From: Bacteroidota bacterium
Lineage (GTDB): Bacteria; Bacteroidota; Bacteroidia; B-17B0; Aurantibacillaceae
Length of the DNA: 64,000 nt
Assembly: GCA_018267825.1 (NCBI GenBank)
Contig: JAFDXR010000008.1
Location: forward strand, 310,001-374,000
Direction: 5' to 3'
In this document: piece by piece, positions 1 through 64,000 of the stretch
Position numbering within the stretch: the stretch's first letter is position 1
How the letters are laid out: each line of letters opens with the position of its first letter
Notes under the pieces: model-generated
What the model was told of the DNA's origin: nothing
Database searches by the model: none
Seen by the model: the letters and a program-made list of their open reading frames with translations, nothing else
Made by a program: the position numbers and the translations under genes

Positions 1-2518
1 CCATGGCAACCCCCTTGTCGTTGAGGACACCATCAAAAATAGTTTCCGCGTCTGAATAAAAACTCCGGATCGGTGAATCAAACACATAGGATTTAAACTT
101 ATCGAACTGCGTGGTGCTCTGGTTCACCTTCACATCTACTTTTGCTGCCAGGTTCCTGGCTACAGCTCCGTGCAGCCATTTTACCTCGAGTTTGGCCACA
201 CTGTCGTTGAGCTTATCCTGGTCAAAATAAATCTTGAGGCGGTTTGGTTTTACGGTTTCGATTTTGAGTTCCTGCGAAAACACGCGGTTACCAACTTTTG
301 CATAAGCGGTGTATACACCTGTAATCGCTTCTGTGGACGTGGCTGTGCGAAAATCATACATGCCATTGATATTCTTTGTCTTGCTCACCTGGTATACAAT
401 ATCTCCGTCAGGATCCTGCAATTCGAACTTTACCGGGTGGTTTGGAGGGAGGCGTTTTTCTTTATCTTCTATAATAAAACTGAGATACAATGAATCGCCC
501 GGACGCCATACGCCACGTTCCCCATATATATACCCTTTAACGCCCTTCTGCACAACTTCGCCTTCCACATCAAATTTGCTCAGCGAATTTGTATACCCAT
601 CACGAAGTTTCAGGTATCCGCGTTGTTTACCGTGTTTGGCAATCATCAGGAATGGCTTACGTTTCAGTTGCAGATCGAGCATACCATTGGCATCTGCCGT
701 ACCCGAACCAATCAGCTGTTTGGTATAGTCGTAATACTCGATCGTGGTGCCCGGCATAGGTTTGGCGGTAATCATATTGCTTACAAAAGCATGCGACATT
801 TTATTGTCATCCAGTTTATAGATCAGGCCAATGTCGGAAGCCAGTATATTGCGGCTCACCGCCTTACCATAGTAATAGGAGTTTTCGCAGACGGAGGCTT
901 CATCGCCGTAATAATAATCCCAGGTTTCATATCCGCCGTCGAAACCGTAACTGTTCCAATCATTTTCGTCCCAGTTTTTATCATAGTCGCCGGATGCATC
1001 TTCGCCTGTGTTTTCCTCAGTGCTTTCTTCCGGCGGGCAATCGCATACAGCATAGGTTCTGTTAAACTTTATACTCACCCTGTAAATAGCTCCGGGGTCG
1101 GGTGTTATCAGTTTTCCCAGGTCAATCACATGTGTATTCCATTGTTTCAGATTCATTTTTTTATCATAGTCCAGCCTGATCTTTTTTTCAACGAGCACTT
1201 TACCCACGCGGGTCAATCCATCTTCTCCGTCCAGGTCGTTTACCTGCAGAAACTGGTGAACATTGTTTTCAAAAATCTTAATGATACGTACATCCACAGC
1301 TTTGAGACTGATGGCTTCGAATGGGAAAATGAGCCCGTTGGAATTCGGTAGGATACAGCCGTTGCCTTTGATTCTTACAAATGGTTTGGGTTCTTCAAAT
1401 AAGAGATTGTCGGTATAAGCCCGGTTCATTTTATAGCCTTTGAAATTTTTAATTCCGGTAGTCACGATAATCGCTTTGCTTCCAACAATACGATTCGGTA
1501 AAAACACTTTCACCACATTGGCTTCAATAGCATACGTGAGGTTTTCGACACCGGCAATGGTAATGATCCCTTTAAGATTCTGCATGGTTGAAATCGGGTC
1601 GCTGAACGTGAATTCCACATATTGATCCTCCTTATCAACAACCTTTGCTTCCGTTACTGTAAAGTCGCCCAGGGCCGGCACAATGATTTCCTGTGAGCCT
1701 TTTTGTATGGCATGAATAGGTTCTGCATTCCAGCTCACTGTAACGAGTCCCTGCTGGGTTTTTCGCTCAATGCTATCGACATAAAAATAAAACTCGTTGT
1801 TGTTGTAACTATAGCTCCATGTTACCGGCAGTTTTTTACCATTCTGCGACACAAACAATGTTTTGCGGATCATGCTGGTGTCTTCGTAATCGGCTGTATT
1901 AACAGTTCCTGTTAATTTCTGCCATTCGATATTGTAATCGTCGTAGCTCCTCAGGCCTACATCTTTGACATAGAGGCTTTGCGGATAGCTTGAGAACTGA
2001 AAATGGAACTCCTCAAGATCAGAAGGTACCTTTTTGATTTTGTCGAGATGAAACTCTGCATTATAGAATTGGTTTGGTGGTAATGCCTCGTCGGGGATAA
2101 ACTCGATAATGCGGTCGCTGATCCAGATCGCTTTACCCTTAATAGCAGGCTCAAACTCAAAGATCTCTTCCAGAAGTGTTGAGTCGGGAAGCTGCATCAG
2201 TGGCATGATTGAATCCATAACCTGAACAGCGTTACCGGTTGTGATATCGCTGACTGTTACTTCTGTGGTATTGGCCACGACAGGAGCATTTGTCTGCGCG
2301 GGTACTGCTTTGGGGGCTTGCTGCTCAAACATGCCATGTGCCAGTTCAATGCGGATAGATGTTTTCCGGGAAACCATACCGGATGTAAAGCCTGAAATGT
2401 ACTGTCCGAAGGCCGGATTAACGGCGTTGATTTTCGGGCCATACTGCATGCAGGAACTCAGGATAGCCAGGCTGATGATTACTGTCAGGGATAAGCCCAG
2501 GAGCAATTTTGTTTTCAT
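1..2518 (-). CDS. Alpha-2-macroglobulin family lipoprotein (3' part cut by window edge)
   Basis: The reading frame opens at the ATG complementary to 2516-2518 and stays open to base 1, so about 839 N-terminal residues are visible and the C-terminus lies outside. It starts with a signal peptide ending in a lipobox (LSSC, Cys23), so it should be lipid-anchored in the envelope. The region around 490-540 encodes GERGVWRPGDSLYL, the hallmark of the MG2 macroglobulin domain, preceded by MG1-like and BIG-like beta domains. Bacterial alpha-2-macroglobulins trap proteases at the envelope; the thioester region, if any, is not in view. It is divergent from nothing; the LytTR regulator at 2819 is co-oriented upstream. 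A pair of 21-bp-spaced repeats lies about 80-110 bp before its start. Confidence 0.88.
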   Translation of the reverse strand, partial: MKTKLLLGLSLTVIISLAILSSCMQYGPKINAVNPAFGQYISGFTSGMVSRKTSIRIELAHGMFEQQAPKAVPAQTNAPVVANTTEVTVSDITTGNAVQVMDSIMPLMQLPDSTLLEEIFEFEPAIKGKAIWISDRIIEFIPDEALPPNQFYNAEFHLDKIKKVPSDLEEFHFQFSSYPQSLYVKDVGLRSYDDYNIEWQKLTGTVNTADYEDTSMIRKTLFVSQNGKKLPVTWSYSYNNNEFYFYVDSIERKTQQGLVTVSWNAEPIHAIQKGSQEIIVPALGDFTVTEAKVVDKEDQYVEFTFSDPISTMQNLKGIITIAGVENLTYAIEANVVKVFLPNRIVGSKAIIVTTGIKNFKGYKMNRAYTDNLLFEEPKPFVRIKGNGCILPNSNGLIFPFEAISLKAVDVRIIKIFENNVHQFLQVNDLDGEDGLTRVGKVLVEKKIRLDYDKKMNLKQWNTHVIDLGKLITPDPGAIYRVSIKFNRTYAVCDCPPEESTEENTGEDASGDYDKNWDENDWNSYGFDGGYETWDYYYGDEASVCENSYYYGKAVSRNILASDIGLIYKLDDNKMSHAFVSNMITAKPMPGTTIEYYDYTKQLIGSGTADANGMLDLQLKRKPFLMIAKHGKQRGYLKLRDGYTNSLSKFDVEGEVVQKGVKGYIYGERGVWRPGDSLYLSFIIEDKEKRLPPNHPVKFELQDPDGDIVYQVSKTKNINGMYDFRTATSTEAITGVYTAYAKVGNRVFSQELKIETVKPNRLKIYFDQDKLNDSVAKLEVKWLHGAVARNLAAKVDVKVNQSTTQFDKFKSYVFDSPIRSFYSDAETIFDGVLNDKGVAM

Positions 2519-2598
2519 GTGGATTTAAATTATGATACAAAAGTGCCCCGCTTATTCCGTAAACCGGTATGGTTTTTATAGGATGGGGATCCTGTTTT

Positions 2599-2629
2599 AT
2601 TAAGTGCAGGCTTCTGGCTATTATGTGCA
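2599..2629 (-). promoter_or_regulatory. Possible LytTR-type operator upstream of the macroglobulin gene
   Basis: On the minus strand TGCACATAAT (2629-2620) and TGCACTTAAT (2608-2599) are direct repeats whose starts are exactly 21 bp apart, the two-helical-turn geometry of LytTR binding sites. A CACTTTTG element (2545-2538), one mismatch from TAnnTTTG, follows toward the gene. Binding by the adjacent LytTR regulator is inferred. Confidence 0.45.
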
Positions 2630-2738
2630 AACGTGTCCCGGAATTGGAATTATGGCCGGTTAAGAGATAAAAGGACTTTGGAAAGGTGTTTGGTGGAATG
2701 AAAGGAGACGAGATTGCTTCCCTCCGCGTGCCACTGAA

Positions 2739-2770
2739 GCCTATGCTTGCGCTGAAGCTTCAGCATAGGC
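2739..2770. other. Intergenic inverted repeat (hairpin)
   Basis: GCCTATGC (2739-2746) pairs with GCATAGGC (2763-2770), and the interior contains the palindrome GCTGAAGCTTCAGC. It lies 49 bp past the stop of the response regulator at 2819. No T-run follows on either strand, so it may be an mRNA 3'-end hairpin rather than an intrinsic terminator. The rest of 2519-2818 shows no gene. Confidence 0.5.
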
Positions 2771-2818
2771 GCATAGAGGAGGCGCTTCGTTTGCAATGCA
2801 AGTGCGGTGCAGGAGTCG

Positions 2819-3571
2819 CTATTTACCTCTTTCGAACTTCTCCATCAGTTCGTCTTTTTTATTAGGTGATACATCTATCACAGAGCCATCAGCCATGGTA
2901 AGCTGACCCCCTTTTCCGCGTGTATATTTCACCACATGATCGAGGTTCACAAGATGTGATTTATGAACGCGCAGAAAACCGGACTCTCCCAGCAATTCTT
3001 CATAGAATTTAAGTGTGCGGCAAATCATCATTTTGGATTTGGAAACAAAATGGAAGTCCGTGAAGTTGTCGTTGGCCTTGCAATGTACAATATCACGCAC
3101 CTTTACGACTTCAAACCCATCCTGCAAGGGTAAAACAATCTTACAGTCCTGGCTGTTTCCGCCACGGATATTTTCCAGCAAAACCTTTGTGTGCAATGAC
3201 AGCTGGTTTTTCTGCTTCTGGGTTTTTATCTTATCTACGGCCAGAATCAGCTCGTCGATGCTCACCGGCTTGAGGATATAATAGGCGGCACTGTAATTAA
3301 GTGCCTGAATAGCATAATTACCAAAAGCTGTAACAAACACTGTTTCAAAATCGATTTCACCCACCTGCTCCAGCAGGTCAAAGCCATTGCCCTTCGGCAT
3401 TTCCACATCCAGAAACAGGATATCGGGTTTATGTTTACGGATGGCCTCAATACCTGTGGCAACCGAATCGCCTGTACCAACAACAGTTACATCCGGGCAA
3501 TATTTCGCGATGTAGCCGGCCAGGATTTCGCGGCTCATAGGTTCATCTTCAACAATAACGGCTTTAAGCAT
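2819..3571 (-). CDS. LytTR-family response regulator
   Basis: A 250-residue protein with an N-terminal receiver domain and a C-terminal LytTR DNA-binding domain. The acidic pocket is visible as VEDE (residues 7-10), the phospho-acceptor is Asp55 in FLDVEMP, and the conserved lysine is in YILKPVS near residue 107. The LytTR part (about 145-245) carries the typical VRDIVHCKANDNFTDFH and FLRVHKSHLVNLDHV segments. It overlaps the end of the upstream histidine kinase gene by 8 bp, so the two are translationally coupled and form a cognate pair. Its likely targets are the flanking macroglobulin and VWA genes, which have 21-bp-spaced repeats upstream. Confidence 0.93.
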   Translation of the reverse strand: MLKAVIVEDEPMSREILAGYIAKYCPDVTVVGTGDSVATGIEAIRKHKPDILFLDVEMPKGNGFDLLEQVGEIDFETVFVTAFGNYAIQALNYSAAYYILKPVSIDELILAVDKIKTQKQKNQLSLHTKVLLENIRGGNSQDCKIVLPLQDGFEVVKVRDIVHCKANDNFTDFHFVSKSKMMICRTLKFYEELLGESGFLRVHKSHLVNLDHVVKYTRGKGGQLTMADGSVIDVSPNKKDELMEKFERGK

Positions 3572-5651
3572 GCTCTTCTATTTTTTTGGGGATGGTAATT
3601 TTCACAAGCGTCCCGGTTTCTCCACGGTCGGGAAAAGCATCCTGTACTTCCACCAGTATATTGGTATTGTATAACTCGTTCATGATGCTGATCCGCTGTT
3701 CAATATTCTGCATGCCCACCGAGGCCTGTGCCTTCTGATTCCGTGTTTTTATCTCCTTTGATTTCCGGCGGCCAATGCCATTGTCGCGGATAATGACCTG
3801 CAGCGACTCATTGGTTTGTGTAAACGAAATGTCGAGTTGCCCGGGTTGATTGAGATAGCGTAATCCATGCCATACCGCATTTTCGATGTAAGGCTGGATC
3901 ATCATAGGTGGCAATTCAAACTCAGAGCCGTCAATTTCTTCATCCACATGGAATGTATAGTTAAACTTATCGCTGAAACGGGCGTGTTCCAGCTGGAGGT
4001 ACAGTTTCAGAATATCGATCTCTTCGGTGAGTGAGATCATATCGTGCTTGGAGCTATCCATCACAGAGCGCATGAGTCTCGAAAAATCGGAAAGGTATTT
4101 GTTTGCCGAGCGTTCATCGTTTTGTGAAATGTAATGGTTCACTGAATTCAGGGCATTGAAAATAAAATGCGGGTTCATCTGGCCGCGAAGTGATTTGATG
4201 GCCAGCAGCTGGTTCACCCGTCTTTTCTCCCGGGCATTGCGTAACATGTAATAACCGCCAAACAACATCAGCATAATAAATACGGCCATGGTTATAATAA
4301 TACTGTTCCGCACGGTGAGCTCATCCTGCCTGAGTTCTTTGTCCTGTTTCAAAATCTCGATCGACTTTTCGTCCAGCTGTCTTTCTTTTTCGAGGAGCTC
4401 TATACGTTGCTGATTCTTCCCGATATTATTGGATAAATTAATAGCGTCGTTCAGTTCACGGGTTCGCACCGCCTGTACGGAATCTTCCAGGGTTGCATAT
4501 TTCTGAAGGTAGCCAAGACCTTTGGCTGTTTGACCATTCCTGAAATAATCTTCGGCCAGGGTACGGTAGGCTTTGGCATTGTCTTCGAGCAGCTTGCTCT
4601 TTTCGAACAGGTCAGCACTTTGGTCTGTGGCCGCCAATGATGAAAACGACATGTTTGTGGTGCCGATATTTTTGTCGTAATACTCCGCTGCCTTATCGAG
4701 TTGGTTCGTGGCCAGGTATGCATTCCCGATTTGTGTATTCTGCTGCAATATGCCCTGTGTGTTGTTCTCGGATGTGTTGATTGCAATGTTGCTGTTCCGG
4801 AGTTCCACTTCCTTATTTACTTCTTTTTGCTTTCTGAAAACGGCAGCAAGCTTTTCATTGGTTGTAAGAAGCAACTCTTTATAATTGTTGGCGTTTGCAA
4901 GTGCCTGCGCCTGGTAGTAATAGTTAACGGCTTTCTGATCGTCGTTTTGCTTTCCGTAATAATCGCCGATCGCAAGGAGTGTTGCGGTTTCACCTTCGCC
5001 GTTCTTAGAGCTTTTCTCCAACATTAAAACCTCATTCAGCAGGTTAAATCCATCCTGTGTTTTCCCTTGTGCAAATTCAATGCTTGCCAGTACCCGTTTC
5101 GCTTCCAGTCTTTCGCGAAGGGCGATATCTCCAAAACGGGAATCCTCAAAACAAACCTGTATAGACGCGTTGGCATCAGAAACTGCACCGGTAGCAAGTT
5201 GCGACACGGCCATCTGCCTGTATGCTTTAAAAAGGGTTATGCCTCCCGAACCACCAGCCGGTCTTTGTATTGTCTTGCTTTTCTTTTGCACTGCCCTTGA
5301 AGAAAATGCAACGGTATTTATACACTTTTTGAAATTCTCAATGGCGAGTTCATCCTGTTTGAGTTGCTGCTGGATATTCCCCAGGATAAGATAAGCCAGG
5401 GCTTCGTTGCTGTTATCATTTTCTTTCAGACAAAGTCCGATAGCCTTATTCACCTGGTCGATGGCACGGAATGGTGCTTTTCCCGAAAGGTATTGTGCGG
5501 AGTCTAACAAAACCGTTACGGGTTTTACCTCCACGGTGCTAAGGCTACGAAAATCATAGTTGCGTTGCGCACTGGCTGCATGGCCACACAACAAAAACAG
5601 GGTTATCAGTCCTGTTTGCAATGACACAATTATATTCCGCCAGGCTTTCAT
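3564..5651 (-). CDS. TPR-containing sensor histidine kinase, LytS/YehU type
   Basis: A 695-residue inner-membrane kinase. A signal peptide (about 1-28, ending HAASAQ) is followed by a periplasmic TPR array (about 55-400), a short coiled coil, one membrane span (IIITMAVFIMLMLFGGYYML, about 450-470) and a cytoplasmic His_kinase domain with MNPHFIFNALNSVNHYIS, where the His is the presumed phosphate acceptor. The HATPase has its N box at NAVWHGL and its G box at DNGIGR. This architecture (TPR, one span, LytS-type kinase) is common in Bacteroidota. The partner is the LytTR regulator at 2819, overlapping by 8 bp. The gene is divergent from the VWA gene at 5873 and shares a 220-bp intergenic region containing the repeat operator at 5752. 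Confidence 0.93.
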   Translation of the reverse strand: MKAWRNIIVSLQTGLITLFLLCGHAASAQRNYDFRSLSTVEVKPVTVLLDSAQYLSGKAPFRAIDQVNKAIGLCLKENDNSNEALAYLILGNIQQQLKQDELAIENFKKCINTVAFSSRAVQKKSKTIQRPAGGSGGITLFKAYRQMAVSQLATGAVSDANASIQVCFEDSRFGDIALRERLEAKRVLASIEFAQGKTQDGFNLLNEVLMLEKSSKNGEGETATLLAIGDYYGKQNDDQKAVNYYYQAQALANANNYKELLLTTNEKLAAVFRKQKEVNKEVELRNSNIAINTSENNTQGILQQNTQIGNAYLATNQLDKAAEYYDKNIGTTNMSFSSLAATDQSADLFEKSKLLEDNAKAYRTLAEDYFRNGQTAKGLGYLQKYATLEDSVQAVRTRELNDAINLSNNIGKNQQRIELLEKERQLDEKSIEILKQDKELRQDELTVRNSIIITMAVFIMLMLFGGYYMLRNAREKRRVNQLLAIKSLRGQMNPHFIFNALNSVNHYISQNDERSANKYLSDFSRLMRSVMDSSKHDMISLTEEIDILKLYLQLEHARFSDKFNYTFHVDEEIDGSEFELPPMMIQPYIENAVWHGLRYLNQPGQLDISFTQTNESLQVIIRDNGIGRRKSKEIKTRNQKAQASVGMQNIEQRISIMNELYNTNILVEVQDAFPDRGETGTLVKITIPKKIEEHA

Positions 5652-5751
5652 GTTTATGTAAACTTAGTAAGGATTGTTCAGATAATAAAATTAATTTTTG
5701 CCAGATATGGCCGTAAACACTGGGGTTTTAGCCCTTTTACAGGAACCTGTA

Positions 5752-5786
5752 TCCGTTTCACCAAGCCAGGTGTCCGTTTCACTAAG
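5752..5786 (+). promoter_or_regulatory. Twin TCCGTTTCAC repeats, probable LytTR operator
   Basis: TCCGTTTCAC occurs at 5752-5761 and again at 5773-5782, a perfect 10-bp direct repeat with a 21-bp period, followed by CAAG and TAAG respectively. TAGCTTTA (5816-5823), one base from TAnnTTTG, starts 29 nt after the second repeat, and the VWA gene ATG is at 5873. The site sits between the divergent kinase operon and the VWA gene, so it could serve either. Assignment to the adjacent LytTR regulator is inferred from geometry and position. Confidence 0.62.
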
Positions 5787-5872
5787 TGCTGATTTTTGTT
5801 GTATGATCCCTCGACTAGCTTTACATCAGAATCCTGTAAAATCCGTATTCCATAACACTTAAATCCTTTAAC

Positions 5873-7093
5873 ATGAAACCTTATTCAACCTGGCGATCCG
5901 CCACCGCCTATCTTACACTCACATCCATGGTGTGCATGGCCTGCACCTTTAATCCACAGGCAAGAGCCAACACCGAAGCCAATGCCCCTGCTGAAATACA
6001 GCATACGGTTCAGGCAACGCATACAACCACAGCCGGCACTTTGAAAATTGGTAAGCGTAAAATAAAAATCGCCTTATTGCTCGATACCAGTAACAGTATG
6101 GATGGGCTCATTGATCAGGCCAAAGCACAACTCTGGAAACTGGTAAATGAACTCGCTCTGGCAAAATGCGGCGATGAAAGGCCTATGCTCGAAATAGCTC
6201 TTTATGAATACGGAAACAGCGGGCTGCCAATGAATGAAGGGTACATTCGCCAGGTGGCCATGTTTACCGATGACCTGGACCTGATCTCCGAAAAACTATT
6301 CTCGCTGACAACCAATGGTGGCGATGAATTCTGCGGGCAGGTCATCCAATCGGCCACCACGCAGCTCGACTGGACGGGTGATGATAATGACCTGCGCCTC
6401 ATTTTCATTGCAGGAAATGAACCGTTCACACAGGGCTCGGTGAATTATGCAGGGTCCTGCAAAACAGCCAAACAAAAAGATATCGTGGTCAATACCATTT
6501 ATTGCGGTAGTTTTGACGAAGGACTCAGTAGTGGCTGGAAAAACGGAGCCCTGCTTACCGACGGAAGTTACATGAGCATTGAGCAGGATCGAAAAACCGA
6601 ATACATTGAAACTCCCTACGACCAGGAAATTGCCAAACTGAACGATAAACTTAATGACACCTACGTAAGCTATGGCGCCGAGGGATACAGCAAAAAACAA
6701 AACCAGGTGACACAGGATGCCAATGCTTCTTCTTATGGCATTTCGAATACCACATCGCGCGTGGCTTCCAAAGCCTCTGCATTTTATTCCAATGCTTCAT
6801 GGGACCTGGTAGATGCATCGCGTGAAAAAGATTTTGATGTTGCCAAAATGAAAGAGTCCGAATTACCGAAAGAAATACAGGGAAAAAACAAAGCTGAAAA
6901 AGAAGCGTTTATTCAGCAAAAAAGCAAGGAGCGCGAAGATGTGAGATCGCAAATCCTCGCCCTGAATAAAAAACGCATGGAATACATTGCAGAAAAACAA
7001 AAAGCATCGGGCGATACAAACTCCCTGGACGCAGCCATGATCAAGGCCATTAAGGAACAAGCCGCACGTAAGAATTTCACCTTTCAAAGCTAA
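5873..7093 (+). CDS. VWA domain-containing envelope protein
   Basis: A 406-residue exported protein. The hydrophobic N-terminus (about 8-24) ends in VCMAC, which may be a lipobox. A von Willebrand A domain starts near residue 63 with the MIDAS motif DTSNSMD (Asp71, Ser73, Ser75), so it probably binds a divalent metal. The C-terminal third is rich in Lys/Glu and predicted helical (about 330-406). VWA proteins of this kind act in envelope complexes, but the partner cannot be told from sequence. The SIMPL gene starts 6 bp after its stop, so the two are co-transcribed. The upstream twin repeats suggest control by the neighbouring two-component system. Confidence 0.85.
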   Translation: MKPYSTWRSATAYLTLTSMVCMACTFNPQARANTEANAPAEIQHTVQATHTTTAGTLKIGKRKIKIALLLDTSNSMDGLIDQAKAQLWKLVNELALAKCGDERPMLEIALYEYGNSGLPMNEGYIRQVAMFTDDLDLISEKLFSLTTNGGDEFCGQVIQSATTQLDWTGDDNDLRLIFIAGNEPFTQGSVNYAGSCKTAKQKDIVVNTIYCGSFDEGLSSGWKNGALLTDGSYMSIEQDRKTEYIETPYDQEIAKLNDKLNDTYVSYGAEGYSKKQNQVTQDANASSYGISNTTSRVASKASAFYSNASWDLVDASREKDFDVAKMKESELPKEIQGKNKAEKEAFIQQKSKEREDVRSQILALNKKRMEYIAEKQKASGDTNSLDAAMIKAIKEQAARKNFTFQS

Positions 7094-7098
7094 ACACC

Positions 7099-7815
7099 AT
7101 GAGAATATCAGCTTTAATAGCAATCCCTCTGTTTCTTTTGTTTTCCTCTCGAAACCATTCTGCAACAGGGTCATCCGAAAACGAGCATACTATTTCTGTG
7201 ACCGGCAGTTCTGAAATGTCGGTCGTGCCTGACGAGGTTGAACTTACGATTAGTATACGCGAGTATTTTGAGGAGGAGTATATTCCGGGAAAAAGGATTG
7301 AAGACTATAAAACAAAAGTGCCGTTGCGGAACATTGAATCTGAATTCTATAAACACCTGGAATCTATCGGCTATTCCAAAAAAGATCTGACACTCCTTGG
7401 AGCGGGGGATTTCTGGCGGAACGCAGGCCTGCCGGTCCAATTCAGTAAGCAATTCAGTATTTGCGTACCGGGACTGGAACAGATCGAGAAACTCGTTCAG
7501 GCCCTCGACATGCGGGGCGTTGAATCGGTATCGATACGGCAACTGAAAAATAAAAAACTGACTGCGCTTCGCAAACAGGTCAAGATACAGGCCCTTGAGA
7601 TGGCTAAAGAAAAAGCTGCATACCTGCTCGAAAGCCAGGGTCATAAAGCCGGCAGTCTTGTATCTATTCGTGAAGTAAACAACGACAATGGATTTTCATA
7701 CAGCTATTCGACTTCCAATATGCTTAGCAACAGTGTCAGCTTTAGTGATAACAAAAGCGGATTGCAAAGCATCAGCATACGCTATGAAATTGAAGTGAGT
7801 TATCTGATAGACTAA
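7099..7815 (+). CDS. SIMPL domain (DUF541) exported protein
   Basis: A 238-residue protein with an N-terminal signal sequence (about 1-22) and a SIMPL/DUF541 domain beginning ISVTGSSEMSVVPDEVELTI. That opening, where a 'VTGSGE' phrase is followed by a V-x-P-D-x-A/V strand, typifies the family. SIMPL proteins are periplasmic or envelope-associated, with roles in stress tolerance known for a few members only. It follows the VWA gene by 6 bp and ends before a strong hairpin terminator at 7834, so the unit is VWA-SIMPL. A specific function is not assigned. Confidence 0.85.
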   Translation: MRISALIAIPLFLLFSSRNHSATGSSENEHTISVTGSSEMSVVPDEVELTISIREYFEEEYIPGKRIEDYKTKVPLRNIESEFYKHLESIGYSKKDLTLLGAGDFWRNAGLPVQFSKQFSICVPGLEQIEKLVQALDMRGVESVSIRQLKNKKLTALRKQVKIQALEMAKEKAAYLLESQGHKAGSLVSIREVNNDNGFSYSYSTSNMLSNSVSFSDNKSGLQSISIRYEIEVSYLID

Positions 7816-7833
7816 CTACGTATTTTCCGTATT

Positions 7834-7868
7834 AAAAAGAGGTGCCCGAGCAGACTCCTCTTTTTTTT
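7834..7868 (+). terminator. Rho-independent terminator after the SIMPL gene
   Basis: AAAAAGAGG (7834-7842) pairs with CCTCTTTTT (from 7857) across a 14-nt loop, and the run of T continues to 7868. It lies 19 bp after the stop at 7815. Confidence 0.85.
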
Positions 7869-8066
7869 GACCACATCCGCCTCAAAAAACCATTTAACAA
7901 ATTATGGCATTTTTATCTCACAAACCCGGGTTACCCATCGCTACGTATGGTATAAATACAAAACGATCGTTACATCAGAAGTTCTACCCGGAGGCTGGCC
8001 TGTAACAGGCCTGGGACTTAACACACACGGCATGCCACCTGCTGTTGTAAAAAAATCATTAAACGT

Positions 8067-9653
8067 ATGAAAACTGCCAACCTGCTGGCTACGCTTGCCG
8101 TAGCTCTCCTGATCGTATCATGTGGTCCATCGGGTGAACAAATGAAAGCCAAAGAAGATGCTATCAATACAACCACCGCCGACATGGCCCCTCCTGTTCT
8201 GGAAACCCCTCCTCTCGCCACAGGAACCGAGTCCTACAACACCATCAGCGAAAACACCTTTAAATCTGTTTCTGCCGAACCTCTTTCCACATTTGCCATC
8301 GACGTCGACGGTGCTTCCTATAGCAATGTACGCCGCATGCTTATCAATGGTATGCTCCCGCCCGCCGACGCCGTTCGCGCAGAAGAGTTCATCAACTACT
8401 TTACTTACAATTATCCTAAACCCGAACAAAACGAACTATTCAGCTTATATAGTGAATATGCCAACTGTCCATGGGCAGCTAATCATAAGCTGTTGCAGGT
8501 TGCATTAAAAGGAAAAGAGGTTGATATGAAAAGTGCGCCTGCCAACAACCTGGTTTTCCTGGTGGATGTGAGTGGCTCGATGGAGAACGAAAACAAACTG
8601 CCTTTGTTGAAACGCGCATTCAAGTTGCTCATCAAACAACTCCGCCCTGAAGATCGTGTATCGATTGTAGTATATGCAGGAAATGCGGGCCTGGTACTCG
8701 ATGGGGCCAATGGTGATGAATCCGACGATATCCTGGAGGCCCTCGACAGACTACAGGCAGGTGGCTCTACTGCCGGAGGTGAAGGCATTGAGCTTGCATA
8801 TGCCGTAGCAAAAAATCACTTCATTAAAAAAGGAAACAACCGCATTATCCTTACCACCGACGGTGATTTCAATGTGGGCATGTCGAGCCAGCAGGAACTT
8901 GAAAAACTGATCGAAGAAAAAAGAAACGACGGTATTTACCTTTCTGTATTTGGCTTTGGCGACGGAAACATCAAGGACAATGTGATGGAAACCCTGGCAG
9001 ATAAAGGAAACGGGAATTACTATTATATCGATAATTTTATGGAAGCACGGAAAGTACTGGTTTCGCAATTTGGTGGCACACTCATGACCATTGCCAAGGA
9101 TGTGAAAATACAGATCGAGTTCAATCCGGCTTATGTAAAGGAATACCGCCTTATTGGCTATGAAAACCGCTTGCTGAACGCCGAGGACTTTAACGATGAT
9201 AAAAAAGATGCCGGTGAATTGGGTTCCGGACATTGCGTGACGGCGCTGTATGAAATTATTCCTGCAGGCAGTAGTGAAAGTAAAGCCAACGTCGACAACC
9301 TGAAATATGCAAAATCCGGAGATAATACCAATAAAGGCGAATTAGCAAGCATTAAGTTTCGTTACAAAGGAGTTGCCAGACAAGACACAACCTCAAAGCT
9401 GCTTAGTAAAACAATCAGCACAATCATTATCCCCGACGAACAGCGTTCAGCGAATTTCAAACTGGCGGCCAGTGCCGCGGAGTTTGCGATGCTGCTCCGC
9501 GACAGCAAATACCGCGACCGCGCCTCTTATGACCAGGCCATTGAACTGGCTGGTGGTGCCCGGGAGCGTGATGAAGAAGGCTATGTAAGCGGCTTAATCG
9601 ATCTGCTGAAAATCGCCAAAGACCTACAGGAAAAGCCAATTGCCAAAAAATAA
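8067..9653 (+). CDS. YfbK-like VWA lipoprotein (VWF_A N-terminal, VWA, DUF3520)
   Basis: A 528-residue lipoprotein: the signal peptide ends LLIVSC with Cys19. An N-terminal YfbK-type region (about 60-150, with FAIDVDGASYSNVRRML and RAEEFINYFTYNYP) is followed by a VWA domain whose MIDAS is DVSGSM and whose later Asp is in TTDGDFNVG. The C-terminal DUF3520 region runs from about 340 to 525. The order and length match the Bacteroidota/proteobacterial YfbK family, whose function is not well defined. A separate transcription unit: it follows the terminator at 7834 and precedes one at 9656. The stretch 7869-8066 holds no supported gene. Confidence 0.92.
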   Translation: MKTANLLATLAVALLIVSCGPSGEQMKAKEDAINTTTADMAPPVLETPPLATGTESYNTISENTFKSVSAEPLSTFAIDVDGASYSNVRRMLINGMLPPADAVRAEEFINYFTYNYPKPEQNELFSLYSEYANCPWAANHKLLQVALKGKEVDMKSAPANNLVFLVDVSGSMENENKLPLLKRAFKLLIKQLRPEDRVSIVVYAGNAGLVLDGANGDESDDILEALDRLQAGGSTAGGEGIELAYAVAKNHFIKKGNNRIILTTDGDFNVGMSSQQELEKLIEEKRNDGIYLSVFGFGDGNIKDNVMETLADKGNGNYYYIDNFMEARKVLVSQFGGTLMTIAKDVKIQIEFNPAYVKEYRLIGYENRLLNAEDFNDDKKDAGELGSGHCVTALYEIIPAGSSESKANVDNLKYAKSGDNTNKGELASIKFRYKGVARQDTTSKLLSKTISTIIIPDEQRSANFKLAASAAEFAMLLRDSKYRDRASYDQAIELAGGARERDEEGYVSGLIDLLKIAKDLQEKPIAKK

Positions 9654-9655
9654 AA

Positions 9656-9680
9656 GAAAGGGCCCTTCGGGGCCTTTTTT
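9656..9680 (+). terminator. Rho-independent terminator after the YfbK-like gene
   Basis: A GC-rich stem AAGGGCCC / GGGGCCTT with a TTCG tetraloop is followed by six T, starting 3 bp after the stop codon at 9653. Confidence 0.9.
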
Positions 9681-9759
9681 CATGTAGCGCGAAGATTCAT
9701 TTTCTCGTTTTTGACGCTTCCTGAAACAAACAGAATTGTTTTTGTAAATTGCGATGTAA

Positions 9760-10968
9760 ATGAGCAAAGCAAAATCCAGGTCATTCATCACACGCATGGT
9801 CACTCACCTGGCCTTCTGGGTATTGCTGGCTATTGTGGCCGGAATTCTACTCGGGCATTGCTGGCCGGAAACGGCCGTGAAAATGGAAAAGGTAGGAACC
9901 GGCTTTGTGAATATCATCAAGATATTTATTGCTCCCATTATTTTTTTCACGATCGTCTCAGGCATCAGCGGCATGGGCAACCTCAAAAAGGTAGGACGTA
10001 TCGGCGTAAAATCGCTGTTATATTTTGAAGTTGTAACAACCCTTGCTCTCGTGATTGGTATTGCTGTTGGTTACATGGTTGAACCGGGACGTATCGACAA
10101 AAGCAGTCTCCCCATCCAGGATGCCAGCAAGTACACAAAATCTCCGGAGCATTTTGAATGGCTCAGTTTTTTCAAATCAAACCTGACCTTGCAGATTCTT
10201 GTCATTGCAATCATCATTGGCATCGGGTTGAATTTTTACAAAAAACGGGAACGCGCTCTTTACTGGATCAACAAAGGTTCACACCTTGTATTCACCCTCT
10301 TGAAATATGTGATGTACCTGGCTCCTGTTGGTGCTTTCGGAGGCATGGCATTCATCGTTGGGAAATATGGCCTGCATACTCTATTCCCTTTAGCCAAACT
10401 AATGGGTACCGTGTATCTCACCATGTTCGTATTTATCTTTTTTATACTCGGTGGCATTCTTCGCTATTATAAAATCAGCATCCTGCATTTTCTCAGGCAT
10501 ATCAAAGAAGAACTTCTCATTGTGCTTGGTACTTCGTCGTCAGAGGCTGCATTGCCTTCACTGATGCAGAAGCTTGAAAAAATGGGCTGCAGTAAATCGG
10601 TGGTCGGCCTGGTTATCCCGACGGGTTATTCATTCAATCTCGATGGCACTTCTATTTACCTGTCGATGGCCATCATTTTTTTAGCGCAATTGTACAATGT
10701 ACATTTAAGTGCCGGGGAAATCATGAGCATCATCGGCATTCTGATGGTCACCTCCAAAGGGGCGGCCGGTGTGACTGGCAGCGGATTCATCATTCTGGCT
10801 TCCACGCTCACGGCTATTCATAAAATTCCGGTTGATGGCCTGGCTTTTTTACTGGGCGTAGATAAATTCATGAGCGAGGCCCGTGCCATTACCAATATTA
10901 TAGGAAACGGCGTAGCGACTATTGTGATCTCAAAAAGTGAAAATGAATTTGTAGATCCGGATCAATAA
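9760..10968 (+). CDS. dctA: C4-dicarboxylate:cation symporter DctA
   Basis: A 402-residue inner-membrane transporter of the DAACS family. The diagnostic blocks are GTSSSEAALPSLMQKLEK (serine-rich re-entrant loop HP1), VIPTGYSFNLDGTSIYL (broken transmembrane helix with the Na+/substrate site) and SKGAAGVTGSGFIILA (HP2), near-identical in layout to E. coli DctA; the C-terminal FMSEARAITNIIGNGVATIV also matches. It should import succinate, fumarate or malate. It is slightly shorter than the usual about 428 residues, mainly at the C-terminus. The start at 9760 gives a short cytoplasmic N-terminus before helix 1. It is convergent with the aquaporin gene. Confidence 0.92.
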   Translation: MSKAKSRSFITRMVTHLAFWVLLAIVAGILLGHCWPETAVKMEKVGTGFVNIIKIFIAPIIFFTIVSGISGMGNLKKVGRIGVKSLLYFEVVTTLALVIGIAVGYMVEPGRIDKSSLPIQDASKYTKSPEHFEWLSFFKSNLTLQILVIAIIIGIGLNFYKKRERALYWINKGSHLVFTLLKYVMYLAPVGAFGGMAFIVGKYGLHTLFPLAKLMGTVYLTMFVFIFFILGGILRYYKISILHFLRHIKEELLIVLGTSSSEAALPSLMQKLEKMGCSKSVVGLVIPTGYSFNLDGTSIYLSMAIIFLAQLYNVHLSAGEIMSIIGILMVTSKGAAGVTGSGFIILASTLTAIHKIPVDGLAFLLGVDKFMSEARAITNIIGNGVATIVISKSENEFVDPDQ

Positions 10969-10983
10969 AACGTGTTTCTACGT

Positions 10984-11631
10984 TTATTTCTTCAGAACTT
11001 TCCATGCACCCATAGCCAGAACAGCTCCCAGGACAGGCGCCAGTATATAAATCCAGAGATGATCCGGATGCCCTGATACAAGCGCCGGAGCTATGGACCG
11101 AGCCGGGTTCATGGATGCCCCGCAAACAGGACCGGCAAACATAGCCTCCAGCAGAACCACAGAACCTATAGCCAATCCGGCAAACATGCCCTGCTCCTTG
11201 CTGCCTTTTGCGACATGAACAATTACAAACATGAGGATAAAGGAAAGGATAAACTCGAGTACAAACGATTGTATGCCAGAGCCTGCAGGAACCGTGGCTC
11301 CCAGGGTGGCATTTGCAGGGAACAATATCAGCAACACCAGACTGGCCATAACTGCCCCGATAAGTTGACTGAATATATACGGAAAAACTTCCCGACCCGG
11401 AAACAATCGTCCGGCCCAGAAAGCGATGGTTACAGCAGGATTCAGGTGTGCTCCCGAAATGTCGCCAAGACTGTAGATCATGGCCGATACAATGAGTCCG
11501 AAAGTAATGGAAATACCAATATGCCCGACTGCGCCCCCTGTGTAATCATTAATAACGATTGCGCCGGTGCCGCAAAACACAAGTGCAAATGTGCCAATGA
11601 ACTCTGCCAGGTAGCTTTTTACATTCATCAT
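10984..11631 (-). CDS. Aquaporin (MIP family) of the ars-type operon
   Basis: A 215-residue, six-helix channel with both NPA boxes: GAHLNPAVTIAF (NPA 64-66) and GASMNPARSIAPAL (NPA 175-177, with the selectivity-filter Arg178). It is the last gene of an operon whose order is arsR, DUF6428, ArsC-like phosphatase, aquaporin; its ATG is 2 bp from the preceding stop. No ArsB, Acr3 or ArsA gene is present here. In Sinorhizobium meliloti the ars-operon aquaporin AqpS lets arsenite leave the cell down its gradient; that role is likely here but inferred from context. A general water or glycerol channel is the alternative. Confidence 0.9.
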   Translation of the reverse strand: MMNVKSYLAEFIGTFALVFCGTGAIVINDYTGGAVGHIGISITFGLIVSAMIYSLGDISGAHLNPAVTIAFWAGRLFPGREVFPYIFSQLIGAVMASLVLLILFPANATLGATVPAGSGIQSFVLEFILSFILMFVIVHVAKGSKEQGMFAGLAIGSVVLLEAMFAGPVCGASMNPARSIAPALVSGHPDHLWIYILAPVLGAVLAMGAWKVLKK

Positions 11632-11632
11632 A

Positions 11633-12253
11633 TCAGTTTGTCTTTATTTGCGAGAACATATAAAAGATCTCTGTGGCAATTTGACGGCAACGCGTATCGT
11701 AAACAGACTCCATCCGTGCGGTGCCATCGGAAGATTTCGGGTCTTCGTAAGTTGTAGAGGCCTTGTAATCTGTACCGGGCACAAAGGGACATTCTGTTTC
11801 GGCTTCTCCGCAGGTCATAATGGCTACCAAACCCGTGTGTGGAATGGATGGGTCCTCATGATGCTTGGAAAAACAGGTAATCTCAGGCTGGTCTTTGCTG
11901 TAGGTAAGTTTATATACCGGGTTGTTTTCTTTACCGTCTGAACTTGCCTCAAAGCCAGCCCGCTTCAATGCCCCAACAGTATTGGGATGAATGGCTGAGA
12001 CTTCGGTGCCCGCTGAAAATGTCCGGATTCCCCTGATATTGTAATAGGTTGCTGCTACCTGCGCCCACACCTGTCCGAAATGACTCCGGCGCGAATTATG
12101 TACACAAACATAAAGCAGATTTACGGGCTGTTTTTCCGTGAGGCGGCTGCTGATATGTGCCGCCAGTTTGTCGAGAATCATTTTCCTGTCGGAGGAAATG
12201 GTATTGAATTGATCCGGTAAGGAATCTACGTATGTTTTTATTGCCGCAAGCAT
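11633..12253 (-). CDS. ArsC-like low-molecular-weight phosphatase family protein
   Basis: A 206-residue cytoplasmic protein of the LMW protein-tyrosine-phosphatase/thioredoxin-coupled arsenate reductase fold. The P-loop CVHNSRR (Cys50 to Arg56, the CX5R signature) follows an N-terminal extension of about 40 residues, and the C-terminal block CPFVPGTDYKASTTYEDP supplies the general-acid Asp. Members in ars operons reduce arsenate to arsenite. Whether the resolving cysteines are arranged as in staphylococcal ArsC cannot be settled by eye; Cys129 (ITCFSK) and Cys149 (TCGEAE) are candidates by position. It lies between DUF6428 (19 bp) and the aquaporin (1 bp). Confidence 0.85.
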   Translation of the reverse strand: MLAAIKTYVDSLPDQFNTISSDRKMILDKLAAHISSRLTEKQPVNLLYVCVHNSRRSHFGQVWAQVAATYYNIRGIRTFSAGTEVSAIHPNTVGALKRAGFEASSDGKENNPVYKLTYSKDQPEITCFSKHHEDPSIPHTGLVAIMTCGEAETECPFVPGTDYKASTTYEDPKSSDGTARMESVYDTRCRQIATEIFYMFSQIKTN

Positions 12254-12272
12254 TATTCTGTTTCTCTAAAGA

Positions 12273-12746
12273 TTAACAACATCCGCCACCCGGTGTACAG
12301 CATGCTCCGCCGCCATTTCCAAGGTCAGCCAGTTTTATTTTTTGTTTCTCCGCCGGAATGCCGCACGCATCACTTGCCAGGCAGGCTGTTTGATTGGCCG
12401 TGAGCATAAATCCGGCATCCGTATATTCAAGGCCGTATTTACCGATGGTTTCTCCCTGGTATTCCACTTCTATTTCTGCATCTTCCACGCCCAGTACTTT
12501 TTCAGAAAGCGCGATAATGTTCAGCAGTTTCTGTGGTGCCAGGCGGTGGTCAAAATCATTGGCTTCCCAAAGCTGAAAGCTTACTTTCTTCTCATCGCGC
12601 ACGGTACCGCCGCAATCGATAAAATGTTTATTAACCTGCCCTACTTCGGTCACATGAAAATGCGGCGGAACCATTCGCCCGTCGGGTAATGTGAAGCGAA
12701 GATCCGTAACAGACTCCAGTTGTTTTTTAAATGCGGATAGTTTCAT
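12273..12746 (-). CDS. DUF6428 family protein with cysteine-rich tail
   Basis: A 157-residue cytoplasmic protein recognised as DUF6428 from its start (a short helix, then DGRMVPPHFHVTEVGQV and FIDCGGTVRDEKKVSFQLW) and its location between arsR and an ArsC-like gene. The C-terminus has a glycine- and cysteine-rich tail (GGACCTPGGGCC) plus Cys pairs at TACLASDACG, consistent with binding a soft metalloid such as As(III), which is an inference. The family has no established biochemical function. It starts 16 bp after an inverted repeat (12762-12777) that matches the operator before arsR, so it may have its own ArsR-controlled promoter. Confidence 0.8.
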   Translation of the reverse strand: MKLSAFKKQLESVTDLRFTLPDGRMVPPHFHVTEVGQVNKHFIDCGGTVRDEKKVSFQLWEANDFDHRLAPQKLLNIIALSEKVLGVEDAEIEVEYQGETIGKYGLEYTDAGFMLTANQTACLASDACGIPAEKQKIKLADLGNGGGACCTPGGGCC

Positions 12747-12761
12747 GATGGTTTTATTTTA

Positions 12762-12777
12762 ATCGTTATTTTACGAT
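12762..12777 (-). promoter_or_regulatory. Second ArsR operator, between arsR and DUF6428
   Basis: ATCGTTATTTTACGAT has perfect 5-bp arms (ATCGT/ACGAT) and matches 13 of 16 positions of the operator core before arsR (ATCGCAATATTACGAT at 13143-13158). It lies 52 bp before the arsR stop side boundary and 16 bp before the DUF6428 ATG. Confidence 0.65.
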
Positions 12778-12797
12778 GGTTTTTTGCAAAAAAAATT

Positions 12798-13130
12798 TCA
12801 GCAGCAGGAATTTTTAGGTTTTGTATAGCTGTCGAATAGCTGTGCCAGGTAATGCTTTGCCATGGCCCATTCTTTTTCATCAATGCAATAACACACTTTT
12901 GCTCCTTCTATATCTCCCTTGATCAAACCGGCTTCTTTCAGTTCCTTGAGATGCTGTGATACTGTAGACTGCGACAGTGGCAATTCTTCCACAATATCAC
13001 CACAGATGCAGGATTGCCGCTTAATAAGAATCTGCAGAATGGCAACACGGGCCGGGTGCGCCAATGCTTTTGCATACGCAGCCAGGCGGTTGTCTCTGAC
13101 AGTAAACTCTTCTGATTTCGTAAGTCCCAT
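12798..13130 (-). CDS. arsR: ArsR/SmtB-family metalloid-responsive repressor
   Basis: A 110-residue winged-helix regulator. [15 protein letters not shown] leads into the helix-turn-helix, and [21 protein letters not shown] is the recognition helix. Cysteines suited to metalloid sensing are Cys41 and Cys43 (SCICGD, at the start of the HTH) and a C-terminal SCC pair, with CYC in the wing. It heads the operon and should repress it until arsenite or antimonite binds. Near-perfect palindromes lie just upstream (13142-13159) and just downstream (12762-12777), supporting autoregulation. The inducer is inferred from the neighbours. Confidence 0.9.
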
Positions 13131-13141
13131 GGCTCGAGTTA

Positions 13142-13159
13142 TATCGCAATATTACGATA
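13142..13159 (-). promoter_or_regulatory. ArsR operator upstream of arsR
   Basis: TATCGCAATATTACGATA is an 18-bp palindrome with one mismatched pair, 11 bp before the arsR start codon. The same core recurs at 12762-12777. Confidence 0.7.
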
Positions 13160-13202
13160 AGTTTTTGTCCGGACAAAACCAATTAACATTTTTTTTAAGA
13201 AA

Positions 13203-13901
13203 TCAGGCCGGCAACTGGGCCAGCAGACCCGTAAGCTCTTCTTCCGTGAGGTTACGCCATTCGCCCGGCTTCAGTTTGCCAAGACGAATATTCATCACAC
13301 GGACACGCTGCAGTTTAATCACCTGGTAATCGCTTGCGTTACACATGCGGCGGATCTGGCGGTTGAGTCCCTGCGTGAGGGTAATGCGGAATATGCGTTT
13401 GGCATTTGGTTCCAGGCTCACCACACAGGGTTTTGTTTTTACCCCCTGCAGGTCTACGCCCTCTGAAATTTCTTTCAGGAATTGTTTCCGAACAGGCAGG
13501 TTGAGAGTAACAATGTATTCTTTCTCGTGGCTGAAGGCGCTGTTGGCGATCTGATCGATGAGCTCACCCCGATTGGTGAGCAGGATCAGTCCTTCGGAAT
13601 CTTTGTCGAGACGACCAACCGGGTATATGGTTTCAGGATGACCAATGGCATCAATGATATTGCCCTCTATTTTCTCTGTGGTACAGATAATCCCTTTAGG
13701 CTTATGGTAGGCAATATATACCGGCACAAATTCCTTCACCTTCAATTCTTCCCCATCTATTTTCACCACGTCGCCGGGGTTCACCTTTGTGCTGAAGTTC
13801 GCTGTCTTCCCGTTTACGGTCACCCGCTTTGCCTCTATCATATCATAAGCCTTGCGGCGAGAGGTAAAGCCCGATTGCCCGATATATTTGTCTACTTTCA
13901 T
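13203..13901 (-). CDS. rluF: 23S rRNA pseudouridine(2604) synthase RluF
   Basis: A 232-residue enzyme: an N-terminal S4 RNA-binding domain (about 1-60; YIGQSGFTSRRKAYDMI) and an RsuA/RluF-type catalytic domain. The catalytic Asp99 is in GRLDKDSEGLILLTN, and the C-terminal block LTQGLNRQIRRMC matches RluF closely. It isomerises a uridine in 23S rRNA helix 80-93 region. I chose ATG 13901; a GTG two codons upstream (13907) is possible. It lacks the basic C-terminal tail of the E. coli protein. Convergent with nothing; the NAD(P)-binding gene upstream is on the same strand with a 29-bp gap. Confidence 0.88.
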   Translation of the reverse strand: MKVDKYIGQSGFTSRRKAYDMIEAKRVTVNGKTANFSTKVNPGDVVKIDGEELKVKEFVPVYIAYHKPKGIICTTEKIEGNIIDAIGHPETIYPVGRLDKDSEGLILLTNRGELIDQIANSAFSHEKEYIVTLNLPVRKQFLKEISEGVDLQGVKTKPCVVSLEPNAKRIFRITLTQGLNRQIRRMCNASDYQVIKLQRVRVMNIRLGKLKPGEWRNLTEEELTGLLAQLPA

Positions 13902-13930
13902 TCCCACAAAATTACGAAACGAAACGTTGA

Positions 13931-14605
13931 TCAGGGCTTGTATTCCTGTTTTGCCAGCGCAATGATGTCGCGCACCTCTATGTGCGTTTTCGTATAGCCT
14001 TTTGAGGACGCATGGATCATGGCTAAGCCGAGCTCCCGCAGTGTAGAGCCTGACCCCGGTGCAAGGGCCTTGAGTATAGGATACAGCCAGCCCAGGTATT
14101 TATAATAACTCAGCGTATTCTTCAATCCCGGTGTTGGTTTAAGCATCCCCGGCCTGAAGGCATATACTTTTTTGAACGGTAGCTTCATCAGGTCGTTTTC
14201 TGTTTTGCCTTTCACACGGGCCCACATCGAACGGCCTTTCTCTGTGCTGTCGGTTCCCGCTCCCGAGATGTAGCAGAAGGTCATATCCGTATTCTGTTCA
14301 CTGAGAACCTTTGCCGCGTGCATTGTCAGTACATACGTGAGCTGGTAAAACTGTTCTTCTTTCATGCCAACGGATGAAACACCCAGGCAGAAAAAGCAGG
14401 CATTGTATCCGCCGAGCTGATCGCGGATGGGTGCCAGGTTATAAAAGTCGCCGTGAACGATCTCCTTCAGTTTCGGATGCTGAATGCCGGAAGGCTTGCG
14501 GTTAATGATCAACACGGCTTCCACATCCGGATGTTGCAGGCATTCGTGTAAAACACCTTCGCCCACCATACCGGTGGCCCCAGTGAGAATGACTCTAAGT
14601 TTCAT
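13931..14605 (-). CDS. NAD(P)H-binding atypical SDR (HTATIP2/YbjT-like)
   Basis: A 224-residue Rossmann-fold protein. The nucleotide-binding motif GATGMVGEG is at residues 9-17, and the fold continues with VEAVLIINRKP (strand 2, ending in a basic residue that suits NADPH) and CFFCLGVSSVG. It resembles the atypical short-chain dehydrogenases that act on or near membranes rather than classical epimerases, and the YxxxK catalytic pair is not obvious. The substrate is unknown. It sits 29 bp upstream of rluF on the same strand, and a terminator for the preceding SDR gene separates it from that gene. Confidence 0.8.
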   Translation of the reverse strand: MKLRVILTGATGMVGEGVLHECLQHPDVEAVLIINRKPSGIQHPKLKEIVHGDFYNLAPIRDQLGGYNACFFCLGVSSVGMKEEQFYQLTYVLTMHAAKVLSEQNTDMTFCYISGAGTDSTEKGRSMWARVKGKTENDLMKLPFKKVYAFRPGMLKPTPGLKNTLSYYKYLGWLYPILKALAPGSGSTLRELGLAMIHASSKGYTKTHIEVRDIIALAKQEYKP

Positions 14606-14645
14606 GCGTTTCTTTTTTGCTCTACCGAAGTTACGAATCGTGGTG

Positions 14646-14687
14646 ACAGGAAAAAATAAAACGCCATAGGTTTTCCTACGGCGTTTA
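14646..14687 (-). terminator. Rho-independent terminator of the SDR gene
   Basis: On the minus strand AAACGCCGTAGG pairs with CCTATGGCGTTT around an AAAA loop and is followed by TTATTTTTT. It lies 21 bp beyond the stop at 14708. Confidence 0.88.
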
Positions 14688-14707
14688 TGGTTGCAAAAAA
14701 TAATTTG

Positions 14708-15466
14708 TTAAAGGTTAATACCCCCGGTTACTTCGATCTTCTGGCCATTTACCCATTTGGCGTCTTCACTGCAAAGAAAAGCAACAACCGATCCGATATC
14801 GTCGGCATTACCTACACGTCCCAATGCCGTTTGTGCCGACAGGAATGTTTTCATTTGCGGGTTACTGCGGATTGCTGCATTATTAAAATCTGTTTCAATA
14901 GGCCCTGGTGCTACCACATTGGCGCGGATGCCACGGGCTCCCAGTTCTTTTGCGAGGTATTTTGTAAATGTTTCGACGGCACTTTTCAGAGATGAATATA
15001 CCGAATAACCCGGTACACAAAACCGTGTGGTACCGGAGGAAATGTTTACAATAGCCCCATGATCATTGAGGTGCGGCATCATTTTCTGCGAAAGAAAATA
15101 GACGCTCTTGAAATGTATATTCATGAGGTTGTCAAATGCTTCTTCGGTGACCTGCGCAATGGGAATGGTGGCACCAACGCCGGCATTATTGACGAGGTAG
15201 TCGAGGGTATTCACAGACCAGTGGGCCTGTAGTGTTTTTTGCAATTCTGTTACAAACACATCGAGTTTCCCGAATTGAGAAGCATCGAATGCCAATGCAG
15301 CGGCCTTGCGACCCATAGCCCTGATTTCATTCACCACATCATCGGCCATTTGTTTATTGCTGTTGTAGGTAATAACCACGTCTGTTCCTTTTTTTGCCAG
15401 GGCCAATGCCATGTCTCTTCCGAGGCCACGGCTCCCTCCTGTTACGAGTGCTATTTTTGTTGTCAT
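14708..15466 (-). CDS. Classical short-chain dehydrogenase/reductase
   Basis: A 252-residue oxidoreductase with the coenzyme motif TGGSRGLG (residues 9-16), NNAGVGA, and the catalytic Ser and YSSLK (Tyr-x-x-x-Lys) block. The C-terminal EVTGGINL ending is typical of FabG-like SDRs. I placed the start at ATG 15466, because an upstream in-frame extension of 15 residues (to 15511) is poorly conserved in character and runs into the promoter region. The substrate is not predictable. A small AraC-type regulator lies 84 bp upstream on the same strand and may control it. Confidence 0.88.
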   Translation of the reverse strand: MTTKIALVTGGSRGLGRDMALALAKKGTDVVITYNSNKQMADDVVNEIRAMGRKAAALAFDASQFGKLDVFVTELQKTLQAHWSVNTLDYLVNNAGVGATIPIAQVTEEAFDNLMNIHFKSVYFLSQKMMPHLNDHGAIVNISSGTTRFCVPGYSVYSSLKSAVETFTKYLAKELGARGIRANVVAPGPIETDFNNAAIRSNPQMKTFLSAQTALGRVGNADDIGSVVAFLCSEDAKWVNGQKIEVTGGINL

Positions 15467-15550
15467 AGGGTTTATAGATTTCAGGTTACAAATGTACATG
15501 TCCCCGAACATAAAAACATGGTGAGTACTTCCGGGAAAATGGTGAGTGTT

Positions 15551-15916
15551 TCAGTTTTTTTGAAAATGTTGTTCCCTGAATTTCTTTGGTGTGGTGCCTT
15601 CAAAATGCTTGAAGAATTTCACAAAGTTGGAAGGGTCGTAGCTCAGTTGCCGGGCAATGGCCGAAATCGAAAGGTTCGTTTCCAGGATCAGGTTCCGGGC
15701 AACATGCATGAGGCGTTCTTCATAAAGCGAGCAGGGCGACTTTCCCAATACCTCGTGAATGGTATTGCTCAGGTGTGTCGGGTGTACGTGCAGGATCTCG
15801 GCAAAGTCACGGATTTCGTAAGTATTTTCCGCACGACCCGACTTCAGGTCTTCCATGTGTTTGTCAAGTTCATGAATGTACTTGTTAAGGATTTCGTGCT
15901 GACGAATGGAGCTCAT
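15551..15916 (-). CDS. Small AraC-family transcriptional regulator
   Basis: A 121-residue protein made almost entirely of the AraC DNA-binding domain: helix-turn-helix one at EILHVHPTHLSNTIHEVLG and two at ISAIARQLSYDPSNFVKFFKHFEGTTPKKFREQ. No ligand-binding cupin precedes it. The start at 15916 (MSSIRQ) is preferred because a longer frame to 16036 would run into the end of the tail-sheath gene. Stand-alone AraC domains usually control a neighbouring gene, here probably the SDR at 14708. Confidence 0.85.
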   Translation of the reverse strand: MSSIRQHEILNKYIHELDKHMEDLKSGRAENTYEIRDFAEILHVHPTHLSNTIHEVLGKSPCSLYEERLMHVARNLILETNLSISAIARQLSYDPSNFVKFFKHFEGTTPKKFREQHFQKN

Positions 15917-15971
15917 GGGGTCAATTTGTATGTACAAATGTCGTAAAAAAATGAAATAAGAACCGGAATAT

Positions 15972-17474
15972 TTAATCGCCGGCCATTTGTTGGGTACAGG
16001 TAATAACGATAAATTCTGCCGGATGCGTGACAGCAACGAGAGCCATCAGCACCATATAGCCATTTAAAATGTCCTGGGCTGTCATGGTAGTTCCATCGCC
16101 GATACTGACAGAAAAGGCATCAGCCGGTTTGCTGCCTGCAAGGCCCCCCTGTTGCCAGAAACCGGCAAGAAACTCTGTTACGGAGGCATTCACTGCCATC
16201 CATGTGTTTCCGTTGTTAGGCGAAAACACGTATTGCTGCATGATCATTTTGATTGTCTGTTCGATCATAATGATTGTTCGCCTCACATTAATATACCTCC
16301 AATCGTTTGAGTTGCCATCCAATGTACGGGCACCCCAGATCACTGTTCCCATGTTGTTAAAGTAACGAATGGCGTTTACAGATTTGCCTGTTACAGGATC
16401 GACATTCATCCAGTCCTGAATTGTATCGCTCACGATCAGTGTCGGCGAGGTCACAGCTGCAAGACTGACATTGGCCGGAGCAACCCATACACCACTGTTG
16501 GTGTCTACTGTATTCATAGCACCTGCCACAGCCGGCGTTACCGGCAGGCAATTTACTTTGTCGAGTATAACGCTCATGATGTTCTTGTAATTGGGACTCA
16601 CATTCCACAATCCATGATGAATCTGCTGTACCTGCTGTGCCGTCAGTCCGGGTTTAATCTGCGCCAAAAGGTCCTGCATAGTGGCATAGTCTGCCGCCGA
16701 CATGCTTCCTGGCTGTTCTGCATAAGGGGCAAATCCACCGCTCAGGTTTAAAAAACCAAGTGATGATTGTTGAACAATTGTTGTGTTGAGCCAGGGGAAG
16801 TAAGATGCGCCATAGCACATGAGCGATGCCTGCACATTGGCTCTGAATGTAGAAACCGGGTCTGTACCACCAGCCTGCTGTTTCAAAAACAGTTTCATGT
16901 CAGAGCTGTTTCCTCCGACCACATCAGCCAGTGTCATGCTGTTTTGAAGTTCGGCGCACTGCTCAAGAGCTGCATTTATAAAGGTGTAATACACATTTCC
17001 TAATGCCAGCGCGTCCGGTGCCAATACCAATGTAATAGCTGGTTGTTCTTTGATCGCCGGCAATGCATTCATAAAATCGCCGAGCTGTGGCACAGCGCTA
17101 TAGTTCCCTATAGATATCACATAACAGTACCCGCCACCATTCTGGTAAAACAACAGAAGACTGTTATACAAATAAAAAACCGTGGATGCCGGGTTTACGT
17201 TATAAGCAGATCCATTGACCACAACGTCGCCGGTCTGTCCTGCGGGCGACACCTGCAGGCTATAAGATGGTGTGTAAGCTCCGCCGAACATGGCCATGTA
17301 TTCTTCCATGCTGCTGATGCCGATTGCCTGGTTTTGGAGTGCCTTGCCATTGAGCTCAGTCTGCTGTGTATAACCTATAAAGACAGGAACGGCTGTGGCA
17401 ACAACCGGTATACTGTTTTGAAATCCGCTCAGTTCATTAATATATACGCCTGGGTTTTTTCGTTGATCGTTCAT
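15972..17474 (-). CDS. Phage tail sheath family protein (orphan)
   Basis: A 500-residue protein with the N-terminal PGVYINELSGFQNSIPVVATAVPVFIGYT and the C-terminal sheath domain (NVRRTIIMIEQTIKMIMQQY, FSPNNGNTW, FLAGFWQQGGLAGSKPADAF, and a final THPAEFIVI). This order is the signature of contractile tail sheath proteins of phages, T6SS-like and extracellular contractile injection systems. No tube, baseplate, spike, ClpV or AAA+ gene is in the window, so it stands alone. It may be a remnant, a gene acting in trans with a cluster elsewhere, or a domesticated sheath. The next gene upstream is the frame-disrupted membrane gene at 17544. Confidence 0.88.
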   Translation of the reverse strand: MNDQRKNPGVYINELSGFQNSIPVVATAVPVFIGYTQQTELNGKALQNQAIGISSMEEYMAMFGGAYTPSYSLQVSPAGQTGDVVVNGSAYNVNPASTVFYLYNSLLLFYQNGGGYCYVISIGNYSAVPQLGDFMNALPAIKEQPAITLVLAPDALALGNVYYTFINAALEQCAELQNSMTLADVVGGNSSDMKLFLKQQAGGTDPVSTFRANVQASLMCYGASYFPWLNTTIVQQSSLGFLNLSGGFAPYAEQPGSMSAADYATMQDLLAQIKPGLTAQQVQQIHHGLWNVSPNYKNIMSVILDKVNCLPVTPAVAGAMNTVDTNSGVWVAPANVSLAAVTSPTLIVSDTIQDWMNVDPVTGKSVNAIRYFNNMGTVIWGARTLDGNSNDWRYINVRRTIIMIEQTIKMIMQQYVFSPNNGNTWMAVNASVTEFLAGFWQQGGLAGSKPADAFSVSIGDGTTMTAQDILNGYMVLMALVAVTHPAEFIVITCTQQMAGD

Positions 17475-17543
17475 GAGGTGGGAGTTAGGTATGATGAATG
17501 TACGAAAAGTCTGCCGGATATATAACCTGCTTTACTTCCATTT

Positions 17544-17961
17544 CTATCCTGTTTTATCTGCCGGTTTGCAGGTAGAAATGGCAATAATGAACACAATGCC
17601 TGAAGCCAACAGTAATAATGGCCCGAACAGTGAAAAAATACCGCCTAAAGAGAATGCTGTCGTGTCGGGCGCACCAGAAGCGGCAATTCCAATAATAGCT
17701 CTATATAAACTCCAGGTTAGTGGCAAACCGACTACAGCCATTGAGATATGGAGCCAACTTAGCACTGCAGATATGCGGCGACTCTTTCTGAAATAAAAAT
17801 GATATGTCAGGCCCATAACAAACGACATAAAAGCCATGGACACGAAAAAAAAAACAACAGCCTGATAAAGGCGCTTGTCCTCCACTATTGTCACCTGTGA
17901 TGAAGCTAAAGATAAGCAGCACAATAGCTAAACCATAAAACAAATAAAAATTCCTGAACAT
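17544..17961 (-). pseudogene. Small multi-span membrane protein, frame-disrupted
   Basis: Two overlapping frames together make one plausible protein. The first begins at ATG 17961 (MFRNFYLFYGLAIVLLIFSF, membrane span 1). The second, one base off, continues with VSMAFMSFVMGLTYHFYF and two more spans to a stop at 17544. The switch falls at or before a run of ten A on the plus strand (17845-17854, T10 in the coding sense); with nine bases the frames would join. This could be a phase-variable tract, a sequencing error or a true mutation. A separate reading starting at 17924 is possible but would lose span 1. Function unknown; it follows the gene at 17981 by 19 bp. Confidence 0.6.
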
Positions 17962-17980
17962 TTGTATTGTGTTAGTTATA

Positions 17981-18472
17981 CTATTCCATTTCAAGAGGTT
18001 CAGATCCCGGGCTTTCCTGATCCAAAGGAAACACCATGTGCCCCTGGTTCCTCTTGTTGATCGCATAAACCTGGTTTTCGAATGGAATAAAACTCATGGA
18101 CGGATACTCTTTGAATATGGCTATAGCCTTTAGATAAAACCGATACGGCATATCGTCTGTAAACTCGAGATGAACGCCATGAAGGCTGTCTCCTGCATTT
18201 TTCAGCGCTCGGGTATAATCGCCCATGACTTTGAGAACGGAATCATTTCCTACAGAATCGGCTGTTAGCTTGAAATCGCGGTAGTCTCCCGATTTTTTAA
18301 TTTCAGTGAGGTCGTCCCAACATGTATGTCCGCCCGGGAAAGTAACCGTATAGCCGGAATACGTTTTTTGTTTCGCCTGCCCTGAGCTAAAATAATACAC
18401 CAGCACAGATGCCAGTATCACCAGCGAAAGGGTCGTGGCGATATAAATGCTATTAATCCGTTTACGGTTCAT
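17981..18472 (-). CDS. Hypothetical membrane-anchored protein
   Basis: A 163-residue protein with a single N-terminal membrane span (SIYIATTLSLVILASVLVYYF, about 8-28) and a soluble domain facing the periplasm. I recognise no family. It is 19 bp upstream of the disrupted membrane gene at 17961, so the two are probably co-transcribed, and 32 bp downstream of the KOW gene. Composition is like its neighbours. Confidence 0.7.
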   Translation of the reverse strand: MNRKRINSIYIATTLSLVILASVLVYYFSSGQAKQKTYSGYTVTFPGGHTCWDDLTEIKKSGDYRDFKLTADSVGNDSVLKVMGDYTRALKNAGDSLHGVHLEFTDDMPYRFYLKAIAIFKEYPSMSFIPFENQVYAINKRNQGHMVFPLDQESPGSEPLEME

Positions 18473-18504
18473 GATCTGCTCCGGTTCTTACCAACCCTGC
18501 ATTA

Positions 18505-18699
18505 TTAACTCGCCTGTACCTCTACATTCTTTCCCAGTGTTTTAAAGCGAACACCATTCTTTTGTTCTACTGTAATCGTGATGTGCCCGGTTTTACTGGT
18601 GTTGATGTCTCTGACAACACCCGTTTTTCCAACATGTGTGCCGCCAATCACTTTACACAAGTCGCCGTCTCTTAGTTCTTCCGGTGTTTTTATTTTCAT
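18505..18699 (-). CDS. Stand-alone KOW-domain protein
   Basis: A 64-residue basic protein consisting of one KOW motif: LCKVIGGTHVGKTGVVRDI (about 14-32), the fold that contacts RNA or ribosomal protein in NusG, L24 and S4e. It lacks the NGN domain of NusG and the rest of any ribosomal protein, so it is not one of those. Its length suggests an independent small nucleic-acid- or ribosome-associated protein; the function is unknown. Probably the first gene of the unit running to 17544. Confidence 0.72.
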   Translation of the reverse strand: MKIKTPEELRDGDLCKVIGGTHVGKTGVVRDINTSKTGHITITVEQKNGVRFKTLGKNVEVQAS

Positions 18700-18809
18700 G
18701 TTGAGGGTTTTACTTCCTTAAATTTACGAATTCCGGGTCCGTGTTCATATATCTTCCGTTTGCACCATATATTTTCATTAATTTTAAATAAAAATAGAAA
18801 GCCCCCTTC

Positions 18810-20207
18810 ATGAAGAAAATTGTCTTTTTATTAGTGCTCTGCATCTTTTCATACACCGCTGAGGCACAGGATTGGCGGTTAAAACTGAAAAGCAATGTGC
18901 AACTGCGCACCTGGAAACTCACCAGTAAATCTGAAGTAGAAGAAAAGGGCCTTGCCGGTGCCAGTATTGCTCTCTATAAGGGCGCCAGCAAACTGAGTGA
19001 AGTGCTCAGCGATGCCAACGGCGACTTTATGGTAGAGGTACCTCCCAACGGGGAATTTACTCTTGTGGTATCATACCCGGGATGCAATACCAAAAAGTTT
19101 GCGGTTTCTACGCTGGGGGTTCCCGAAGAAATGAACAAGGACGAGAAATTCAAACCCAGCTTCGGGATCGGTGGATTTATTATGGCGCGTGCTTTTCCAG
19201 GCATCGATTACTCGACACTGAAACAGCCCCTGGTGAAAGTTGTGTATGTTCCTAAACTCAAAAATTTCAACGACGATAAAGATTATACCAGCCAGATGTT
19301 AAACCAGATCGGAGCCATATCGGATGCTGAAAATGTACTGATCGATCAGTTCACCTCCACCAATAAAATAGGTGATGATGCCCTGCGACGCGGTGACTGC
19401 CCGTTGGCGAAAGCCAGTTATGAAAAAGCGATGACAATTATTCCCGGCGAAATATACCCGAAAGACCAGCTGGAAAAAGTAGGTCTGTGCCTGAAGGAAA
19501 AAGAAGATGCCGCCAAAAAAGCGGCCGACGATGCTGCTGCAAAAGTGGCGGCTCAGAAGGCTGCTGAAGAAAAAGCCGCGGCCGATAAGCTGGCTGCAGA
19601 ACAGGCTGCTAAAGACAAAGCAGAGGCAGATAAGGCCGCCAGGGAAAAGCTGGCTGCTGAAAATGCAGCCAAACAAAAGGAAAAAGAAAAAGCGGCTGCC
19701 GATAAAGCTTTAGCAGATAAGGAAGCCGCCGACAAAGCCGCAAAGGAAAAGGAAACTGCAGAGGCCCTTGCCAAAGAAAAACTGGCAATGGAAAAGGCCG
19801 CGAAACAAAAAGAAAAAGACGATAAAAAAGCAGCTGCCGACAAAGCCGCCAGTGAAAAAGCAGAAGCCGATAAACTGGCGAAAGAAAAACAAGCCGCAGC
19901 TGCCGTAGAAAAAAACAACACAACTGCCACGCCGCCAAAAGATAATGGCATTAAACCTTCAGGCTTTGAAACGCCTGTAAATACTGAGAACAGCAACGGA
20001 AACAAAGGTGACTCCAAATACAAAACACCCCAGGTACTGGGTGCAAACCCTTATAAAGATGCCATTACCAAAGCTGATGGATTTTTGAAAATGAAACGTT
20101 ACTCCGAAGCCAAAGAGGCCTACGAAGAAGCCCTTAAAGCAAAACCCGATGATCCTTATGCCACTAAAAAGCTGGCCGAAGTGATCAGTGCCCTTGGCCC
20201 AAAATAA
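18810..20207 (+). CDS. Exported protein with CarboxypepD_reg-like, Ala/Lys coiled-coil and TPR parts
   Basis: A 465-residue exported protein (signal peptide to AEAQ, about 20). Residues about 45-100 look like a carboxypeptidase-regulatory beta-sandwich (GLAGASIALYKGASKLSEVLSDANGDF is the usual start). A TPR-like pair follows near 200. Then about 235-375 is a long low-complexity coiled coil of Ala, Lys, Glu and Asp (AADKA/AKEKAA heptads), and a C-terminal TPR (SEAKEAYEEALKAKPDDPYA) closes it. The layout suggests an envelope scaffold, but the binding partner is unknown. The hydrolase gene starts 8 bp after its stop. Confidence 0.8.
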   Translation: MKKIVFLLVLCIFSYTAEAQDWRLKLKSNVQLRTWKLTSKSEVEEKGLAGASIALYKGASKLSEVLSDANGDFMVEVPPNGEFTLVVSYPGCNTKKFAVSTLGVPEEMNKDEKFKPSFGIGGFIMARAFPGIDYSTLKQPLVKVVYVPKLKNFNDDKDYTSQMLNQIGAISDAENVLIDQFTSTNKIGDDALRRGDCPLAKASYEKAMTIIPGEIYPKDQLEKVGLCLKEKEDAAKKAADDAAAKVAAQKAAEEKAAADKLAAEQAAKDKAEADKAAREKLAAENAAKQKEKEKAAADKALADKEAADKAAKEKETAEALAKEKLAMEKAAKQKEKDDKKAAADKAASEKAEADKLAKEKQAAAAVEKNNTTATPPKDNGIKPSGFETPVNTENSNGNKGDSKYKTPQVLGANPYKDAITKADGFLKMKRYSEAKEAYEEALKAKPDDPYATKKLAEVISALGPK

Positions 20208-20215
20208 AGCAGTAC

Positions 20216-21022
20216 ATGTCCCTATCTCTTTCTATGCGTCATTCCACACGGTTTCTCAACATCCATGGTGTTTCGCTGTATGCGGCTTTCCTGGAGCCTG
20301 AAGATGCTTCGCAGGCATTATATCCAACCATTGTTTTCCTTCACGACTCTTTAGGTTGTACAGACCTGTGGCGCGATTTTCCGCAGAAGATTGCAGAGCA
20401 AACCCATTGCCCGGTGCTGATTTACGACCGGCAGGGCTACGGCCGCTCCGATGCTTTTGGTCCGGAAGCCCGCACCCAACGCTATATGGAAACAGAAGCA
20501 GAAATCCTGGGAGAGATTCTTAAAAGCCTCGGGCTGGAACAAGTGATCCTGTTCGGGCACAGCGATGGCGGATCTATTGCCCTGATGGCTGCTGCAAAAT
20601 TTCCGGCTGTTATCAAAGGTATTATTACGGAAGGCGCCCATGTGTTTGTGGAAGATATTACACTACAGGGAATACGCACCGCGGTGAGCCTGTATGCCAC
20701 CACAAACCTGAAAGAAAAACTCAGCCGGTATCATGGCGAAAAAACAGAAGCCGTGTTCCACGCCTGGGCAAACACCTGGCTTAAACCTGAGTATCGCTCA
20801 TGGAATATAGAACACTTTCTGCCGCAGGTACTTTGCCCTTCGCTGATCATACAGGGTGTTAACGATGAGTACGGCAGTGAAAAACAGGTGAACGCCATTG
20901 TCGGTAGCGTGAAAGGCCCCTCGCTGAAATACATGGTAAATGGCGCTGCTCACACGCCGCATAAGGAATCGTCACAGGACACACTCGATAAAACACTGAC
21001 ATTTATCCATTCGCTTTTGTAG
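20216..21022 (+). CDS. Alpha/beta hydrolase
   Basis: A 268-residue cytoplasmic alpha/beta-hydrolase. The oxyanion-hole HDS (43-45), the nucleophile elbow GHSDGG (Ser116), the acid Asp in GVNDEYG (about 219) and His in AAHTPH (about 244) form a complete catalytic triad. The LLIYDRQGYGRS stretch is typical of the esterase/haloperoxidase branch. The substrate is not predictable. It follows the coiled-coil gene by 8 bp and may share its transcript. It is followed by a palindrome CATGCCCGGGCATG at 21056-21069. Confidence 0.87.
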   Translation: MSLSLSMRHSTRFLNIHGVSLYAAFLEPEDASQALYPTIVFLHDSLGCTDLWRDFPQKIAEQTHCPVLIYDRQGYGRSDAFGPEARTQRYMETEAEILGEILKSLGLEQVILFGHSDGGSIALMAAAKFPAVIKGIITEGAHVFVEDITLQGIRTAVSLYATTNLKEKLSRYHGEKTEAVFHAWANTWLKPEYRSWNIEHFLPQVLCPSLIIQGVNDEYGSEKQVNAIVGSVKGPSLKYMVNGAAHTPHKESSQDTLDKTLTFIHSLL

Positions 21023-21096
21023 CTGTTACCTGTTTTTGTTATTACAATAAAACAGCATGCCCGGGCATGTTGTATGTGTAACAAAAATGAGCGGCC

Positions 21097-22041
21097 ATGA
21101 ACAAAACAGCTTTATTGTACCTGATGCTTTTATGTAATGTGATCCGCATCAGTGCGCAGGATATCCAGTTCACACAATTTTACGCCAATCCGCTTTACCT
21201 CAATCCGGCCTTTGCGGGGTCGGAGTATTGCCCGCGGATGTGCATCAATTACCGCAACCAATGGCCCAATCTGTCGGGCACTTATGTTACCTACAGCGCC
21301 TCTTACGATCAATATGTTTCTTCGATTCATGGAGGTCTTGGTGTGCTTGTTACCAGCGACAACCAGGCGCGCGGCACACTCAAAACAACAACAGCAAGTC
21401 TCATCTATTCGTATAGCACGGCCATTACCCGCACATTCTCTGTCAAGGCCGCGCTGGAAGCCACGTATTTCCAGAAAAGCCTTGATCGCAGCAAACTTAA
21501 TTTCGGTGATATGATCGATCCGCGTCGTGGCTTTGTATGGAATACCAATGAGGTGATCCCGATGCAGAACAAAAGCAATGTCGATTTCTCGGCAGGCATC
21601 CTGGGTTACAGCAAACATTATTTTTTCGGGGTATCGGCCGATCATCTCACTCAGCCTGATGAAGGCTTGCTTGGCCCCTCCCGACTGCCCTATAAAATGA
21701 CCGTACATGCCGGTGCTCTGATCGGGCTTGAAAAAGGAAACAGCAGTTATATTTCTCCGAATATATTATACCAGCAACAGGCCAATTTCAGTCAGCTGAA
21801 TCTGGGTGTTTATTTTGTGAAAGATCATTTTGTGGGGGGTCTCTGGTATCGCAGCAACGACGCAGCCATATTGCTGATAGGTTTGCAAAGCGGTAATTTT
21901 AAGTTTGGCTATAGCTATGATGTAACGATCTCCCGCCTGGCCAACAATACAGCGGGTTCGCACGAAATATCGATGTCGCTACGTGTAGCCTGCAAAAAAA
22001 AGGAAAAGCGTTACCGACCGGTAAGTTGTCCTTCATTCTAA
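21097..22041 (+). CDS. PorP/SprF family type IX secretion-associated membrane protein
   Basis: A 314-residue outer-membrane protein. After a signal peptide (to ISAQ) it has the family signature DIQFTQFYANPLYLNPAFAG, then a beta-barrel of alternating strands (YVTYSASYDQ, GGLGVLVTSDNQARG). PorP/SprF proteins act with the type IX secretion and gliding machinery, and some anchor secreted adhesins. It is alone here, with no PorK/L/M/N nearby, which is usual for extra copies that sit next to a large secreted protein; no such partner is in the window. The tail is a short basic segment. Confidence 0.9.
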   Translation: MNKTALLYLMLLCNVIRISAQDIQFTQFYANPLYLNPAFAGSEYCPRMCINYRNQWPNLSGTYVTYSASYDQYVSSIHGGLGVLVTSDNQARGTLKTTTASLIYSYSTAITRTFSVKAALEATYFQKSLDRSKLNFGDMIDPRRGFVWNTNEVIPMQNKSNVDFSAGILGYSKHYFFGVSADHLTQPDEGLLGPSRLPYKMTVHAGALIGLEKGNSSYISPNILYQQQANFSQLNLGVYFVKDHFVGGLWYRSNDAAILLIGLQSGNFKFGYSYDVTISRLANNTAGSHEISMSLRVACKKKEKRYRPVSCPSF

Positions 22042-22068
22042 TGTTTCAGTCATAAAATGACCGGCATT

Positions 22069-23064
22069 TTAAAATTCCACTTTCTCCAACTGGTCTCTGA
22101 ATTCGTTGATCTGTTTATTTACCATACTGAAATAACGCTGGCGCTCTACAATGCCGGCACCACTCAGCAATGATGACTTGGATTGTATGTTCTGAATCCA
22201 GCGCAAATTTTCTTCGCAGAAATCCTGTTGCGTGGTATTCATAAAATTAATGGAGTTGAACGGCTGCAATACCATTTTCTGCTGATCCATTTCGGCCAGG
22301 ATGCTCGTTGTATTGATATTCACTCCCATTTTATAAAACTGGAAAGGCACCTGCATTTTCTTATCGAAGTCAAAGGTCTTGTTGTTTTCTTCGGCCATGC
22401 GTTTCAGCCGCGTCATCATGGCCACCACTTCATCCAGTACCTGTTCCACTTCCCGTTTGCCTGAAAAGTCGCCTGTTTCCACACAGAAGTGAATTTGTGT
22501 CAGTACCGTCTGAATGGTTTGCGGTGTCCAGATCTCCACGCTAGGGATCATGCAATATTGCTGATAGGCTTTTTTGGCGTGCGCTGTAATCTCTGCATCG
22601 ATCTTCACTTCCTTAAAGATTCGGCGAATATAATACTCATCGTTGAGCAGGTATTTCCCCCAATAGAACAGTTTGAAATTCAGAAGCACCGGGTAGTTGT
22701 AGTAATGGTATACAGGAACCTCCGGGGCTACGTGGTAGAGCTGCTTGTGGCTATGCCCGTTTATTTTGTGCAGCAGGCCGGAGATGGTCTGAAAAAAATG
22801 TTTGGAATCCACTGCTTTACTTTTGAAGGGCGTGTAGCCGAATACCACATTCGAAAACCGGCTCGACTGGGCCGGCAGAAGATTCACGCCATAGGCTTTG
22901 GAAAGCGCGCAGACTTCATCGTAGGTAAATGGTGTTTTGCCATTGATACGGCGGCTGGCAGCGTCTTTGTTGATTTTGAGCACTTTCATCAGGGCCTGGT
23001 TGATGGTCTGATGAGCAGGCAAAACAGCCTCCAGGGTCTCGAGTAACAGCTTCAAATTCTTCAT
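22069..23064 (-). CDS. Helix-turn-helix regulator of unknown ligand
   Basis: A 331-residue protein with an N-terminal cro/BetR-like helix-turn-helix (INQALMKVLKINKDAASRRINGKTPFTYDEVCALSKAYGV, cited here in parts: INKDAASRRINGKTPF is the recognition region, about 32-47). The long C-terminal helical part, about 80-331, has no known domain that I can name; it is rich in aromatic residues. Such HTH-plus-helical regulators are common in Bacteroidota. It diverges from the gene at 23270, and the intergenic region carries five TATCAAAA-like motifs, consistent with autoregulation and control of the divergent genes. Confidence 0.78.
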   Translation of the reverse strand: MKNLKLLLETLEAVLPAHQTINQALMKVLKINKDAASRRINGKTPFTYDEVCALSKAYGVNLLPAQSSRFSNVVFGYTPFKSKAVDSKHFFQTISGLLHKINGHSHKQLYHVAPEVPVYHYYNYPVLLNFKLFYWGKYLLNDEYYIRRIFKEVKIDAEITAHAKKAYQQYCMIPSVEIWTPQTIQTVLTQIHFCVETGDFSGKREVEQVLDEVVAMMTRLKRMAEENNKTFDFDKKMQVPFQFYKMGVNINTTSILAEMDQQKMVLQPFNSINFMNTTQQDFCEENLRWIQNIQSKSSLLSGAGIVERQRYFSMVNKQINEFRDQLEKVEF

Positions 23065-23121
23065 GGATGTGCGATATTATTTCGTAGTGCATATTCATTA
23101 AAGATACATTTTGAATTATAA

Positions 23122-23211
23122 ATATCAAAATATGATATGCCATGATTCCTTGTATCAAAATCCGAGCGAAAATTATCAAATTTCAATACTTATCATTTTT
23201 GAATATCAAAA
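23122..23211. promoter_or_regulatory. Cluster of TATCAAAA motifs in a divergent promoter
   Basis: TATCAAAA occurs at 23123-23130, 23153-23160 and 23204-23211, with variants TATCAAAT (23174-23181) and TATCATTT (23191-23198). The first is part of a perfect inverted repeat, ATATCA-N5-TGATAT (23122-23138). The 205-bp region is strongly AT-rich and lies between the divergent regulator and the exported-protein genes. Confidence 0.55.
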
Positions 23212-23269
23212 AATGTGACTTTTCCGAAGCTGATGGGCTAACATTGCCTCAGAATCAAAAAACTTTTTT

Positions 23270-23782
23270 ATGAAACAGATATTGATCAGTTTAATTATGG
23301 TTGTGTGTTGCCACAGCTTTGTACAAGCACAATCTCCGGGATCAGCCTCATATGGCCCCGTGTATTACAATTTTTCAAAGCGGGTATTGTATTCCTCCGA
23401 AGGTAAAAGAATAAACGGCCAGGATTTTCTGGAGTTCTGTCGCGGTATTCCCGACAGTGCTGTGAAAGTGCAGGTGGCACTCTATGATGCCTGTACCCGT
23501 AATAAACTCCGCCTCGGGTTTGCCGCTATCGGTGGGGGGATTCTGAGTTTCGGGCTGTTTAGTTTTGCAGCGGCACAAAGCAGCAGCCAGGCCTATACCG
23601 GCGGAAACTCCAATGCGGGCGCTATCAGTGGTTGCCTGGGCCTTGGTACAGTGAGTCTTATGGCTGTTCCAATATCTCTTATAGCTACAACCATTCCACA
23701 TCAGCGTCGCAAACTGATTCTTTTCCACGATCTGCCCCAGGCCTATAATTTCTATGTTAAATCATTAACCTCTAAACCTTAA
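23270..23782 (+). CDS. Hypothetical exported membrane protein
   Basis: A 170-residue protein with a signal peptide (ending VQAQ), a middle part (FSKRVLYSSEGKRINGQDFLEFCRGIPDSA) and two hydrophobic glycine-rich segments (about 80-100 and 115-140) that may be membrane spans. No family recognised. It lies 4 bp upstream of the porin-like gene at 23787, so the two form an operon downstream of the repeat-rich promoter. Confidence 0.75.
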   Translation: MKQILISLIMVVCCHSFVQAQSPGSASYGPVYYNFSKRVLYSSEGKRINGQDFLEFCRGIPDSAVKVQVALYDACTRNKLRLGFAAIGGGILSFGLFSFAAAQSSSQAYTGGNSNAGAISGCLGLGTVSLMAVPISLIATTIPHQRRKLILFHDLPQAYNFYVKSLTSKP

Positions 23783-23786
23783 TCCC

Positions 23787-24722
23787 ATGAAATCATTTGT
23801 TTTTTACTCACTCCTGCTATTATCCGCATTACAGGTGCATGCCCAGGACATTATTGTCAAAAACGACAGCAGTCGCACATTTGCAAAGGTTCTCGAAATT
23901 TCGCCGTCAGAGGTTCGCTACAAACGAAATGACTATGTGGAAGGGCCAACCATCGTTATTTCGAAAAATGATGTTGCATACATACAGTTTTCGAATGGTA
24001 CAACAGAGCGCTATGAGAAACAGGTTGTTCAGCCTTTGGTACTCGACCGCTACAACCTCGATGTATTAAACCGCGAATATATTCTGCAGCGGCGCCGGGA
24101 AAAAGTCAGGCAATGTGAAAAACTCTATACCCACAAAAACTATGTAGGCATGAATCTTCTGGCACTATTCAATAACTGCATAGGTATTCATTATATGCGT
24201 GATATTAAAAAAGCACATATGATCCTCGAGGTGCCTCTTGGTTTCGGATATTCCAGTCCCGGTGTTTTCCAAAACTTCTACAGCGATTTTTATGCCGGTG
24301 GGGGAGGTGCCAATACCACCTTTAAACGTATGGCATGGCAGGCGGGACTAGGCTTATTGTTTGCGCCAAGTATGAACCGGGAGGTCAATTTTCTGATCGG
24401 CCCTTCATACAGTTGTTCAGCATATGATGTTCATACAGAATTCAGCTATTATACAAACAACCCGCCTTATACATCGGGTATTTATAAGAATGATTTCCGT
24501 ATGTACCGGAGTCTTTATGGCTTTTCGATCGGATTGATGGCACGGTTTAATGAGCGTATGAACATGCACTTCCTCTTCACAAACGGTATTAAATACGACA
24601 GCTATAGTCAAAGCGATCCTTTCGGTTATAAATACAACAAAACATACAGCAGCTACAATTCTGAACCGCAAAATGCCCTACCCTATGTCACGTTCAATCT
24701 TGGCTTCGGGTATCGTTTCTAA
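23787..24722 (+). CDS. Outer-membrane beta-barrel protein with N-terminal small domain
   Basis: A 311-residue protein: signal peptide to HAQ, a first domain (about 19-80; DIIVKNDSSRTFAKVLEISPS then VRYKRNDYVEGPTIVISKNDV) found widely in Bacteroidota before porins, and a C-terminal beta-barrel with aromatic ends (final strand NLGFGYRF). The terminal Phe is typical of outer-membrane proteins. Function unknown. It follows the gene at 23270 by 4 bp and is followed by a methyltransferase gene 40 bp on. Confidence 0.78.
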   Translation: MKSFVFYSLLLLSALQVHAQDIIVKNDSSRTFAKVLEISPSEVRYKRNDYVEGPTIVISKNDVAYIQFSNGTTERYEKQVVQPLVLDRYNLDVLNREYILQRRREKVRQCEKLYTHKNYVGMNLLALFNNCIGIHYMRDIKKAHMILEVPLGFGYSSPGVFQNFYSDFYAGGGGANTTFKRMAWQAGLGLLFAPSMNREVNFLIGPSYSCSAYDVHTEFSYYTNNPPYTSGIYKNDFRMYRSLYGFSIGLMARFNERMNMHFLFTNGIKYDSYSQSDPFGYKYNKTYSSYNSEPQNALPYVTFNLGFGYRF

Positions 24723-24762
24723 AATAAATTGTTTATACAAACCTTTTGCAAAACCATTAACT

Positions 24763-25398
24763 ATGACAACACCAAAAAAAACGTATCACGATTATGTGAT
24801 CAAAGACGGAAAATTTATCGGAAAATTTGAAGACATGTACCGCCACTTTGAAGATCCCTGGATGCAGTCGCAACAGCCCAACCGATATAGCAGGCAGGTG
24901 GCCATTATGAATATGAAGCGCTATGGCATCCGCTCTGTAGTAGAATACGGTTGCGGCCTTGGCTACTATGCCGACTGGATTCACCGCGAAACAGGTATTG
25001 TTTGCCAGTCGATCGATATTTCGAAAACAGCCATTAAAAAAGCAAAAGCGAAGTTTCCGCATCTTGATTTCCATGTAGGTAATATCCGCGATATGGGTTC
25101 CCTGAAAAACAAAGCGCACATCGACTGCATTTTACTGGCCGACATTACCTGGATGATCTTACAGGACCTGGATTATGTAAATACGGAATTACTAAAGCAC
25201 TTCCGCGGAAAATACCTCATCAATAATTTTGTAACCTATAAAGGCACGCAGAAGTACGGACTCGATTTTTTCACAACCACCCAGGAGTATATAGATTATA
25301 TGCCCTTTAAGCTTATCGGCTATGCCGAAGGAACCACGATCGACGATCACAATATTGATTCTACAACCATTTTTAAGATTGAACCGAAACAGGTCTGA
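24763..25398 (+). CDS. Class I SAM-dependent methyltransferase
   Basis: A 211-residue cytoplasmic protein with SAM-binding motif I VVEYGCGLGYYADWI (about 59-73), motif II SIDISKTAI and motif III IDCILLADITWMIL. The start at 24763 is preferred; an in-frame extension to 24673 overlaps the end of the porin-like gene and has a poor N-terminal composition. The substrate is unknown. It ends before a strong terminator at 25449. Confidence 0.85.
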   Translation: MTTPKKTYHDYVIKDGKFIGKFEDMYRHFEDPWMQSQQPNRYSRQVAIMNMKRYGIRSVVEYGCGLGYYADWIHRETGIVCQSIDISKTAIKKAKAKFPHLDFHVGNIRDMGSLKNKAHIDCILLADITWMILQDLDYVNTELLKHFRGKYLINNFVTYKGTQKYGLDFFTTTQEYIDYMPFKLIGYAEGTTIDDHNIDSTTIFKIEPKQV

Positions 25399-25448
25399 TA
25401 CGTGTTTTACCTCACGTATTATCCGTACATCGTTTCTTAATCCAGCTT

Positions 25449-25474
25449 AAAACCACGGCATACCGTGGTTTTTT
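25449..25474 (+). terminator. Rho-independent terminator after the methyltransferase
   Basis: AAAACCACGG and CCGTGGTTTTTT form a perfect 10-bp stem with a CATA loop and a T-run. Confidence 0.9.
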
Positions 25475-25858
25475 GGCGTTATTTATCTCCCAACTTTGTC
25501 ATAACTGACATATATCAGGTTTTTTAGTCGCCTCTATCAATATGCAATTGTTGTATTCATGGTAATTTCACATAAAATAATTTTTTCAGAAAAGTAGTTT
25601 CACTTTCGTTGGTTTAATGTGTTAGTAAATCCACTTTACAGCGTGCCGGTATAGAAACGCGTTTTATACAGGCCCAAACACAAAGAAGCACCGGAAATAA
25701 AAAAGCCGATCGCAAAAAATGAATAAAATATTATTTACTAAGTAAATACCCGTTTTTGGCATTTGTTTTGTTTACAGCCGACACATGCCAAGCTTTAAAA
25801 AAAGGACTCCCCCGGCTGTTAGTATTTATAAACTGTTAACCAATTAAAAACGCAAGTC
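25475..25858 (+). promoter_or_regulatory. Long AT-rich leader of the LuxR-type gene, with a 15-bp palindrome
   Basis: 384 bp without a gene precede the regulator at 25859. The palindrome ATTTACT-A-AGTAAAT lies at 25733-25747, about 112 bp before the start. No ORF with a credible product is in the stretch. It may hold the regulator's own binding site and an unusually long 5' leader. Confidence 0.45.
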
Positions 25859-26311
25859 ATGCTTAAACCAACAGAAAAGAATAGCAAAAACTCGGGTGCT
25901 ATTAAACGAAACCTTTTAACTGCAAACTCTGTATCGGAGTTCAAAAAATGGCAGATCATTTACATGAGTTCTGCTTACGAAGCCAGTATTCCTTTTCTGG
26001 CTTCTATTACAGGGCATCAGAAGAACACCGTGCGTCGTATTATTCAGGAGTATAATAAGTCGCTTAAATCCGGTAAAAAGGTAGTCGTTAAAAAATCAGC
26101 TGTTGCAACCACCTCTTCCAAACAACTGAGCGAACGTGATCTGCAACTGATCCGTTTGATCTGCAAAGGCAAGAAGAGTCGTGAAATTGCACTGGATTTC
26201 GGTCTTTCGATGCGTACCGTTGAAGGTCTGCGCGAAAAACTCTATGCAAAAATCAAAGCTGAAAAAGTGGCTGATGTGATCATGTATGCAGTAAAACGCA
26301 AACTGGTTTAA
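25859..26311 (+). CDS. LuxR-type HTH transcriptional regulator
   Basis: A 150-residue protein. The C-terminal LuxR (GerE) HTH covers about 88-148: LSERDLQLIRLICKGKKSREI, then ALDFGLSMRTVEGLREKLYAK is the recognition region. The N-terminal part is helical; LASITGHQKNTVRRIIQEYN looks like a second, transposase- or sigma-like HTH. It lacks a receiver domain and an autoinducer domain, so the signal is not evident. It is a single-gene unit flanked by terminators, with a palindrome in its leader. Confidence 0.83.
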   Translation: MLKPTEKNSKNSGAIKRNLLTANSVSEFKKWQIIYMSSAYEASIPFLASITGHQKNTVRRIIQEYNKSLKSGKKVVVKKSAVATTSSKQLSERDLQLIRLICKGKKSREIALDFGLSMRTVEGLREKLYAKIKAEKVADVIMYAVKRKLV

Positions 26312-26335
26312 TTTCATAAAGCCCCCGCTTTACAA

Positions 26336-26368
26336 AACAAAAACCGCCCATGTGGCGGTTTTTGTTTT
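26336..26368. terminator. Bidirectional terminator between convergent genes
   Basis: ACAAAAACCGCC pairs with GGCGGTTTTTGT with a CATGT loop. T-rich ends on both strands fit termination of the LuxR-type gene (plus) and the DUF1801 gene (minus). Confidence 0.9.
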
Positions 26369-26382
26369 TCAGGGACCACTGT

Positions 26383-26766
26383 TCAGACATCTATCGTTTC
26401 CAAAAGCTCCTTTAGGATCCTGGTAAGCTCAGGCTTCGCCGCCTTCACAGCTTTCATGTCGGCAAAATATACAAGCCTCCGGTCTTTATAATTTCCTTCG
26501 AGTAAAGGTGATTTTATATGCACGATATACGGATGGTGAAACACGAGCATGATTTTATGCTGACGCATCGGGCCGAAAGTAACCAGGTCTTCTTTGTAAT
26601 AATAACTCGGTGCATTCCATTTAATGCGTTCCTGCAAGCGCTTATCGGCAGCTTTAATCATCTTTCGCAAGGCCTCCAGTTCTGCCTTATACGGATGTTC
26701 GAGTGAGGCCATAAAAGCCTCTACTGACTCCGCATCGCCCGGTTTCGTTGGTTTGGATGATTTCAT
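26383..26766 (-). CDS. DUF1801 (YdhG-like) protein
   Basis: A 127-residue cytoplasmic protein of the DUF1801/YdhG family, recognised by KWNAPSYYYKEDLVTFGPM and by the later KAAKPELTRILKELLE helix. Its function is unproven, though some relatives are linked to metal or iron handling. I chose ATG 26766 (MKSSKP), leaving a 21-residue upstream extension unassigned. It is co-oriented with the small gene at 26808 and may be the last gene of the ECF sigma unit. Confidence 0.82.
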   Translation of the reverse strand: MKSSKPTKPGDAESVEAFMASLEHPYKAELEALRKMIKAADKRLQERIKWNAPSYYYKEDLVTFGPMRQHKIMLVFHHPYIVHIKSPLLEGNYKDRRLVYFADMKAVKAAKPELTRILKELLETIDV

Positions 26767-26807
26767 AGCAAACGATTTATGCCTGAAGGTACAACTGTTT
26801 TTGTGAT

Positions 26808-27017
26808 TTACAGAAGTACTTCGCTCCAAAATCCATGTTCGGCCAGTGTGCGTATAATCCCTTCCGGATCTATCTGCCTGCCTTCTATACGCAGAATTCT
26901 GTCGCAGTCTTCGAGATCAAAACTGATGTCGGTCTCCGGAAACGTTTTTAAGATGGCTTGCCTGAGTACCTGCGCGTTGTCGGCCGTTTGAATATTGGTT
27001 TTAAATACTTCGACCAT
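26808..27017 (-). CDS. Small HMA-like fold protein without CXXC
   Basis: A 69-residue protein with the secondary-structure pattern of the heavy-metal-associated domain (beta-alpha-beta-beta-alpha-beta; VEVFKTNI, LRQAILKTFP, DRILRIEGRQI). It has no CXXC metal site and only one Cys (in DLEDCDR). It begins immediately at the stop of the sigma factor gene (TGA then ATG), so it is translationally coupled to it. Such small proteins sit next to ECF42-type genes in Bacteroidota; the function is unknown. Confidence 0.6.
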   Translation of the reverse strand: MVEVFKTNIQTADNAQVLRQAILKTFPETDISFDLEDCDRILRIEGRQIDPEGIIRTLAEHGFWSEVLL

Positions 27018-28247
27018 TCAGCGGAGTTTATCAAGTTTCGATTGGATTGTTTTTTTGTCGTAAGCCGTTCTGGCCATCGTCATGGCTTTGGCAAAATGCA
27101 TGCGTGCTGTGGCTGTATCTGTTTCGGTATACAGCTCGCCCAGCAACATGTAATAGTAATGGTTGTTGTGCAGTTTCAGTTTTTCGGCCTCGGCTATGGC
27201 TTGTTGCTTACCATTGGCCCGGGCCAGAGCATAGGTCCGGTTGAGTGCAGCTATGGGCGAGTATTCCAATTGCAGCAGTTGGTTGTACAGTTGCAGGATC
27301 TGCTCCCATTTTTCGCGGGTGTCTTCCTTCTGTGTGTTCCAATAAGCAATGGCGGCTTCGAGGTGGTAGCGCGACAGGTGATTCCCCCGTGCCGAGCAGT
27401 TCAGGAAATAGGCCCCCTTACTGATCAGGTCGGAGTCCCAGAGGCTGGTATCCTGGTCGTCGTATAAAACCGGCTCTCCGTTTTTATCGACACGTGCATC
27501 GAAACGCGATGCATGAAAACACATGAGTGAGAGAAGAGCGTTGGCTTCAGGCGTATTGGTGTTTTGATTTTCGATGAGCATGTGGCAAAGCCGAATGGCT
27601 TCAGAACACAGGTCTCTGCGGATCACGGTATGCTGACTTTCGGAATAATAGCCTTCGCTGAAAAGCAGGTATATGGTGGTCAGTACGGCATCGAGGCGCT
27701 TCTGAATATCTGCTTCAGCAGGGAGTTCAATGCTGATTTTTTCTTCACGCAGTTTTTCGCGCGCGCGGAACAAGCGTTTGTTAATCGTTTCCTTGTTGGT
27801 CAGAAATGCGTTGGCTATTTCTTCGATACCGAAACCGCAAAGGATACGGAGCGACAAGCCGATCTGCGATTCGGGAGGTATAGAAGGGTGACAGATGGCA
27901 AACATCATCTGAAGCTGACTGTCGTTGATGTTCTTCGGGGAAAGGTCTATGTCCATATCGGTATTGGAAGGCAGACTGTGTTTCAGCTCCGGACTGATCT
28001 TCGTTTCAAACAATCTGTGCCGGCGCAGGTAGTTATGGGCTTTGTTCTGTGCCACACGATACAGCCATGCTACGGCATTAGACGGAACTCCGTGCAGGGC
28101 CCACACCTGCGATGCCGTAAGAAAGGTATCGCTGGCGATGTCTTCGGCCGTTTCGATATGTCCGGCACCAAAGCGTTTGCAGAGCACCGATACAATTTTG
28201 CGGTACTCAGTTCTGAACAAGTGCGGTATGATCTCTGCCTGTTGCAT
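27018..28247 (-). CDS. ECF42-type RNA polymerase sigma factor with C-terminal TPR-like domain
   Basis: A 409-residue sigma factor, about twice the length of a typical ECF protein. Region 2 is at about 8-75 (AEDIASDTFLTASQVWALHG) and region 4 at about 125-180 (EIANAFLTNKETINKRLFRAREKL). The C-terminal 220 residues are helical TPR-like, with the family segment LFSEGYYSESQ. ECF42 proteins have no anti-sigma factor, and their C-terminal domain is thought to control activity. They are linked to YCII-type DGPF proteins, two of which lie upstream here. Targets cannot be deduced. Confidence 0.9.
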   Translation of the reverse strand: MQQAEIIPHLFRTEYRKIVSVLCKRFGAGHIETAEDIASDTFLTASQVWALHGVPSNAVAWLYRVAQNKAHNYLRRHRLFETKISPELKHSLPSNTDMDIDLSPKNINDSQLQMMFAICHPSIPPESQIGLSLRILCGFGIEEIANAFLTNKETINKRLFRAREKLREEKISIELPAEADIQKRLDAVLTTIYLLFSEGYYSESQHTVIRRDLCSEAIRLCHMLIENQNTNTPEANALLSLMCFHASRFDARVDKNGEPVLYDDQDTSLWDSDLISKGAYFLNCSARGNHLSRYHLEAAIAYWNTQKEDTREKWEQILQLYNQLLQLEYSPIAALNRTYALARANGKQQAIAEAEKLKLHNNHYYYMLLGELYTETDTATARMHFAKAMTMARTAYDKKTIQSKLDKLR

Positions 28248-28260
28248 GGTTTGTATAAAA

Positions 28261-28280
28261 CCCCGGGACTAAGCCCGGGG
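28261..28280 (-). terminator. Hairpin between the YCII gene and the sigma gene
   Basis: CCCCGGG and CCCGGGG pair with a 6-nt loop. On the minus strand it is followed by TTTT then ATAC, so it can act as a partial terminator in the operon. Confidence 0.6.
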
Positions 28281-28287
28281 CCTGGTA

Positions 28288-28638
28288 TTACATAGGCAGG
28301 TTGTTGATGGAACGTATTTCTACGTGACCCCCCACCTGGAAGATCGGACAGCCTTTGGCAATTTCAACGGCTTCGTCGTAAGAGGTGGCTTTCACAATCG
28401 AGTAGCCTCCGATCATTTCCTTGATCTCGGCATAGGGGCCGTTGGTAACAACGTTGCCGGGTTTCAGCACTTTGCCGCTGGCCGGGTCGAGGCGGTTACC
28501 ACGATCGGTGAGCTGGTTTTTGGCATCAAGGCCTGAGATCCAGTCCATCCATTTTTTTGTCATGGCCTGTGCCTGTTCGGGTGTAGCGGTTGGTGCGGCT
28601 TTATATTCGCTGCGGTATATTAAAAGATAATTTTCCAT
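28288..28638 (-). CDS. YCII-related (DGPF) protein
   Basis: A 116-residue small cytoplasmic protein of the YCII/DGPF family: MENYLLIYRSEY at the start and NGPYAEIKEMIGGYSIV in the middle, the conserved region that gives the family its name. DGPF proteins are encoded next to ECF41/ECF42 sigma factors; their activity is unproven. The sequence differs from the neighbouring copy but shares the fold and length. It precedes the sigma gene by 40 bp, with a hairpin in between. Confidence 0.85.
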   Translation of the reverse strand: MENYLLIYRSEYKAAPTATPEQAQAMTKKWMDWISGLDAKNQLTDRGNRLDPASGKVLKPGNVVTNGPYAEIKEMIGGYSIVKATSYDEAVEIAKGCPIFQVGGHVEIRSINNLPM

Positions 28639-28664
28639 GCTGTTGCTTTTAAAGGTTTATACAA

Positions 28665-29027
28665 TCAGTGCATCCCGTCTTTACGTGCAATTTTCCGTAC
28701 TTCCACACTATTGCCTTCGCCCTGGAGCACAGGGCAGCCCTTGGCAAATTCCACGGCTTCTTCAACCGACTCCGCTCTTACCACAATAAGGCCCCCGATG
28801 GTTTCCTTGATCTCGCCGAAAGGGCCATTGGTCACTACTTTTTTGGCGTCGCGGTTCGTTACGGTTCGTGCCTCGTCGAATGGCAGGCCGGTGCCGCTTA
28901 CAAATTTGTTCTGCGCGGCAATACCGCCGATCCAATCCATGGTTTGTTTCATCCACTGCTGGATCTGTTCGGGCGAAGCGACCTTTTTGCCGTCTTCGTG
29001 CCTCATAATTAATGCATACTCTTCCAT
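28665..29027 (-). CDS. YCII-related (DGPF) protein, second copy
   Basis: A 120-residue paralogue of the gene at 28288: MEEYALIMRHEDGKKVASPEQ at the start and NGPFGEIKETIGGLIVV in the middle. The tandem pair is probably the first part of the sigma-factor operon. It reads away from the TonB receptor at 29213, and the intergenic region holds the 21-bp-spaced repeats at 29128-29156. Confidence 0.85.
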   Translation of the reverse strand: MEEYALIMRHEDGKKVASPEQIQQWMKQTMDWIGGIAAQNKFVSGTGLPFDEARTVTNRDAKKVVTNGPFGEIKETIGGLIVVRAESVEEAVEFAKGCPVLQGEGNSVEVRKIARKDGMH

Positions 29028-29127
29028 TGCTGATGGGTTTTTAAGGTTATTAAATGTACTTTATTCTATACCTATAACAAACAGAAAAAGGGGAATTGGA
29101 CAAGGGGCTGAAACTATTTTTCAGGGG

Positions 29128-29156
29128 TTCACTCCCTCTTTTTCGGCATTCATTCC
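29128..29156 (+). promoter_or_regulatory. LytTR-type operator, TTCACTCC / TTCATTCC repeats
   Basis: TTCACTCC (29128-29135) and TTCATTCC (29149-29156) are direct repeats with starts 21 bp apart. CATTTTTG (29187-29194; 7 of 8 to TAnnTTTG) begins 30 nt after the second, and the receptor ATG is 57 bp downstream of the operator. The same layout occurs at 34.95, 35.1 and 41.8 kb. Confidence 0.75.
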
Positions 29157-29212
29157 TGTTGCATTTTACAGGCGAGCACGATATTCCATTTTTGTTCTCA
29201 AATAATCCCGAC

Positions 29213-31654
29213 ATGAAAATGATTTTCACCCGCTGCCTTACCATGATCTTAACACTGATGTATGTTTGCTGTTATGCCCAGCCTGTTTCAAAAAAAGGAA
29301 CAATTCTAAAGGGTTCTGTGACAGATGAAACAAAGGCCCCTGTTCCTTTTTGTATGGTTATTTTATATACGGCAAACGATTCGGCATTGTATAAGGGGGA
29401 AGCCTGTGATGAAAACGGGATTTTTCAAATCAGTGATGTTGTTCCGGGAAAGTATTACCTGGTGGCAAGTATGGTGGGTATGGGACGAGCCATAAAACAA
29501 GACATTATCCTGAATGAACAAAACGCGCTGTGTGATCTTGGAGATATTGTGCTTGCACAGCCTGCCAACATGCTCAGTATGGTTACCGTAACTGCTGATA
29601 AGCCATTTATAGAAAAACAGGTTGATAAAACGGTGGTCAATATTGAAAACAGTATTATTCAAAACAGCGCTCCTGCTACGGATATGCTGGGAAAGCTGCC
29701 AGGCGTGATGATAGATCGTGACGGGAATGTAACGCTGAACGGACGCAGGGGTGTGGTTATTCTCATCGACGGAAAACCGACCGGGCTGAGCGGGCAAAAC
29801 CTCTATAATTATTTGAAAGGTCTGAACACAAATGCCATTCAGAAGGTGGAAATTATCACAAACCCATCCGCCAAATACGATGCCGCGGGAAATGCAGGCG
29901 TAATCAATATTGTGATGAAAAAAAACAGAAGACAGGGGCTTAACGGAACACTGACCAGTAACTACAGCCAGGGCAGGTATACAAATTTCGGACAGGGCTT
30001 TGGTTTGGCATATAAAGACAGATGGTATAATATCTATGCCAATTACACTTACGATTATCGTCACACATTTACAAACCTGGTCCTCAACCGGATGTTTTAT
30101 CAGCAAGGCATTTTAAATGGCGTGTATAAAACAGACAGTTATATTACCGATCTGGCCAACACACATGCACCAAGACTTGGGGCGGACTTTAACCTGTCTT
30201 CAAAAACAAGCCTGTCTGTACTTGCCAATGGGCAGTTCATGCAGGATAATGCATCGGCATACGACAAAACGGATAACCTGGATAAGCAGTTAATGCCGGT
30301 TTATCATTCCATATTTGAAAACAGCAATAAATTCAGCCATTATAATTACAGCATCAACGGGGAGCTTCGTCATCAGTTTGATTCACTTGGGCAGGAACTA
30401 AAAATAAATCTGGATTATGCACATTATTATACCGGTATTGATCAGCAGTTCGCCACACAATATATATTGCCCGATGCCACGATTGTGCCAGGTGACCGGC
30501 TTAACGGAAATCACCACGACAAGCTGTTTCTCTATGCTGTGAAAGGTGATTACAGCAAACCACTGAATCAAAAAGCCACACTCGATGCGGGTTTTAAATG
30601 CAGCTATATAACTCTCTCAAACAACATGCGCTTTTTTAATCCTGCCTATGGTACGGATTATTTAGATACACTCCGCAGCAGCCTGTTTGATTACAACGAA
30701 AATATAAATGCTGCTTATCTTAACCTGAATAAAACATGGTCGAAGCTCACACTGCAGGGCGGTTTGCGCCTGGAGCAAACCCAGGCCAGCGGATATCAGA
30801 AACTGAGCCAAGAGCAATTCAAAAGAAACTACATACAGGTCTTTCCTACGCTTTATGCCGAATATAAGTTCAATGATAAACACGTTGTCAACCTCAACGG
30901 CGGGCGGCGCATAGATCGTCCGGCCTACGACCAGATGAACCCCTACAGGAAGCTGATCAATCCTACAACCTATATGCAGGGAAATCCGCTGTTACTGCCA
31001 CAGCTTGGCTACAATGCCGATCTGTCATACGCTTATAATAATCAATGGTTCCTGACATTGGGGGCGAGTATTACCAAAAATAATATTACAGAAGTTCTGG
31101 TTCAGGATGCTGTCACCAAAACCACACATCAAACGGTGATTAATCTCGACCGCTTTCATTATTACAGTGCCTCCGTGGCGTATGCAAAAAAGATAACAGA
31201 CTGGTGGACGACCAATACCAGCATACTTGGTTATTATGGTATATACAGGGGCGCGGTAAATGGTACCTCACTTAACAAACACATGCCTTCGTTTTACATA
31301 AATACCGGCAATAGTTTTTCCCTGTGTGAAGGGCTCTCTCTTGAGCTTGGTTTTAACTACAGTTATAAAGTATTTTACGGCGTAACGACCATACAGCCCA
31401 TGAACAATCTGTCGTTTGGCATTCAGAAATCCGTTTTGAAAAACAATGGCACTGTTACGTTGAATGTCTCCGATATTTTCTGGCGATCGTATGCACGCGG
31501 GGCTACCGAATTTGGCAGCGTGTCGGAATCCTGGAGTGCAAAACGCGATACGCGTCTCGTGAATATAAGCTTTTCGTATAAGTTCGGAAAAAGTCAGAGT
31601 ACCCTTATAAACAGGGCAACCGGCAGTGATGATGAAAAAAAACGGATTCGTTAA
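29213..31654 (+). CDS. TonB-dependent receptor, outer-membrane beta-barrel family 3
   Basis: An 813-residue outer-membrane receptor-like protein. After a signal peptide (to CYAQ) comes a carboxypeptidase-regulatory-like domain (about 28-105), then a plug-like domain (PATDMLGKLPGVMIDRDGNVT, VEIITNPSAKYDAAGNAGVINI) and a long beta-barrel to the C-terminus. The plug phrase and the carboxypeptidase start match the OMP_b-brl_3 family. A TonB box is not obvious and a paired SusD gene is absent, so the transported ligand is unknown. I chose ATG 29213; an in-frame start at 29096 would cover the operator. Its stop is followed by a terminator shared with the convergent regulator gene. Confidence 0.9.
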   Translation: MKMIFTRCLTMILTLMYVCCYAQPVSKKGTILKGSVTDETKAPVPFCMVILYTANDSALYKGEACDENGIFQISDVVPGKYYLVASMVGMGRAIKQDIILNEQNALCDLGDIVLAQPANMLSMVTVTADKPFIEKQVDKTVVNIENSIIQNSAPATDMLGKLPGVMIDRDGNVTLNGRRGVVILIDGKPTGLSGQNLYNYLKGLNTNAIQKVEIITNPSAKYDAAGNAGVINIVMKKNRRQGLNGTLTSNYSQGRYTNFGQGFGLAYKDRWYNIYANYTYDYRHTFTNLVLNRMFYQQGILNGVYKTDSYITDLANTHAPRLGADFNLSSKTSLSVLANGQFMQDNASAYDKTDNLDKQLMPVYHSIFENSNKFSHYNYSINGELRHQFDSLGQELKINLDYAHYYTGIDQQFATQYILPDATIVPGDRLNGNHHDKLFLYAVKGDYSKPLNQKATLDAGFKCSYITLSNNMRFFNPAYGTDYLDTLRSSLFDYNENINAAYLNLNKTWSKLTLQGGLRLEQTQASGYQKLSQEQFKRNYIQVFPTLYAEYKFNDKHVVNLNGGRRIDRPAYDQMNPYRKLINPTTYMQGNPLLLPQLGYNADLSYAYNNQWFLTLGASITKNNITEVLVQDAVTKTTHQTVINLDRFHYYSASVAYAKKITDWWTTNTSILGYYGIYRGAVNGTSLNKHMPSFYINTGNSFSLCEGLSLELGFNYSYKVFYGVTTIQPMNNLSFGIQKSVLKNNGTVTLNVSDIFWRSYARGATEFGSVSESWSAKRDTRLVNISFSYKFGKSQSTLINRATGSDDEKKRIR

Positions 31655-31674
31655 ATCTATCACTACAGCAGGCT

Positions 31675-31709
31675 TTAAAAAAGCCCGGCATCATCCTGAT
31701 GCCGGGCTT
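31675..31709. terminator. Bidirectional terminator, TonB receptor / LytTR gene
   Basis: AAGCCCGGCATCA and TGATGCCGGGCTT form a 13-bp stem around TCC. On the minus strand a TTTTTT run follows, so it is strongest for the LytTR gene ending at 31715. Confidence 0.88.
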
Positions 31710-31714
31710 TGCTC

Positions 31715-32479
31715 TTAATTATCAAGCCATTTTTTAAAGTCTGTGTATTTATCCTGGCTTACAAATACGTCTTTATCGGTTGGGGGGTTCAGGTTCAGTT
31801 TCAATTTATTAGCGGAGTACTTTGTCATGTTTTCGATACTGGCTGTGGAAACAATGAACTGCCGGTTGATCCTGTAAAACAGTTTTGGGTTAAGCACCCC
31901 GGTGAGTTTATCGAGGGTGAGGTCAATGATGTAATGTTTTCCGGCTTTCGATACGAGAAATGCAAATTTATCTTCCGCAAAAAAATAGGCAACATCCTGT
32001 ATGTCGATGGTGAGGTAACTACTTCCTTCAGAAACCAGAAACCTGGTTTTGTATTGTTCTTCCTTAGGCGTTAGCTGCTCTATAATAGCCCGTATATCTA
32101 CGGTTCCGGTTGAGAAGCCGGATCGGAGTTTATGGAATTTTGTCAGGCTTTGTGAAAGGTCTTCCTGGTTGATTGGCTTGAGGAGATAGTCAATACTGTT
32201 GACCTTAAAGGCCTTGATGGTATACTCATCGAATGCCGTGGTAAAGATAACCGGAGCCTGAATGGGTGCCTGTTCGAAAATGGAAAAGCTCAGGCCATCC
32301 TCCAGATGGATATCCATGAAGATGAGATCCGGTTGAGGGTTTTCAGAAAACCATTTCACGGCCGATTTCACAGAGGGCAGGTGAGTCAGGATTTCGATGT
32401 CTTTATTGCATTTTTTGATTAATGTCTCCAACCGCTTAGCGGCCAGGGATTCGTCTTCAACAATTACTGCTTTTATCAT
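31715..32479 (-). CDS. LytTR-family response regulator
   Basis: A 254-residue regulator. The receiver has VEDE (7-10), the phospho-acceptor Asp56 in IFMDIHLEDG and the conserved lysine in YLLKPIN (about 107). The LytTR DNA-binding domain covers about 150-250 with FYRINRQFIVSTASI. Its gene overlaps the upstream kinase by 4 bp (ATGA). It is the best candidate to bind the 21-bp-spaced TTCACTCC repeats before four neighbouring transcription units, because LytTR proteins bind direct repeats on one face of the helix. Confidence 0.93.
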   Translation of the reverse strand: MIKAVIVEDESLAAKRLETLIKKCNKDIEILTHLPSVKSAVKWFSENPQPDLIFMDIHLEDGLSFSIFEQAPIQAPVIFTTAFDEYTIKAFKVNSIDYLLKPINQEDLSQSLTKFHKLRSGFSTGTVDIRAIIEQLTPKEEQYKTRFLVSEGSSYLTIDIQDVAYFFAEDKFAFLVSKAGKHYIIDLTLDKLTGVLNPKLFYRINRQFIVSTASIENMTKYSANKLKLNLNPPTDKDVFVSQDKYTDFKKWLDN

Positions 32480-34854
32480 GATTGCATGGTCTTTAATAAT
32501 GGTATGCGCGCTATGTAGCTGCTGTTTTCTGTATAAAATTCTGTCGGACGGGCAGTCAGCAGTTTGTAACGGCTGCGGATATTCCTCAGCCCCACTCCTG
32601 TTGAGGGCAGCTGCTGTTCGCGTCGCTGCAGGTTGTTACGCACAATGAGGTATTCGTCGCCTTCGTTGAATATTTCTATTTTCAAAGGTGTTTCGGCCGA
32701 TATAATGTTATGCTTAACCGCATTTTCGATAAGAAGCTGCAGGGTAAGAGGCGCCACATAATATTGCATAACCTGGTCGCTTAAATGAATCTGCACCTGA
32801 AGCTTTTCCTCGAAACGTATTTTTAATAAAAAGGTGAAGGCCTGCACAAAATCCATCTCCGTTTTCAGCAGTACAAGCTCATTGTCTTTTTGTTCGAGCA
32901 AATACCGGTAAGAGCGGGCCAGCTGATCGATGAATTTTTCGGAGAGGTTGGGGTCGATGTGTACCAGTGAAGACAATACATTCAGGCTATTGAAGAGGAA
33001 GTGTGGATTTACCTGATTCTTGAGCGACTCAAACTGAGCCTGCGCAATGCCTTTTTCAATTTCTTCTTTTTCGGCATTCACCCGTTCGGTGATGTCGCGG
33101 TTGCTCCACACGCGGCCTACAACTTTACCGTCGATAATCTGTGGTTGCGAAATGCCCTCGAGCACCCGTTTGTTTTTAAGGTAAGCTACCAGCCGGATGC
33201 GATGGTTCACATTTTCTTCGGAGGTACTGATAATCTGAAATACCTCATCGGCATTTTCTACATTTCGGATCGCATGTTGCAGGGCAATACTCTTCTTCCG
33301 TTCTTTGAGCATCTCATCGGTAAAGAGCCACATGTCTTTAAAGTTCTGATTGTAATACAGAATATTATCGTCAAGGTCGGTCAGCAGAATGCCCTCGGAT
33401 GTGGAGTCAACAATGGCCTTGTTAACGGATAAAGAGCGCTCCGTGCGTTGCTCAGCCTCTCGCCTGAGCATGGATGATATAAGTATTTCCGAGCAGATCT
33501 GTAGCGTAGAAACATCTTCTTCTTTCCAGATTTTATGGTTTTGCACGGAATCAAATCCCATGAATCCATAAATTTTCCCATGCCGGAGCATCGGAATCAG
33601 GAGCACTGATTTTGTCTGATCCGCTTTACAGATGGCTTTAAAATCTTCCCCTTCCGCCGGGATCTGTTCCGTATTTTCGAAATTAATAACAGCATTACCC
33701 TGCACCTGTCCGAACAACCACGATGACGTTTCAACCGGAATACCTGCCTGGTAGAAATTGGAAGCGATGAGGCTGGCAGCTTCGCTGCGCCACTCGTGCA
33801 AACAGTCCCAATGGTTTTTGGCCTCGTTCAGCAGATAAACATACGAACGGTCTACCTCTGCAAAACGCCCGATCTCTTCCAGCATCTGTTTTACAGCGTG
33901 CTCCAGATCGGTACCCAGAAAACGGGTCGACATATCGGTGAGCAGCCTGTAGAGTTCTTTCTGGTGGCGGGTTCTCTCTTCGGCCAGCAGGCGATCTGTA
34001 ATATCGCTGTTGATGGCAATATACCCTTTCAGTTTCGGATTGGAAGAGGCGTTGATCACTTTGGTTTCAATATGCCGGATTGTACCCTCGCGGGTCAGAA
34101 TCTCATAACGCGTACTATAGGTATCGAAACCTTCTTTTACTTTTGTTTCAAACTCCTGTACAACCCGGCTGCGGTTTTCGGGATGGATGAGCGCAAATCC
34201 ACTGCCGAGTTTTCTGACTTCATCGGCTGTATACCCCGTGAGTCCTTTGATAGACGAACTGCAATACAGGAGTTCACCGGATGCACCTATTACCTGTATG
34301 ACATCATGAATGTTTTCGATCAGTGTTTCAAAATATTTCTCTACGGTCTGAGCGATGTCCTTGTCGCGGCGTATGCGCAGATCTCTGAAATAACTGAAGA
34401 GGTTGATGAGTGTGAGGTAAAACTGGAAGATGAAAACACTGATAGCACCATCGAGAAAAAAGGTGGCCAGTGTCATGGATGGTTGATCGGTAAGTGTACG
34501 GGAGTCAATTCCGAATAAAGGATCCATGGCGTATGGCAATCCGAAATCGGCTATAAAGACAACCATATATGTAAATGCAACGCCCGATACCAGCGACACG
34601 ATGATCCGCCGGTATGGTTTCTCGAACCAGGGAAATCGTTTGTCGGTAAGCCTGAACACCAGTCGTGCAGCCTGCCAGAGACCCATCGATAAAAGGCCCG
34701 TAGAAATGCCAAAGTAAAAAAACGTCCAGATTTCTGACTGGCTCAGAATGTAATGATAAAAGCCAAAGAATCCGCCTACCATGGCGGAAGACAGGATTTG
34801 TGTTTTCCAGGATATATCGAACATGATCCGGTCTTCGGTCTTCTCTTTGCTCAT
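32476..34854 (-). CDS. PAS/GAF sensor histidine kinase, LytS type
   Basis: A 792-residue membrane kinase. Four hydrophobic spans (about 18-33, 45-62, 86-105 and 130-150) precede a PAS domain (about 178-290; RYEILTREGTIRHIETKV), a GAF domain (about 310-460) and a second PAS (about 470-590). The kinase part has KNQVNPHFLFNSLNVLSS (phospho-His) and HATPase motifs LLIENAVKHN and TGVGLRNIRSRY. It is the cognate partner of the LytTR regulator, with a 4-bp overlap. A twin-repeat operator (34951-34983) upstream suggests autoregulation. Confidence 0.93.
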   Translation of the reverse strand: MSKEKTEDRIMFDISWKTQILSSAMVGGFFGFYHYILSQSEIWTFFYFGISTGLLSMGLWQAARLVFRLTDKRFPWFEKPYRRIIVSLVSGVAFTYMVVFIADFGLPYAMDPLFGIDSRTLTDQPSMTLATFFLDGAISVFIFQFYLTLINLFSYFRDLRIRRDKDIAQTVEKYFETLIENIHDVIQVIGASGELLYCSSSIKGLTGYTADEVRKLGSGFALIHPENRSRVVQEFETKVKEGFDTYSTRYEILTREGTIRHIETKVINASSNPKLKGYIAINSDITDRLLAEERTRHQKELYRLLTDMSTRFLGTDLEHAVKQMLEEIGRFAEVDRSYVYLLNEAKNHWDCLHEWRSEAASLIASNFYQAGIPVETSSWLFGQVQGNAVINFENTEQIPAEGEDFKAICKADQTKSVLLIPMLRHGKIYGFMGFDSVQNHKIWKEEDVSTLQICSEILISSMLRREAEQRTERSLSVNKAIVDSTSEGILLTDLDDNILYYNQNFKDMWLFTDEMLKERKKSIALQHAIRNVENADEVFQIISTSEENVNHRIRLVAYLKNKRVLEGISQPQIIDGKVVGRVWSNRDITERVNAEKEEIEKGIAQAQFESLKNQVNPHFLFNSLNVLSSLVHIDPNLSEKFIDQLARSYRYLLEQKDNELVLLKTEMDFVQAFTFLLKIRFEEKLQVQIHLSDQVMQYYVAPLTLQLLIENAVKHNIISAETPLKIEIFNEGDEYLIVRNNLQRREQQLPSTGVGLRNIRSRYKLLTARPTEFYTENSSYIARIPLLKTMQS

Positions 34855-34950
34855 GATGCTGAATGTGGTTTTTCTCTGCGCAATTAAAATACAAAAGTAA
34901 TTGCAATCGATCTGAATCTTATCAAACTAAAAATGAGACCCAAATTCCCG

Positions 34951-34983
34951 GGAGTGAATGCCAAAAAAAAGGGAGTGAATGCC
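34951..34983 (-). promoter_or_regulatory. LytTR-type operator before the kinase operon
   Basis: GGAGTGAATGCC occurs at 34951-34962 and 34972-34983, identical 12-mers with a 21-bp period; on the minus strand these read GGCATTCACTCC. TACTTTTG, an exact TAnnTTTG, lies at 34899-34892, 51 nt beyond the operator and so 21 bp further away than at the other three sites. The kinase ATG is at 34854. Confidence 0.75.
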
Positions 34984-35093
34984 CGATATCGGGTACGAGG
35001 AATTATATCCGCCTGATTTTCAACAAAAAACGTCTAATCAATTTATGGCTGCTCCCTGTTATTCCCCGATGCCGGTCCGGCCTCCTTTATTCG

Positions 35094-35125
35094 GCTTTCA
35101 ATCTGCAATTTGGGGCATTCACTCC
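35094..35125 (+). promoter_or_regulatory. LytTR-type operator and promoter of the 35182 gene
   Basis: TTCAATCT (35097-35104) and TTCACTCC (35118-35125), each in the context GGC(T/A), are direct repeats 21 bp apart. TAGTTTTG (35157-35164), an exact TAnnTTTG, begins 31 nt later and the ATG is at 35182. The region 34855-35181 contains nothing else I can support. Confidence 0.72.
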
Positions 35126-35181
35126 GGAAGACTGGCTAACTCCGGGCTTGCAGCTTTAGTTTTGTGGCAAAAAACAAGCCT

Positions 35182-35739
35182 ATGAAAAAACTATTTTTCC
35201 TCATCATCACCGTAGCAGCCGGAAGTCTGGCCGCTCAGCAGGATTCTCTGACCTTTAAAAAAACGTTTGAACTGGAGGTCGACCCTATTGCTTATGCCCT
35301 GAAAGGCTATTCTGTTCATGGCATATACAATCACAATCACTTTCGCTTCGACCTCGGGTTTTATGGTATCGAAACTCCTGGAGAACTTACAGGAAACAAA
35401 GGGTTTACTGTTCGCAACAGTGGCTTCGGACTGAAGGCAAATTACATGTTCCGAAAAGTAAATGGTTTCTATGGTGGCGTGGATCTCGGTTATGGAAAAA
35501 CCATCGCCACTGAAACCGAAAGCAATTTGAAAGATACCGGGCACAACATCAGTGTCGGGACCCACATTGGTTACAGGTTCTTTTTGTTTCCGCGCCAGCA
35601 CAATGCGCTCCACGGATTATACCTGACTCCCTGGGCGGGCATCAGTTATAACTATGCCCACGATGCTATTACACTTGGCAACTATAAAGAAAGCTCCCTG
35701 GGTTATTTTGCCACATTCCATGTAGGCTACAGGTTCTGA
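35182..35739 (+). CDS. Small outer-membrane beta-barrel protein
   Basis: A 185-residue protein with a signal peptide (to LAAQ) and eight or so amphipathic strands with aromatic ends; the last residues (FATFHVGYRF) end in Phe like outer-membrane proteins. No family recognised. It is probably activated by the neighbouring LytTR regulator: its promoter carries the 21-bp-spaced repeats and a perfect TAnnTTTG. It ends before a bidirectional terminator. Confidence 0.8.
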   Translation: MKKLFFLIITVAAGSLAAQQDSLTFKKTFELEVDPIAYALKGYSVHGIYNHNHFRFDLGFYGIETPGELTGNKGFTVRNSGFGLKANYMFRKVNGFYGGVDLGYGKTIATETESNLKDTGHNISVGTHIGYRFFLFPRQHNALHGLYLTPWAGISYNYAHDAITLGNYKESSLGYFATFHVGYRF

Positions 35740-35755
35740 GGGTTTTTTAATAGCA

Positions 35756-35785
35756 CAAAAAGGCGCTTTATGAAGCGCCTTTTTT
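35756..35785. terminator. Bidirectional terminator
   Basis: AAAAAGGCGCTT and GAAGCGCCTTTTTT form a stem with a short TAT loop between the converging 35182 gene and the end of the seven-gene operon. Confidence 0.9.
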
Positions 35786-36231
35786 CAGGATCGTTTGTAA
35801 AATATATAATCGGTAATCAGTGGCTGTATACCGCTTTGTTTCAGTTCGGTGTTTATCTGACCCCTGTGGTAGCCGGAGTGATTGATAACATGAAACAGGA
35901 TGTCGGTCAGGCTGTTGCGAAACGACTCTCCTTTGGTGTTGCTGTACAAAATTTCTTCGTCACCGGGTCTGCTATCCAGTATGGAAACCGATAATTTGTT
36001 TTGTTCACGGTTTATACGTTCGTATTCAGCTAATGGCAGGGGCTCCCAGGGGCCTGCCGGGGGGACTGCTCCCTGCACCCGGCTGTTCCATATTTCATGC
36101 GCCCGCAGAATGTGCGACATAAGCACCTTTGTTTTTTCGGAAAGGGTCGGTTCATGCTCAAGCAGGCGGCCGATCATGGATTGGTTAACGGCTTCATTGT
36201 ATTCAAACAGATTTTTCAGAAAAGTATTCAT
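35785..36231 (-). CDS. DinB-family protein
   Basis: A 148-residue four-helix-bundle protein of the DinB/YfiT superfamily. Candidate metal ligands are His in LMSHILRAHEIW and the pair in HVINHSGYHRGQ, the last being the family signature. DinB-like proteins include thiol S-transferases, but the substrate here is unknown. It is the last gene of the operon that begins with the TonB receptor at 41752; only one base separates it from the GNAT stop. Confidence 0.83.
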   Translation of the reverse strand: MNTFLKNLFEYNEAVNQSMIGRLLEHEPTLSEKTKVLMSHILRAHEIWNSRVQGAVPPAGPWEPLPLAEYERINREQNKLSVSILDSRPGDEEILYSNTKGESFRNSLTDILFHVINHSGYHRGQINTELKQSGIQPLITDYIFYKRS

Positions 36232-36232
36232 G

Positions 36233-37090
36233 CTAATTGGCTGTATAGAGTTTTAATTCGTATTGTTCTATGAATGGTTCCAGGTTGCAGGCCTTCAAAA
36301 AAGCAATCGTGGCTACATCACTGTGGTCGATGTTTATCATGGATAAATCCCGGTTCGTGATGTCTTCCGCTATTTTCATAATTAAAGCGCCTGCATAGCC
36401 CCGTCGCCGGTAAAGCGGATGAACCGCCAGCTGATGCACCCGCCCTGTTAGCGGATTCACAATGGCATAGGCAAGGGGTTTCCCGCCGGGCAGGATTGCG
36501 TAAAATCTCAGCTGGTTACTCACGCGTTGCATGGCCGGAATATCGTTCTGCCAGGTGGGTGCATGATTCCAGAAACCGGGAAGTTCGTCCCAGGGCAACA
36601 CGTTTACCTGTGTTACCGGAATGACCGCAACACCCGGTGCCGATGGTCTTCCTCTAAAACACACGAGTTTACGATGGAGATGGAATCCCAGTTTGGTATA
36701 TACCGACATCGCTTTCAGATTCGGCACAGCCACTTCGAGCTGGTGTGTGAAAAACGACTGGCGGCTCAATGCTTCAATGGCATGCGTGTATAATTGCCCG
36801 GCAATCTGTTTGCCTCTGTGTGCAGGAACAACGCCGGTGCCGGCGTTATACAGCACACCCGGATTGTAATAAGGATCTGATCCGTGGAGGATAAACCCAA
36901 CAAGCTCATCGCCGGCAAATGCTCCAAAGGACAAGGCCATGGAAATGTTTTCACTTTTAATTTTATGCAGCATCTGGTCCGTTGTAAGCTGAAGTTTCAC
37001 GAGGTAATCGCTGAATGCCGCATTAAATGTATCCGTGAGTTGCTCCAGTGAAATATCTTCCAGTGTTACGATATGAAACAGGCGATTCAT
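36233..37090 (-). CDS. Tandem GNAT N-acetyltransferase
   Basis: A 285-residue protein with two GNAT modules. The first acetyl-CoA loop is VVPAHRGKQIAG (about 86-97), the second VHPLYRRRGYAG (about 225-236). Tandem GNATs often keep only one active module; both loops look intact here. The acceptor is unknown. It overlaps the YciI gene by 4 bp (ATGA) and abuts the DinB gene, so it is embedded in the operon. Confidence 0.87.
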   Translation of the reverse strand: MNRLFHIVTLEDISLEQLTDTFNAAFSDYLVKLQLTTDQMLHKIKSENISMALSFGAFAGDELVGFILHGSDPYYNPGVLYNAGTGVVPAHRGKQIAGQLYTHAIEALSRQSFFTHQLEVAVPNLKAMSVYTKLGFHLHRKLVCFRGRPSAPGVAVIPVTQVNVLPWDELPGFWNHAPTWQNDIPAMQRVSNQLRFYAILPGGKPLAYAIVNPLTGRVHQLAVHPLYRRRGYAGALIMKIAEDITNRDLSMINIDHSDVATIAFLKACNLEPFIEQYELKLYTAN

Positions 37091-37359
37091 TTTTGAAATA
37101 TACCTTTATTGGGGTTGAATTCCGTGATTTTATAATCGGCCAGATGATGTATATAAAAAGGATCCTGGCAAAGGGCTTGGTTCAGTGCTTCCTGCCCGTC
37201 GAATGCAGCCAGTATGATGCCTCCTGTACGCGGGTTTTTAGGTCCGGAGGCAATGAAATGGCCCGAGGCATAATATGCATCCAGAAAATGGCGGTGGGCT
37301 TCCAGGTGTGCATCAATCTCAGTAAGGGGAACTTTATAGTTCAATTCTATTATAAACAT
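37087..37359 (-). CDS. YciI family protein
   Basis: A 90-residue protein of the YciI family, recognised by MFIIELNYKVPLTEIDAHLEAHRHFLDAYYASG (given here only as the residues around HLEAHRHFLDAYY) and FIASGPKNPRTGGIILAAFD. The His and Asp of that pattern are the family's proposed catalytic dyad. Members include a muconolactone-like dehydrochlorinase, but the activity here is unknown. It overlaps the GNAT gene and follows the transporter gene by 4 bp. Confidence 0.85.
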   Translation of the reverse strand: MFIIELNYKVPLTEIDAHLEAHRHFLDAYYASGHFIASGPKNPRTGGIILAAFDGQEALNQALCQDPFYIHHLADYKITEFNPNKGIFQK

Positions 37360-37363
37360 AGGT

Positions 37364-38239
37364 TTAATTTTTAAAGCGGTTGGTAATCACCACACCCGAT
37401 ACGATGAGTAAACCTCCTGCCAGTTGTGAGGCATAGAGGGGCTTACCGAGTATGGCAGAAAAAAAGGTTGCAAAGAGCGGAACAAGGTTAATGAAAATAG
37501 CACTGTTGTCGGCGCCGATCTGCTTTACGCCATAGTTCCAGAAATAATACGCCAGCACGGAACCACATATAGCCATAAATGCAATACTGCCAGCGGCCCA
37601 TGCCGAAACAGCCGGCAGATGGCCTCCGGACTCAAACCCCGCGATAAACAGAAACAGTACGGTAGCCGGCAGCGTGGTGAATGCCGTCAGGCTATATACA
37701 TTGATCTCTGATAAATATTTCTTATTGATCACATTGTAGAGGCCAAACGATAAACTCGACGCAATAAGCATGATGTCGCCCGACACAAAGTTAAGATGCA
37801 GAATGGTGTCCAGGCTGCCTCCTGAAATAACACACAGCACACCCGAAAAGCTAAGCAAAATCCCGAGAAGTTGTAACCGGTTGATTTTAGCTGAAAGCAG
37901 CAATACCGACAAAATCAGCGTGAACATCGGGTTAAGGCCCATGATGAGTGCGCCGTTGGTGGCCGATGTACTCCGGAGTCCGATAAACATCATGAGGTTG
38001 TATACAAATACGCCTATAATACCACTGCCAATGAGTATCGGTAATTTCGGACGAATACTCTCCCAGTGAAAATCGCGGCGGCGAAACCATAATACAATCA
38101 CAAGCAAGAGGCCGGCAATAAAAAAGCGCGCTGCCGCTATAAAACCGGGGTTTAAGGTTTCCAGTGCCAGTTTGGCAAAAATAAAATTACCGCCCCAGAA
38201 AAGGGTGGCTATAACGAGTAAGAGGTAAGTCTTTTTCAT
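37364..38239 (-). CDS. DMT-superfamily transporter (EamA family)
   Basis: A 291-residue inner-membrane protein with ten spans in two EamA repeats (start: LLVIATLFWGGNFIFAKLALE). EamA proteins export or exchange amino acids and other metabolites; the substrate here is not predictable. Embedded in the operon between the NAD(P)-binding gene (13 bp) and YciI (4 bp). Confidence 0.87.
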   Translation of the reverse strand: MKKTYLLLVIATLFWGGNFIFAKLALETLNPGFIAAARFFIAGLLLVIVLWFRRRDFHWESIRPKLPILIGSGIIGVFVYNLMMFIGLRSTSATNGALIMGLNPMFTLILSVLLLSAKINRLQLLGILLSFSGVLCVISGGSLDTILHLNFVSGDIMLIASSLSFGLYNVINKKYLSEINVYSLTAFTTLPATVLFLFIAGFESGGHLPAVSAWAAGSIAFMAICGSVLAYYFWNYGVKQIGADNSAIFINLVPLFATFFSAILGKPLYASQLAGGLLIVSGVVITNRFKN

Positions 38240-38252
38240 GATACATGTTGTA

Positions 38253-38882
38253 TTAAAGCCCCCATAAATGAAATGATACCAATGGGTAGTTTCCGCTCCG
38301 AAGCGATAATTCTCTTGAAAACAAGGTCATTTGCTCGATGATGCGGTTTCTCTTCAGGCTGCCGCCATTGAAAAACCGAAAGGGCAATACAGCCATTAAG
38401 GCTATCACTTCACGTGTCAGCCGGTCGTCGTCGCAGGTAACATATACATCCGAACGTATATTTCCTGCCAGCGGTGTATCGAACACGACCCAAAATGTGT
38501 TTTTGAAAATACCCACCACGTGTGTGGATGGCAACAGCCGCTGAATGATTTCCGAGGCGGACTCTCCCTCCGATGTTATCAGTGCATCGAAACGCTCATT
38601 GAATGGTACGTTTATATCAAAGAGAATTTTACCCTTTAATTTCTCGCGGTGGGTACTGATCCATTGAATACAGTCCAGGTATTTGAAGGTTGGAATCAGA
38701 ATATCGGCTTCGAAAATCTGATCCAAAGGTACGATAGAAATATCAGAACCCCACGTGCGGTTTATATCTTCGATCTTTTTTAAATCGCGAGCCGACCATA
38801 CAAAGGGGATCTTGTGTCTGAAGAAGGTTCCGGCCAGGGCTTTTCCCATTCTGCCGGAACCAATAATAGCTATTTTTTTCAT
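38253..38882 (-). CDS. NAD(P)-binding oxidoreductase, F420-dependent-reductase-like
   Basis: A 209-residue Rossmann protein: IAIIGSGRMGKALAGTF (residues 4-20) is a dinucleotide-binding glycine motif, followed by WSARDLKKI, then PLDQIFEADILIPTF. The shape fits the NADP-oxidoreductase coenzyme F420-type family, which also includes relatives that do not use F420. The substrate is unknown. It follows the DUF1569 gene by 17 bp. Confidence 0.78.
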   Translation of the reverse strand: MKKIAIIGSGRMGKALAGTFFRHKIPFVWSARDLKKIEDINRTWGSDISIVPLDQIFEADILIPTFKYLDCIQWISTHREKLKGKILFDINVPFNERFDALITSEGESASEIIQRLLPSTHVVGIFKNTFWVVFDTPLAGNIRSDVYVTCDDDRLTREVIALMAVLPFRFFNGGSLKRNRIIEQMTLFSRELSLRSGNYPLVSFHLWGL

Positions 38883-38899
38883 AAGGACAGGTTGTTTTA

Positions 38900-39355
38900 T
38901 TACACGCCGAACTGGCGCAGGTGATGATCCATGTGTTTATAGGCCGCTATACCCCATTCGCGGGTCGATATGTTTCCGAATGCCGGGTGTGTCAGTGTAA
39001 GTGCGGCGGTTTGTTTCGGAAATTCCCCGACAAGATTTATGAATGCTGCTTGCTGTACCTGAAACTGCGATTGTGGGGCATGGCCCTGAGCATTGTGGCG
39101 GTGATCGGTTGGGCGGTTTTTGGTAAATTTTCCGGCAACATATAAAGCCACTATGCGCAGGGCAAATTGTTTCACTGTGGTACGGTCGCCCGGTTTGCGC
39201 CCCTCTGTCAGGATCTGCGTGTTGCAGAGGTTGCAGTGCAGGAGCATTTCAGTAACCGTCATCTTGCCCCACAGGGCCCTGTGATCAGCGGTTAACTTTG
39301 AAGCCCGCTGTGCCAGCTGATGCGAAGTTTCCGCATCCAATACATTATGTTTCAT
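38900..39355 (-). CDS. DUF1569 (DinB-like) protein
   Basis: A 151-residue protein recognised as DUF1569 from LTADHRALWGKMTVTEMLLHC and WGIAAYKHMDHHLRQFGV, the latter holding the metal-ligand His residues of the DinB fold. It follows the TonB receptor by 18 bp and is the second gene of the operon. Function unknown; it is the second DinB-superfamily protein in this one operon. Confidence 0.82.
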   Translation of the reverse strand: MKHNVLDAETSHQLAQRASKLTADHRALWGKMTVTEMLLHCNLCNTQILTEGRKPGDRTTVKQFALRIVALYVAGKFTKNRPTDHRHNAQGHAPQSQFQVQQAAFINLVGEFPKQTAALTLTHPAFGNISTREWGIAAYKHMDHHLRQFGV

Positions 39356-39373
39356 GGTTGGTTGGAGTTACTG

Positions 39374-41752
39374 TTAAAAATTGATGCGGTAAATAAAGTT
39401 TGGTAAAAAGCCGGTCTGATACGCGGTGTTTACCTGATTGGTTTTCTTGTTATACCCCATCGCATAAACGTTTTTATAATTGGTGATATTCTGGAAGTCG
39501 ATGAAAAACGATTGTGAAAAATGGTGTTTCACATTATTGAGGCGATAGCCGACTTTCACATCCCAGCGGTAGTAATTCGGATAACGTTGCGAGTATGAAT
39601 AGGCATCTCCCATAAGCACCTGCTTTTGAGCCAGCTGTGAGGCGGCCAGGTCAACCGGGGTATAATACTTGCCGCCTGCACTGGTCAGCTTGGTGTCGAT
39701 GGTTATCACATTGCGTTGTGCTTTACCTACTTTAATTTCTTTGCCTGCCAGGAGATTCAATGTATACTTTCCGTTGAATGCGGTATTACGCTCCAGGTTG
39801 TCGCTTGCCTTATATTTAGAGTCGTAAAGCGAAGCCGTAAATAATCCGTAATAGCCTTTCGAAAAGAATTTCTCGAGTGTGAGTTCAACACCGTAATTGT
39901 GCCCGGAGCCACTGCCCGAAAGATCTGTTTTTTTGGTTGGTGCAAAAGAAGCTCCTTCGTTTATAGATGCATAACTGCTTGCATAGGCCGTAACCGGAAT
40001 CTGACTCAGGTACTGATAATACACTTCGGTTTTTATGCGCCAGTCGGCGGCCGGTAAAAAGTCGTAGCCCACTACGAAATGCTGGCTTCTGAGAAAGTCC
40101 AGATTTTTATTTGTTTCGGTATATGTGCCGTCGGCATTGTATTGTTTATTAAAATAAATACTGAGTGGCTGAGTCTGTTCGTGCCAGCCATAGCCAAACG
40201 AGAGTGCGTGTCTGCCGGTGAGCTGGTATTTTGCAGCCAGTCGGGGCTCCACGGCTGTTTTACCGTTTAAGGTCAGGTATTGAGTATGCAATCCGCCGGT
40301 AAGCGACAGTTTTTCGGAAAATACGTATTTCCCCTGGGCATAGGCCTGCAGCAGCATGGTATTGTCATGGCTATCCCAAAGGGTTCTCCAGCCATCGTTG
40401 CCTTGCACTTCGGCATCGTAAAGATTCAGGCTCATCAGCTCGCCGATCACTCCGGCCTTGTAGTTGAAGCGGGCATTTACCTTTGAGTTGAAGGAGGTAT
40501 TGAAAGAATAATTCACCTGTGATGTACGCAGGTTCTCTGCTGCCCCGGCCACATCGCCCTGGTACTTATTAATGGTATCCTGTTTGTTGCTGTTTTCGCT
40601 GATGGTAGCACCGATCACGGTTTTGAAATATGATTTATCATTTACTTTGATGAAATGGCTGAGGCCCACCAGCCCGATACGGCTTTTAAAATACATGTCG
40701 CGGGTAGGATCGGCGTAAATATCAGAGGAGTCTATTTTATTGTGCAGAAAATCGATGTTGCTGATGCCTCCCAGGCCGAAAAGACTGAGTTTGCCGAATC
40801 GGGATGCGCCACCGTTTATTTTGAATGACAGGTCCTGGTATTTGGGCGTTGCATTGGTACCCATTTTCATTCCCATATCCTGTGCAAGTCCTGTAAACGA
40901 GTAGCGGTAAGCAAAGAGGTAGGAAGATCCTTTTTCGCGGTTGATGGGTCCTTCGGCCATGGCTTCAAGGCCCGTGAACATTCCCATCTGGATGGCATAC
41001 TCGCGTTTATCGCTGTTTCCGTTTCTGAATCCGAGATCAAACACACCGGCTGTGGCATTGCCGTATTCGGGAGCAAATGCAGAAGTCATAAAGTCGGAGT
41101 TTTTAAGCACATTGGTGTTGAGTGCACTTACGGGGCCTCCTGTGGTACCCATGGTCGAAAAATGGTTTGGGTTGGGAATATTCAGTCCCTCTATACGCCA
41201 CAGTATACCGGTAGGTGAATTTCCTCTTACAACAATATCGTTGCGCGAATCGTTTGGCGCCGATACGCCTGCAAAGTTTGCCACGAGGCGCGAAGGGTCG
41301 CCATGCCCGCCCGAATAGCGGTTTACCTCCTCCATATTAAATGAGCGTGCCGAAACAGTGCTCATATCGTTAACCGTCTCGTTTTTCTTGGTAGCACTTA
41401 CAGTCACTTCCTGCAACTCCGAAACCGCCTCTTCCATTTCCAGTTCCAGGTCTACTTCTTTTCCTACGGTAACCAGCACATTGGGTAACACAATCTCTTT
41501 GTAACCCATGTATGCAGCCTTTATGTCGTAGCGCCCTACGGGCACCTGTGCAATTTTAAATTTACCGTCCACATCACTGCTTGTTCCCAGCAGCGGACTG
41601 GTGTTCATAATGGTGATGGTTACTCCGGGCAATTCGGTTTTGGATACCTTATCCGTAACATGTCCTTTTACAGTTTGAAAAGCGGTCTGAGCCACTGTGA
41701 GCATTGCCGGCATCAGCAAAGCAAGTGTTGTAATGCATTTGAAGGTTTTCAT
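39374..41752 (-). CDS. TonB-dependent receptor
   Basis: A 792-residue outer-membrane receptor. A signal peptide (to TVAQ) is followed by a CarboxypepD_reg-like domain (about 28-115), a plug-like domain (FNMEEVNRYSGGHGDPSRLVANFAGV is cited in part: GGHGDPSRLVANFAGV, near 143-158) and a long beta-barrel ending KTGFLPNFIYRINF-like (last residues FIYRINF). No SusD partner is present. It is the first gene of an operon continuing with six small genes, all with gaps of 18 bp or less or overlapping. A LytTR-type operator and a TATGTTTG element sit upstream, so its expression is probably controlled by the system at 31715-34854. Confidence 0.9.
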   Translation of the reverse strand: MKTFKCITTLALLMPAMLTVAQTAFQTVKGHVTDKVSKTELPGVTITIMNTSPLLGTSSDVDGKFKIAQVPVGRYDIKAAYMGYKEIVLPNVLVTVGKEVDLELEMEEAVSELQEVTVSATKKNETVNDMSTVSARSFNMEEVNRYSGGHGDPSRLVANFAGVSAPNDSRNDIVVRGNSPTGILWRIEGLNIPNPNHFSTMGTTGGPVSALNTNVLKNSDFMTSAFAPEYGNATAGVFDLGFRNGNSDKREYAIQMGMFTGLEAMAEGPINREKGSSYLFAYRYSFTGLAQDMGMKMGTNATPKYQDLSFKINGGASRFGKLSLFGLGGISNIDFLHNKIDSSDIYADPTRDMYFKSRIGLVGLSHFIKVNDKSYFKTVIGATISENSNKQDTINKYQGDVAGAAENLRTSQVNYSFNTSFNSKVNARFNYKAGVIGELMSLNLYDAEVQGNDGWRTLWDSHDNTMLLQAYAQGKYVFSEKLSLTGGLHTQYLTLNGKTAVEPRLAAKYQLTGRHALSFGYGWHEQTQPLSIYFNKQYNADGTYTETNKNLDFLRSQHFVVGYDFLPAADWRIKTEVYYQYLSQIPVTAYASSYASINEGASFAPTKKTDLSGSGSGHNYGVELTLEKFFSKGYYGLFTASLYDSKYKASDNLERNTAFNGKYTLNLLAGKEIKVGKAQRNVITIDTKLTSAGGKYYTPVDLAASQLAQKQVLMGDAYSYSQRYPNYYRWDVKVGYRLNNVKHHFSQSFFIDFQNITNYKNVYAMGYNKKTNQVNTAYQTGFLPNFIYRINF

Positions 41753-41812
41753 GGTTTTGTTTGGTTTGATGGCGCAAACATAGCATGAGCCTCCTGCCCG
41801 GTAAACCGATAC

Positions 41813-41841
41813 GGAGTGAATCAGGAAAAAGATGGAGTGAA
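41813..41841 (-). promoter_or_regulatory. LytTR-type operator of the seven-gene operon
   Basis: On the minus strand TTCACTCC (41841-41834) and TTCACTCC (41820-41813) are perfect 8-bp direct repeats with a 21-bp period. TATGTTTG, an exact TAnnTTTG, lies at 41782-41775, 30 nt on, and the receptor ATG at 41752. Confidence 0.77.
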
Positions 41842-41850
41842 CCGGAAATG

Positions 41851-41878
41851 TAAAACCCGGAGCAGATCCCTGCCGGGT
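41851..41878 (-). terminator. Terminator of the gene at 41907
   Basis: ACCCGG and CCGGGT bracket a loop; on the minus strand the stem is followed by TTTTAC. It lies just past the stop at 41907 and just before the operator of the next operon. Confidence 0.65.
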
Positions 41879-41906
41879 GTCTTCGGAAGAATTCTTTGCC
41901 GTGGGC

Positions 41907-42530
41907 TCAGTTGAACCCGTAAAGAATTACTTCTTTCAATGATTGATTGAGTTGTTTGATTTCGTAAGGATCCTGTGTGACTTTATAGACGTGCTTTTCC
42001 GAATCTATCGCTATAAAGTCTCCGTCAGCAATATCCATAATATGATAAAATAACTTTCCCTCCAGTTTAACCTCATAAAATTCGGAAGGATTAATCAGGC
42101 CAATTTCCTCGCCCGACAACAATGTATTCAAGACATCAAACTCATATTCATCCAGGGATTCTATCTCAAGCTTACTGATATTTATCCTGTTGCAATCTAT
42201 TTTCTCTTTCTGGTTTCCAAGGGAATAACCTGCCACGAGTCCGAAACCAATATAAATTTCAGCAGCAATATAGTCTTTTGAGATCGTGCTGTACACCTGC
42301 ACATGTTTGAGCTTAAAGCATCTTCCCTTTTTGTCTTCGTATGTGCCTGAAATGAGAGGATCATAAACAAACCCGACATAAGCATCTCTTTTATCGATGA
42401 TGACTCTTTTCAAAAGGCCATCTTGAATTTGCTGAGAAAATTTTTGAAAATGCGGCAATAGTTCAAAAACATTCATCAAAAATGTTTTCTCCCATTCTTC
42501 GACACGTGTCCGTGTAAATAATCCCAGCAT
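41907..42530 (-). CDS. Hypothetical protein
   Basis: A 207-residue soluble protein with no signal peptide and no recognised domain; mixed alpha/beta, acidic. Its start codon lies inside the first copy of a 32-bp direct repeat (42527-42558). A possible immunity-type or phage-derived protein, but nothing in the sequence settles it. Base composition is AT-richer than the receptor gene nearby. Confidence 0.6.
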   Translation of the reverse strand: MLGLFTRTRVEEWEKTFLMNVFELLPHFQKFSQQIQDGLLKRVIIDKRDAYVGFVYDPLISGTYEDKKGRCFKLKHVQVYSTISKDYIAAEIYIGFGLVAGYSLGNQKEKIDCNRINISKLEIESLDEYEFDVLNTLLSGEEIGLINPSEFYEVKLEGKLFYHIMDIADGDFIAIDSEKHVYKVTQDPYEIKQLNQSLKEVILYGFN

Positions 42531-42558
42531 GACTTAAATTTAATAAAACTTTGTTACT
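42527..42558. repeat. 32-bp direct repeat, copy 1
   Basis: GCATGACTTAAATTTAATAA (first 20 bases) through the closing TTGTTACT is identical to 43957-43988. The copies are in the same orientation, 1,430 bp apart. This copy overlaps the start codon of the gene at 41907. Confidence 0.9.
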
Positions 42559-42583
42559 GAACCCGGCTGCGCATGTGTCGCAT

Positions 42584-42814
42584 TCAATCTTCCTTTTGTT
42601 GCCGGGGGCGGGCTATATGAATCAGCCATCTTACAAAAAAATATACCGTGCATATTGCCAACCCAATTGCAACAACGGGTATCCATTTCCGGTTACCCGA
42701 ACACAAAACCAAATAGCTCTTTAGCAGATCCGTATAGATAAAGCACATGGTTAAAATAAAAAAGAAAGTAGCCAGAACTCCGTACTTTCGCTCTTTTGCT
42801 TTTTTTTTATTCAT
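42584..42814 (-). CDS. Small hypothetical membrane protein
   Basis: A 76-residue protein with two predicted membrane spans (YGVLATFFFILTMCFIYTDL and WIPVVAIGLAICTVYFFVRW), basic at both ends. No family recognised. It is the last of three co-oriented genes between the 32-bp repeats; the next gene upstream is 36 bp away. Confidence 0.65.
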   Translation of the reverse strand: MNKKKAKERKYGVLATFFFILTMCFIYTDLLKSYLVLCSGNRKWIPVVAIGLAICTVYFFVRWLIHIARPRQQKED

Positions 42815-42850
42815 GGCTTCCTTTTAATCTTTCATTGTCCTGCAATTATC

Positions 42851-43321
42851 TCAGGAACCACTTGTGCCTTTATGCCTACCTGACTTCGCCAATAAATACA
42901 TGGCCACAACTGCGCCAAAGTTCAGGCCGAAATAATATGTTTCACTTTCAAATAACCCAAACTGAAACCTGGACAGTAATGCTTCCAGTATGATGAGCGT
43001 CTTTCCTGTGAAATCCAGTTTCAATACCAGGCCGATTCCCGCCAGGTAAAAGAATCTGAAAGGGCCGGCTCCAATAACAAAGATCTGCAGGGCCTGATTT
43101 ACATAACTGACTTTAAATCCTACAGCGGGTTTTCGAAGCAAAAGAACCCCGGCAACAAACGAAAACAGGTAAAATAAAAAATCCGTCACTAATATCCATG
43201 GTGAAATTTGTTCCTCCCCTCCCGCTATAACAAGCTCCAAAAACAGGAAGCCGATCAGGGCACCTATAATCTGGTAAACACCTGTAATCCTGCGCCAATC
43301 TATTGTCCTCTCCTTTTTCAT
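42851..43321 (-). CDS. Hypothetical four-span membrane protein
   Basis: A 156-residue protein with about four hydrophobic spans (IIGALIGFLFLELVIAG, FLFYLFSFVAGVLLL, FYLAGIGLVLKLDF and NFGAVVAMYLLA). I chose ATG 43321; a start at 43336 adds five residues. No domain recognised. It lies between two other small genes within the repeat-bounded segment. Confidence 0.62.
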   Translation of the reverse strand: MKKERTIDWRRITGVYQIIGALIGFLFLELVIAGGEEQISPWILVTDFLFYLFSFVAGVLLLRKPAVGFKVSYVNQALQIFVIGAGPFRFFYLAGIGLVLKLDFTGKTLIILEALLSRFQFGLFESETYYFGLNFGAVVAMYLLAKSGRHKGTSGS

Positions 43322-43377
43322 GTTTTTTCTCGCCACCTGAACGGCCCACTGATCCCGTTTCCTGATCTGTACATAAG

Positions 43378-43950
43378 CTATTGCGTTATCTCTTTCCCAT
43401 CCCGGTATTCTGTCTGTCTTTTTATTTTTCCCTTCCTGTTATAAAAGATCCAAACGCCTTCACGGTGTCCGTCTTTCGAAAACTGACCAACGACTCTTTT
43501 TTTACCGTCTTTAAAATAGGCCTTATAGGGGCCTTCAAAAAACTCCATGTGCCAGAGTCCTTCTTCAAAAACAACCGAGTCTTTCAGGAAGAATTTGCAA
43601 TAATGACCATCCGCTTTGTGTAAAACAGAATCACAGGCATAGGTATAAAATGCATCCCACTTGTCGTAGGTTTTCTCGCTTATCAATCTTCCATTGCGGT
43701 AGAAGTATCCTCCGGATTTAGTTAACCTGTAGTTACTGCATTTTCCAAGGTATGCGTGCGGGATCCATAATGTATCGGCAATTTCTGCCGGGCCGGCTTT
43801 AATTCTGACTGGCTCATTTACCCCAAATGCATAAACATAGCCACCATAAATAAAAAAGAACATTGACCCTGTTACAGTCATTAGGATGCTTTTCAATATG
43901 GTGCCTTTGTTGTTTGCCATTATGCTCTTCATGCCCCGTTTAATACTCAT
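43378..43950 (-). CDS. MORN-repeat exported protein
   Basis: A 190-residue protein with an N-terminal membrane span or signal (about 18-42) and C-terminal MORN-type repeats (FEGPYKAYFKDGKKRVVGQF, then SKDGHREGVWIFYNRKGKIKRQ cited in part as DGHREGVWIFYNRKGKIK). Such repeats bind lipid or protein; members called YwqK-like antitoxins share the shape. Start alternatives are ATG 43932 and 43920. It is the first of the three repeat-bounded genes, reading from just below the second 32-bp copy. Confidence 0.68.
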   Translation of the reverse strand: MSIKRGMKSIMANNKGTILKSILMTVTGSMFFFIYGGYVYAFGVNEPVRIKAGPAEIADTLWIPHAYLGKCSNYRLTKSGGYFYRNGRLISEKTYDKWDAFYTYACDSVLHKADGHYCKFFLKDSVVFEEGLWHMEFFEGPYKAYFKDGKKRVVGQFSKDGHREGVWIFYNRKGKIKRQTEYRDGKEITQ

Positions 43951-43956
43951 ATTCCG

Positions 43957-43988
43957 GCATGACTTAAATTTAATAAAACTTTGTTACT
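43957..43988. repeat. 32-bp direct repeat, copy 2
   Basis: Identical to 42527-42558. Its own ATG (43960) is followed by an in-frame stop after six codons, so it does not start a gene. The segment between the copies holds three genes. Confidence 0.9.
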
Positions 43989-44050
43989 CGATGCGCCTCC
44001 CACGGTTAAGAATTCTGATGCAGGGTGAAAAACCGTTTAAAGTATTATTC

Positions 44051-44080
44051 AAAAAAAGCCCCGCTGTATGCGGGGCCTTT
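44051..44080 (-). terminator. Terminator of the T9SS cargo gene
   Basis: GGCCCCGC and GCGGGGC pair around ATACA; on the minus strand seven T follow. It begins 4 bp after the stop of the gene at 44084. Confidence 0.88.
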
Positions 44081-44083
44081 CTA

Positions 44084-44716
44084 TTACTCAAGCACAACCT
44101 TGCCGGAATAGAGCTCATTGTCGGCACCGCGCACCTTTATGAGGTACACGCCCCGCGGAAGCTGCGATACATCTACTTTAAGCGTTTGCGGGTTTTCATT
44201 GCTGATGTCGCGTATGAGTACATCTTTGCCCGTTACATCCGTCATGCGGAATTCACCTTTCGGCAGGGCCTGCTCCACCTCGAGGGTAATGTCGTGGCTG
44301 GCGGGATTCGGGTAAATGTGAAAGCCTGTGTTTTGTTTTCCGCCACCCGATGCATTGGGATTGATGCGGCAGCAGGAGCTGTTCACTGTTACTGTAACCG
44401 TTTTACAGGCTGTGCAGCAAATGCTGGTGCAACTTGGTGCAGCATACCCTACAATACAAACGGTGTACACGGTTGTAACCGATGGACTGGCCACCGGGTT
44501 CGCTGCATTTACATTGCTGAGCCCCGTAGCGGGCGACCAGATGTAAGACATGCCCGAACAACTGGAGGTTCCTGTAGGAGAGGCGCCCAATGTAACGGTG
44601 CCACCGGGGCAACAAATGCTTTTGTTAGTGCCTGCATTGGCAATGCATTGCGCTTTGGTAATGCCCGCTGCAAACATGGCAGCGATTACCAGTACGATCT
44701 GAATCATTTTTTTCAT
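44084..44716 (-). CDS. Cysteine-rich secreted protein with T9SS type A sorting domain
   Basis: A 210-residue exported protein. A signal peptide (to KAQC) is followed by a domain rich in Cys (about 14 Cys in residues 23-125, several as CC pairs), with the phrase SYIWSPATGLSNVNAANP typical of Bacteroidota surface beta domains. Residues about 130-210 form a type IX secretion C-terminal domain (FHIYPNPASHDITLEV, then GVYLIKVRG and KVVLE). It should pass through the outer membrane by T9SS and be released or anchored. Role of the mature protein unknown; the Cys content suggests disulphides. Confidence 0.87.
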   Translation of the reverse strand: MKKMIQIVLVIAAMFAAGITKAQCIANAGTNKSICCPGGTVTLGASPTGTSSCSGMSYIWSPATGLSNVNAANPVASPSVTTVYTVCIVGYAAPSCTSICCTACKTVTVTVNSSCCRINPNASGGGKQNTGFHIYPNPASHDITLEVEQALPKGEFRMTDVTGKDVLIRDISNENPQTLKVDVSQLPRGVYLIKVRGADNELYSGKVVLE

Positions 44717-44971
44717 GGTGATTTGGTTTTAGGTTTAGTGTTTCCGTGAATTGATAACAGATAGTACACAACGTATATCACAACCAAAAAAAGAAGAGCA
44801 AAGGCTGATACAAACCTGCACGACCCGCTATAATTAAAGTTAAGAAGCGGGCCCGCAAAGGCAATAGGTAGAAATACCTAACTTTTTAATGTAACAGGCT
44901 GTGTGTCATGACGGCTTAACAAATGGGCTGAAAAACAAGCGCCGGCAGCCATGCTGAAACAGGACAAAGAT

Positions 44972-46453
44972 TCAATTATACGTATAACGATACGTGTATC
45001 GGTAATACTGTCCTTCAGGTGTTTTCACTTTTATTTCTTTCAGCAGGCCTTTAGCATCGTAAGAATATTCCTTGACGGTTGTTTGCATACCCCCATGAAA
45101 AAATATACCTCCTACTTCTTCGCCCCTGCTGTTGTGTCTGTATGTTTGATAAAGCATCAACTTCCCCGACGGCTCATACAATTCCCGGGCCTTCCGCCAT
45201 CCCTGCTGATCATAAAAATTGATTTCTGTTTCCTTCAGGACGCTGTCTTTGTCAAAACGCATTACCTTCGCCCGCTGGTTGAGGGTATTGTACTCATAAA
45301 CGTCCAGGCTTCGGAATTGACCATTGCTGTAGTACATTTTCTCCCTGATTACCTGTTTAGCCTTATTATAGGTATACTCTGAACGACCGGCATAATCGCC
45401 TTTTCTTTTCTTATGGTAATACCGCTCTTCCGAAACAATATTGCTGTCGGCATCGTACTTCCTGATTTTGACATCATAATGTGTAACGTCGTTATAATAA
45501 GGTGAGCCGTCCATCTGATTGTTCTGTTCGCGCAGCAGATGGTGCTCCTGATCGTAGGTATACAAATCTTCGGAATTGTAATCGCCACGATCGTTGTGAA
45601 AGCTCTGGCCAACAAGTACGGTGTCTTTATACGTATAATAATCAAACGAATAAGCCGAGTCCTTGTCATCTCTTTTTATTTTGCTGAGGCAGTTGTTTTG
45701 TACATCGTAGGTGTATCGCTCGGTATAACAGGGTTTACCAGGCTTTACCCCAAAACGGATTTCGGTCAGTTTGTTTGCAGCATTGTATGTGTATTCGTTT
45801 ACCGAGGTATCTTCTTTACTCTCCTGTTTCTTCCTTATCATGTTTCCATGCGTGTCATACGCATAAAAATCCGTCATATATACCACTGTGCTATCGTCGT
45901 CGTCGAGGATTTCTTTCCGTATCAAACGGCCGGCAGCATCGTATGCATAGCGCTCGCTGAGAGAGATGTTTTTTTCGGTCAGTGGTTGGTTGAAGCTTGC
46001 CACATAAGATATTTGCCTGATCAGGTGGTTAGCGGCATCGTAGCGACTCACAATTTTTTTTCGCCAATGGTGTGCATAAAACTCATCATACATGTGTTTG
46101 GCCAATGGTTCCGTTGGCACAAAATTATAATAGGTGGTATCGGGTCTCTCACGCTCTGCACGCATGGTTTCAAAACCCTGCGCATTATAGCTGTGGTATT
46201 CTTCGAAGTCTACAGCAGAATCGCTGCGAAATACATACAAAGCCGTTATTTGCCCTGCGTTGTTGTACTGCACTGTAGCAAACAGTTCACGGATGCTATC
46301 CTCTTTGCTGTTGCTATGTGCTGTGGTTTTGTATATGGAACAGGCTTTAACCTGTTGTCCGGATTTCACAACAGGCAACATCCAGCGGTTCTGGCACCAG
46401 GCTACTGATGCAAAAAAAAGAAACAAAACAGAAAAGCCGGATTTGTAAACCAT
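44972..46453 (-). CDS. RHS/YD-repeat-like exported protein
   Basis: A 493-residue exported protein (signal to AWCQ). Many copies of the YD-repeat phrase run across it: RYDAANHLIRQI, YAYDAAGRLIRKE, YAYDTHGNMIRKK, YTYNAANKLTEI, EYTYNKAKQVIRE and SYDAKGLLKEI. It is too short and lacks the C-terminal core and toxin domain of full Rhs proteins, so it is probably a small YD-repeat shell protein. It reads in the same direction as the thioredoxin, 17 bp downstream of it. Confidence 0.83.
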   Translation of the reverse strand: MVYKSGFSVLFLFFASVAWCQNRWMLPVVKSGQQVKACSIYKTTAHSNSKEDSIRELFATVQYNNAGQITALYVFRSDSAVDFEEYHSYNAQGFETMRAERERPDTTYYNFVPTEPLAKHMYDEFYAHHWRKKIVSRYDAANHLIRQISYVASFNQPLTEKNISLSERYAYDAAGRLIRKEILDDDDSTVVYMTDFYAYDTHGNMIRKKQESKEDTSVNEYTYNAANKLTEIRFGVKPGKPCYTERYTYDVQNNCLSKIKRDDKDSAYSFDYYTYKDTVLVGQSFHNDRGDYNSEDLYTYDQEHHLLREQNNQMDGSPYYNDVTHYDVKIRKYDADSNIVSEERYYHKKRKGDYAGRSEYTYNKAKQVIREKMYYSNGQFRSLDVYEYNTLNQRAKVMRFDKDSVLKETEINFYDQQGWRKARELYEPSGKLMLYQTYRHNSRGEEVGGIFFHGGMQTTVKEYSYDAKGLLKEIKVKTPEGQYYRYTYRYTYN

Positions 46454-46470
46454 AAAGACGGGAGTGCTGC

Positions 46471-46992
46471 TTATTTGGTCTCTTTCTTTTCGAACAGGGC
46501 ATTGGCATCCTGCAGAAACTTCACTTCTTCTTTGCCCTGCTCGGCTCCCTGCGGATAACCCAGTGATCCCAGGGCATTGATGTCGTAACGCTGTCCGTCG
46601 GAATTTTTGCTCAGGTTAAACACCCAGATGGTTGGGTAGCCCTGTACCTTGAAAGCCTGTTGAAGACCCTGGTTTTGCTGCATGAGCTCCGGGCTTTGCG
46701 CTTTACTGCGCGGAAAATCGAGCTCCACCAATACCACATTCTTATTGGCCCACTCTATAAACGCGGGCTTCGACAGCACGGTGCTTTGCAGGCGCTTGCA
46801 CCAGCCACACCAGTCGCTGCCGGTAAAGAGTGCAAACAGGGGTTTATGCGTGGCTACCGACACTTCATTGGCTTTCATAATATCGGTATACCATACCAGC
46901 TGGCTTTCTTTTTTAAGGGTATCGCTTTGTGCGGCACAGGCCAGACTCACAAACAGGAGTGCAGACATCAGAACAAGTTTCATGCGTTTCAT
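46471..46992 (-). CDS. Exported thioredoxin-like protein
   Basis: A 173-residue protein with a signal peptide (to CAAQ) and a thioredoxin fold: the active site WCGWCK (Cys62-Cys65) and the cis-Pro loop YPTIWVFN. The N-terminal FTGSDWCGWC context fits the periplasmic DUF255-like/thioredoxin_7 type seen in Bacteroidota. It may reduce or oxidise disulphides in the envelope, for example in Cys-rich secreted proteins; that link is inferred. It diverges from the HxlR gene and precedes the YD-repeat gene by 17 bp. Confidence 0.88.
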   Translation of the reverse strand: MKRMKLVLMSALLFVSLACAAQSDTLKKESQLVWYTDIMKANEVSVATHKPLFALFTGSDWCGWCKRLQSTVLSKPAFIEWANKNVVLVELDFPRSKAQSPELMQQNQGLQQAFKVQGYPTIWVFNLSKNSDGQRYDINALGSLGYPQGAEQGKEEVKFLQDANALFEKKETK

Positions 46993-47132
46993 GCGCGTTG
47001 GGGTTTATAGTAAAGTTAGCAAAATTAATTCAGACCAGAGGCTTTCATGACCCAAACCGGTTTCCTGCATGAAAGTGCATGGTACAGGTGCCGGCTTTTC
47101 GCATACCTTTGTATAAGTACCTGTGCCCGATC

Positions 47133-47495
47133 ATGAAAAAGAAAGAAACAGTTGCCCTGGACAGCACCTGCAGCAAAGAGCTGATGGCAGCCACCGACAC
47201 CCTGACTATCCTCAATGGTAAATGGAAAATTCAGATCATTGCCACTTTAAATTACAGCGGGCCTCTGCGCTTTATGGATCTGCAACGCCTTATTAAAGGC
47301 ATCGGTTCCAAAATGTTGTCGCGCGAGTTGCAGGACCTTGAAACAAACCTGCTCGTGAAAAGAACCGTGCTGAATACAAGGCCCATGACCGTAGAATATG
47401 AACTAAGCCCGCATGGCAAGTCGCTCGAACGTATTATAAATAGCATGCGCCTCTGGGGCAAGGCACATCGCAAAAAAATTGCTGCCCGAAATTAA
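47133..47495 (+). CDS. HxlR-family transcriptional regulator
   Basis: A 120-residue winged-helix regulator. LNGKWKIQIIATLNYSGPLRF is the family start and LSRELQDLETNLLVKRTV is the recognition-helix region. An N-terminal Cys (STCSKE) is in the position used for redox sensing by some relatives. The start is ATG 47133; an upstream extension to 47079 is unlikely. It is 10 bp upstream of the SRPBCC gene and should control it. It diverges from the thioredoxin gene. Confidence 0.87.
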   Translation: MKKKETVALDSTCSKELMAATDTLTILNGKWKIQIIATLNYSGPLRFMDLQRLIKGIGSKMLSRELQDLETNLLVKRTVLNTRPMTVEYELSPHGKSLERIINSMRLWGKAHRKKIAARN

Positions 47496-47505
47496 ATCCA
47501 GACAC

Positions 47506-47925
47506 ATGGCACAGCATAAAGCAGATCTTATTATTCAGGCATCGCCGCAACAGGTGTTTACCGCACTCACACAGCCCGACCTGGTGCAGCGCTGGCAATA
47601 CAACAAACAGCTTATGACCGACTGGACACCCGGCTCCGGTATCAGGTTCCGGGCCTGGTTCAACAATACCCTGCTCGAACAGTGGGGCACTGTGCTGGAA
47701 TACCGCCCGGGCGAGTGTATAAAATATACCTTGTTTACCCCGAAGCCCGGGCTGCAGGATGTTCCTGAAAACTACCATACCACCACTTATACACTCCATG
47801 CAGAAGGCAAGGGCACCCGTGTAGAACTGACCCAGGAAGATGAAGGTATAAACACTTTTGTACCTGTGAGCCTGATACCCATACTGGCGCAACTGAAAAA
47901 AACAGTGGAAGAGGGCTTAGCATAG
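47506..47925 (+). CDS. SRPBCC (AHSA1-type) domain protein
   Basis: A 139-residue protein of the START/Bet v1-like superfamily: ADLIIQASPQQVFTALTQPDLVQRW at the start (cited in part: QASPQQVFTALTQP) and an Hsp90-activator-type helix near the end. Such proteins bind small hydrophobic ligands. Co-transcribed with the HxlR regulator 10 bp upstream. The stop is followed at once by the repeat array at 47926. Confidence 0.85.
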   Translation: MAQHKADLIIQASPQQVFTALTQPDLVQRWQYNKQLMTDWTPGSGIRFRAWFNNTLLEQWGTVLEYRPGECIKYTLFTPKPGLQDVPENYHTTTYTLHAEGKGTRVELTQEDEGINTFVPVSLIPILAQLKKTVEEGLA

Positions 47926-48000
47926 GTGCCTGTTACTTTTTTCGTCAAGGAAAAAGTATAGGATAACTCCTTTATAAGACCAGGGTAAGGAATAGCTCGG

Positions 48001-48187
48001 GTGGTTCTGCAATACATCTTGTGAGGTGCGGCTGATCCGGCGAAACGGTGCGGGTTGCCATTTTTTCGGCGAGCTGCGCGTTTGGCTCGTGCGAGAAAAA
48101 GATGGAAACCGGCGTTTCGCCTTGACTTTGTGTCGGCATCAAAGCTTTAGCATAGGTGCCTGTTACTTTTTCGTCAAGGAAAAAGTA
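48001..48187. repeat. Hairpin repeat, copy A
   Basis: The outer stem is GGCGAAACG (48039-48047) with CGTTTCGCC (48113-48121). The inner part (GGGTTGCCATTTTTTC against GAAAAAGATGGAAACC) continues it with few mismatches. The unit ends in the palindrome TTACTTTTTCGTCAAGGAAA (first 20 bases). Nearly identical to copy B. Confidence 0.85.
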
Positions 48188-48256
48188 AAGGATAACCTTT
48201 TTCTTTTGTCTTGAAACAAAAGAAACAAAAATTCAAGGCTCTATACCTTTTTTCTA

Positions 48257-48352
48257 AAATTCTGCCTTTCTCAACCTGATGATTTGAAGCGCTTCGCGAG
48301 CTGCGCAAATCATCTCCTCACAAACCAGCGCCTTTTGAGAAAGACCGAATTT
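48257..48352. repeat. Second type of large hairpin element
   Basis: AAATTCTGCCTTTCTCAA (48257-48274) pairs with TTGAGAAAGACCGAATTT (48335-48352) with two mismatched positions. Inside it GATGATTTG (48278-48286) pairs with CAAATCATC (48306-48314). A small hairpin TTCTTTTGT-CTTGAA-ACAAAAGAA lies before it at 48201-48224. Confidence 0.75.
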
Positions 48353-48464
48353 CTTTACGAAAAAATGTATAAGGCCGGGGTGAAGAATACTAAAAGATAT
48401 TTTCACTCTTTATTGTGTTACAAGCCACAAAGCATTGCTGAAACATCAAAGTGAAATACCTCCG

Positions 48465-48649
48465 GTGGTTCTACAATACATCTTGTGAGGTGCGGCTGAT
48501 CCGGCGAAACGGTGCGGGTTGCCATTTTTTCGGCGAGCTGCGCGTTTGGCTCGTGCGAGAAAAAGATGGGAACCGGCGTTTCGCCTTGACTTTGCCTCGG
48601 CACCAAAGCTTTAGCATAGGTGCCTGTTACTTTTTCGTCAAGGAAAAAG
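48465..48649. repeat. Hairpin repeat, copy B
   Basis: Same architecture as copy A with few differences; the outer stem is GGCGAAACG (48503-48511) and CGTTTCGCC (48577-48585). A minus-strand frame across it is repeat-derived, not a gene. Confidence 0.85.
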
Positions 48650-48766
48650 CAAATAATAAAGCCGGAGTCCAGAATACCCCCTGTGTTTGCACAATACATC
48701 TTGTGAGCTACGACCGGCACAGCAAAACAGCGCCGCTTACCACTTTCGCCAAGGAAAAAAGTAAAA

Positions 48767-49582
48767 CTATTCCCCGGTACTCTGTTTCAAAAACCGAATC
48801 AGCAGCACCAGGCTCCATGCGGCCAGCACACCCATAAGGCCTGTAAGCACCAGGCTGCTTTCAATTCCCCGGTATTTCATGACCACTGCCAGCGCGCCAA
48901 TGGTCAGATCCATGAGCACAAAAAACATCAGCAGTGCCGGTGCCAGCACCTGGCCCCATTCCGATTTCCGGAGAAGTAACATGGCGGTCAGGAAAACTCC
49001 CGGCAGAAAAATGCCCAGATCAAGCACCTGCACACCATTGGTAAACAATCCCGCCCCGGCCACACTCTTCGGTATGTTGTGATGCAGCAGAGCCGGAACA
49101 ACTTCCATAAGCCAGAGTATGTAAAAAAACACGGAAACAACCATGAAATAAACAGCCGTTACACGAAACACGCCCTTATTTGTGTGCCCGGGCGACACCG
49201 TGTAGCGACGGACTGTAAAAAGAAAATAAAGTGCCGCATAAAACGACAGGCCAAGGCCCGTGCAATATACCCAGAACAAACTGTTGAAATGCACCTGAAA
49301 ACAATAGAGCACCAGGGTGTAACAGAGGTAAAAAACAACGCCGCCCCACATGAGGCGTGCAGCCCGGTGATGGCGGGCCGCAGCGATGGCTGTAACAAGC
49401 AGGCAAGGTACAACCAGGCAGACGTCGATCAGATCCTGCCCCAGCGATTGGGCCTGCCAGTTGGGTGTTTCTGCTGCATAGAAGCCCGGGCTCAGCAAAC
49501 CGGCCAAACCGGCCAGGCTCACCAGCAGTGCCAATGGCAGCGAGAGCGCTAAAATGGTTTTATCGATCCGGGTCATGGGCAT
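48767..49582 (-). CDS. Hypothetical seven- to eight-span membrane protein
   Basis: A 271-residue, very hydrophobic protein with about seven or eight spans and short loops, a helical N-terminus (LALSLPLALLVSLAGLAGLL) and a basic C-terminus. No family recognised; transporter-like motifs are not visible. Converges with the SRPBCC gene across the repeat array. Its promoter lies next to the non-coding region starting at 49583. Confidence 0.68.
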   Translation of the reverse strand: MPMTRIDKTILALSLPLALLVSLAGLAGLLSPGFYAAETPNWQAQSLGQDLIDVCLVVPCLLVTAIAAARHHRAARLMWGGVVFYLCYTLVLYCFQVHFNSLFWVYCTGLGLSFYAALYFLFTVRRYTVSPGHTNKGVFRVTAVYFMVVSVFFYILWLMEVVPALLHHNIPKSVAGAGLFTNGVQVLDLGIFLPGVFLTAMLLLRKSEWGQVLAPALLMFFVLMDLTIGALAVVMKYRGIESSLVLTGLMGVLAAWSLVLLIRFLKQSTGE

Positions 49583-50766
49583 TGGGTTTTTACTTTATAC
49601 GCTTTTGATAAATCCGCTTCAAAAATCCATCTTTCCCTGGGTAATATGCATGACCTATGTCACACCGCGGTTTGATCCTGCTCAATATTGCCCGCTGCTC
49701 ATAAGCCCCGATACCGAAGCTTGTTTCAGGGCGCTTTATCTTTTAAATACTCCGTATAGTAAATTATAACCGGGGTTCCTGTAAAATGACGCCGGTACGA
49801 TGCTCTTCGATACGCGACCGGACAAAAATAACAGAGCTCCGGTTTTGTATTATAAAGGTTCAGACAGCACTCCTTTTTATTCGATCTCTGTGCTCTCCCC
49901 ATCGGTCGTTTGTTCATTGTGTCAGATGCCCTGTAAGGGCCGTTGGATTTTCACACTCCTTTGTCAGATTTTCACGACCTCCCGTTCGGGCCTTTGCATA
50001 TCAATACCTGTATACCATCATTGCCGTCTGATCTTCGTGTACCAGCCTCCGGTCTTGTATGGATCTTGTCCGTACAAAGATAATTGCCGTTCGGACCATT
50101 GATATTTTATGTCGATCAGAGTACTTTTTCGTTTCATTCGTCATCGCTTTCGTACGATCACTTATGTATACCGTCTGATCTTTTGTTCTTAAGGTCCGGA
50201 CAAAAACATCAGCCGTTTAAACAAAAATCACAGGCGTCTGAGCCGGCTTTAAAAGCAGCGGTCATGTGTTATACCCGTCCGATCTGCACGCATTTTGTTG
50301 CGATTCTCCGGCACTGCCGTTCGACCCTTGTGTGCTTTTGTCTGAACCTTATCGTTTCAGGGCCTGAGTGGCTTTGTTTCAGGGGCCTCCGTGCCTGTTC
50401 AGGAACACCAGACCCTGTATTTATATTGCTCTGTTTGTATGATGGCCGGTGCTTCTGCCGGGTGCTCATTGTGCTGTCGTATTACTATGCGTTTAAGTAA
50501 AATAATAAGCCTTATTTTTTGCCGCAAAGCTCATATATTCTTAGTGAATTAATCCTCTGTATATGTAAAATAAGGCTTTACCTATTAAAAGGTCTTCGCC
50601 GGCTACCGTTTCCGACAACGCGGCAGTCGCTGAAATAGCGTGATTTCCGGAGGACACATTAGTAATTTTGATAATATTCCGACAATTATACCCAGGCCCG
50701 GTACTTTGGCATACGGCATCGTAATTGTGGTTTTTCCGGCTGTATTAACTTTTTAAAAAAAGATCT
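49583..50766. other. Non-coding region with scattered short imperfect repeats
   Basis: 1,184 bp without a supported gene. Short motifs recur out of order: CCGGACAAAAAnAnCAG (49818-49834 and 50196-50212), CTCCGGTTTTGTAT (49837-49850) with CTCCGGTCTTGTAT (50047-50060), CCGTCTGATCTT (50024-50035 and 50171-50182), and CCGTTCGgrCC at about 49982, 50088 and 50317. Frames that appear open here have no plausible product. Confidence 0.55.
50507..50578. other. 12-bp inverted repeat with 48-bp loop
   Basis: AAGCCTTATTTT (50507-50518) and AAAATAAGGCTT (50567-50578) are perfect complements. They close the non-coding region about 190 bp before the gene at 50767. No function can be assigned. Confidence 0.6.
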
Positions 50767-51387
50767 ATGAAACCAAAATCAAAGGCCAACATGGGGATCT
50801 CGAATTTGACCCCAGGCGGCAAAGCAATCAAAGCACAGGCCATTATCGATGCCATGCAGGCCAGTGGCAATTTTCCGGCTGCCAACATGCCCATTTCCTA
50901 TCCGGCCCTGCAGGCCCTCATTACCAATCTGCACAATGCCATTGTGCAGGCCGACAACGGCAATAGCGCCGACACCAGCGACATGCACGAGCAGGAACGT
51001 GTACTGGTGATGGCCTTTAACCTGGTAAAGGCACATGTCGAAATGGTGAGTAACACCTTTACCAATCCCGATACGGTAATTCTCTCGGCGGGTATGTCTG
51101 TGGCGGCAGGCAACGGACAGGGAGCCATTACCGATCTTACGCTCGACGCCATAGGCAACGGCACCGTGCGCATTCGTGTGCCACGCAGTCCCGAAAACAA
51201 ATCGTTTTTGTACCAGTATGCCCTGGCCAGCGATCCCACCAACTGGCAAAACATCGGCTACAGCACCCTGAGCAGAATGGATCTGAAAAACCAAAACCCC
51301 GGTGTACAGCTGCTGGTGCGCTATGCGGCCATTAGCAAACAAGGCATCAGTGAGTTTAGCAGCCCTAAGCAGATTATGGTAATCTAA
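50767..51387 (+). CDS. Hypothetical protein, fibronectin-like C-terminus
   Basis: A 206-residue protein without signal peptide. The N-terminal half is helical (about 20-110) and the C-terminal half (about 115-206; TVRIRVPRSPENKSFLYQYAL, then GVQLLVRYAAISKQG) has the strand pattern of a fibronectin type III domain. Similar-looking small proteins are common in Bacteroidota, but no function is known to me. GC-richer than the gene that follows. Confidence 0.65.
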   Translation: MKPKSKANMGISNLTPGGKAIKAQAIIDAMQASGNFPAANMPISYPALQALITNLHNAIVQADNGNSADTSDMHEQERVLVMAFNLVKAHVEMVSNTFTNPDTVILSAGMSVAAGNGQGAITDLTLDAIGNGTVRIRVPRSPENKSFLYQYALASDPTNWQNIGYSTLSRMDLKNQNPGVQLLVRYAAISKQGISEFSSPKQIMVI

Positions 51388-51407
51388 ACGCCATGCGCTT
51401 CAACCTC

Positions 51408-51441
51408 AAAACCCCTGCCCGAACATGTGGCGGGGTTTTTT
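51408..51441 (+). terminator. Rho-independent terminator
   Basis: AAAACCCCTGCC pairs with GGCGGGGTTTTTT (one bulge) after the stop at 51387. Confidence 0.88.
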
Positions 51442-51520
51442 ATATACGGGAAAATTACGGAGCAAAAACAGGTATTTATACGGGTTGACATTAGGACCAA
51501 TAGCTTCTATTTTAGCTATT

Positions 51521-52396
51521 ATGGAAGATTTTACATCACAACCCACAAACCTGGAGAATGCACAAAACGATGAGAAGTTCGTATCAAAACCCAAAGACCC
51601 TTATATAATACTCGAAATACGGCTGAGGAAAAAGGCATTAGCATTTAACTTAAGCGGTGGATTTGTTGCCATCATTGCCATTGCTATTCTACTATTGTTT
51701 GTTACTAAAACCATGAAGGCGCAGTCTATTGTTCCTTCTAAAAGCTCTACTCCACAAGATAACGAAGTAATAAACGTGTTGCGACGCTATTTAATTAGTG
51801 CCCCAAATAACAAAATGTTTCTACGAGTATTTGATACGGGAGATACAGGACTTACCGGCGGATTCAAGGAATTAACATTTTCGTATGCGTCCACCCCAAA
51901 TTCAATTCCATTTCGAGCAAATAAATTACTAGGCCTACTTAATGCTGTAAATACTGCTGCTACTTTACCAGAACAAACGGAACGAACCCCTCCGTTAGAT
52001 AATGTAGTATATTTTCAATTAAAGAAATTAATCGAAATAGATCAAAAACTTCATGATGATTTATTAGTGCAAGTAAAGAAGAAAGATGATAAGATTTCAG
52101 GTCCAAGTTATGCTTCTAAACTATTAATGATTCTTCTTGCGCTTGTATTCTTAGCACTTGCCCGTTATTTTCTTCAAACAGCTAAATATTACAATGCCCG
52201 AGCAGATGCCCTCTCGCTGCTCAAAGATAAAGAGCTCACCGTCGAAGAAGCGCTGGCAATTACTGCACCTCCTCCTGTCGACTTCCGCCTTTCGAAAAAG
52301 ATTCAGAACGAAATGCTGGAGCTTTTCAAAATTAAAGCCGAAGCACAAAAACCCGTTTGCTGCTGCCCTTGTAAGAATTGCAGACCCTGCTGTTAG
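51521..52396 (+). CDS. Hypothetical two-span membrane protein with Cys-rich tail
   Basis: A 291-residue protein: a cytoplasmic N-terminus, a span at about 45-62 (FVAIIAIAILLLFV), a long middle domain (to about 190), a second span at about 200-216 (LLMILLALVFLALARYF) and a cytoplasmic C-terminus ending in a cysteine cluster (PVCCCPCKNCRPCC; eight Cys in the last fourteen residues). The cluster could bind metal or be palmitoyl-like modified; neither is proven. The start at ATG 51521 is preferred over 51425. The middle part is visibly AT-richer than both neighbours, which suggests acquisition by transfer. Confidence 0.68.
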   Translation: MEDFTSQPTNLENAQNDEKFVSKPKDPYIILEIRLRKKALAFNLSGGFVAIIAIAILLLFVTKTMKAQSIVPSKSSTPQDNEVINVLRRYLISAPNNKMFLRVFDTGDTGLTGGFKELTFSYASTPNSIPFRANKLLGLLNAVNTAATLPEQTERTPPLDNVVYFQLKKLIEIDQKLHDDLLVQVKKKDDKISGPSYASKLLMILLALVFLALARYFLQTAKYYNARADALSLLKDKELTVEEALAITAPPPVDFRLSKKIQNEMLELFKIKAEAQKPVCCCPCKNCRPCC

Positions 52397-52495
52397 AGAG
52401 ATCCCAAAAACGATTAGAACAGGCTTCTCGGCCAGCGTGTCGCTAAAGCTGTAGCGATAGTACAAACTCGAAAAGTCAGCGCTTCTTTTTGCGCT

Positions 52496-52637
52496 TTGTG
52501 AGGTGCGGCTGACATGAACGAACGGTGAGAACCGCCATTTTTTCTGAGGCATTTGCGCAGATTGGCGCGTGAGAAAAAGATGGGGGTTGGCGTTCGTTCT
52601 TGACTTTTTGTTACTTTTTCGTCAGGGAAAAAGTAAA
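52496..52637. repeat. Hairpin repeat, copy C (diverged)
   Basis: Same layout as copies A and B, but the outer stem is GAACGAACG (52516-52524) with CGTTCGTTC (52591-52599). The inner AACCGCCATTTTTTC pairs with GAAAAAGATGGGGGTT, and the unit ends in TTACTTTTTCGTCAGGGAAA. It lies between the convergent genes at 51521 and 52652. Confidence 0.8.
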
Positions 52638-52651
52638 GTAAAAGCACATTT

Positions 52652-52912
52652 CTACGAACCTCGCTTCATCTCAAAATAATACCTCAGCTTCTCCAAACTA
52701 CTCTTCACCAGATATTGACATGCTTTGCGGCCAATACCCATGAGGGCAGCTGTGGCATCGTAATCGAGCATATTGTAGTAAAGTATAAACGCCTGCCATT
52801 CCCGCGGGCTCAAAAAGCGCCGGGCCCGGAGTATGTCGTTGCTGTTTAGGGGAGTGTAAATCTGTTGGTTTAAAACCCGCTGCTTGGCGGCAGGTTTCTT
52901 GTTTGCTCTCAT
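52652..52912 (-). CDS. Small sigma-region-4-like HTH protein
   Basis: An 86-residue protein whose C-terminal half reads as sigma-70 region 4: LSPREWQAFILYYNMLDYDATAALMGI, cited as SPREWQAFILYYNMLDY then ATAALMGIGRKACQYL, with the HTH at about 55-75. There is no region 2, so it cannot act as a full sigma factor. The start is ATG 52912 (MRANKK). It may be an accessory DNA-binding or mobile-element-type regulator. Confidence 0.6.
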   Translation of the reverse strand: MRANKKPAAKQRVLNQQIYTPLNSNDILRARRFLSPREWQAFILYYNMLDYDATAALMGIGRKACQYLVKSSLEKLRYYFEMKRGS

Positions 52913-53112
52913 AATTCTTAATCTGAGGATATTAGCAATCCGAAGGATTAATCGCATTACAAAAGCGTAGCTCTGCACCAAATGTATTGCTTTATTCGAT
53001 ATCCGCTACAGTAAATATATTCCGTTACTTTACTTACTACGATACCTTTTCCTGGCTTCTTGTCGCTGGTATTTATGTTTTATATTTAATGTAGTCTTTT
53101 TATATCTTGTTT

Positions 53113-54063
53113 ATGGCTCCATCCAAAAAACCAGCTGCTTTTGCAAAAGAGCTCAGCGGCCTCCGTGCCGACCTCACCAAAACCATACCTGCCAAGCGCA
53201 GCGGCAAAAACCTGCTCATTGCCACCTGGAACCTCAAGGCCTTTGGCGATCTCAACGAGGCGTATGCCAATAGTACAGCCCACCAGCCCAAGCGCGATAT
53301 GGCCGCTCTTGAGTGCATTGCCGAAATAGTTTCGCGCTTTGATGTGGTGGCGATTCAGGAGGTAAAAGACAACCTGAAATGTTTGCGCCACCTCATGAAA
53401 CTCCTCGGGCCTCACTGGGCCTTTGTGATGACCGACACCAACAAGGGCCGCCTTGGCAATGGCGAGCGGCTGGCCTTTGTCTTTGACAAGCGCCGTGTCG
53501 ACATCTCGGGCCTGGCCTGCGAAATAGTGATCCCTGCCGAGGCGCTCAGCAGCAAGCGCTACACGCTCAACAAGCAGTTTGCCCGCACGCCCTATGCCGT
53601 GAGCTTTAAGGCTGGCGGAAGCACCTTTGTATTACTTACGCTGCATGTGTATTATCAGGCTAAGGCATCGGGTCGTGTTAATGAATTACTGAGCATTGCC
53701 CGGTGGGCCAAAGACTGGGCGGGCGACCTTAAGTCGTGGAACCACAGCCTGCTGGTGTTGGGCGATTTTAACATTGAGCGGCAAAACGATGCCGCCTGGC
53801 AGGCCTTTACCTCCACGGGGCTCTATACTCCGCCCGAACTCCAGAAACCGCCGCGCAGCCTCGTAGATGGCAAGCCAAAGTTCTACGACCAGATTTCCTG
53901 GTTCAAAACCACCCGACAGGATAAGATTTCGCTCCGCTTCAACACCGGGGGCGACTACAATTTTAAAGGCAAGGTGCTGCAGTCGCGCAACTATACCACC
54001 GAGCAACTCCAGTGGCGTATCTCCGATCATTTACCACTGTGGGCGGAGTTTAATCTTAGTTAG
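53113..54063 (+). CDS. Endonuclease/exonuclease/phosphatase (EEP) family protein
   Basis: A 316-residue metal-dependent phosphodiesterase with all EEP landmarks: Asn40 in ATWNLK, Glu83 in IQEVK, LGDFNIE in the middle, and Ser304-Asp305-His306 in ISDHLPLW. No signal peptide, so it acts in the cytoplasm on DNA, RNA or phosphoesters. The start is ATG 53113 (a TTG at 53107 is possible). GC-rich, unlike the next gene, and separated from it by 38 bp. It is the first gene of the defence-like cluster, though membership is not shown. Confidence 0.87.
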   Translation: MAPSKKPAAFAKELSGLRADLTKTIPAKRSGKNLLIATWNLKAFGDLNEAYANSTAHQPKRDMAALECIAEIVSRFDVVAIQEVKDNLKCLRHLMKLLGPHWAFVMTDTNKGRLGNGERLAFVFDKRRVDISGLACEIVIPAEALSSKRYTLNKQFARTPYAVSFKAGGSTFVLLTLHVYYQAKASGRVNELLSIARWAKDWAGDLKSWNHSLLVLGDFNIERQNDAAWQAFTSTGLYTPPELQKPPRSLVDGKPKFYDQISWFKTTRQDKISLRFNTGGDYNFKGKVLQSRNYTTEQLQWRISDHLPLWAEFNLS

Positions 54064-54101
54064 TGAAGATTTACTAATTTTAAGTATGCTAATTAAACAA
54101 T

Positions 54102-55148
54102 ATGGAAAAGAAAACTTGTTTTATAATTATGCCTTTTTCTAAGGCTGTCGTTAAAAACGACAAATTAAATGAAGCTACTTTGACCTATCTATATAACGAT
54201 TTTATCAAAAAAGCCGTGTCAGAATATAAAAAAGATGACACTACTGTTTTTGATGATGTTTCGCGTTTCAGTTCAAAAGTTGGGTCAATTGTTTCTGGGA
54301 TTGTAGAAAAACTAAATGCAGCAGATCTTGTCATTGCAGACTTAACCGGATTAAACTCCAACGTAATGTATGAGCTTGGGGTAAGACATACGCTTAAAAG
54401 AGGCACCATCATTATTACTCAAGATATCTCCACACTACCTTCCGACTTAAGGGATTACTTATGCATTCAATATGAGTACCCTGTTAAATCTGTAGATTAC
54501 AACAGGTGCTACGAGAAATTCAAGGCTGATTTACACAAGGCTATCGACGAAGTGTTTGATACAACCCGTTACGATTCTCCGGTTTTAAACTATCTGGAAG
54601 GAAAAGCAAAATATTGGAACGAAGACGAGAAACAAGTGTTAAAATCGAATATTGTTGTGTTCAATTACATTTTGGAGCATTACAAAAAAATCCAAAGTCT
54701 TATTGAAAAAACAGAAAAAGATGAAAATGCGGTTTCTTATTTAATTTATAGATCCCTAATCAATAATATCCTTGATGGGATGCGCGATTTGAAAATAAAC
54801 ATTGAGACATCCATCCTTTATGAAGATTTACAAGCAGCACAATCAACCTTGTCAGATTTGCTCCAGAGCCTTTCGGTGAGTGAGGGTTATGATCAGATTT
54901 TTGGTGCCGTGAGCAAGGAGGTATCTGAAATTTTTAATCCACAAAGAACTCCTATTCTTAATTTTCAGGTTATAAATTATTTTGCGCTTAATGAAGAAAA
55001 GATTGAGACTATTTCACTTAAAAAAATTTTCTCGGATGAAGGCGATTTCAATGAAAACTTCCTTGAGCCAATTGATGATTATTTCGAGGAAAAAGCCAAA
55101 GAAATTGGAATAAGTGATGAAGAAATAGAATTTATTCTTTCTAACTAG
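54102..55148 (+). CDS. Nucleoside 2-deoxyribosyltransferase/TIR-like domain protein
   Basis: A 348-residue soluble protein. The N-terminal domain (about 1-150) starts CFIIMPFSKA and contains ADLVIADLTGLNSNVMYELG (Asp80, Glu91), the active-site pattern of the 2-deoxyribosyltransferase fold shared with several antiphage effectors. The C-terminal part (about 165-348) is helical and unassigned. Proteins with this N-terminus often cleave or sense nucleotides in conflict systems; that role is inferred. It is AT-rich compared with its neighbours. The DUF6000-like gene starts 12 bp after its stop. Confidence 0.75.
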   Translation: MEKKTCFIIMPFSKAVVKNDKLNEATLTYLYNDFIKKAVSEYKKDDTTVFDDVSRFSSKVGSIVSGIVEKLNAADLVIADLTGLNSNVMYELGVRHTLKRGTIIITQDISTLPSDLRDYLCIQYEYPVKSVDYNRCYEKFKADLHKAIDEVFDTTRYDSPVLNYLEGKAKYWNEDEKQVLKSNIVVFNYILEHYKKIQSLIEKTEKDENAVSYLIYRSLINNILDGMRDLKINIETSILYEDLQAAQSTLSDLLQSLSVSEGYDQIFGAVSKEVSEIFNPQRTPILNFQVINYFALNEEKIETISLKKIFSDEGDFNENFLEPIDDYFEEKAKEIGISDEEIEFILSN

Positions 55149-55160
55149 TTGTTTAATACT

Positions 55161-55802
55161 ATGACCCCCGAAGAACTTGATTCCCTCAACAGACACGTAG
55201 CCGGGCAAACCATTAGGCACCGTTCTCCTTTCGATGCACTGGTATCATATCACAATGCAGAACCTGTTACAGATGAGTTTCTAAAAAAATGGGTGGCTCC
55301 TTTTTACATGAAGCTGCCACGCGCCAATAATATATTTAATGAACTGGCGGCCATTAAAAAAGAACTTACCGACGATGTGATTAAACAATGCCTGGGCGAT
55401 TTCAACTGGCGGACCCGTTCCACCGGCGCCTTTTTTGCAGCCATGCTGGGCAAAACCGAATACACCGATATTATTGGAACTCACCTGCTCAAAAGCGAAG
55501 TAGTCTACTCAGGCATGATCTATTGCCGGGTGCTGGCTTCTTTTAATACCCCGGCAAGCATCGCCTACCTTGAGTCGTATCTGGATTATTACTTAACCCG
55601 GCACGACCTGTTTTTTGATCAGGGAGCAGCCATGGCTGCGTTAATGTATCTCGATAAAACAAACGGAACCCATCTCCTGGAAAAACACATGGAGGCATGG
55701 AACAGTTTTAACGCCAGCCAAAAGAGCAGGCAAACAGAAATAAATCTCTCTTTCTTTGAGGGAACGATGGATGCGATAGAAAAACTACGAAACCTGCCTT
55801 AG
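55161..55802 (+). CDS. DUF6000-like protein
   Basis: A 213-residue protein that resembles DUF6000 in its blocks WVAPFYMKLPRANNIF, NWRTRSTGAFFAAMLG, IGTHLLKSEVVYSGMIYC and the final YLDYYLTRHDLFFDQGAAMAAL (cited in part: YYLTRHDLFFDQGAA). Helical, HEAT-like; no catalytic motif. ATG 55161 is preferred to TTG 55149. Twelve bases after the deoxyribosyltransferase-like gene, so probably a partner. It converges on the MNT-HEPN gene with 4 bp of overlap. Confidence 0.7.
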   Translation: MTPEELDSLNRHVAGQTIRHRSPFDALVSYHNAEPVTDEFLKKWVAPFYMKLPRANNIFNELAAIKKELTDDVIKQCLGDFNWRTRSTGAFFAAMLGKTEYTDIIGTHLLKSEVVYSGMIYCRVLASFNTPASIAYLESYLDYYLTRHDLFFDQGAAMAALMYLDKTNGTHLLEKHMEAWNSFNASQKSRQTEINLSFFEGTMDAIEKLRNLP

Positions 55803-56668
55803 TCAGAGAACCCTTTGATCTTTTGAGTGCAGATCTCCTGCGTGAGTTTCCTCAGCAACAGCACCCGCTCCGCCAGGTACAACAAATCCTCGCGCGTAAT
55901 GGCATAATCCATATTATACCGCGCATCTACATACGCTTTTCTCAGCAGCTCAAAGCGATCGTGCTCGGGCTTGCTGGCTTTGGGGAACACCTTATCAAAC
56001 TCCAGGTCGCAGGCCTTGGCCAGGGCACCCAGGTCTTCAATATCGTGCGTTTTGGGTTTGTAGCCGGTAAACACCAGTTGGATGGCACCATAATAACGTT
56101 CGGTGGCTTGGTGTAGTAGAAATGCGGCTACTTTCCATTTCTCTTTCTTTAAGTCCTCCTGAAAGGAATCAAAAAACTCATTCGCGCTGTTAAACCAATG
56201 ATCAAAATCACGCTGGGCCTTGGCCTGTAGTTCCTGGGGGCTTAGTTCGCGCTTATCGGCCAGTTGGTAGCGGTTGGTGGTAAAGAGCAGGATGCCCTCT
56301 TTTTTAATGTCTCCAAAAAAGTAATTGCCCTCGCGCAGCTCCTGGTTCACAAAGTCCACCCCGTGGTATATCGGGTGCACGGGCGCCGAAAGTTCCAGCT
56401 CGCGCAAGCGCTTCGTTATAGCCTGGGTAAGGGTATCGCTCCCGGCCTGGGCATTTTTGCTGAGTACAATCAGCAGGTCGTAATCGCTTTTATATTCGTA
56501 GGTATTGCCGTTCTCTGTATACACATCCTCCACATAGCGCCCCCGGGCATAGCTCCCAAAGAGGATGATCATCTCGATCTCCCCGAACCTCGGAATCAAC
56601 GCGCCTTTTATAGCCCCGATCTCCGCTTGCTTATGCCCCGGCAGGCTCGCCGGTAAGGTGGTGTTCAT
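55799..56668 (-). CDS. Fused MNT nucleotidyltransferase and HEPN protein
   Basis: A 289-residue protein. The N-terminal part (about 10-140) is a minimal nucleotidyltransferase: GSYARG (38-43) and SDYDLLIVLS (Asp62, Asp64). The C-terminal part (about 150-285) is a HEPN domain (FLLHQATERYYGAIQLVF, HDIEDLGALAK, YVDARYNMDY). In the usual toxin-antitoxin pair the MNT enzyme AMPylates a HEPN RNase. Here both are in one chain, and I do not see a clear canonical Rx4-6H motif, so it may be regulatory or inactive. Opposite strand to its neighbours. Confidence 0.83.
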   Translation of the reverse strand: MNTTLPASLPGHKQAEIGAIKGALIPRFGEIEMIILFGSYARGRYVEDVYTENGNTYEYKSDYDLLIVLSKNAQAGSDTLTQAITKRLRELELSAPVHPIYHGVDFVNQELREGNYFFGDIKKEGILLFTTNRYQLADKRELSPQELQAKAQRDFDHWFNSANEFFDSFQEDLKKEKWKVAAFLLHQATERYYGAIQLVFTGYKPKTHDIEDLGALAKACDLEFDKVFPKASKPEHDRFELLRKAYVDARYNMDYAITREDLLYLAERVLLLRKLTQEICTQKIKGFSD

Positions 56669-56755
56669 GAGGCTTAAAGGTATAGAAATTTTGATGTTTT
56701 TCTCTCGTATACGATAAAATTACAAGCTCTGGTATTAAACTACTAAATTTATAGT

Positions 56756-57175
56756 ATGGCAGATGTTCATTCGAAAGAGACCCGTAGCTACAACATGAGC
56801 CGGATAAAAGGAAAAAACACGAACCCTGAAATCATCGTTCGCAAATTCCTTTTTTCGAAAGGATTCAGGTACCGTCTTCATGATAAAAAACTTCCCGGTA
56901 AACCCGACATCGTTTTACCCAAATACAGGACTGTTATTTTTGTCCATGGTTGCTTCTGGCATGGGCACGAAGGGTGTAGGTATTTTACGTTACCCAAAAC
57001 AAGAACAGAGTGGTGGTTAAATAAAATAACCGGTAACATAGAGCGTGATAAAAAGAAAGAGAAGATGCTCGCTGAAGCGGGATGGAAAGTGATCAATATT
57101 TGGGAATGCTCCTTAAAAGGGCCTGACTTAGAACTCTTGCTTCAAAAAATGACACCAAATTTGGTAAAACCGTGA
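56756..57175 (+). CDS. vsr: Very short patch repair endonuclease Vsr
   Basis: A 139-residue endonuclease. KNTNPEIIVRKFLFSKGFRYR and LPGKPDIVLPKYRTVIFVHG precede WHGHEGC, and the catalytic Asp51 is in KPDIVLP, the same number as in the E. coli enzyme; His64 and His69 follow. The end GWKVINIWEC completes the fold. It nicks T:G mismatches that arise by deamination of 5-methylcytosine, so it partners the methyltransferase gene 42 bp downstream. It is the first gene of the methylation cassette. Confidence 0.92.
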   Translation: MADVHSKETRSYNMSRIKGKNTNPEIIVRKFLFSKGFRYRLHDKKLPGKPDIVLPKYRTVIFVHGCFWHGHEGCRYFTLPKTRTEWWLNKITGNIERDKKKEKMLAEAGWKVINIWECSLKGPDLELLLQKMTPNLVKP

Positions 57176-57217
57176 TTGTTTTTAGTGTAATTGGTATCTT
57201 TTTCCGATTTTTACTAG

Positions 57218-58465
57218 GTGAATTATATTGATTTATTTGCTGGTGCAGGTGGTTTATCGGAGGGATTTATCCGTGCCGGCTTTGAACCTATTGTTCATGT
57301 CGAAATGGATGAGGCTGCCTGTTACACGTTAAAAACCCGTTCGGCCTATCATTATCTTAAGTCAGAAAACAAATATGATACATACGTTTCTTATCTGAAA
57401 GGAGAAATAACACGAACCGAATTATACGCCTGTGTTCCTTCTGAAATACTGGATTCGATAATCAACCTGCCCATTGGCGCAGACTACAATCCAACGATTC
57501 ATAAAGCCATTGAAAAACAACTCCAGGGGAGATCTGTGGACCTGATTATCGGTGGACCACCCTGTCAGGCCTACTCTCTTGTAGGAAGGGCCCGCTCAAA
57601 AAACGGCATGAAGGGAGATCACCGCAATTACCTATACGTGCATTACGCCAAGTTTCTTGAAAAATATAATCCTAAACTCTTTGTGTTTGAAAATGTATTA
57701 GGGTTGAAGTCCGCGGGCAATGGTATCTACCTGGAGAACATGAAAAAGCTTTTTCTGAAAAAGGGCTATAACATGAAAATTTTTAATGTTGAAGCCAATA
57801 ACTTCAACGTACTTCAAAACCGCAAACGAATTATCATTATTGGCTGGAAAGAAGCCTTAGACTTTGACATTCCGAATCTTGAAGAAATAAATACCAATAC
57901 AGGTAATAAAGTAAAAGCCATTTTCTCCGACCTGCCTAAAATGCAGGCCGGAGAAAATACGGGAAAGTTTTTAAGCTACAGGACTAAAACAAACAGCTAT
58001 CTGACTGAAAGTTTTATCAGAAACGGCATTGATATTTTAACCCAGCATGTAGCACGGCCACACTCCAAACAGGATAAAGAAATATATAGGATTGCGGTAG
58101 GAAAATGGAACGATAAAAAGGAACGGCTTAATTATAACGATCTGCCCGAACGCCTGAAAACACACCAAAACAGAAGCTCATTCTTTGATCGCTTTAAAAT
58201 AGTGGCAGCCGATGAGCCACACTCACAAACTGTAGTGGCGCATATTGCAAAAGACGGGCATTATTACATTCATCCGGATATTGAGCAAAACCGTTCTATA
58301 ACCGTTCGTGAAGCCGCACGACTACAATCTTTCCCCGATGATTATTATTTTGAAGGAGTAAAGGAGTTTGGAAGCAGAACAGCGGCATTTAAGCAGATCG
58401 GCAATGCAGTTCCACCATTAATGGCGCATGAAATTGCAAAAACAATTAAAAAAATATTGGGATGA
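57218..58465 (+). CDS. DNA (cytosine-5-)-methyltransferase
   Basis: A 415-residue C5 methyltransferase. Motif I is DLFAGAGGLSEGF (5-17), motif IV is GGPPCQAYSLVG with catalytic Cys116, motif VI is VFENVLG (Glu158), motif VIII is QNRKRI, and motifs IX-X are RSITVREAARLQSFPDDY and KQIGNAVPP. Target recognition lies between VIII and IX (about 225-330). The start is GTG 57218, because the stop TAG just before it closes the frame and no ATG fits motif I. The target sequence is unknown. The stop overlaps the next gene's ATG by 4 bp. Confidence 0.92.
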   Translation: MNYIDLFAGAGGLSEGFIRAGFEPIVHVEMDEAACYTLKTRSAYHYLKSENKYDTYVSYLKGEITRTELYACVPSEILDSIINLPIGADYNPTIHKAIEKQLQGRSVDLIIGGPPCQAYSLVGRARSKNGMKGDHRNYLYVHYAKFLEKYNPKLFVFENVLGLKSAGNGIYLENMKKLFLKKGYNMKIFNVEANNFNVLQNRKRIIIIGWKEALDFDIPNLEEINTNTGNKVKAIFSDLPKMQAGENTGKFLSYRTKTNSYLTESFIRNGIDILTQHVARPHSKQDKEIYRIAVGKWNDKKERLNYNDLPERLKTHQNRSSFFDRFKIVAADEPHSQTVVAHIAKDGHYYIHPDIEQNRSITVREAARLQSFPDDYYFEGVKEFGSRTAAFKQIGNAVPPLMAHEIAKTIKKILG

Positions 58466-60633
58466 AATTCTTATCAACTAAAAACTTCTTTCAACCCCGG
58501 GCAAGGTTACTTCTTCAGCTAGGAGACAAGTTAATAAAGAATGAAAATATTGCTTTGTTGGAATTGATTAAGAATTCTTATGATGCTGATGCAAGAAAAG
58601 TTACTGTTAAATTAGAGAATATTACTGATAAGAAGCATGGACGTATTGATATTGTTGACGATGGGGATGGCATGGATATGAACATAATAGAAAATGTTTG
58701 GCTTGAACCTGGAAGCGATTATAAGGCTGATTTGTTTGCGAGAAAAATCAGAACTAAAAAATACCACAGATTACCTATTGGGGAAAAAGGAATTGGACGA
58801 TTTGGTGTGCATAAACTTGGAAATAAAATAGAATTAATTTCAAGACAAGAAGGGAAAAATGAGGTGGTTGTGAGAATAGATTGGAATCAATTCGCTCAAA
58901 ATAAATACTTAAAGGATGCGAAATTTGAAGTGTTTGAAAGAACCCCTGAATATTTTGTTCGCAACAGAAAAGGCACAAGAATTATTATTTCTGATCTAAG
59001 AACTGACTGGGACAGGCGAATGGTGAGGGATTTTTATAAATCTGTATTCACCCTTAATTCACCATTTCAAAAAATGGGAAAATTTAGTGTAGATATTACT
59101 GTTGATAATCCTCATTTAATAGAAGACTTACCGAAGTTTGATAGTATCAAAAAGTTCGCCTTATGGTATTTTAAATGCAAACTGGTTGGTAGTGAAATCA
59201 AGGAGTTTAAGTATGAATTTATTCCTTGGGAAAGCTTACATGAAGTAGAAGGAAGAGAAATAACAGAGGAAGATGAGATTATCAGGAATAACTCCACATT
59301 AACAAGAAAAAGTAAAGAAAATCCAAAGGAAGAAGAAATAATTAATTTGTCTAGGAATTACAGCCAAATTGAAGGAGACACTAAGACAATTGGAGAGATT
59401 GAGTTTGAAGGATACATTTTTGACAGGGAAAAAAGCATATTAGAATTAAGCAATTTACATGGGCTGAGTCTGTTGAAAGAATATCTTGATGAGCAAGGTG
59501 GAGTGCGGGTTTACCGAGAAGAAGTGCGAATTAATGAGTACGGAGAAAAAGGAAATGACTTCCTTGGTTTGGACATGAGACGCGTAAACAGACCGACATT
59601 AAGAATAAGTAACAATATTGTCTTGGGCGTTATAGAGTTAAAAGCGGAAGAAAGCACTGCCCTTATTGAAAAGACAAACAGGGAAGGATTTGTTGAAAAT
59701 GAGGCTTACTATGATTTTAGAGACGCCATAATTTGCACTATTGAAAAAATTGAAAATCTTCGATATCAAGATAAGGAACTGATTCGCTTAAAATATAATC
59801 CAACTGAAAAGGAAGAGCCCGTCTTACATCGTCTAGGTAAGCTAAAAAAATTAATTGACAAAAAAATAACAGATGAGCCACTAAAAAATGAAATCACAAA
59901 GCATCTGGTTAAAATAGAAGAAGATTATAACTACATAAATGATATTTTACTGGCGTCAGCGGGTGCGGGTCTTACTCTTGGCTTCGGGGTTCATGAAGTT
60001 CAGAAAGTTCTTTCAGAAATTAACATTGCCTTAGATAAGGAGGTTGTTCCAGAGAAAATTTCAAATCTTCTTCAGCACCTAGATAAATTAATTGAAAATT
60101 ATTCTGACCTGTTAAGGCAAAGTGATGCGAAAACAGAAAACATTTTAGATCTTTTAAAGGGCGCAATTTTCAATGTGGAATACAGATTGGAAGCTCATCA
60201 GATTGTATTGCAAAAGGAATATTTAAATTACAAAGGAGACAAAAAAATTAATTGCAGCAGAAGGCTTTTATTAAGTTCCATTATAAACATAATTGACAAC
60301 TCTATTTATTGGCTTGAAAAGAAAAAAAAGAAGCTTGCCGATGCACAGGAAGATTTTACAAAAAAAATATTTATTAACCTTTACAAGGAAAAAACGGGTG
60401 AAATAAGTATTCTAATTGCTGACAATGGTTTCGGGTTCAATTTACCAACTCACCAAATTACTAAACCATTCATTACTTCTAAGCAAGACGGAATGGGATT
60501 GGGATTACACATTGTAAATGAAATTATGAAAACACAAGGAGGCCAGTTGTATTTTCCTGAATATAGCGAATATGATATACCGGAGGAATTTAAGAAAGGG
60601 GCTGTAGCAATATTAAAACTAAAAGCTGAGTAA
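58462..60633 (+). CDS. Two-module GHKL ATPase / histidine-kinase-like protein
   Basis: A 723-residue cytoplasmic protein with two ATP-binding modules. The N-terminal Hsp90/MutL-like module has an N box ELIKNSYDADA (Asn38), DDGDGM (66-71) and GEKGIGRFG (107-115). The C-terminal histidine-kinase module has NIIDNSIYWLEK (609-620), DNGFGF (654-659) and DGMGLGLHIV (676-685); before it, a helical hairpin bears GVHEVQ (His511), a possible phospho-acceptor. MORC-like GHKL ATPases occur in some restriction systems, but this double arrangement is unfamiliar to me. AT-rich and 4-bp coupled to the methyltransferase. Confidence 0.85.
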   Translation: MKFLSTKNFFQPRARLLLQLGDKLIKNENIALLELIKNSYDADARKVTVKLENITDKKHGRIDIVDDGDGMDMNIIENVWLEPGSDYKADLFARKIRTKKYHRLPIGEKGIGRFGVHKLGNKIELISRQEGKNEVVVRIDWNQFAQNKYLKDAKFEVFERTPEYFVRNRKGTRIIISDLRTDWDRRMVRDFYKSVFTLNSPFQKMGKFSVDITVDNPHLIEDLPKFDSIKKFALWYFKCKLVGSEIKEFKYEFIPWESLHEVEGREITEEDEIIRNNSTLTRKSKENPKEEEIINLSRNYSQIEGDTKTIGEIEFEGYIFDREKSILELSNLHGLSLLKEYLDEQGGVRVYREEVRINEYGEKGNDFLGLDMRRVNRPTLRISNNIVLGVIELKAEESTALIEKTNREGFVENEAYYDFRDAIICTIEKIENLRYQDKELIRLKYNPTEKEEPVLHRLGKLKKLIDKKITDEPLKNEITKHLVKIEEDYNYINDILLASAGAGLTLGFGVHEVQKVLSEINIALDKEVVPEKISNLLQHLDKLIENYSDLLRQSDAKTENILDLLKGAIFNVEYRLEAHQIVLQKEYLNYKGDKKINCSRRLLLSSIINIIDNSIYWLEKKKKKLADAQEDFTKKIFINLYKEKTGEISILIADNGFGFNLPTHQITKPFITSKQDGMGLGLHIVNEIMKTQGGQLYFPEYSEYDIPEEFKKGAVAILKLKAE

Positions 60634-60634
60634 A

Positions 60635-61891
60635 ATGATTTTACCTAATAATGGAAAGGTTGTTGTTTTTGATGACCAACATAAAGATGTAGAAACTCTC
60701 TTAAAGGCATTATCAAGGGAGAAAATCCCCTACCTATATTATCAAGATGAATTAGGGCTTGATCTTCCTGATACTCCTGTTGAGAATATACGTCTAGTAA
60801 TTCTAGATCTTGAACTGGTTAACAATAATCCAACACCTCATAATATTATTGCTGCAATTGGCCAGAGATTAAAAACTGTTCTAACTCCAAAAACTACTTA
60901 TATTTTAATTTATTGGAGTTTAAAACAAGATGTTTATAGAAAAGATTTAGAAAATGCTTTTGAAAATGGCTTAAAAAATTACAAACCAGTACTAATGTTG
61001 AGTTTGGATAAAGCGATGGCCAATTCTAAAGAATCAATTGCAGATTATATAAGAGACAGTTTAAGAGAAGAAATGGCGCATTACAACTCATTAAATGCAT
61101 TTCTACTTTGGGAATCTTGTGTAAACAATGCTGCAGGTACAATAACAAATAATTTGACAAATATTTTTCAAAAAAATTCGGATTGGGACAAAAATTTTTG
61201 CAACCTTCTCTTCACACTTGCCAAAGCTCAAGCGGGGACCGAAATTGTGAAGGCGCTTAATGATAAAGAAAGACTAACAAGCGCATTTGAGATTATCAAT
61301 TCCACGTTAACCGAAAACATTGAAAATGGTTTTTTATCAAAATTAGGTGAGATTACGATTAATAATATTAAAGAGGGTGGACATGGTGTTCAACCTGATG
61401 AGAAAATAAAAATTAATACAAGCATTCATTTGCTTAAATCAAGTTCATTAACTCACTATTTTTCAGGAAATTTATACATAAAAGACACATCTGAGATCTC
61501 CACAGATATTATAAAACATAATTTCAAGGAGAGTAAACTGGCTGACATAAATGCTGCAAATCCTAAATTAATTTGCCTTGACATTACTCCTTCCTGCGAT
61601 TATTCTCAAAGGAAAAACTATACACGCATTCTTTATGGTGTAAAAGTTGCCGGAACTTTTAATGATGACTTGCAGAATAAAGATAGTCGTTATAAGCTAG
61701 CGCCTGTGATGGAGTTCGACTCAAAATCTTATATTCTTTTTGACTATAGACACTTTAAAACATTTCCGAAGGCAGAATTTGATGCTTTATTTACTGAAAG
61801 ACCTGAGTACCGTTTGAGGAATAATCTTTTGCTGGACATCCAGGCTCAGTTATCGAACCATATAAACCGGCCAGGAATAGTAACTGTATAA
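60635..61891 (+). CDS. Receiver-domain protein with unassigned C-terminal domain
   Basis: A 418-residue protein. The N-terminal 120 residues have all receiver landmarks: VVVFDDQ (Asp13-Asp14), Asp58 in VILDLEL as phospho-acceptor, Ser95 in IYWS, and Lys117-Pro118. The rest (about 120-418) has no known output domain: helical from about 120 to 260, then a mixed region with the motif LDITPSCDYSQ (Asp316, Cys321, Asp322) near 315-325. It starts 1 bp after the kinase-like gene, so it should be its phosphorelay partner. No nuclease motif is visible, so the effector activity is unknown. Confidence 0.83.
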   Translation: MILPNNGKVVVFDDQHKDVETLLKALSREKIPYLYYQDELGLDLPDTPVENIRLVILDLELVNNNPTPHNIIAAIGQRLKTVLTPKTTYILIYWSLKQDVYRKDLENAFENGLKNYKPVLMLSLDKAMANSKESIADYIRDSLREEMAHYNSLNAFLLWESCVNNAAGTITNNLTNIFQKNSDWDKNFCNLLFTLAKAQAGTEIVKALNDKERLTSAFEIINSTLTENIENGFLSKLGEITINNIKEGGHGVQPDEKIKINTSIHLLKSSSLTHYFSGNLYIKDTSEISTDIIKHNFKESKLADINAANPKLICLDITPSCDYSQRKNYTRILYGVKVAGTFNDDLQNKDSRYKLAPVMEFDSKSYILFDYRHFKTFPKAEFDALFTERPEYRLRNNLLLDIQAQLSNHINRPGIVTV

Positions 61892-62134
61892 TTCTCTTCA
61901 ACAGCCACACACATTGTCAAGCGACACGCAAACCAAAGCTTGCCAAAGAGTGTGTCTGTCCGCCCGAAGAAGATGAAAGAATTAAAGCCTCCTTCTGTAA
62001 AAATTTAAACGTTAAGACACTATCTGCAGACGACCAGTAACCAGACAATGACCTTTACAAACTCATGCTAACCATTCATGCGGTTTGCAATAAGAAGTCC
62101 CTATTCGCGTTATATACCTGTTTAGATAATTTTC

Positions 62135-62917
62135 ATGATGCGGTTTAGCTTCATTCTGTTTATTCTTATCGTCATTTCCTGCAAAAAGAAAGACCACTCA
62201 CCGTCTTTTTCAAGTCTACCGTCTGATGATCCGGTGGCCATAAACGGATGTTTTGATGTTTTCAGATCAGTTTCTCAAATCATGGGACAGCCACCAGACA
62301 CGCAGTTTCAAACCAATACAACTGTTTGGCTCACCAAAGCAGGGGTGCCTCCAAATTCTTTGTATTACCCACCATCCAATCTCGCTGTTGGTGGTTTGTC
62401 CTTGAACACTATATCGTTTAATGAAAACATCTGGGTCAATGGAACCGACACGTCCATAACCTATCAGGATACAACGTATATCAATTATAAACCCATTAAT
62501 TATCAGCCTCCATTTATCTGGGTTGTAGGTGGAAATTCTTATTTCCAGGGGTTTTCGTTTACCAATACAAATGATTTTCCGCAGTACACAGGCTACACAT
62601 TGTTACCCGACACGGTTGATCTTTATAAAGGTGTTTATATTCCACTGAAATCCTACAAAGGAGTAGATAGAATTGAAGTGTTTTTACATGGAGGCGGTGG
62701 CAACGGCGGGATGATGGAAACCCAAACCAAGGCCATCACACCGGCGCACTCTGGTGTTTATTTCAGTGGAGATGATTTGCTATCCCCCATGCTTGGCACA
62801 TCTTGGGGGGAGATTTTCATAGCATTTTATCGGGATAACTACCAAACTATAAATGGCAGGGTGTATAATTTTAGAACAGGTCTCATCTTTATTAAAAGTG
62901 TTTATGTAAAACAGTAA
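62135..62917 (+). CDS. Hypothetical lipoprotein
   Basis: A 260-residue lipoprotein: the signal peptide ends LIVISC, so Cys16 should be lipidated. The mature part is beta-rich (IEVFLHGGGGNGGMMETQ, with a Gly-rich turn) and has no domain I recognise. It stands alone 243 bp after the receiver gene. The region 61892-62134 shows no gene; neither does 62918-63147. Confidence 0.72.
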   Translation: MMRFSFILFILIVISCKKKDHSPSFSSLPSDDPVAINGCFDVFRSVSQIMGQPPDTQFQTNTTVWLTKAGVPPNSLYYPPSNLAVGGLSLNTISFNENIWVNGTDTSITYQDTTYINYKPINYQPPFIWVVGGNSYFQGFSFTNTNDFPQYTGYTLLPDTVDLYKGVYIPLKSYKGVDRIEVFLHGGGGNGGMMETQTKAITPAHSGVYFSGDDLLSPMLGTSWGEIFIAFYRDNYQTINGRVYNFRTGLIFIKSVYVKQ

Positions 62918-63147
62918 CACAAAATCAAAAGCATCGTGCGCTAACAACTCATTAAACCAGCCTAGACCTATACGCCGATACCTTGGGGCAATTGTTTCAA
63001 CCCAAAATAAACCGCCCACCCTCTCCTCCCTACCACTAAACAAGAATTCCTAAAACATCCTGTTACTTAACATAAATTAGGTATTATAACATTTCGCCAT
63101 AGGGTGTGTTCGGCCATTTAAAACTAGCTTTGGGCATTATCTTTTTT

Positions 63148-64000
63148 ATGCAAAAAACAAAAGCCATCGGCACCTGCCTGGTGCTCCTCTTTCTGTTGTG
63201 CGCCAACAGCAGCTTTTCGCAGTGCGCCATCACGGCCATCGTTACCGATAGTTTAAAGGCCCCGGTGCCTTTTATTACCGTAGCCCTCCTCAAGGTCGAC
63301 AGCAGCATTTACAAAGGCGAAATTACCGGAGCCAATGGCGAGTTCTGCTTCTCTAAGATTGCAGCCGGCCAGTACCGCATCAAAATTGCCGGACTGGGCT
63401 ATGCCGATTACTACAGCGAACTGATTAACTACGACAGCACTGCGCCCACCATAACACTCAACGACATTGTGCTTAAAAAAAGCGGGGTGAACCTCGACGA
63501 GGTTTCCGTGAACGCCATTAAAAACCCCATTGAGTTCAAGGGAGGCAACATTACCGTAAATGTAGAAGACAGCCCCCTGGCCGTGGGCAACAGCGTATAT
63601 GATCTCCTGGCGCGCCTGCCCGGGGTGATGGTGGAGGGCGACAACATCAGCATCCAGGGTAAATCGGGCGTAAAGGTGTACATCAACGACCGGGTGCAGC
63701 AGTTGTCGGGCGCGCAGCTCACCAATTTTCTGCGCAGCATGAGCGCCTCGGTAGTCGAAAAGATCGAGGTCATTAATAACCCGCCCGCCCGCTACGACGC
63801 AGCCGGCAGCGCAGGTATCATCAACATTAAAACCAAACGCATCAAAATAACCGGGCCCAGCGGCGGACTCAATTATACCTTCTCCCAGGGTTTTTACAAT
63901 ACCAACAACGCAGGCTTCTCGTTCAACTACAAGGGTAAGAACGTGACTTTTTTCAGCAACACGAGCCTATACGAAGGCCTGCTGCACAACCAAAGCAACC
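63148..64000 (+). CDS. TonB-dependent receptor, N-terminal part (cut by window edge)
   Basis: The first 284 residues of an outer-membrane beta-barrel family 3 receptor like that at 29213. A signal peptide (to FSQC) leads to a CarboxypepD_reg-like domain (VPFITVALLKVDSSIYKGE, GANGEFCFSKI) and then the plug (VYDLLARLPGVMVEGDNISI, VEKIEVINNPPARYDAAG) and the first barrel strands. The ATG is 63148. GC-rich, unlike the cassette upstream. The C-terminus is beyond the window. Confidence 0.9.
   Translation, partial: MQKTKAIGTCLVLLFLLCANSSFSQCAITAIVTDSLKAPVPFITVALLKVDSSIYKGEITGANGEFCFSKIAAGQYRIKIAGLGYADYYSELINYDSTAPTITLNDIVLKKSGVNLDEVSVNAIKNPIEFKGGNITVNVEDSPLAVGNSVYDLLARLPGVMVEGDNISIQGKSGVKVYINDRVQQLSGAQLTNFLRSMSASVVEKIEVINNPPARYDAAGSAGIINIKTKRIKITGPSGGLNYTFSQGFYNTNNAGFSFNYKGKNVTFFSNTSLYEGLLHNQSN

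Follow-up and report, generated by a model that had tools for sequence, protein, structure and literature searches.

The question raised by this locus is which protein binds four pairs of short direct repeats that surround the gene of a LytTR response regulator, and which genes would thereby come under its control. The repeats lie in a stretch of 64,000 nucleotides from a Bacteroidota bacterium (the window), and a sequence-only reading of it had taken them as the operators of a LytTR regulon with a period of exactly 21 bp.

The LytTR locus and its paired repeats

The following genes, described by their Pfam domains, are found at the locus:

29213–31654, + strand: outer-membrane receptor-like protein, 813 aa (CarboxypepD_reg, Plug, OMP_b-brl_3)
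31715–32479, - strand: LytTR response regulator, 254 aa (Response_reg and LytTR), the predicted binder of all four operators
32476–34854, - strand: sensor histidine kinase, 792 aa (PAS, GAF, PAS and His_kinase PF06580)
35182–35739, + strand: small predicted outer-membrane beta-barrel protein, 185 aa (OMP_b-brl, E = 0.0013, under the curated cut-off)
35785–41752, - strand: seven-gene receptor operon (receptor at 39374–41752, DUF1569, F420_oxidored-like, EamA transporter, YCII, GNAT and DinB)

The regulator scores as a LytTR response regulator (PF00072, 52 bits, cut-off 30.2; PF04397, 61 bits, cut-off 22.6) and its phospho-acceptor, Asp56, is invariant across 14 aligned sequences. The kinase belongs to the family of LytTR partners (PF06580, 76.8 bits, cut-off 25.2) with the H-box NPHFLFN, and since the end of its gene overlaps the start of the regulator gene the two form one operon. 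A structure model of the barrel protein, of low confidence (pLDDT 60), contains a signal-like helix and beta strands. In the receptor operon the genes are separated by at most 18 bp, and the protein encoded at its head, 39374–41752, contains CarboxypepD_reg and a weak Plug domain. A second gene with a LytTR domain, one of the 24 LytTR genes of the genome, is situated within the window near 2834–3115.

Direct reading of the sequence confirmed the four repeat pairs, all of them with a distance of 21 bp from start to start:

29128–29156, + strand: operator 1, TTCACTCC-N13-TTCATTCC at 29128/29149, upstream of the OMP_b-brl_3/Plug receptor gene, 0 mismatches to the TTCAYTCC pair
34951–34983, - strand: operator 2, two 12-bp copies of GGCATTCACTCC with N9 between them, containing TTCACTCC/TTCACTCC at 34979/34958, upstream of the kinase-regulator operon
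35097–35125, + strand: operator 3, TTCAATCT-N13-TTCACTCC at 35097/35118, with a degenerate distal half, in front of the small barrel gene
41813–41841, - strand: operator 4, TTCACTCC-N13-TTCACTCC at 41841/41820, upstream of the seven-gene receptor operon

When read as 12-bp units from the distal half-site, operators 1, 3 and 4 become GGGGTTCACTCC-N9-GGCATTCATTCC, GGCTTTCAATCT-N9-GGCATTCACTCC and CCGGTTCACTCC-N9-CTGATTCACTCC, respectively. LytTR operators are described as two direct repeats of 9–11 nt with 11–13 nt between them (PMC4847170), and the pairs agree with this rule as 12-bp copies 9 nt apart or as 8-bp cores 13 nt apart.

Downstream of each pair a putative -7 element was identified, the distance being counted from the proximal half-site:

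29187–29194, + strand: -7-like element CATTTTTG, 30 nt past operator 1, one mismatch to TAnnTTTG
34892–34899, - strand: -7 element TACTTTTG, 51 nt past operator 2
35157–35164, + strand: -7 element TAGTTTTG, 31 nt past operator 3
41775–41782, - strand: -7 element TATGTTTG, 30 nt past operator 4

The housekeeping -7 element of Bacteroidota, TAnnTTTG, is thus exact at three of the four operators and has one mismatch at operator 1; these promoters are predicted from sequence only. The distances bear out the earlier claim of such an element 30–31 nt past three of the sites and 51 nt (30 plus 21) past the one at the kinase operon.

Occurrence of the repeats in the genome

In the 4.82-Mb genome there are three exact matches to TTCAYTCC-N13-TTCAYTCC, all within this 13-kb locus, while the reversed control pattern does not occur at all; the remaining site of the window, operator 3, has two mismatches to the pair. 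Allowing one mismatch adds two matches to the three exact ones, making five against none for the reversed pattern, and allowing two gives 24 against 5 for the control. Inspection of all 24 revealed a -7 element at 30, 31 or 51 nt only at the four sites of the window, and most of the other matches fall within ORFs. In the window itself, eight matches with up to three mismatches were found where 2.2 were expected, a number reached in none of 100 shuffles. A composite pattern of repeat, repeat and -7 element, again with up to three mismatches, returned five places in the whole genome and none in the control, four of them in or overlapping sites of the locus and one at a sigma factor gene on contig C4. 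At one of the sites with a single mismatch (C30:69393) no gene follows on the same strand, and the match was put down to chance.

On contig C4 (265908–265957) the half-sites TTCACTCC, TTCACTCT and TTCACTCG follow each other at 21-bp steps upstream of a gene for an ECF sigma factor. The triple array has the form TTCACTC(C/T/G), and the sigma gene is followed by genes for an unknown protein of 603 aa and an FGE-sulfatase-like one. No -7 element was found at 30 or 51 nt at this site, and no orthologue of the sigma factor was detected in MAG.356, the relative described below. Judged by its sequence, the array is a candidate, and only a candidate, for a fifth target of the regulator.

The sequence-only reading had expected a genome scan to yield a limited set of envelope genes. 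The set is indeed limited and almost wholly local, but its members may not all be envelope-related; apart from its receptor the seven-gene operon holds six genes, for a transporter and for enzymes with a predicted cytoplasmic or inner-membrane location, and the candidate fifth target encodes a sigma factor. Among the 24 LytTR genes of the genome it is one, the regulator at 31715, around which the exact operators cluster; it combines a receiver domain carrying the phospho-acceptor Asp with a LytTR domain, and its proposed place as the cognate regulator among the sites is supported.

The repeats in related bacteria

The closest named regulator found, in the relative MAG.356, is 67% identical to that of the window. 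The kinase (50% identical) and the barrel protein (53%) are also present, and here too the barrel gene and the kinase-regulator operon are transcribed divergently. The MAG.356 orthologues of kinase, barrel protein and receptor all have half-sites of this type spaced by 21 bp. At the kinase promoter the arrangement is TTCACTCC-N13-TTCACTCC-N51-TAATTTTG, so that the unusual distance of 51 nt (30 plus 21) is kept, and the barrel promoter contains a degenerate triple array with 21-bp steps, the last half-site of which lies 30 nt before TAAGTTTG. The third promoter belongs to the orthologue of the receptor at the head of the receptor operon (43% identical, on another contig) and reads TTCATTCC-N13-TTCATGCG, followed by CATTTTTG at 51 nt. 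This site emerged from a blind pattern scan, and only later did a protein search find the start of the orthologue just downstream. In MAG.356 this receptor heads a receptor-kinase-LytTR operon, whereas in the window it precedes the six enzyme and transporter genes, and the MAG.356 site may belong to the paralogous LytTR pair in its operon. Operator 1 is not independently conserved, because no orthologue of the receptor at 29213 was detected in MAG.356. When searching for a conserved third half-site at the 51-nt sites none was found: CTCATTTT in the window matches at 5/8 positions, a level reached by 4% of 8-mers, and MAG.356 has none.

Two exact matches of the pattern in MAG.356 (C21:34293/34419) are part of an unrelated intergenic ccatgaaggaatgaagg repeat array and resemble operators by chance. 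In a further genome (G223) an orthologue of the barrel gene is located near a LytTR pair, yet no operator of this kind was seen there.

The comparison was extended to 80 loci with regulators 45–67% identical, including Spirosoma, Siphonobacter, Flavisolibacter and Saprospiraceae. Some of these loci are orthologous (e.g. several from Spirosoma), and part of the counts is therefore not independent. In the intergenic DNA of the 80 loci, repeats of any 9-mer peak strongly at distance 21 (66 segments against about 20). Fixed CATTCR pairs peak at the same spacing (15 against 0–1 at most distances), and with the fixed consensus GNCATTCRNYC 51 promoter-proximal pairs were found at spacing 21 compared with 0–7 at each of ten other spacings from 16 to 26. 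A -7 element (at least 5/6) follows at 30/31 nt in 38 of these 51 pairs, in 28 loci. This consensus was fixed and untrained; it was used instead of an iterated PWM, which drifted to noise. When the whole class was scanned with a rigid combination of CATTCR pair and -7 element, matches were enriched but few (14, control 2); the pattern was too strict and missed this genome's own sites. The related loci also have a T-rich stretch 22–26 nt upstream of the -7 element, which suggests a putative -33 element just after the proximal half-site.

By these counts the geometry of 21 bp and 30/31 nt is general for related LytTR loci. The earlier reading of direct repeats two turns apart as LytTR sites gains from this generality, from the clustering of the sites at this regulator and from their recurrence at three orthologous promoters of MAG.356. 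That the pairs would instead be chance matches or a dispersed repeat, unconnected with any regulator, might be argued from the shortness of the half-sites, one of them degenerate, but such repeats should hardly be so scarce in the genome and absent from the control, be kept in MAG.356 although the flanking DNA has diverged, or peak so sharply in other loci at a spacing of 21 and a -7 offset of 30/31, and we regard this explanation as extremely improbable.

Predicted regulation and comparison with known systems

The four paired repeats are very probably the operators of the LytTR regulator encoded at 31715–32479, which is predicted to activate its own kinase operon, the units of two receptor-type outer-membrane proteins and the small barrel gene. 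The sensor kinase (32476–34854) would phosphorylate the regulator. In this form the regulator would occupy both half-sites (consensus GGCATTCAYTCC), which are two turns of the helix apart, with the bound copies next to each other on the same DNA face just upstream of the -33 region. From there it would activate transcription from the Bacteroidota -7 element located 30/31 nt downstream or, two turns further, at 51 nt. The predicted targets are its own kinase-regulator operon, in a positive autoregulation, the receptor gene at 29213, the barrel gene at 35182 and the seven-gene operon 41752–35785, making up a compact and almost wholly local regulon. One sensor kinase would in this way be coupled both to its own production and to particular receptors of the outer membrane.

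The sites could be real LytTR sites and still serve other LytTR paralogues, in part or entirely, as a shared node instead of a private regulon of the regulator at 31715. The genome encodes 24 LytTR domains, with another in the window near 2834–3115, relatives use similar CATTCR half-sites, and one such site in MAG.356 precedes a receptor-kinase-LytTR operon. All three exact sites of the genome adjoin this one regulator, however, and the orthologous kinase-regulator promoter retains its site, which makes a shared node unlikely. LytTR proteins are able to activate or repress, and the regulator might accordingly repress the four promoters, but the sites are situated upstream of the core promoter and not over it, at a fixed, helix-phased distance of 30 or 51 nt that is typical of activators, and repression appears decidedly improbable. 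Activation by the regulator at 31715 is the reading kept here.

Direct-repeat operators of LytTR proteins are a known kind. In the open-licence literature searched, neither an operator for any Bacteroidota LytTR protein nor a fixed Bacteroidota promoter geometry was found described, and relative to these papers what appears to be new is a Bacteroidota case whose regulon is defined and whose promoter geometry is fixed across the lineage. This branch of Bacteroidota LytTR proteins probably uses one fixed promoter code, in which GGCATTCRNYC half-sites 21 bp apart are followed by a -7 element exactly 30/31 (or 51) nt downstream; the core of the half-site is common to YpdB of E. coli. For many LytTR systems that are uncharacterised, the regulon could in that case be deduced straight from the DNA. 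Genomes like this one carry about two dozen LytTR regulators, and a verified operator of fixed geometry would allow their targets to be predicted by pattern search; since the same layout is found in many related bacteria, it may serve as a guide to the genes under the control of such regulators.

The LytTR operators of the AgrA/ComE/VirR type in Firmicutes are likewise composed of two direct repeats fitting the 9–11/11–13 nt rule. By their general description they differ in half-sites, hosts and sensors. By score the nearest NCBIfam model to the window regulator is that of BtsS/BtsR (YehU/YehT) of E. coli, and BtsR also binds paired direct repeats, but the half-site in the yjiY oligonucleotide is a different one, ACCGCTTA/ACCACTCA-like, and an identification of the regulator as BtsR was rejected, the score being 90 bits where the curated cut-off is 246.

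A further close parallel is YpdA/YpdB (PyrS/PyrR), where again a LytTR response regulator is combined with 21-bp direct repeats. The target promoter of YpdB in E. coli, yhjX, contains GGCATTTCAT repeats (PMC4847170). In MG1655 it reads GTCATTCATTCC-N9-GCATTTCATTCC-N9-GCATTTCATGCC, i.e. three half-sites, TTCATTCC/TTCATTCC/TTCATGCC, at 21-bp steps, so that a third TTCATTCC is located in phase upstream of the two repeats named in that paper. Over its length YpdB shares no more than 25% identity with the regulator of the window, and the likeness is therefore one of operator and not of orthology. The E. coli target is moreover a transporter, with a promoter of another sigma-factor system, and the window kinase carries PAS and GAF domains with no LytS-type sensor domain found by Pfam. 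The yhjX half-site TTCATTCC matches TTCAYTCC, which suggests that LytTR half-site recognition is alike in Bacteroidota and E. coli.

Follow-up and report, generated by a model that had tools for sequence, protein, structure and literature searches.

An unnamed family of short dispersed DNA repeats with a crossing-repeat tail in Bacteroidota and neighbouring phyla

REP/BIME elements, which are associated with RAYT, are short extragenic hairpins that occur in many copies per genome, form tandem and inverted clusters, and carry no gene of their own, features that they share with the repeat described here. ERIC and other long palindromic MITEs of Proteobacteria are intergenic imperfect palindromes with compensatory changes; their host range is narrower than that of our repeat and they are not known to have its crossing-repeat tail. 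Among the MITEs of Bacteroidota, which like our element are non-autonomous and dispersed and have long stem-loops, BrickBuilt of Porphyromonas gingivalis is characterised by tandem repeats of 23 nt and terminal inverted repeats of the IS5 type (PMC4596501), neither of which is present in our element. The latter is an unnamed family of short dispersed DNA repeats of Bacteroidota and neighbouring phyla. No Rfam family reaches its gathering score in a scan of the window (the whole 64-kb stretch of DNA that was analysed), only tRNA and Flavo-1 pass in a scan of the element loci, neither overlapping the element, and the open-access literature, searched by topic and by sequence strings, yielded no description of it. 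Hence, the repeat appears to be uncatalogued.

The initial annotation of the window had reported copies of a hairpin at 48001, 48465 and 52496 with a common layout, and all three are present on the plus strand: copy A (48019..48188), copy B (48483..48652) and copy C (52496..52636). A and B share 95% identity over 205 bp, and blocks of C match them at 74-76%. Copy A starts with the head TTGTGAGGTGCGGCTG and has subtype relatives in other genomes. The outer stem, P1, pairs GGCGAAACG (48039-48047 in A, 48503-48511 in B) with CGTTTCGCC (48113-48121 and 48577-48585), and in C it pairs GAACGAACG (52516-52524) with CGTTCGTTC (52591-52599). The compensatory change claimed for this stem is real, since four of the nine pairs are altered on both arms and all remain Watson-Crick. 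The inner helix is also swapped (GGTT/AACC in A and B, AACC/GGTT in C). All three copies lie between convergent genes of the ORF list, as had been stated, and end with a palindrome (TTACTTTTTCGTCAAGGAAAAAGTAA; 48163-48188 in A, 48627-48652 in B, 52611-52636 in C). The terminal TTACTTTTTC palindrome noted earlier, found in each of them, belongs to a larger 38-nt tail and is the most informative part of that observation. Folding energies are only modestly special (z of -1.5 in A, -2.6 in B and -3.1 in C), so that the case for structure rests on covariation.

Several related features of the window had been missed. Copy D, on the minus strand (48200..48376), is a GGCC-type element with a P1 of GGCCTTATAC.../...GTATAGAGCC, the apex CTCGCGAAGCGC and the tail CTTGAATTTTTGTTTCTTTTGTTTCAAGACAAAAG at 48203-48237; its folding energy has a z of -3.4 on that strand. 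On the plus strand, a tail-only copy (47917..47958) contains TTAGCATAG, which forms the final codons and the stop of the ORF at 47479-47925, and a degraded copy (48673..48765; family D2, 73%) retains a head and an end fragment, with the interior deleted. Further copies are present on other contigs of the source genome. The crossing pairing in the tail had also been overlooked.

The tail is 38 nt long (consensus AGCCTTGAnTTTTTGnTTCTTTTnTATCAAGAnAAAAGAAn) and consists of two crossing inverted repeats, S1 (CTTGAN/NTCAAG) and S2 (10 bp). The 3' arm of P1 is followed by S1a (CTTGAN), L1 (YTTTTG), S2a (10 nt), S1b (NTCAAG) and S2b (10 nt). S1b occupies the entire 6-nt loop of S2, so that the two repeats cross, the S2 loop being complementary to six bases that lie at the foot of P1 on its 3' side. 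In copy A, these parts are S1a CTTGAC (48121-48126), L1 (48127-48162), S2a (48163-48172), S1b GTCAAG (48173-48178) and S2b (48179-48188); in copy B, S1a (48585-48590), S2 (48627-48636 with 48643-48652) and S1b (48637-48642); and in copy C, S1a CTTGAC (52599-52604), L1 TTTTTG (52605-52610), S2a (52611-52620), S1b GTCAGG (52621-52626) and S2b (52627-52636). The long L1 of copy A includes a small GGCATC/GGTGCC hairpin; lengthening of L1 by a hairpin of the GGCACC/GGTGCC type occurs in A, B and one other locus (L018), with S1 and S2 intact. Because no nucleotide separates S1b from S2b, a single strand can hardly accommodate S1 and S2 at once, and a simultaneous H-type pseudoknot of the two, which we considered, is doubtful.

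A 35-letter tail pattern has five copies in the source genome and its reversed control has none, so the matches are not due to chance. Among 58 distinct tails, 98.7% of the cells are paired (85.0% when shuffled), seven pairs show changes on both sides, and the covariation score reaches 0.327, a value attained by none of 500 shuffles, compared with 0.069 for shuffled tails and 0.03-0.06 for slid controls; the rows are related sequences, and these counts are not those of independent events. When the pattern fixed only the 5' half of the tail, S1 paired at all six positions in 211 of 233 matches and S2 at 9 or more of its 10 in 220, although much of the DNA of these matches had earlier been retrieved by a pattern containing both arms. 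The pattern used for retrieval from the contig collection left four pairs unconstrained on both sides (the last of S1, and pairs 1, 9 and 10 of S2), and among the matches listed it is these four that covary most (for example, the last S1 pair is UA in 28, AU in 16 and CG in 12).

The upstream hairpin, whose P1 directly adjoins S1a, is hypervariable and comes in several subtypes. At least 9 of 12 ungapped P1 pairs are formed in 119 of 212 elements, compared with 35-56 of 211-226 at control offsets, and potential P1 partners at long distance, searched within 2.5 kb, show no excess over chance past ~330 nt. The layout of A, B and C, GTGCGGCTG - P1 - GAACY ... RGTTGG - P1', is found again in other genomes, where P1 has other arms (GGTAAAACG/TGTTTTACC, GCCGATTCG/CGAATCGGC, GGACGAACG/TGTTCGTCC and GGCAATTAG/CGAATTGCC); these copies were initially located by sequence or tail and not by pairing. 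The commonest subtype starts with GGCC, ends with AGCC-TTGAN and carries at pair 4 of P1 a C.A mismatch that is conserved. Many hairpins share the apex CTGTYTGAGCGNAGCGAGTT, flanked by hypervariable arms; 9.07 of 10 apical pairs are Watson-Crick, compared with 4.90 when shuffled (maximum 5.62), a contrast somewhat flattered by choosing the right-arm offset that pairs best and excluding arms that formed fewer than 7 pairs. Covariation is seen in S1 and S2, the two crossing helices, and in the apical stem as well. The initial annotation had implied selection for structure and proposed searching for covariation in further copies: the other copies of the source genome and its relatives do keep pairing with different sequences, the tail covaries across the phylum, and the P1 variants together with this strong covariation support such selection. 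To judge from these alignments, the shape is kept while the letters change.

With up to three mismatches, the tail pattern is found in 15 of 41 genomes (the source and its relatives), where the control has no match. An exact pattern occurs in 32 of 198 genomes of the phylum, at up to 22 copies per genome. Among the matches listed, tails are found in Chryseobacterium, Flavobacterium, Pedobacter and Parabacteroides and, more broadly, in genera of the Flavobacteriaceae and Weeksellaceae type, Sphingobacteriaceae, Chitinophagaceae, Saprospiraceae and Bacteroidales, as well as in Balneolaceae, Ignavibacteriales and one Marinimicrobia MAG. A few IMG/VR contigs also carry tails, the phage collection has short partial matches only, and the plasmid collection has no match to the element.

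Several observations bear on the mobility of these repeats. In one genome (G015), near-identical copies have unrelated right flanks and their similarity stops at the end of S2b, which gives the element a sharp right boundary. In a Parabacteroides genome (G044, contig C27), the element separates two genes that directly adjoin each other or overlap in two others (G056 and G081); these genomes are ~75-78% identical, too divergent for reading the junction or a target duplication, and the spacer of G044 has ~50 extra bases besides the element. In P. faecalis, tails occur twice at a distance of 47 nt, arranged in several orders. Elements form tandem and inverted clusters, and head-to-head pairs are common; like REP elements, they are extragenic hairpins in many, clustered copies. 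Near-identical copies with unrelated flanks, together with an orthologous site lacking the spacer, indicate, as far as genome comparison can tell, that the element is mobile. A long-range orientation bias, considered as a sign of replication-coupled insertion, is not significant. In the draft genome G023, near-identical copies lie at contig ends, and the repeat therefore probably breaks draft assemblies.

Our verdict is that the element works like a mobile hairpin of the REP/MITE type, and we put at about one half the probability that it is a dispersed, non-autonomous mobile DNA element with a recognition site made of a folded strand. The unit comprises the hypervariable hairpin (P1 and inner stems) and the 38-nt tail, and its structure would be selected as folded DNA, probably single-stranded, that a recombinase or transposase provided in trans recognises. 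S2 may be the protein-bound hairpin, with its loop pairing with the CTTGAN core as a guide. As S1 and S2 are hardly compatible in one strand, pairing of S1 is probably confined to a nucleoprotein complex or to an alternative state.

The same helices might instead act in RNA, as a structured 3' UTR, a small RNA or a terminator, with a hairpin that works in the transcript and a U-rich L1 that supplies the terminator tract. This would fit the T-rich stretch after the hairpin, the likeness of S1/S2 to an RNA pseudoknot or kissing loop, and the catalogued candidate sRNA Flavo-1 that adjoins one tail. Element and flanking-gene orientations (++ 33, +- 29, -- 22 and -+ 10; n=94) show that divergent (promoter) regions are avoided, that convergent contexts are commoner than divergent ones, and that the upstream gene is co-oriented in 62 of 94 cases. 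Yet, a terminator is expected nearly always behind a co-oriented gene on its own strand, and 32 of the 94 elements do not fit; the location at gene ends anticipated earlier thus holds as a bias and fails as a rule. Arrays, doubled tails and head-to-head pairs are also unlike terminators, and the element has no Rfam match. G.U pairs are common in RNA helices generally, but G.T wobbles are nearly absent from the element strand (1 of 270 cells at apical positions 2-7, and 38 of 3776 tail cells). C-GNA-G triloops number 35 on the element strand and 16 on the other, with ~9 expected from the flanks, while GNRA tetraloops are not enriched; GNA triloops closed by C-G are exceptionally stable as DNA. 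The near absence of G.T, the enrichment of GNA triloops and the dispensability of a co-oriented upstream gene favour a palindrome acting at the level of DNA over an RNA or a terminator, although the folding strand is not settled because the conserved C.A at P1 pair 4 is a G.T on the opposite strand. We regard the RNA-level reading as unlikely, and of the two families that had been suggested, we prefer REP-like mobile DNA to a terminator. The almost purely Watson-Crick arms could also arise in the absence of selection, if template switching in the hairpin corrected one arm from the other and so kept the repeats perfect, a process established for quasi-palindromes during replication. Nevertheless, two overlapping crossing repeats at fixed spacing, together with a conserved apex and L1, are retained all the way from Parabacteroides to Ignavibacteriales, and drift with correction would erode such an arrangement, making this purely mutational account rather improbable.

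If the element is mobile DNA, the nature of its mover comes into question. Its size, extragenic position, hairpins and tandem and inverted clustering, and the likeness of CTTGAN to the TTGAT/TTGAC cleavage sites of ISDra2, evoke a REP-like element whose hairpins are acted on by a Y1 transposase of the RAYT/IS200 type that moves it. We counted four families in the same 41 genomes (Y1_Tnp, Y2_Tnp, RVT_1 and TnpB), and none is present in all carriers. Y1_Tnp is missing from three carriers (G000, G033 and G023, the last with 14 tails), it has no relation to tail copy number across the 41 genomes, and no tail was found in the 93 kb around 30 Y1 loci, so that a RAYT mover seems very improbable. An IS605/IS1341-type MITE was rejected because TnpB (PF07282) is absent from 41 of 41 genomes, an IS91/ISCR derivative because the Y2 transposase (PF04986) occurs in 3 of 41 and, among carriers, only as a fragment in G013, and a derivative of a retro-element or group II intron because five carriers (G030, G005, G022, G006 and G036) lack RVT_1. 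The lack of a linked transposase noted in the window extends to 119 other loci, where the neighbour genes that recur come from widespread families only and include no mobility gene. The mover is therefore of a family other than those searched, a common host enzyme, or an enzyme lost from some carriers. A related possibility is that P1-CTTGAN-S2 is a cassette junction, with [S2 - genes - P1] as the cassette and a recombinase that cuts and rejoins at CTTGAN on folded single strands. At one Parabacteroides locus (G041, L111), three MNT-HEPN toxin-antitoxin pairs and an AAA-ATPase/PDDEXK_9 gene have near-identical 79-nt elements between them in one orientation, with promoter-like TAnnTTTG sequences upstream of the MNT genes; at another (L153), DUF1016/YhcG is flanked by two elements. 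The spacer-free site described above is, depending on the Parabacteroides species, empty or occupied by the element, an MNT gene (G058) or an MNT-HEPN pair (G071, and a different pair in G057), the MNT and HEPN calls in these three genomes being made by eye from similarity to the Pfam-identified genes of L111. Neighbouring sites are also co-oriented more often than expected (48 vs ~14). Conversely, this bias fades past 2 kb (18 vs 10, p 0.09), tandem duplication accounts for close copies, head-to-head pairs are common, the insertions of G071 and G058 have no tails, and no integrase was identified, the enzyme families counted being Y1_Tnp, Y2_Tnp, RVT_1 and TnpB. Genes adjoining or between elements are mostly ordinary, as are downstream gene families except in Parabacteroides; this genus has the one clear direct-orientation cassette array, and elsewhere we found mainly tandem copies or ordinary genes. 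With a non-significant long-range bias and ordinary genes between elements, we consider the cassette-junction reading improbable and keep integron-like cassettes in Parabacteroides as a lead. It is accordingly doubtful that Bacteroidota have an undescribed cassette system in which P1-CTTGAN-S2 is a site folded in single-stranded DNA, the S2 loop guides the CTTGAN core and genes such as MNT-HEPN move, and just as doubtful that such a system parallels integrons with different sites and a different enzyme.

Overall, a structured repeat is spread over an entire phylum, with genera of the human gut and others associated with animals among its carriers. The architecture of its tail is unusual: the loop of a hairpin complements bases immediately before that hairpin, and covariation is strong. 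Should the repeat be mobile, folded DNA would be recognised by an enzyme that is unknown or unsuspected, and the family would provide ready substrates for finding it. Flavo-1 RNA (RF01705) is likewise a candidate structured element of Bacteroidota, present at several of the scanned loci and once directly after a tail, but its model, of 76 positions, is a separate one and finds no match in our element. Like attC sites in superintegron arrays, the element has hypervariable imperfect hairpins and conserved ends, and one direct-orientation toxin-antitoxin array in Parabacteroides; unlike them, its tail consensus has no GTTRRRY core, and its copies are mostly solitary and dispersed. Finally, relative to REP/BIME and RAYT, it has no linked or co-occurring Y1 transposase, and is distinguished by its crossing-repeat tail, GGCC...GCC ends, phylum-wide range and hypervariable stems.

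One intergenic site in Parabacteroides has contents that differ by species (fetched loci L313, L314 and L318 versus L315 and L317). It can be empty or occupied by the hairpin element; in other species it contains an MNT gene, alone or together with HEPN, or else a different MNT-HEPN pair. Judged by these sequences, it is an insertion hot spot. In another Parabacteroides genome, G041, an array (L358, G041:C2:44000-63000, at 5046-11365) comprises three MNT-HEPN toxin-antitoxin pairs, one AAA-ATPase/PDDEXK_9 gene and one gene for a 468-aa protein that had no match in Pfam. Near-identical 79-nt elements, all in the same orientation, lie between these gene units.

In the window, the ORF at 47479-47925 ends in TTA GCA TAG (47917-47925, C-terminus GLA). 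This end matches repeat-derived sequence identically, and therefore an element fragment seems to supply the 3' end of the gene. Further on, more than 1 kb between the ORFs at 48767-49582 and 50767-51387 contains no convincing gene; CCGGACAAAAA motifs recur in its 49780-50500 part.

Tails with the same crossing-repeat topology and a different sequence, for example TTTCTT...TTTCTTTG-GAGAAG-CAAAGAAA, follow hairpins similar to those of the element (L062, at 2738 and 3310; L174, at 1267; loci of genome G015), and possibly constitute a second family. A further subtype in the source genome has stems of the GATGATCGG/CCGATCATC type, with compensatory changes between its copies at L018 (G000:C32:380266-380590) and L021 (G000:C28:167169).

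The Flavo-1 'RNA' (Rfam RF01705) shares loci with the element, with matches at L085 (3400-3483 and 4267-4350), L113 (3428-3515) and L150 (6277-6439), one of them about 11 nt past a tail. Flavo-1 is perhaps not an sRNA but, like the element, a dispersed DNA repeat.
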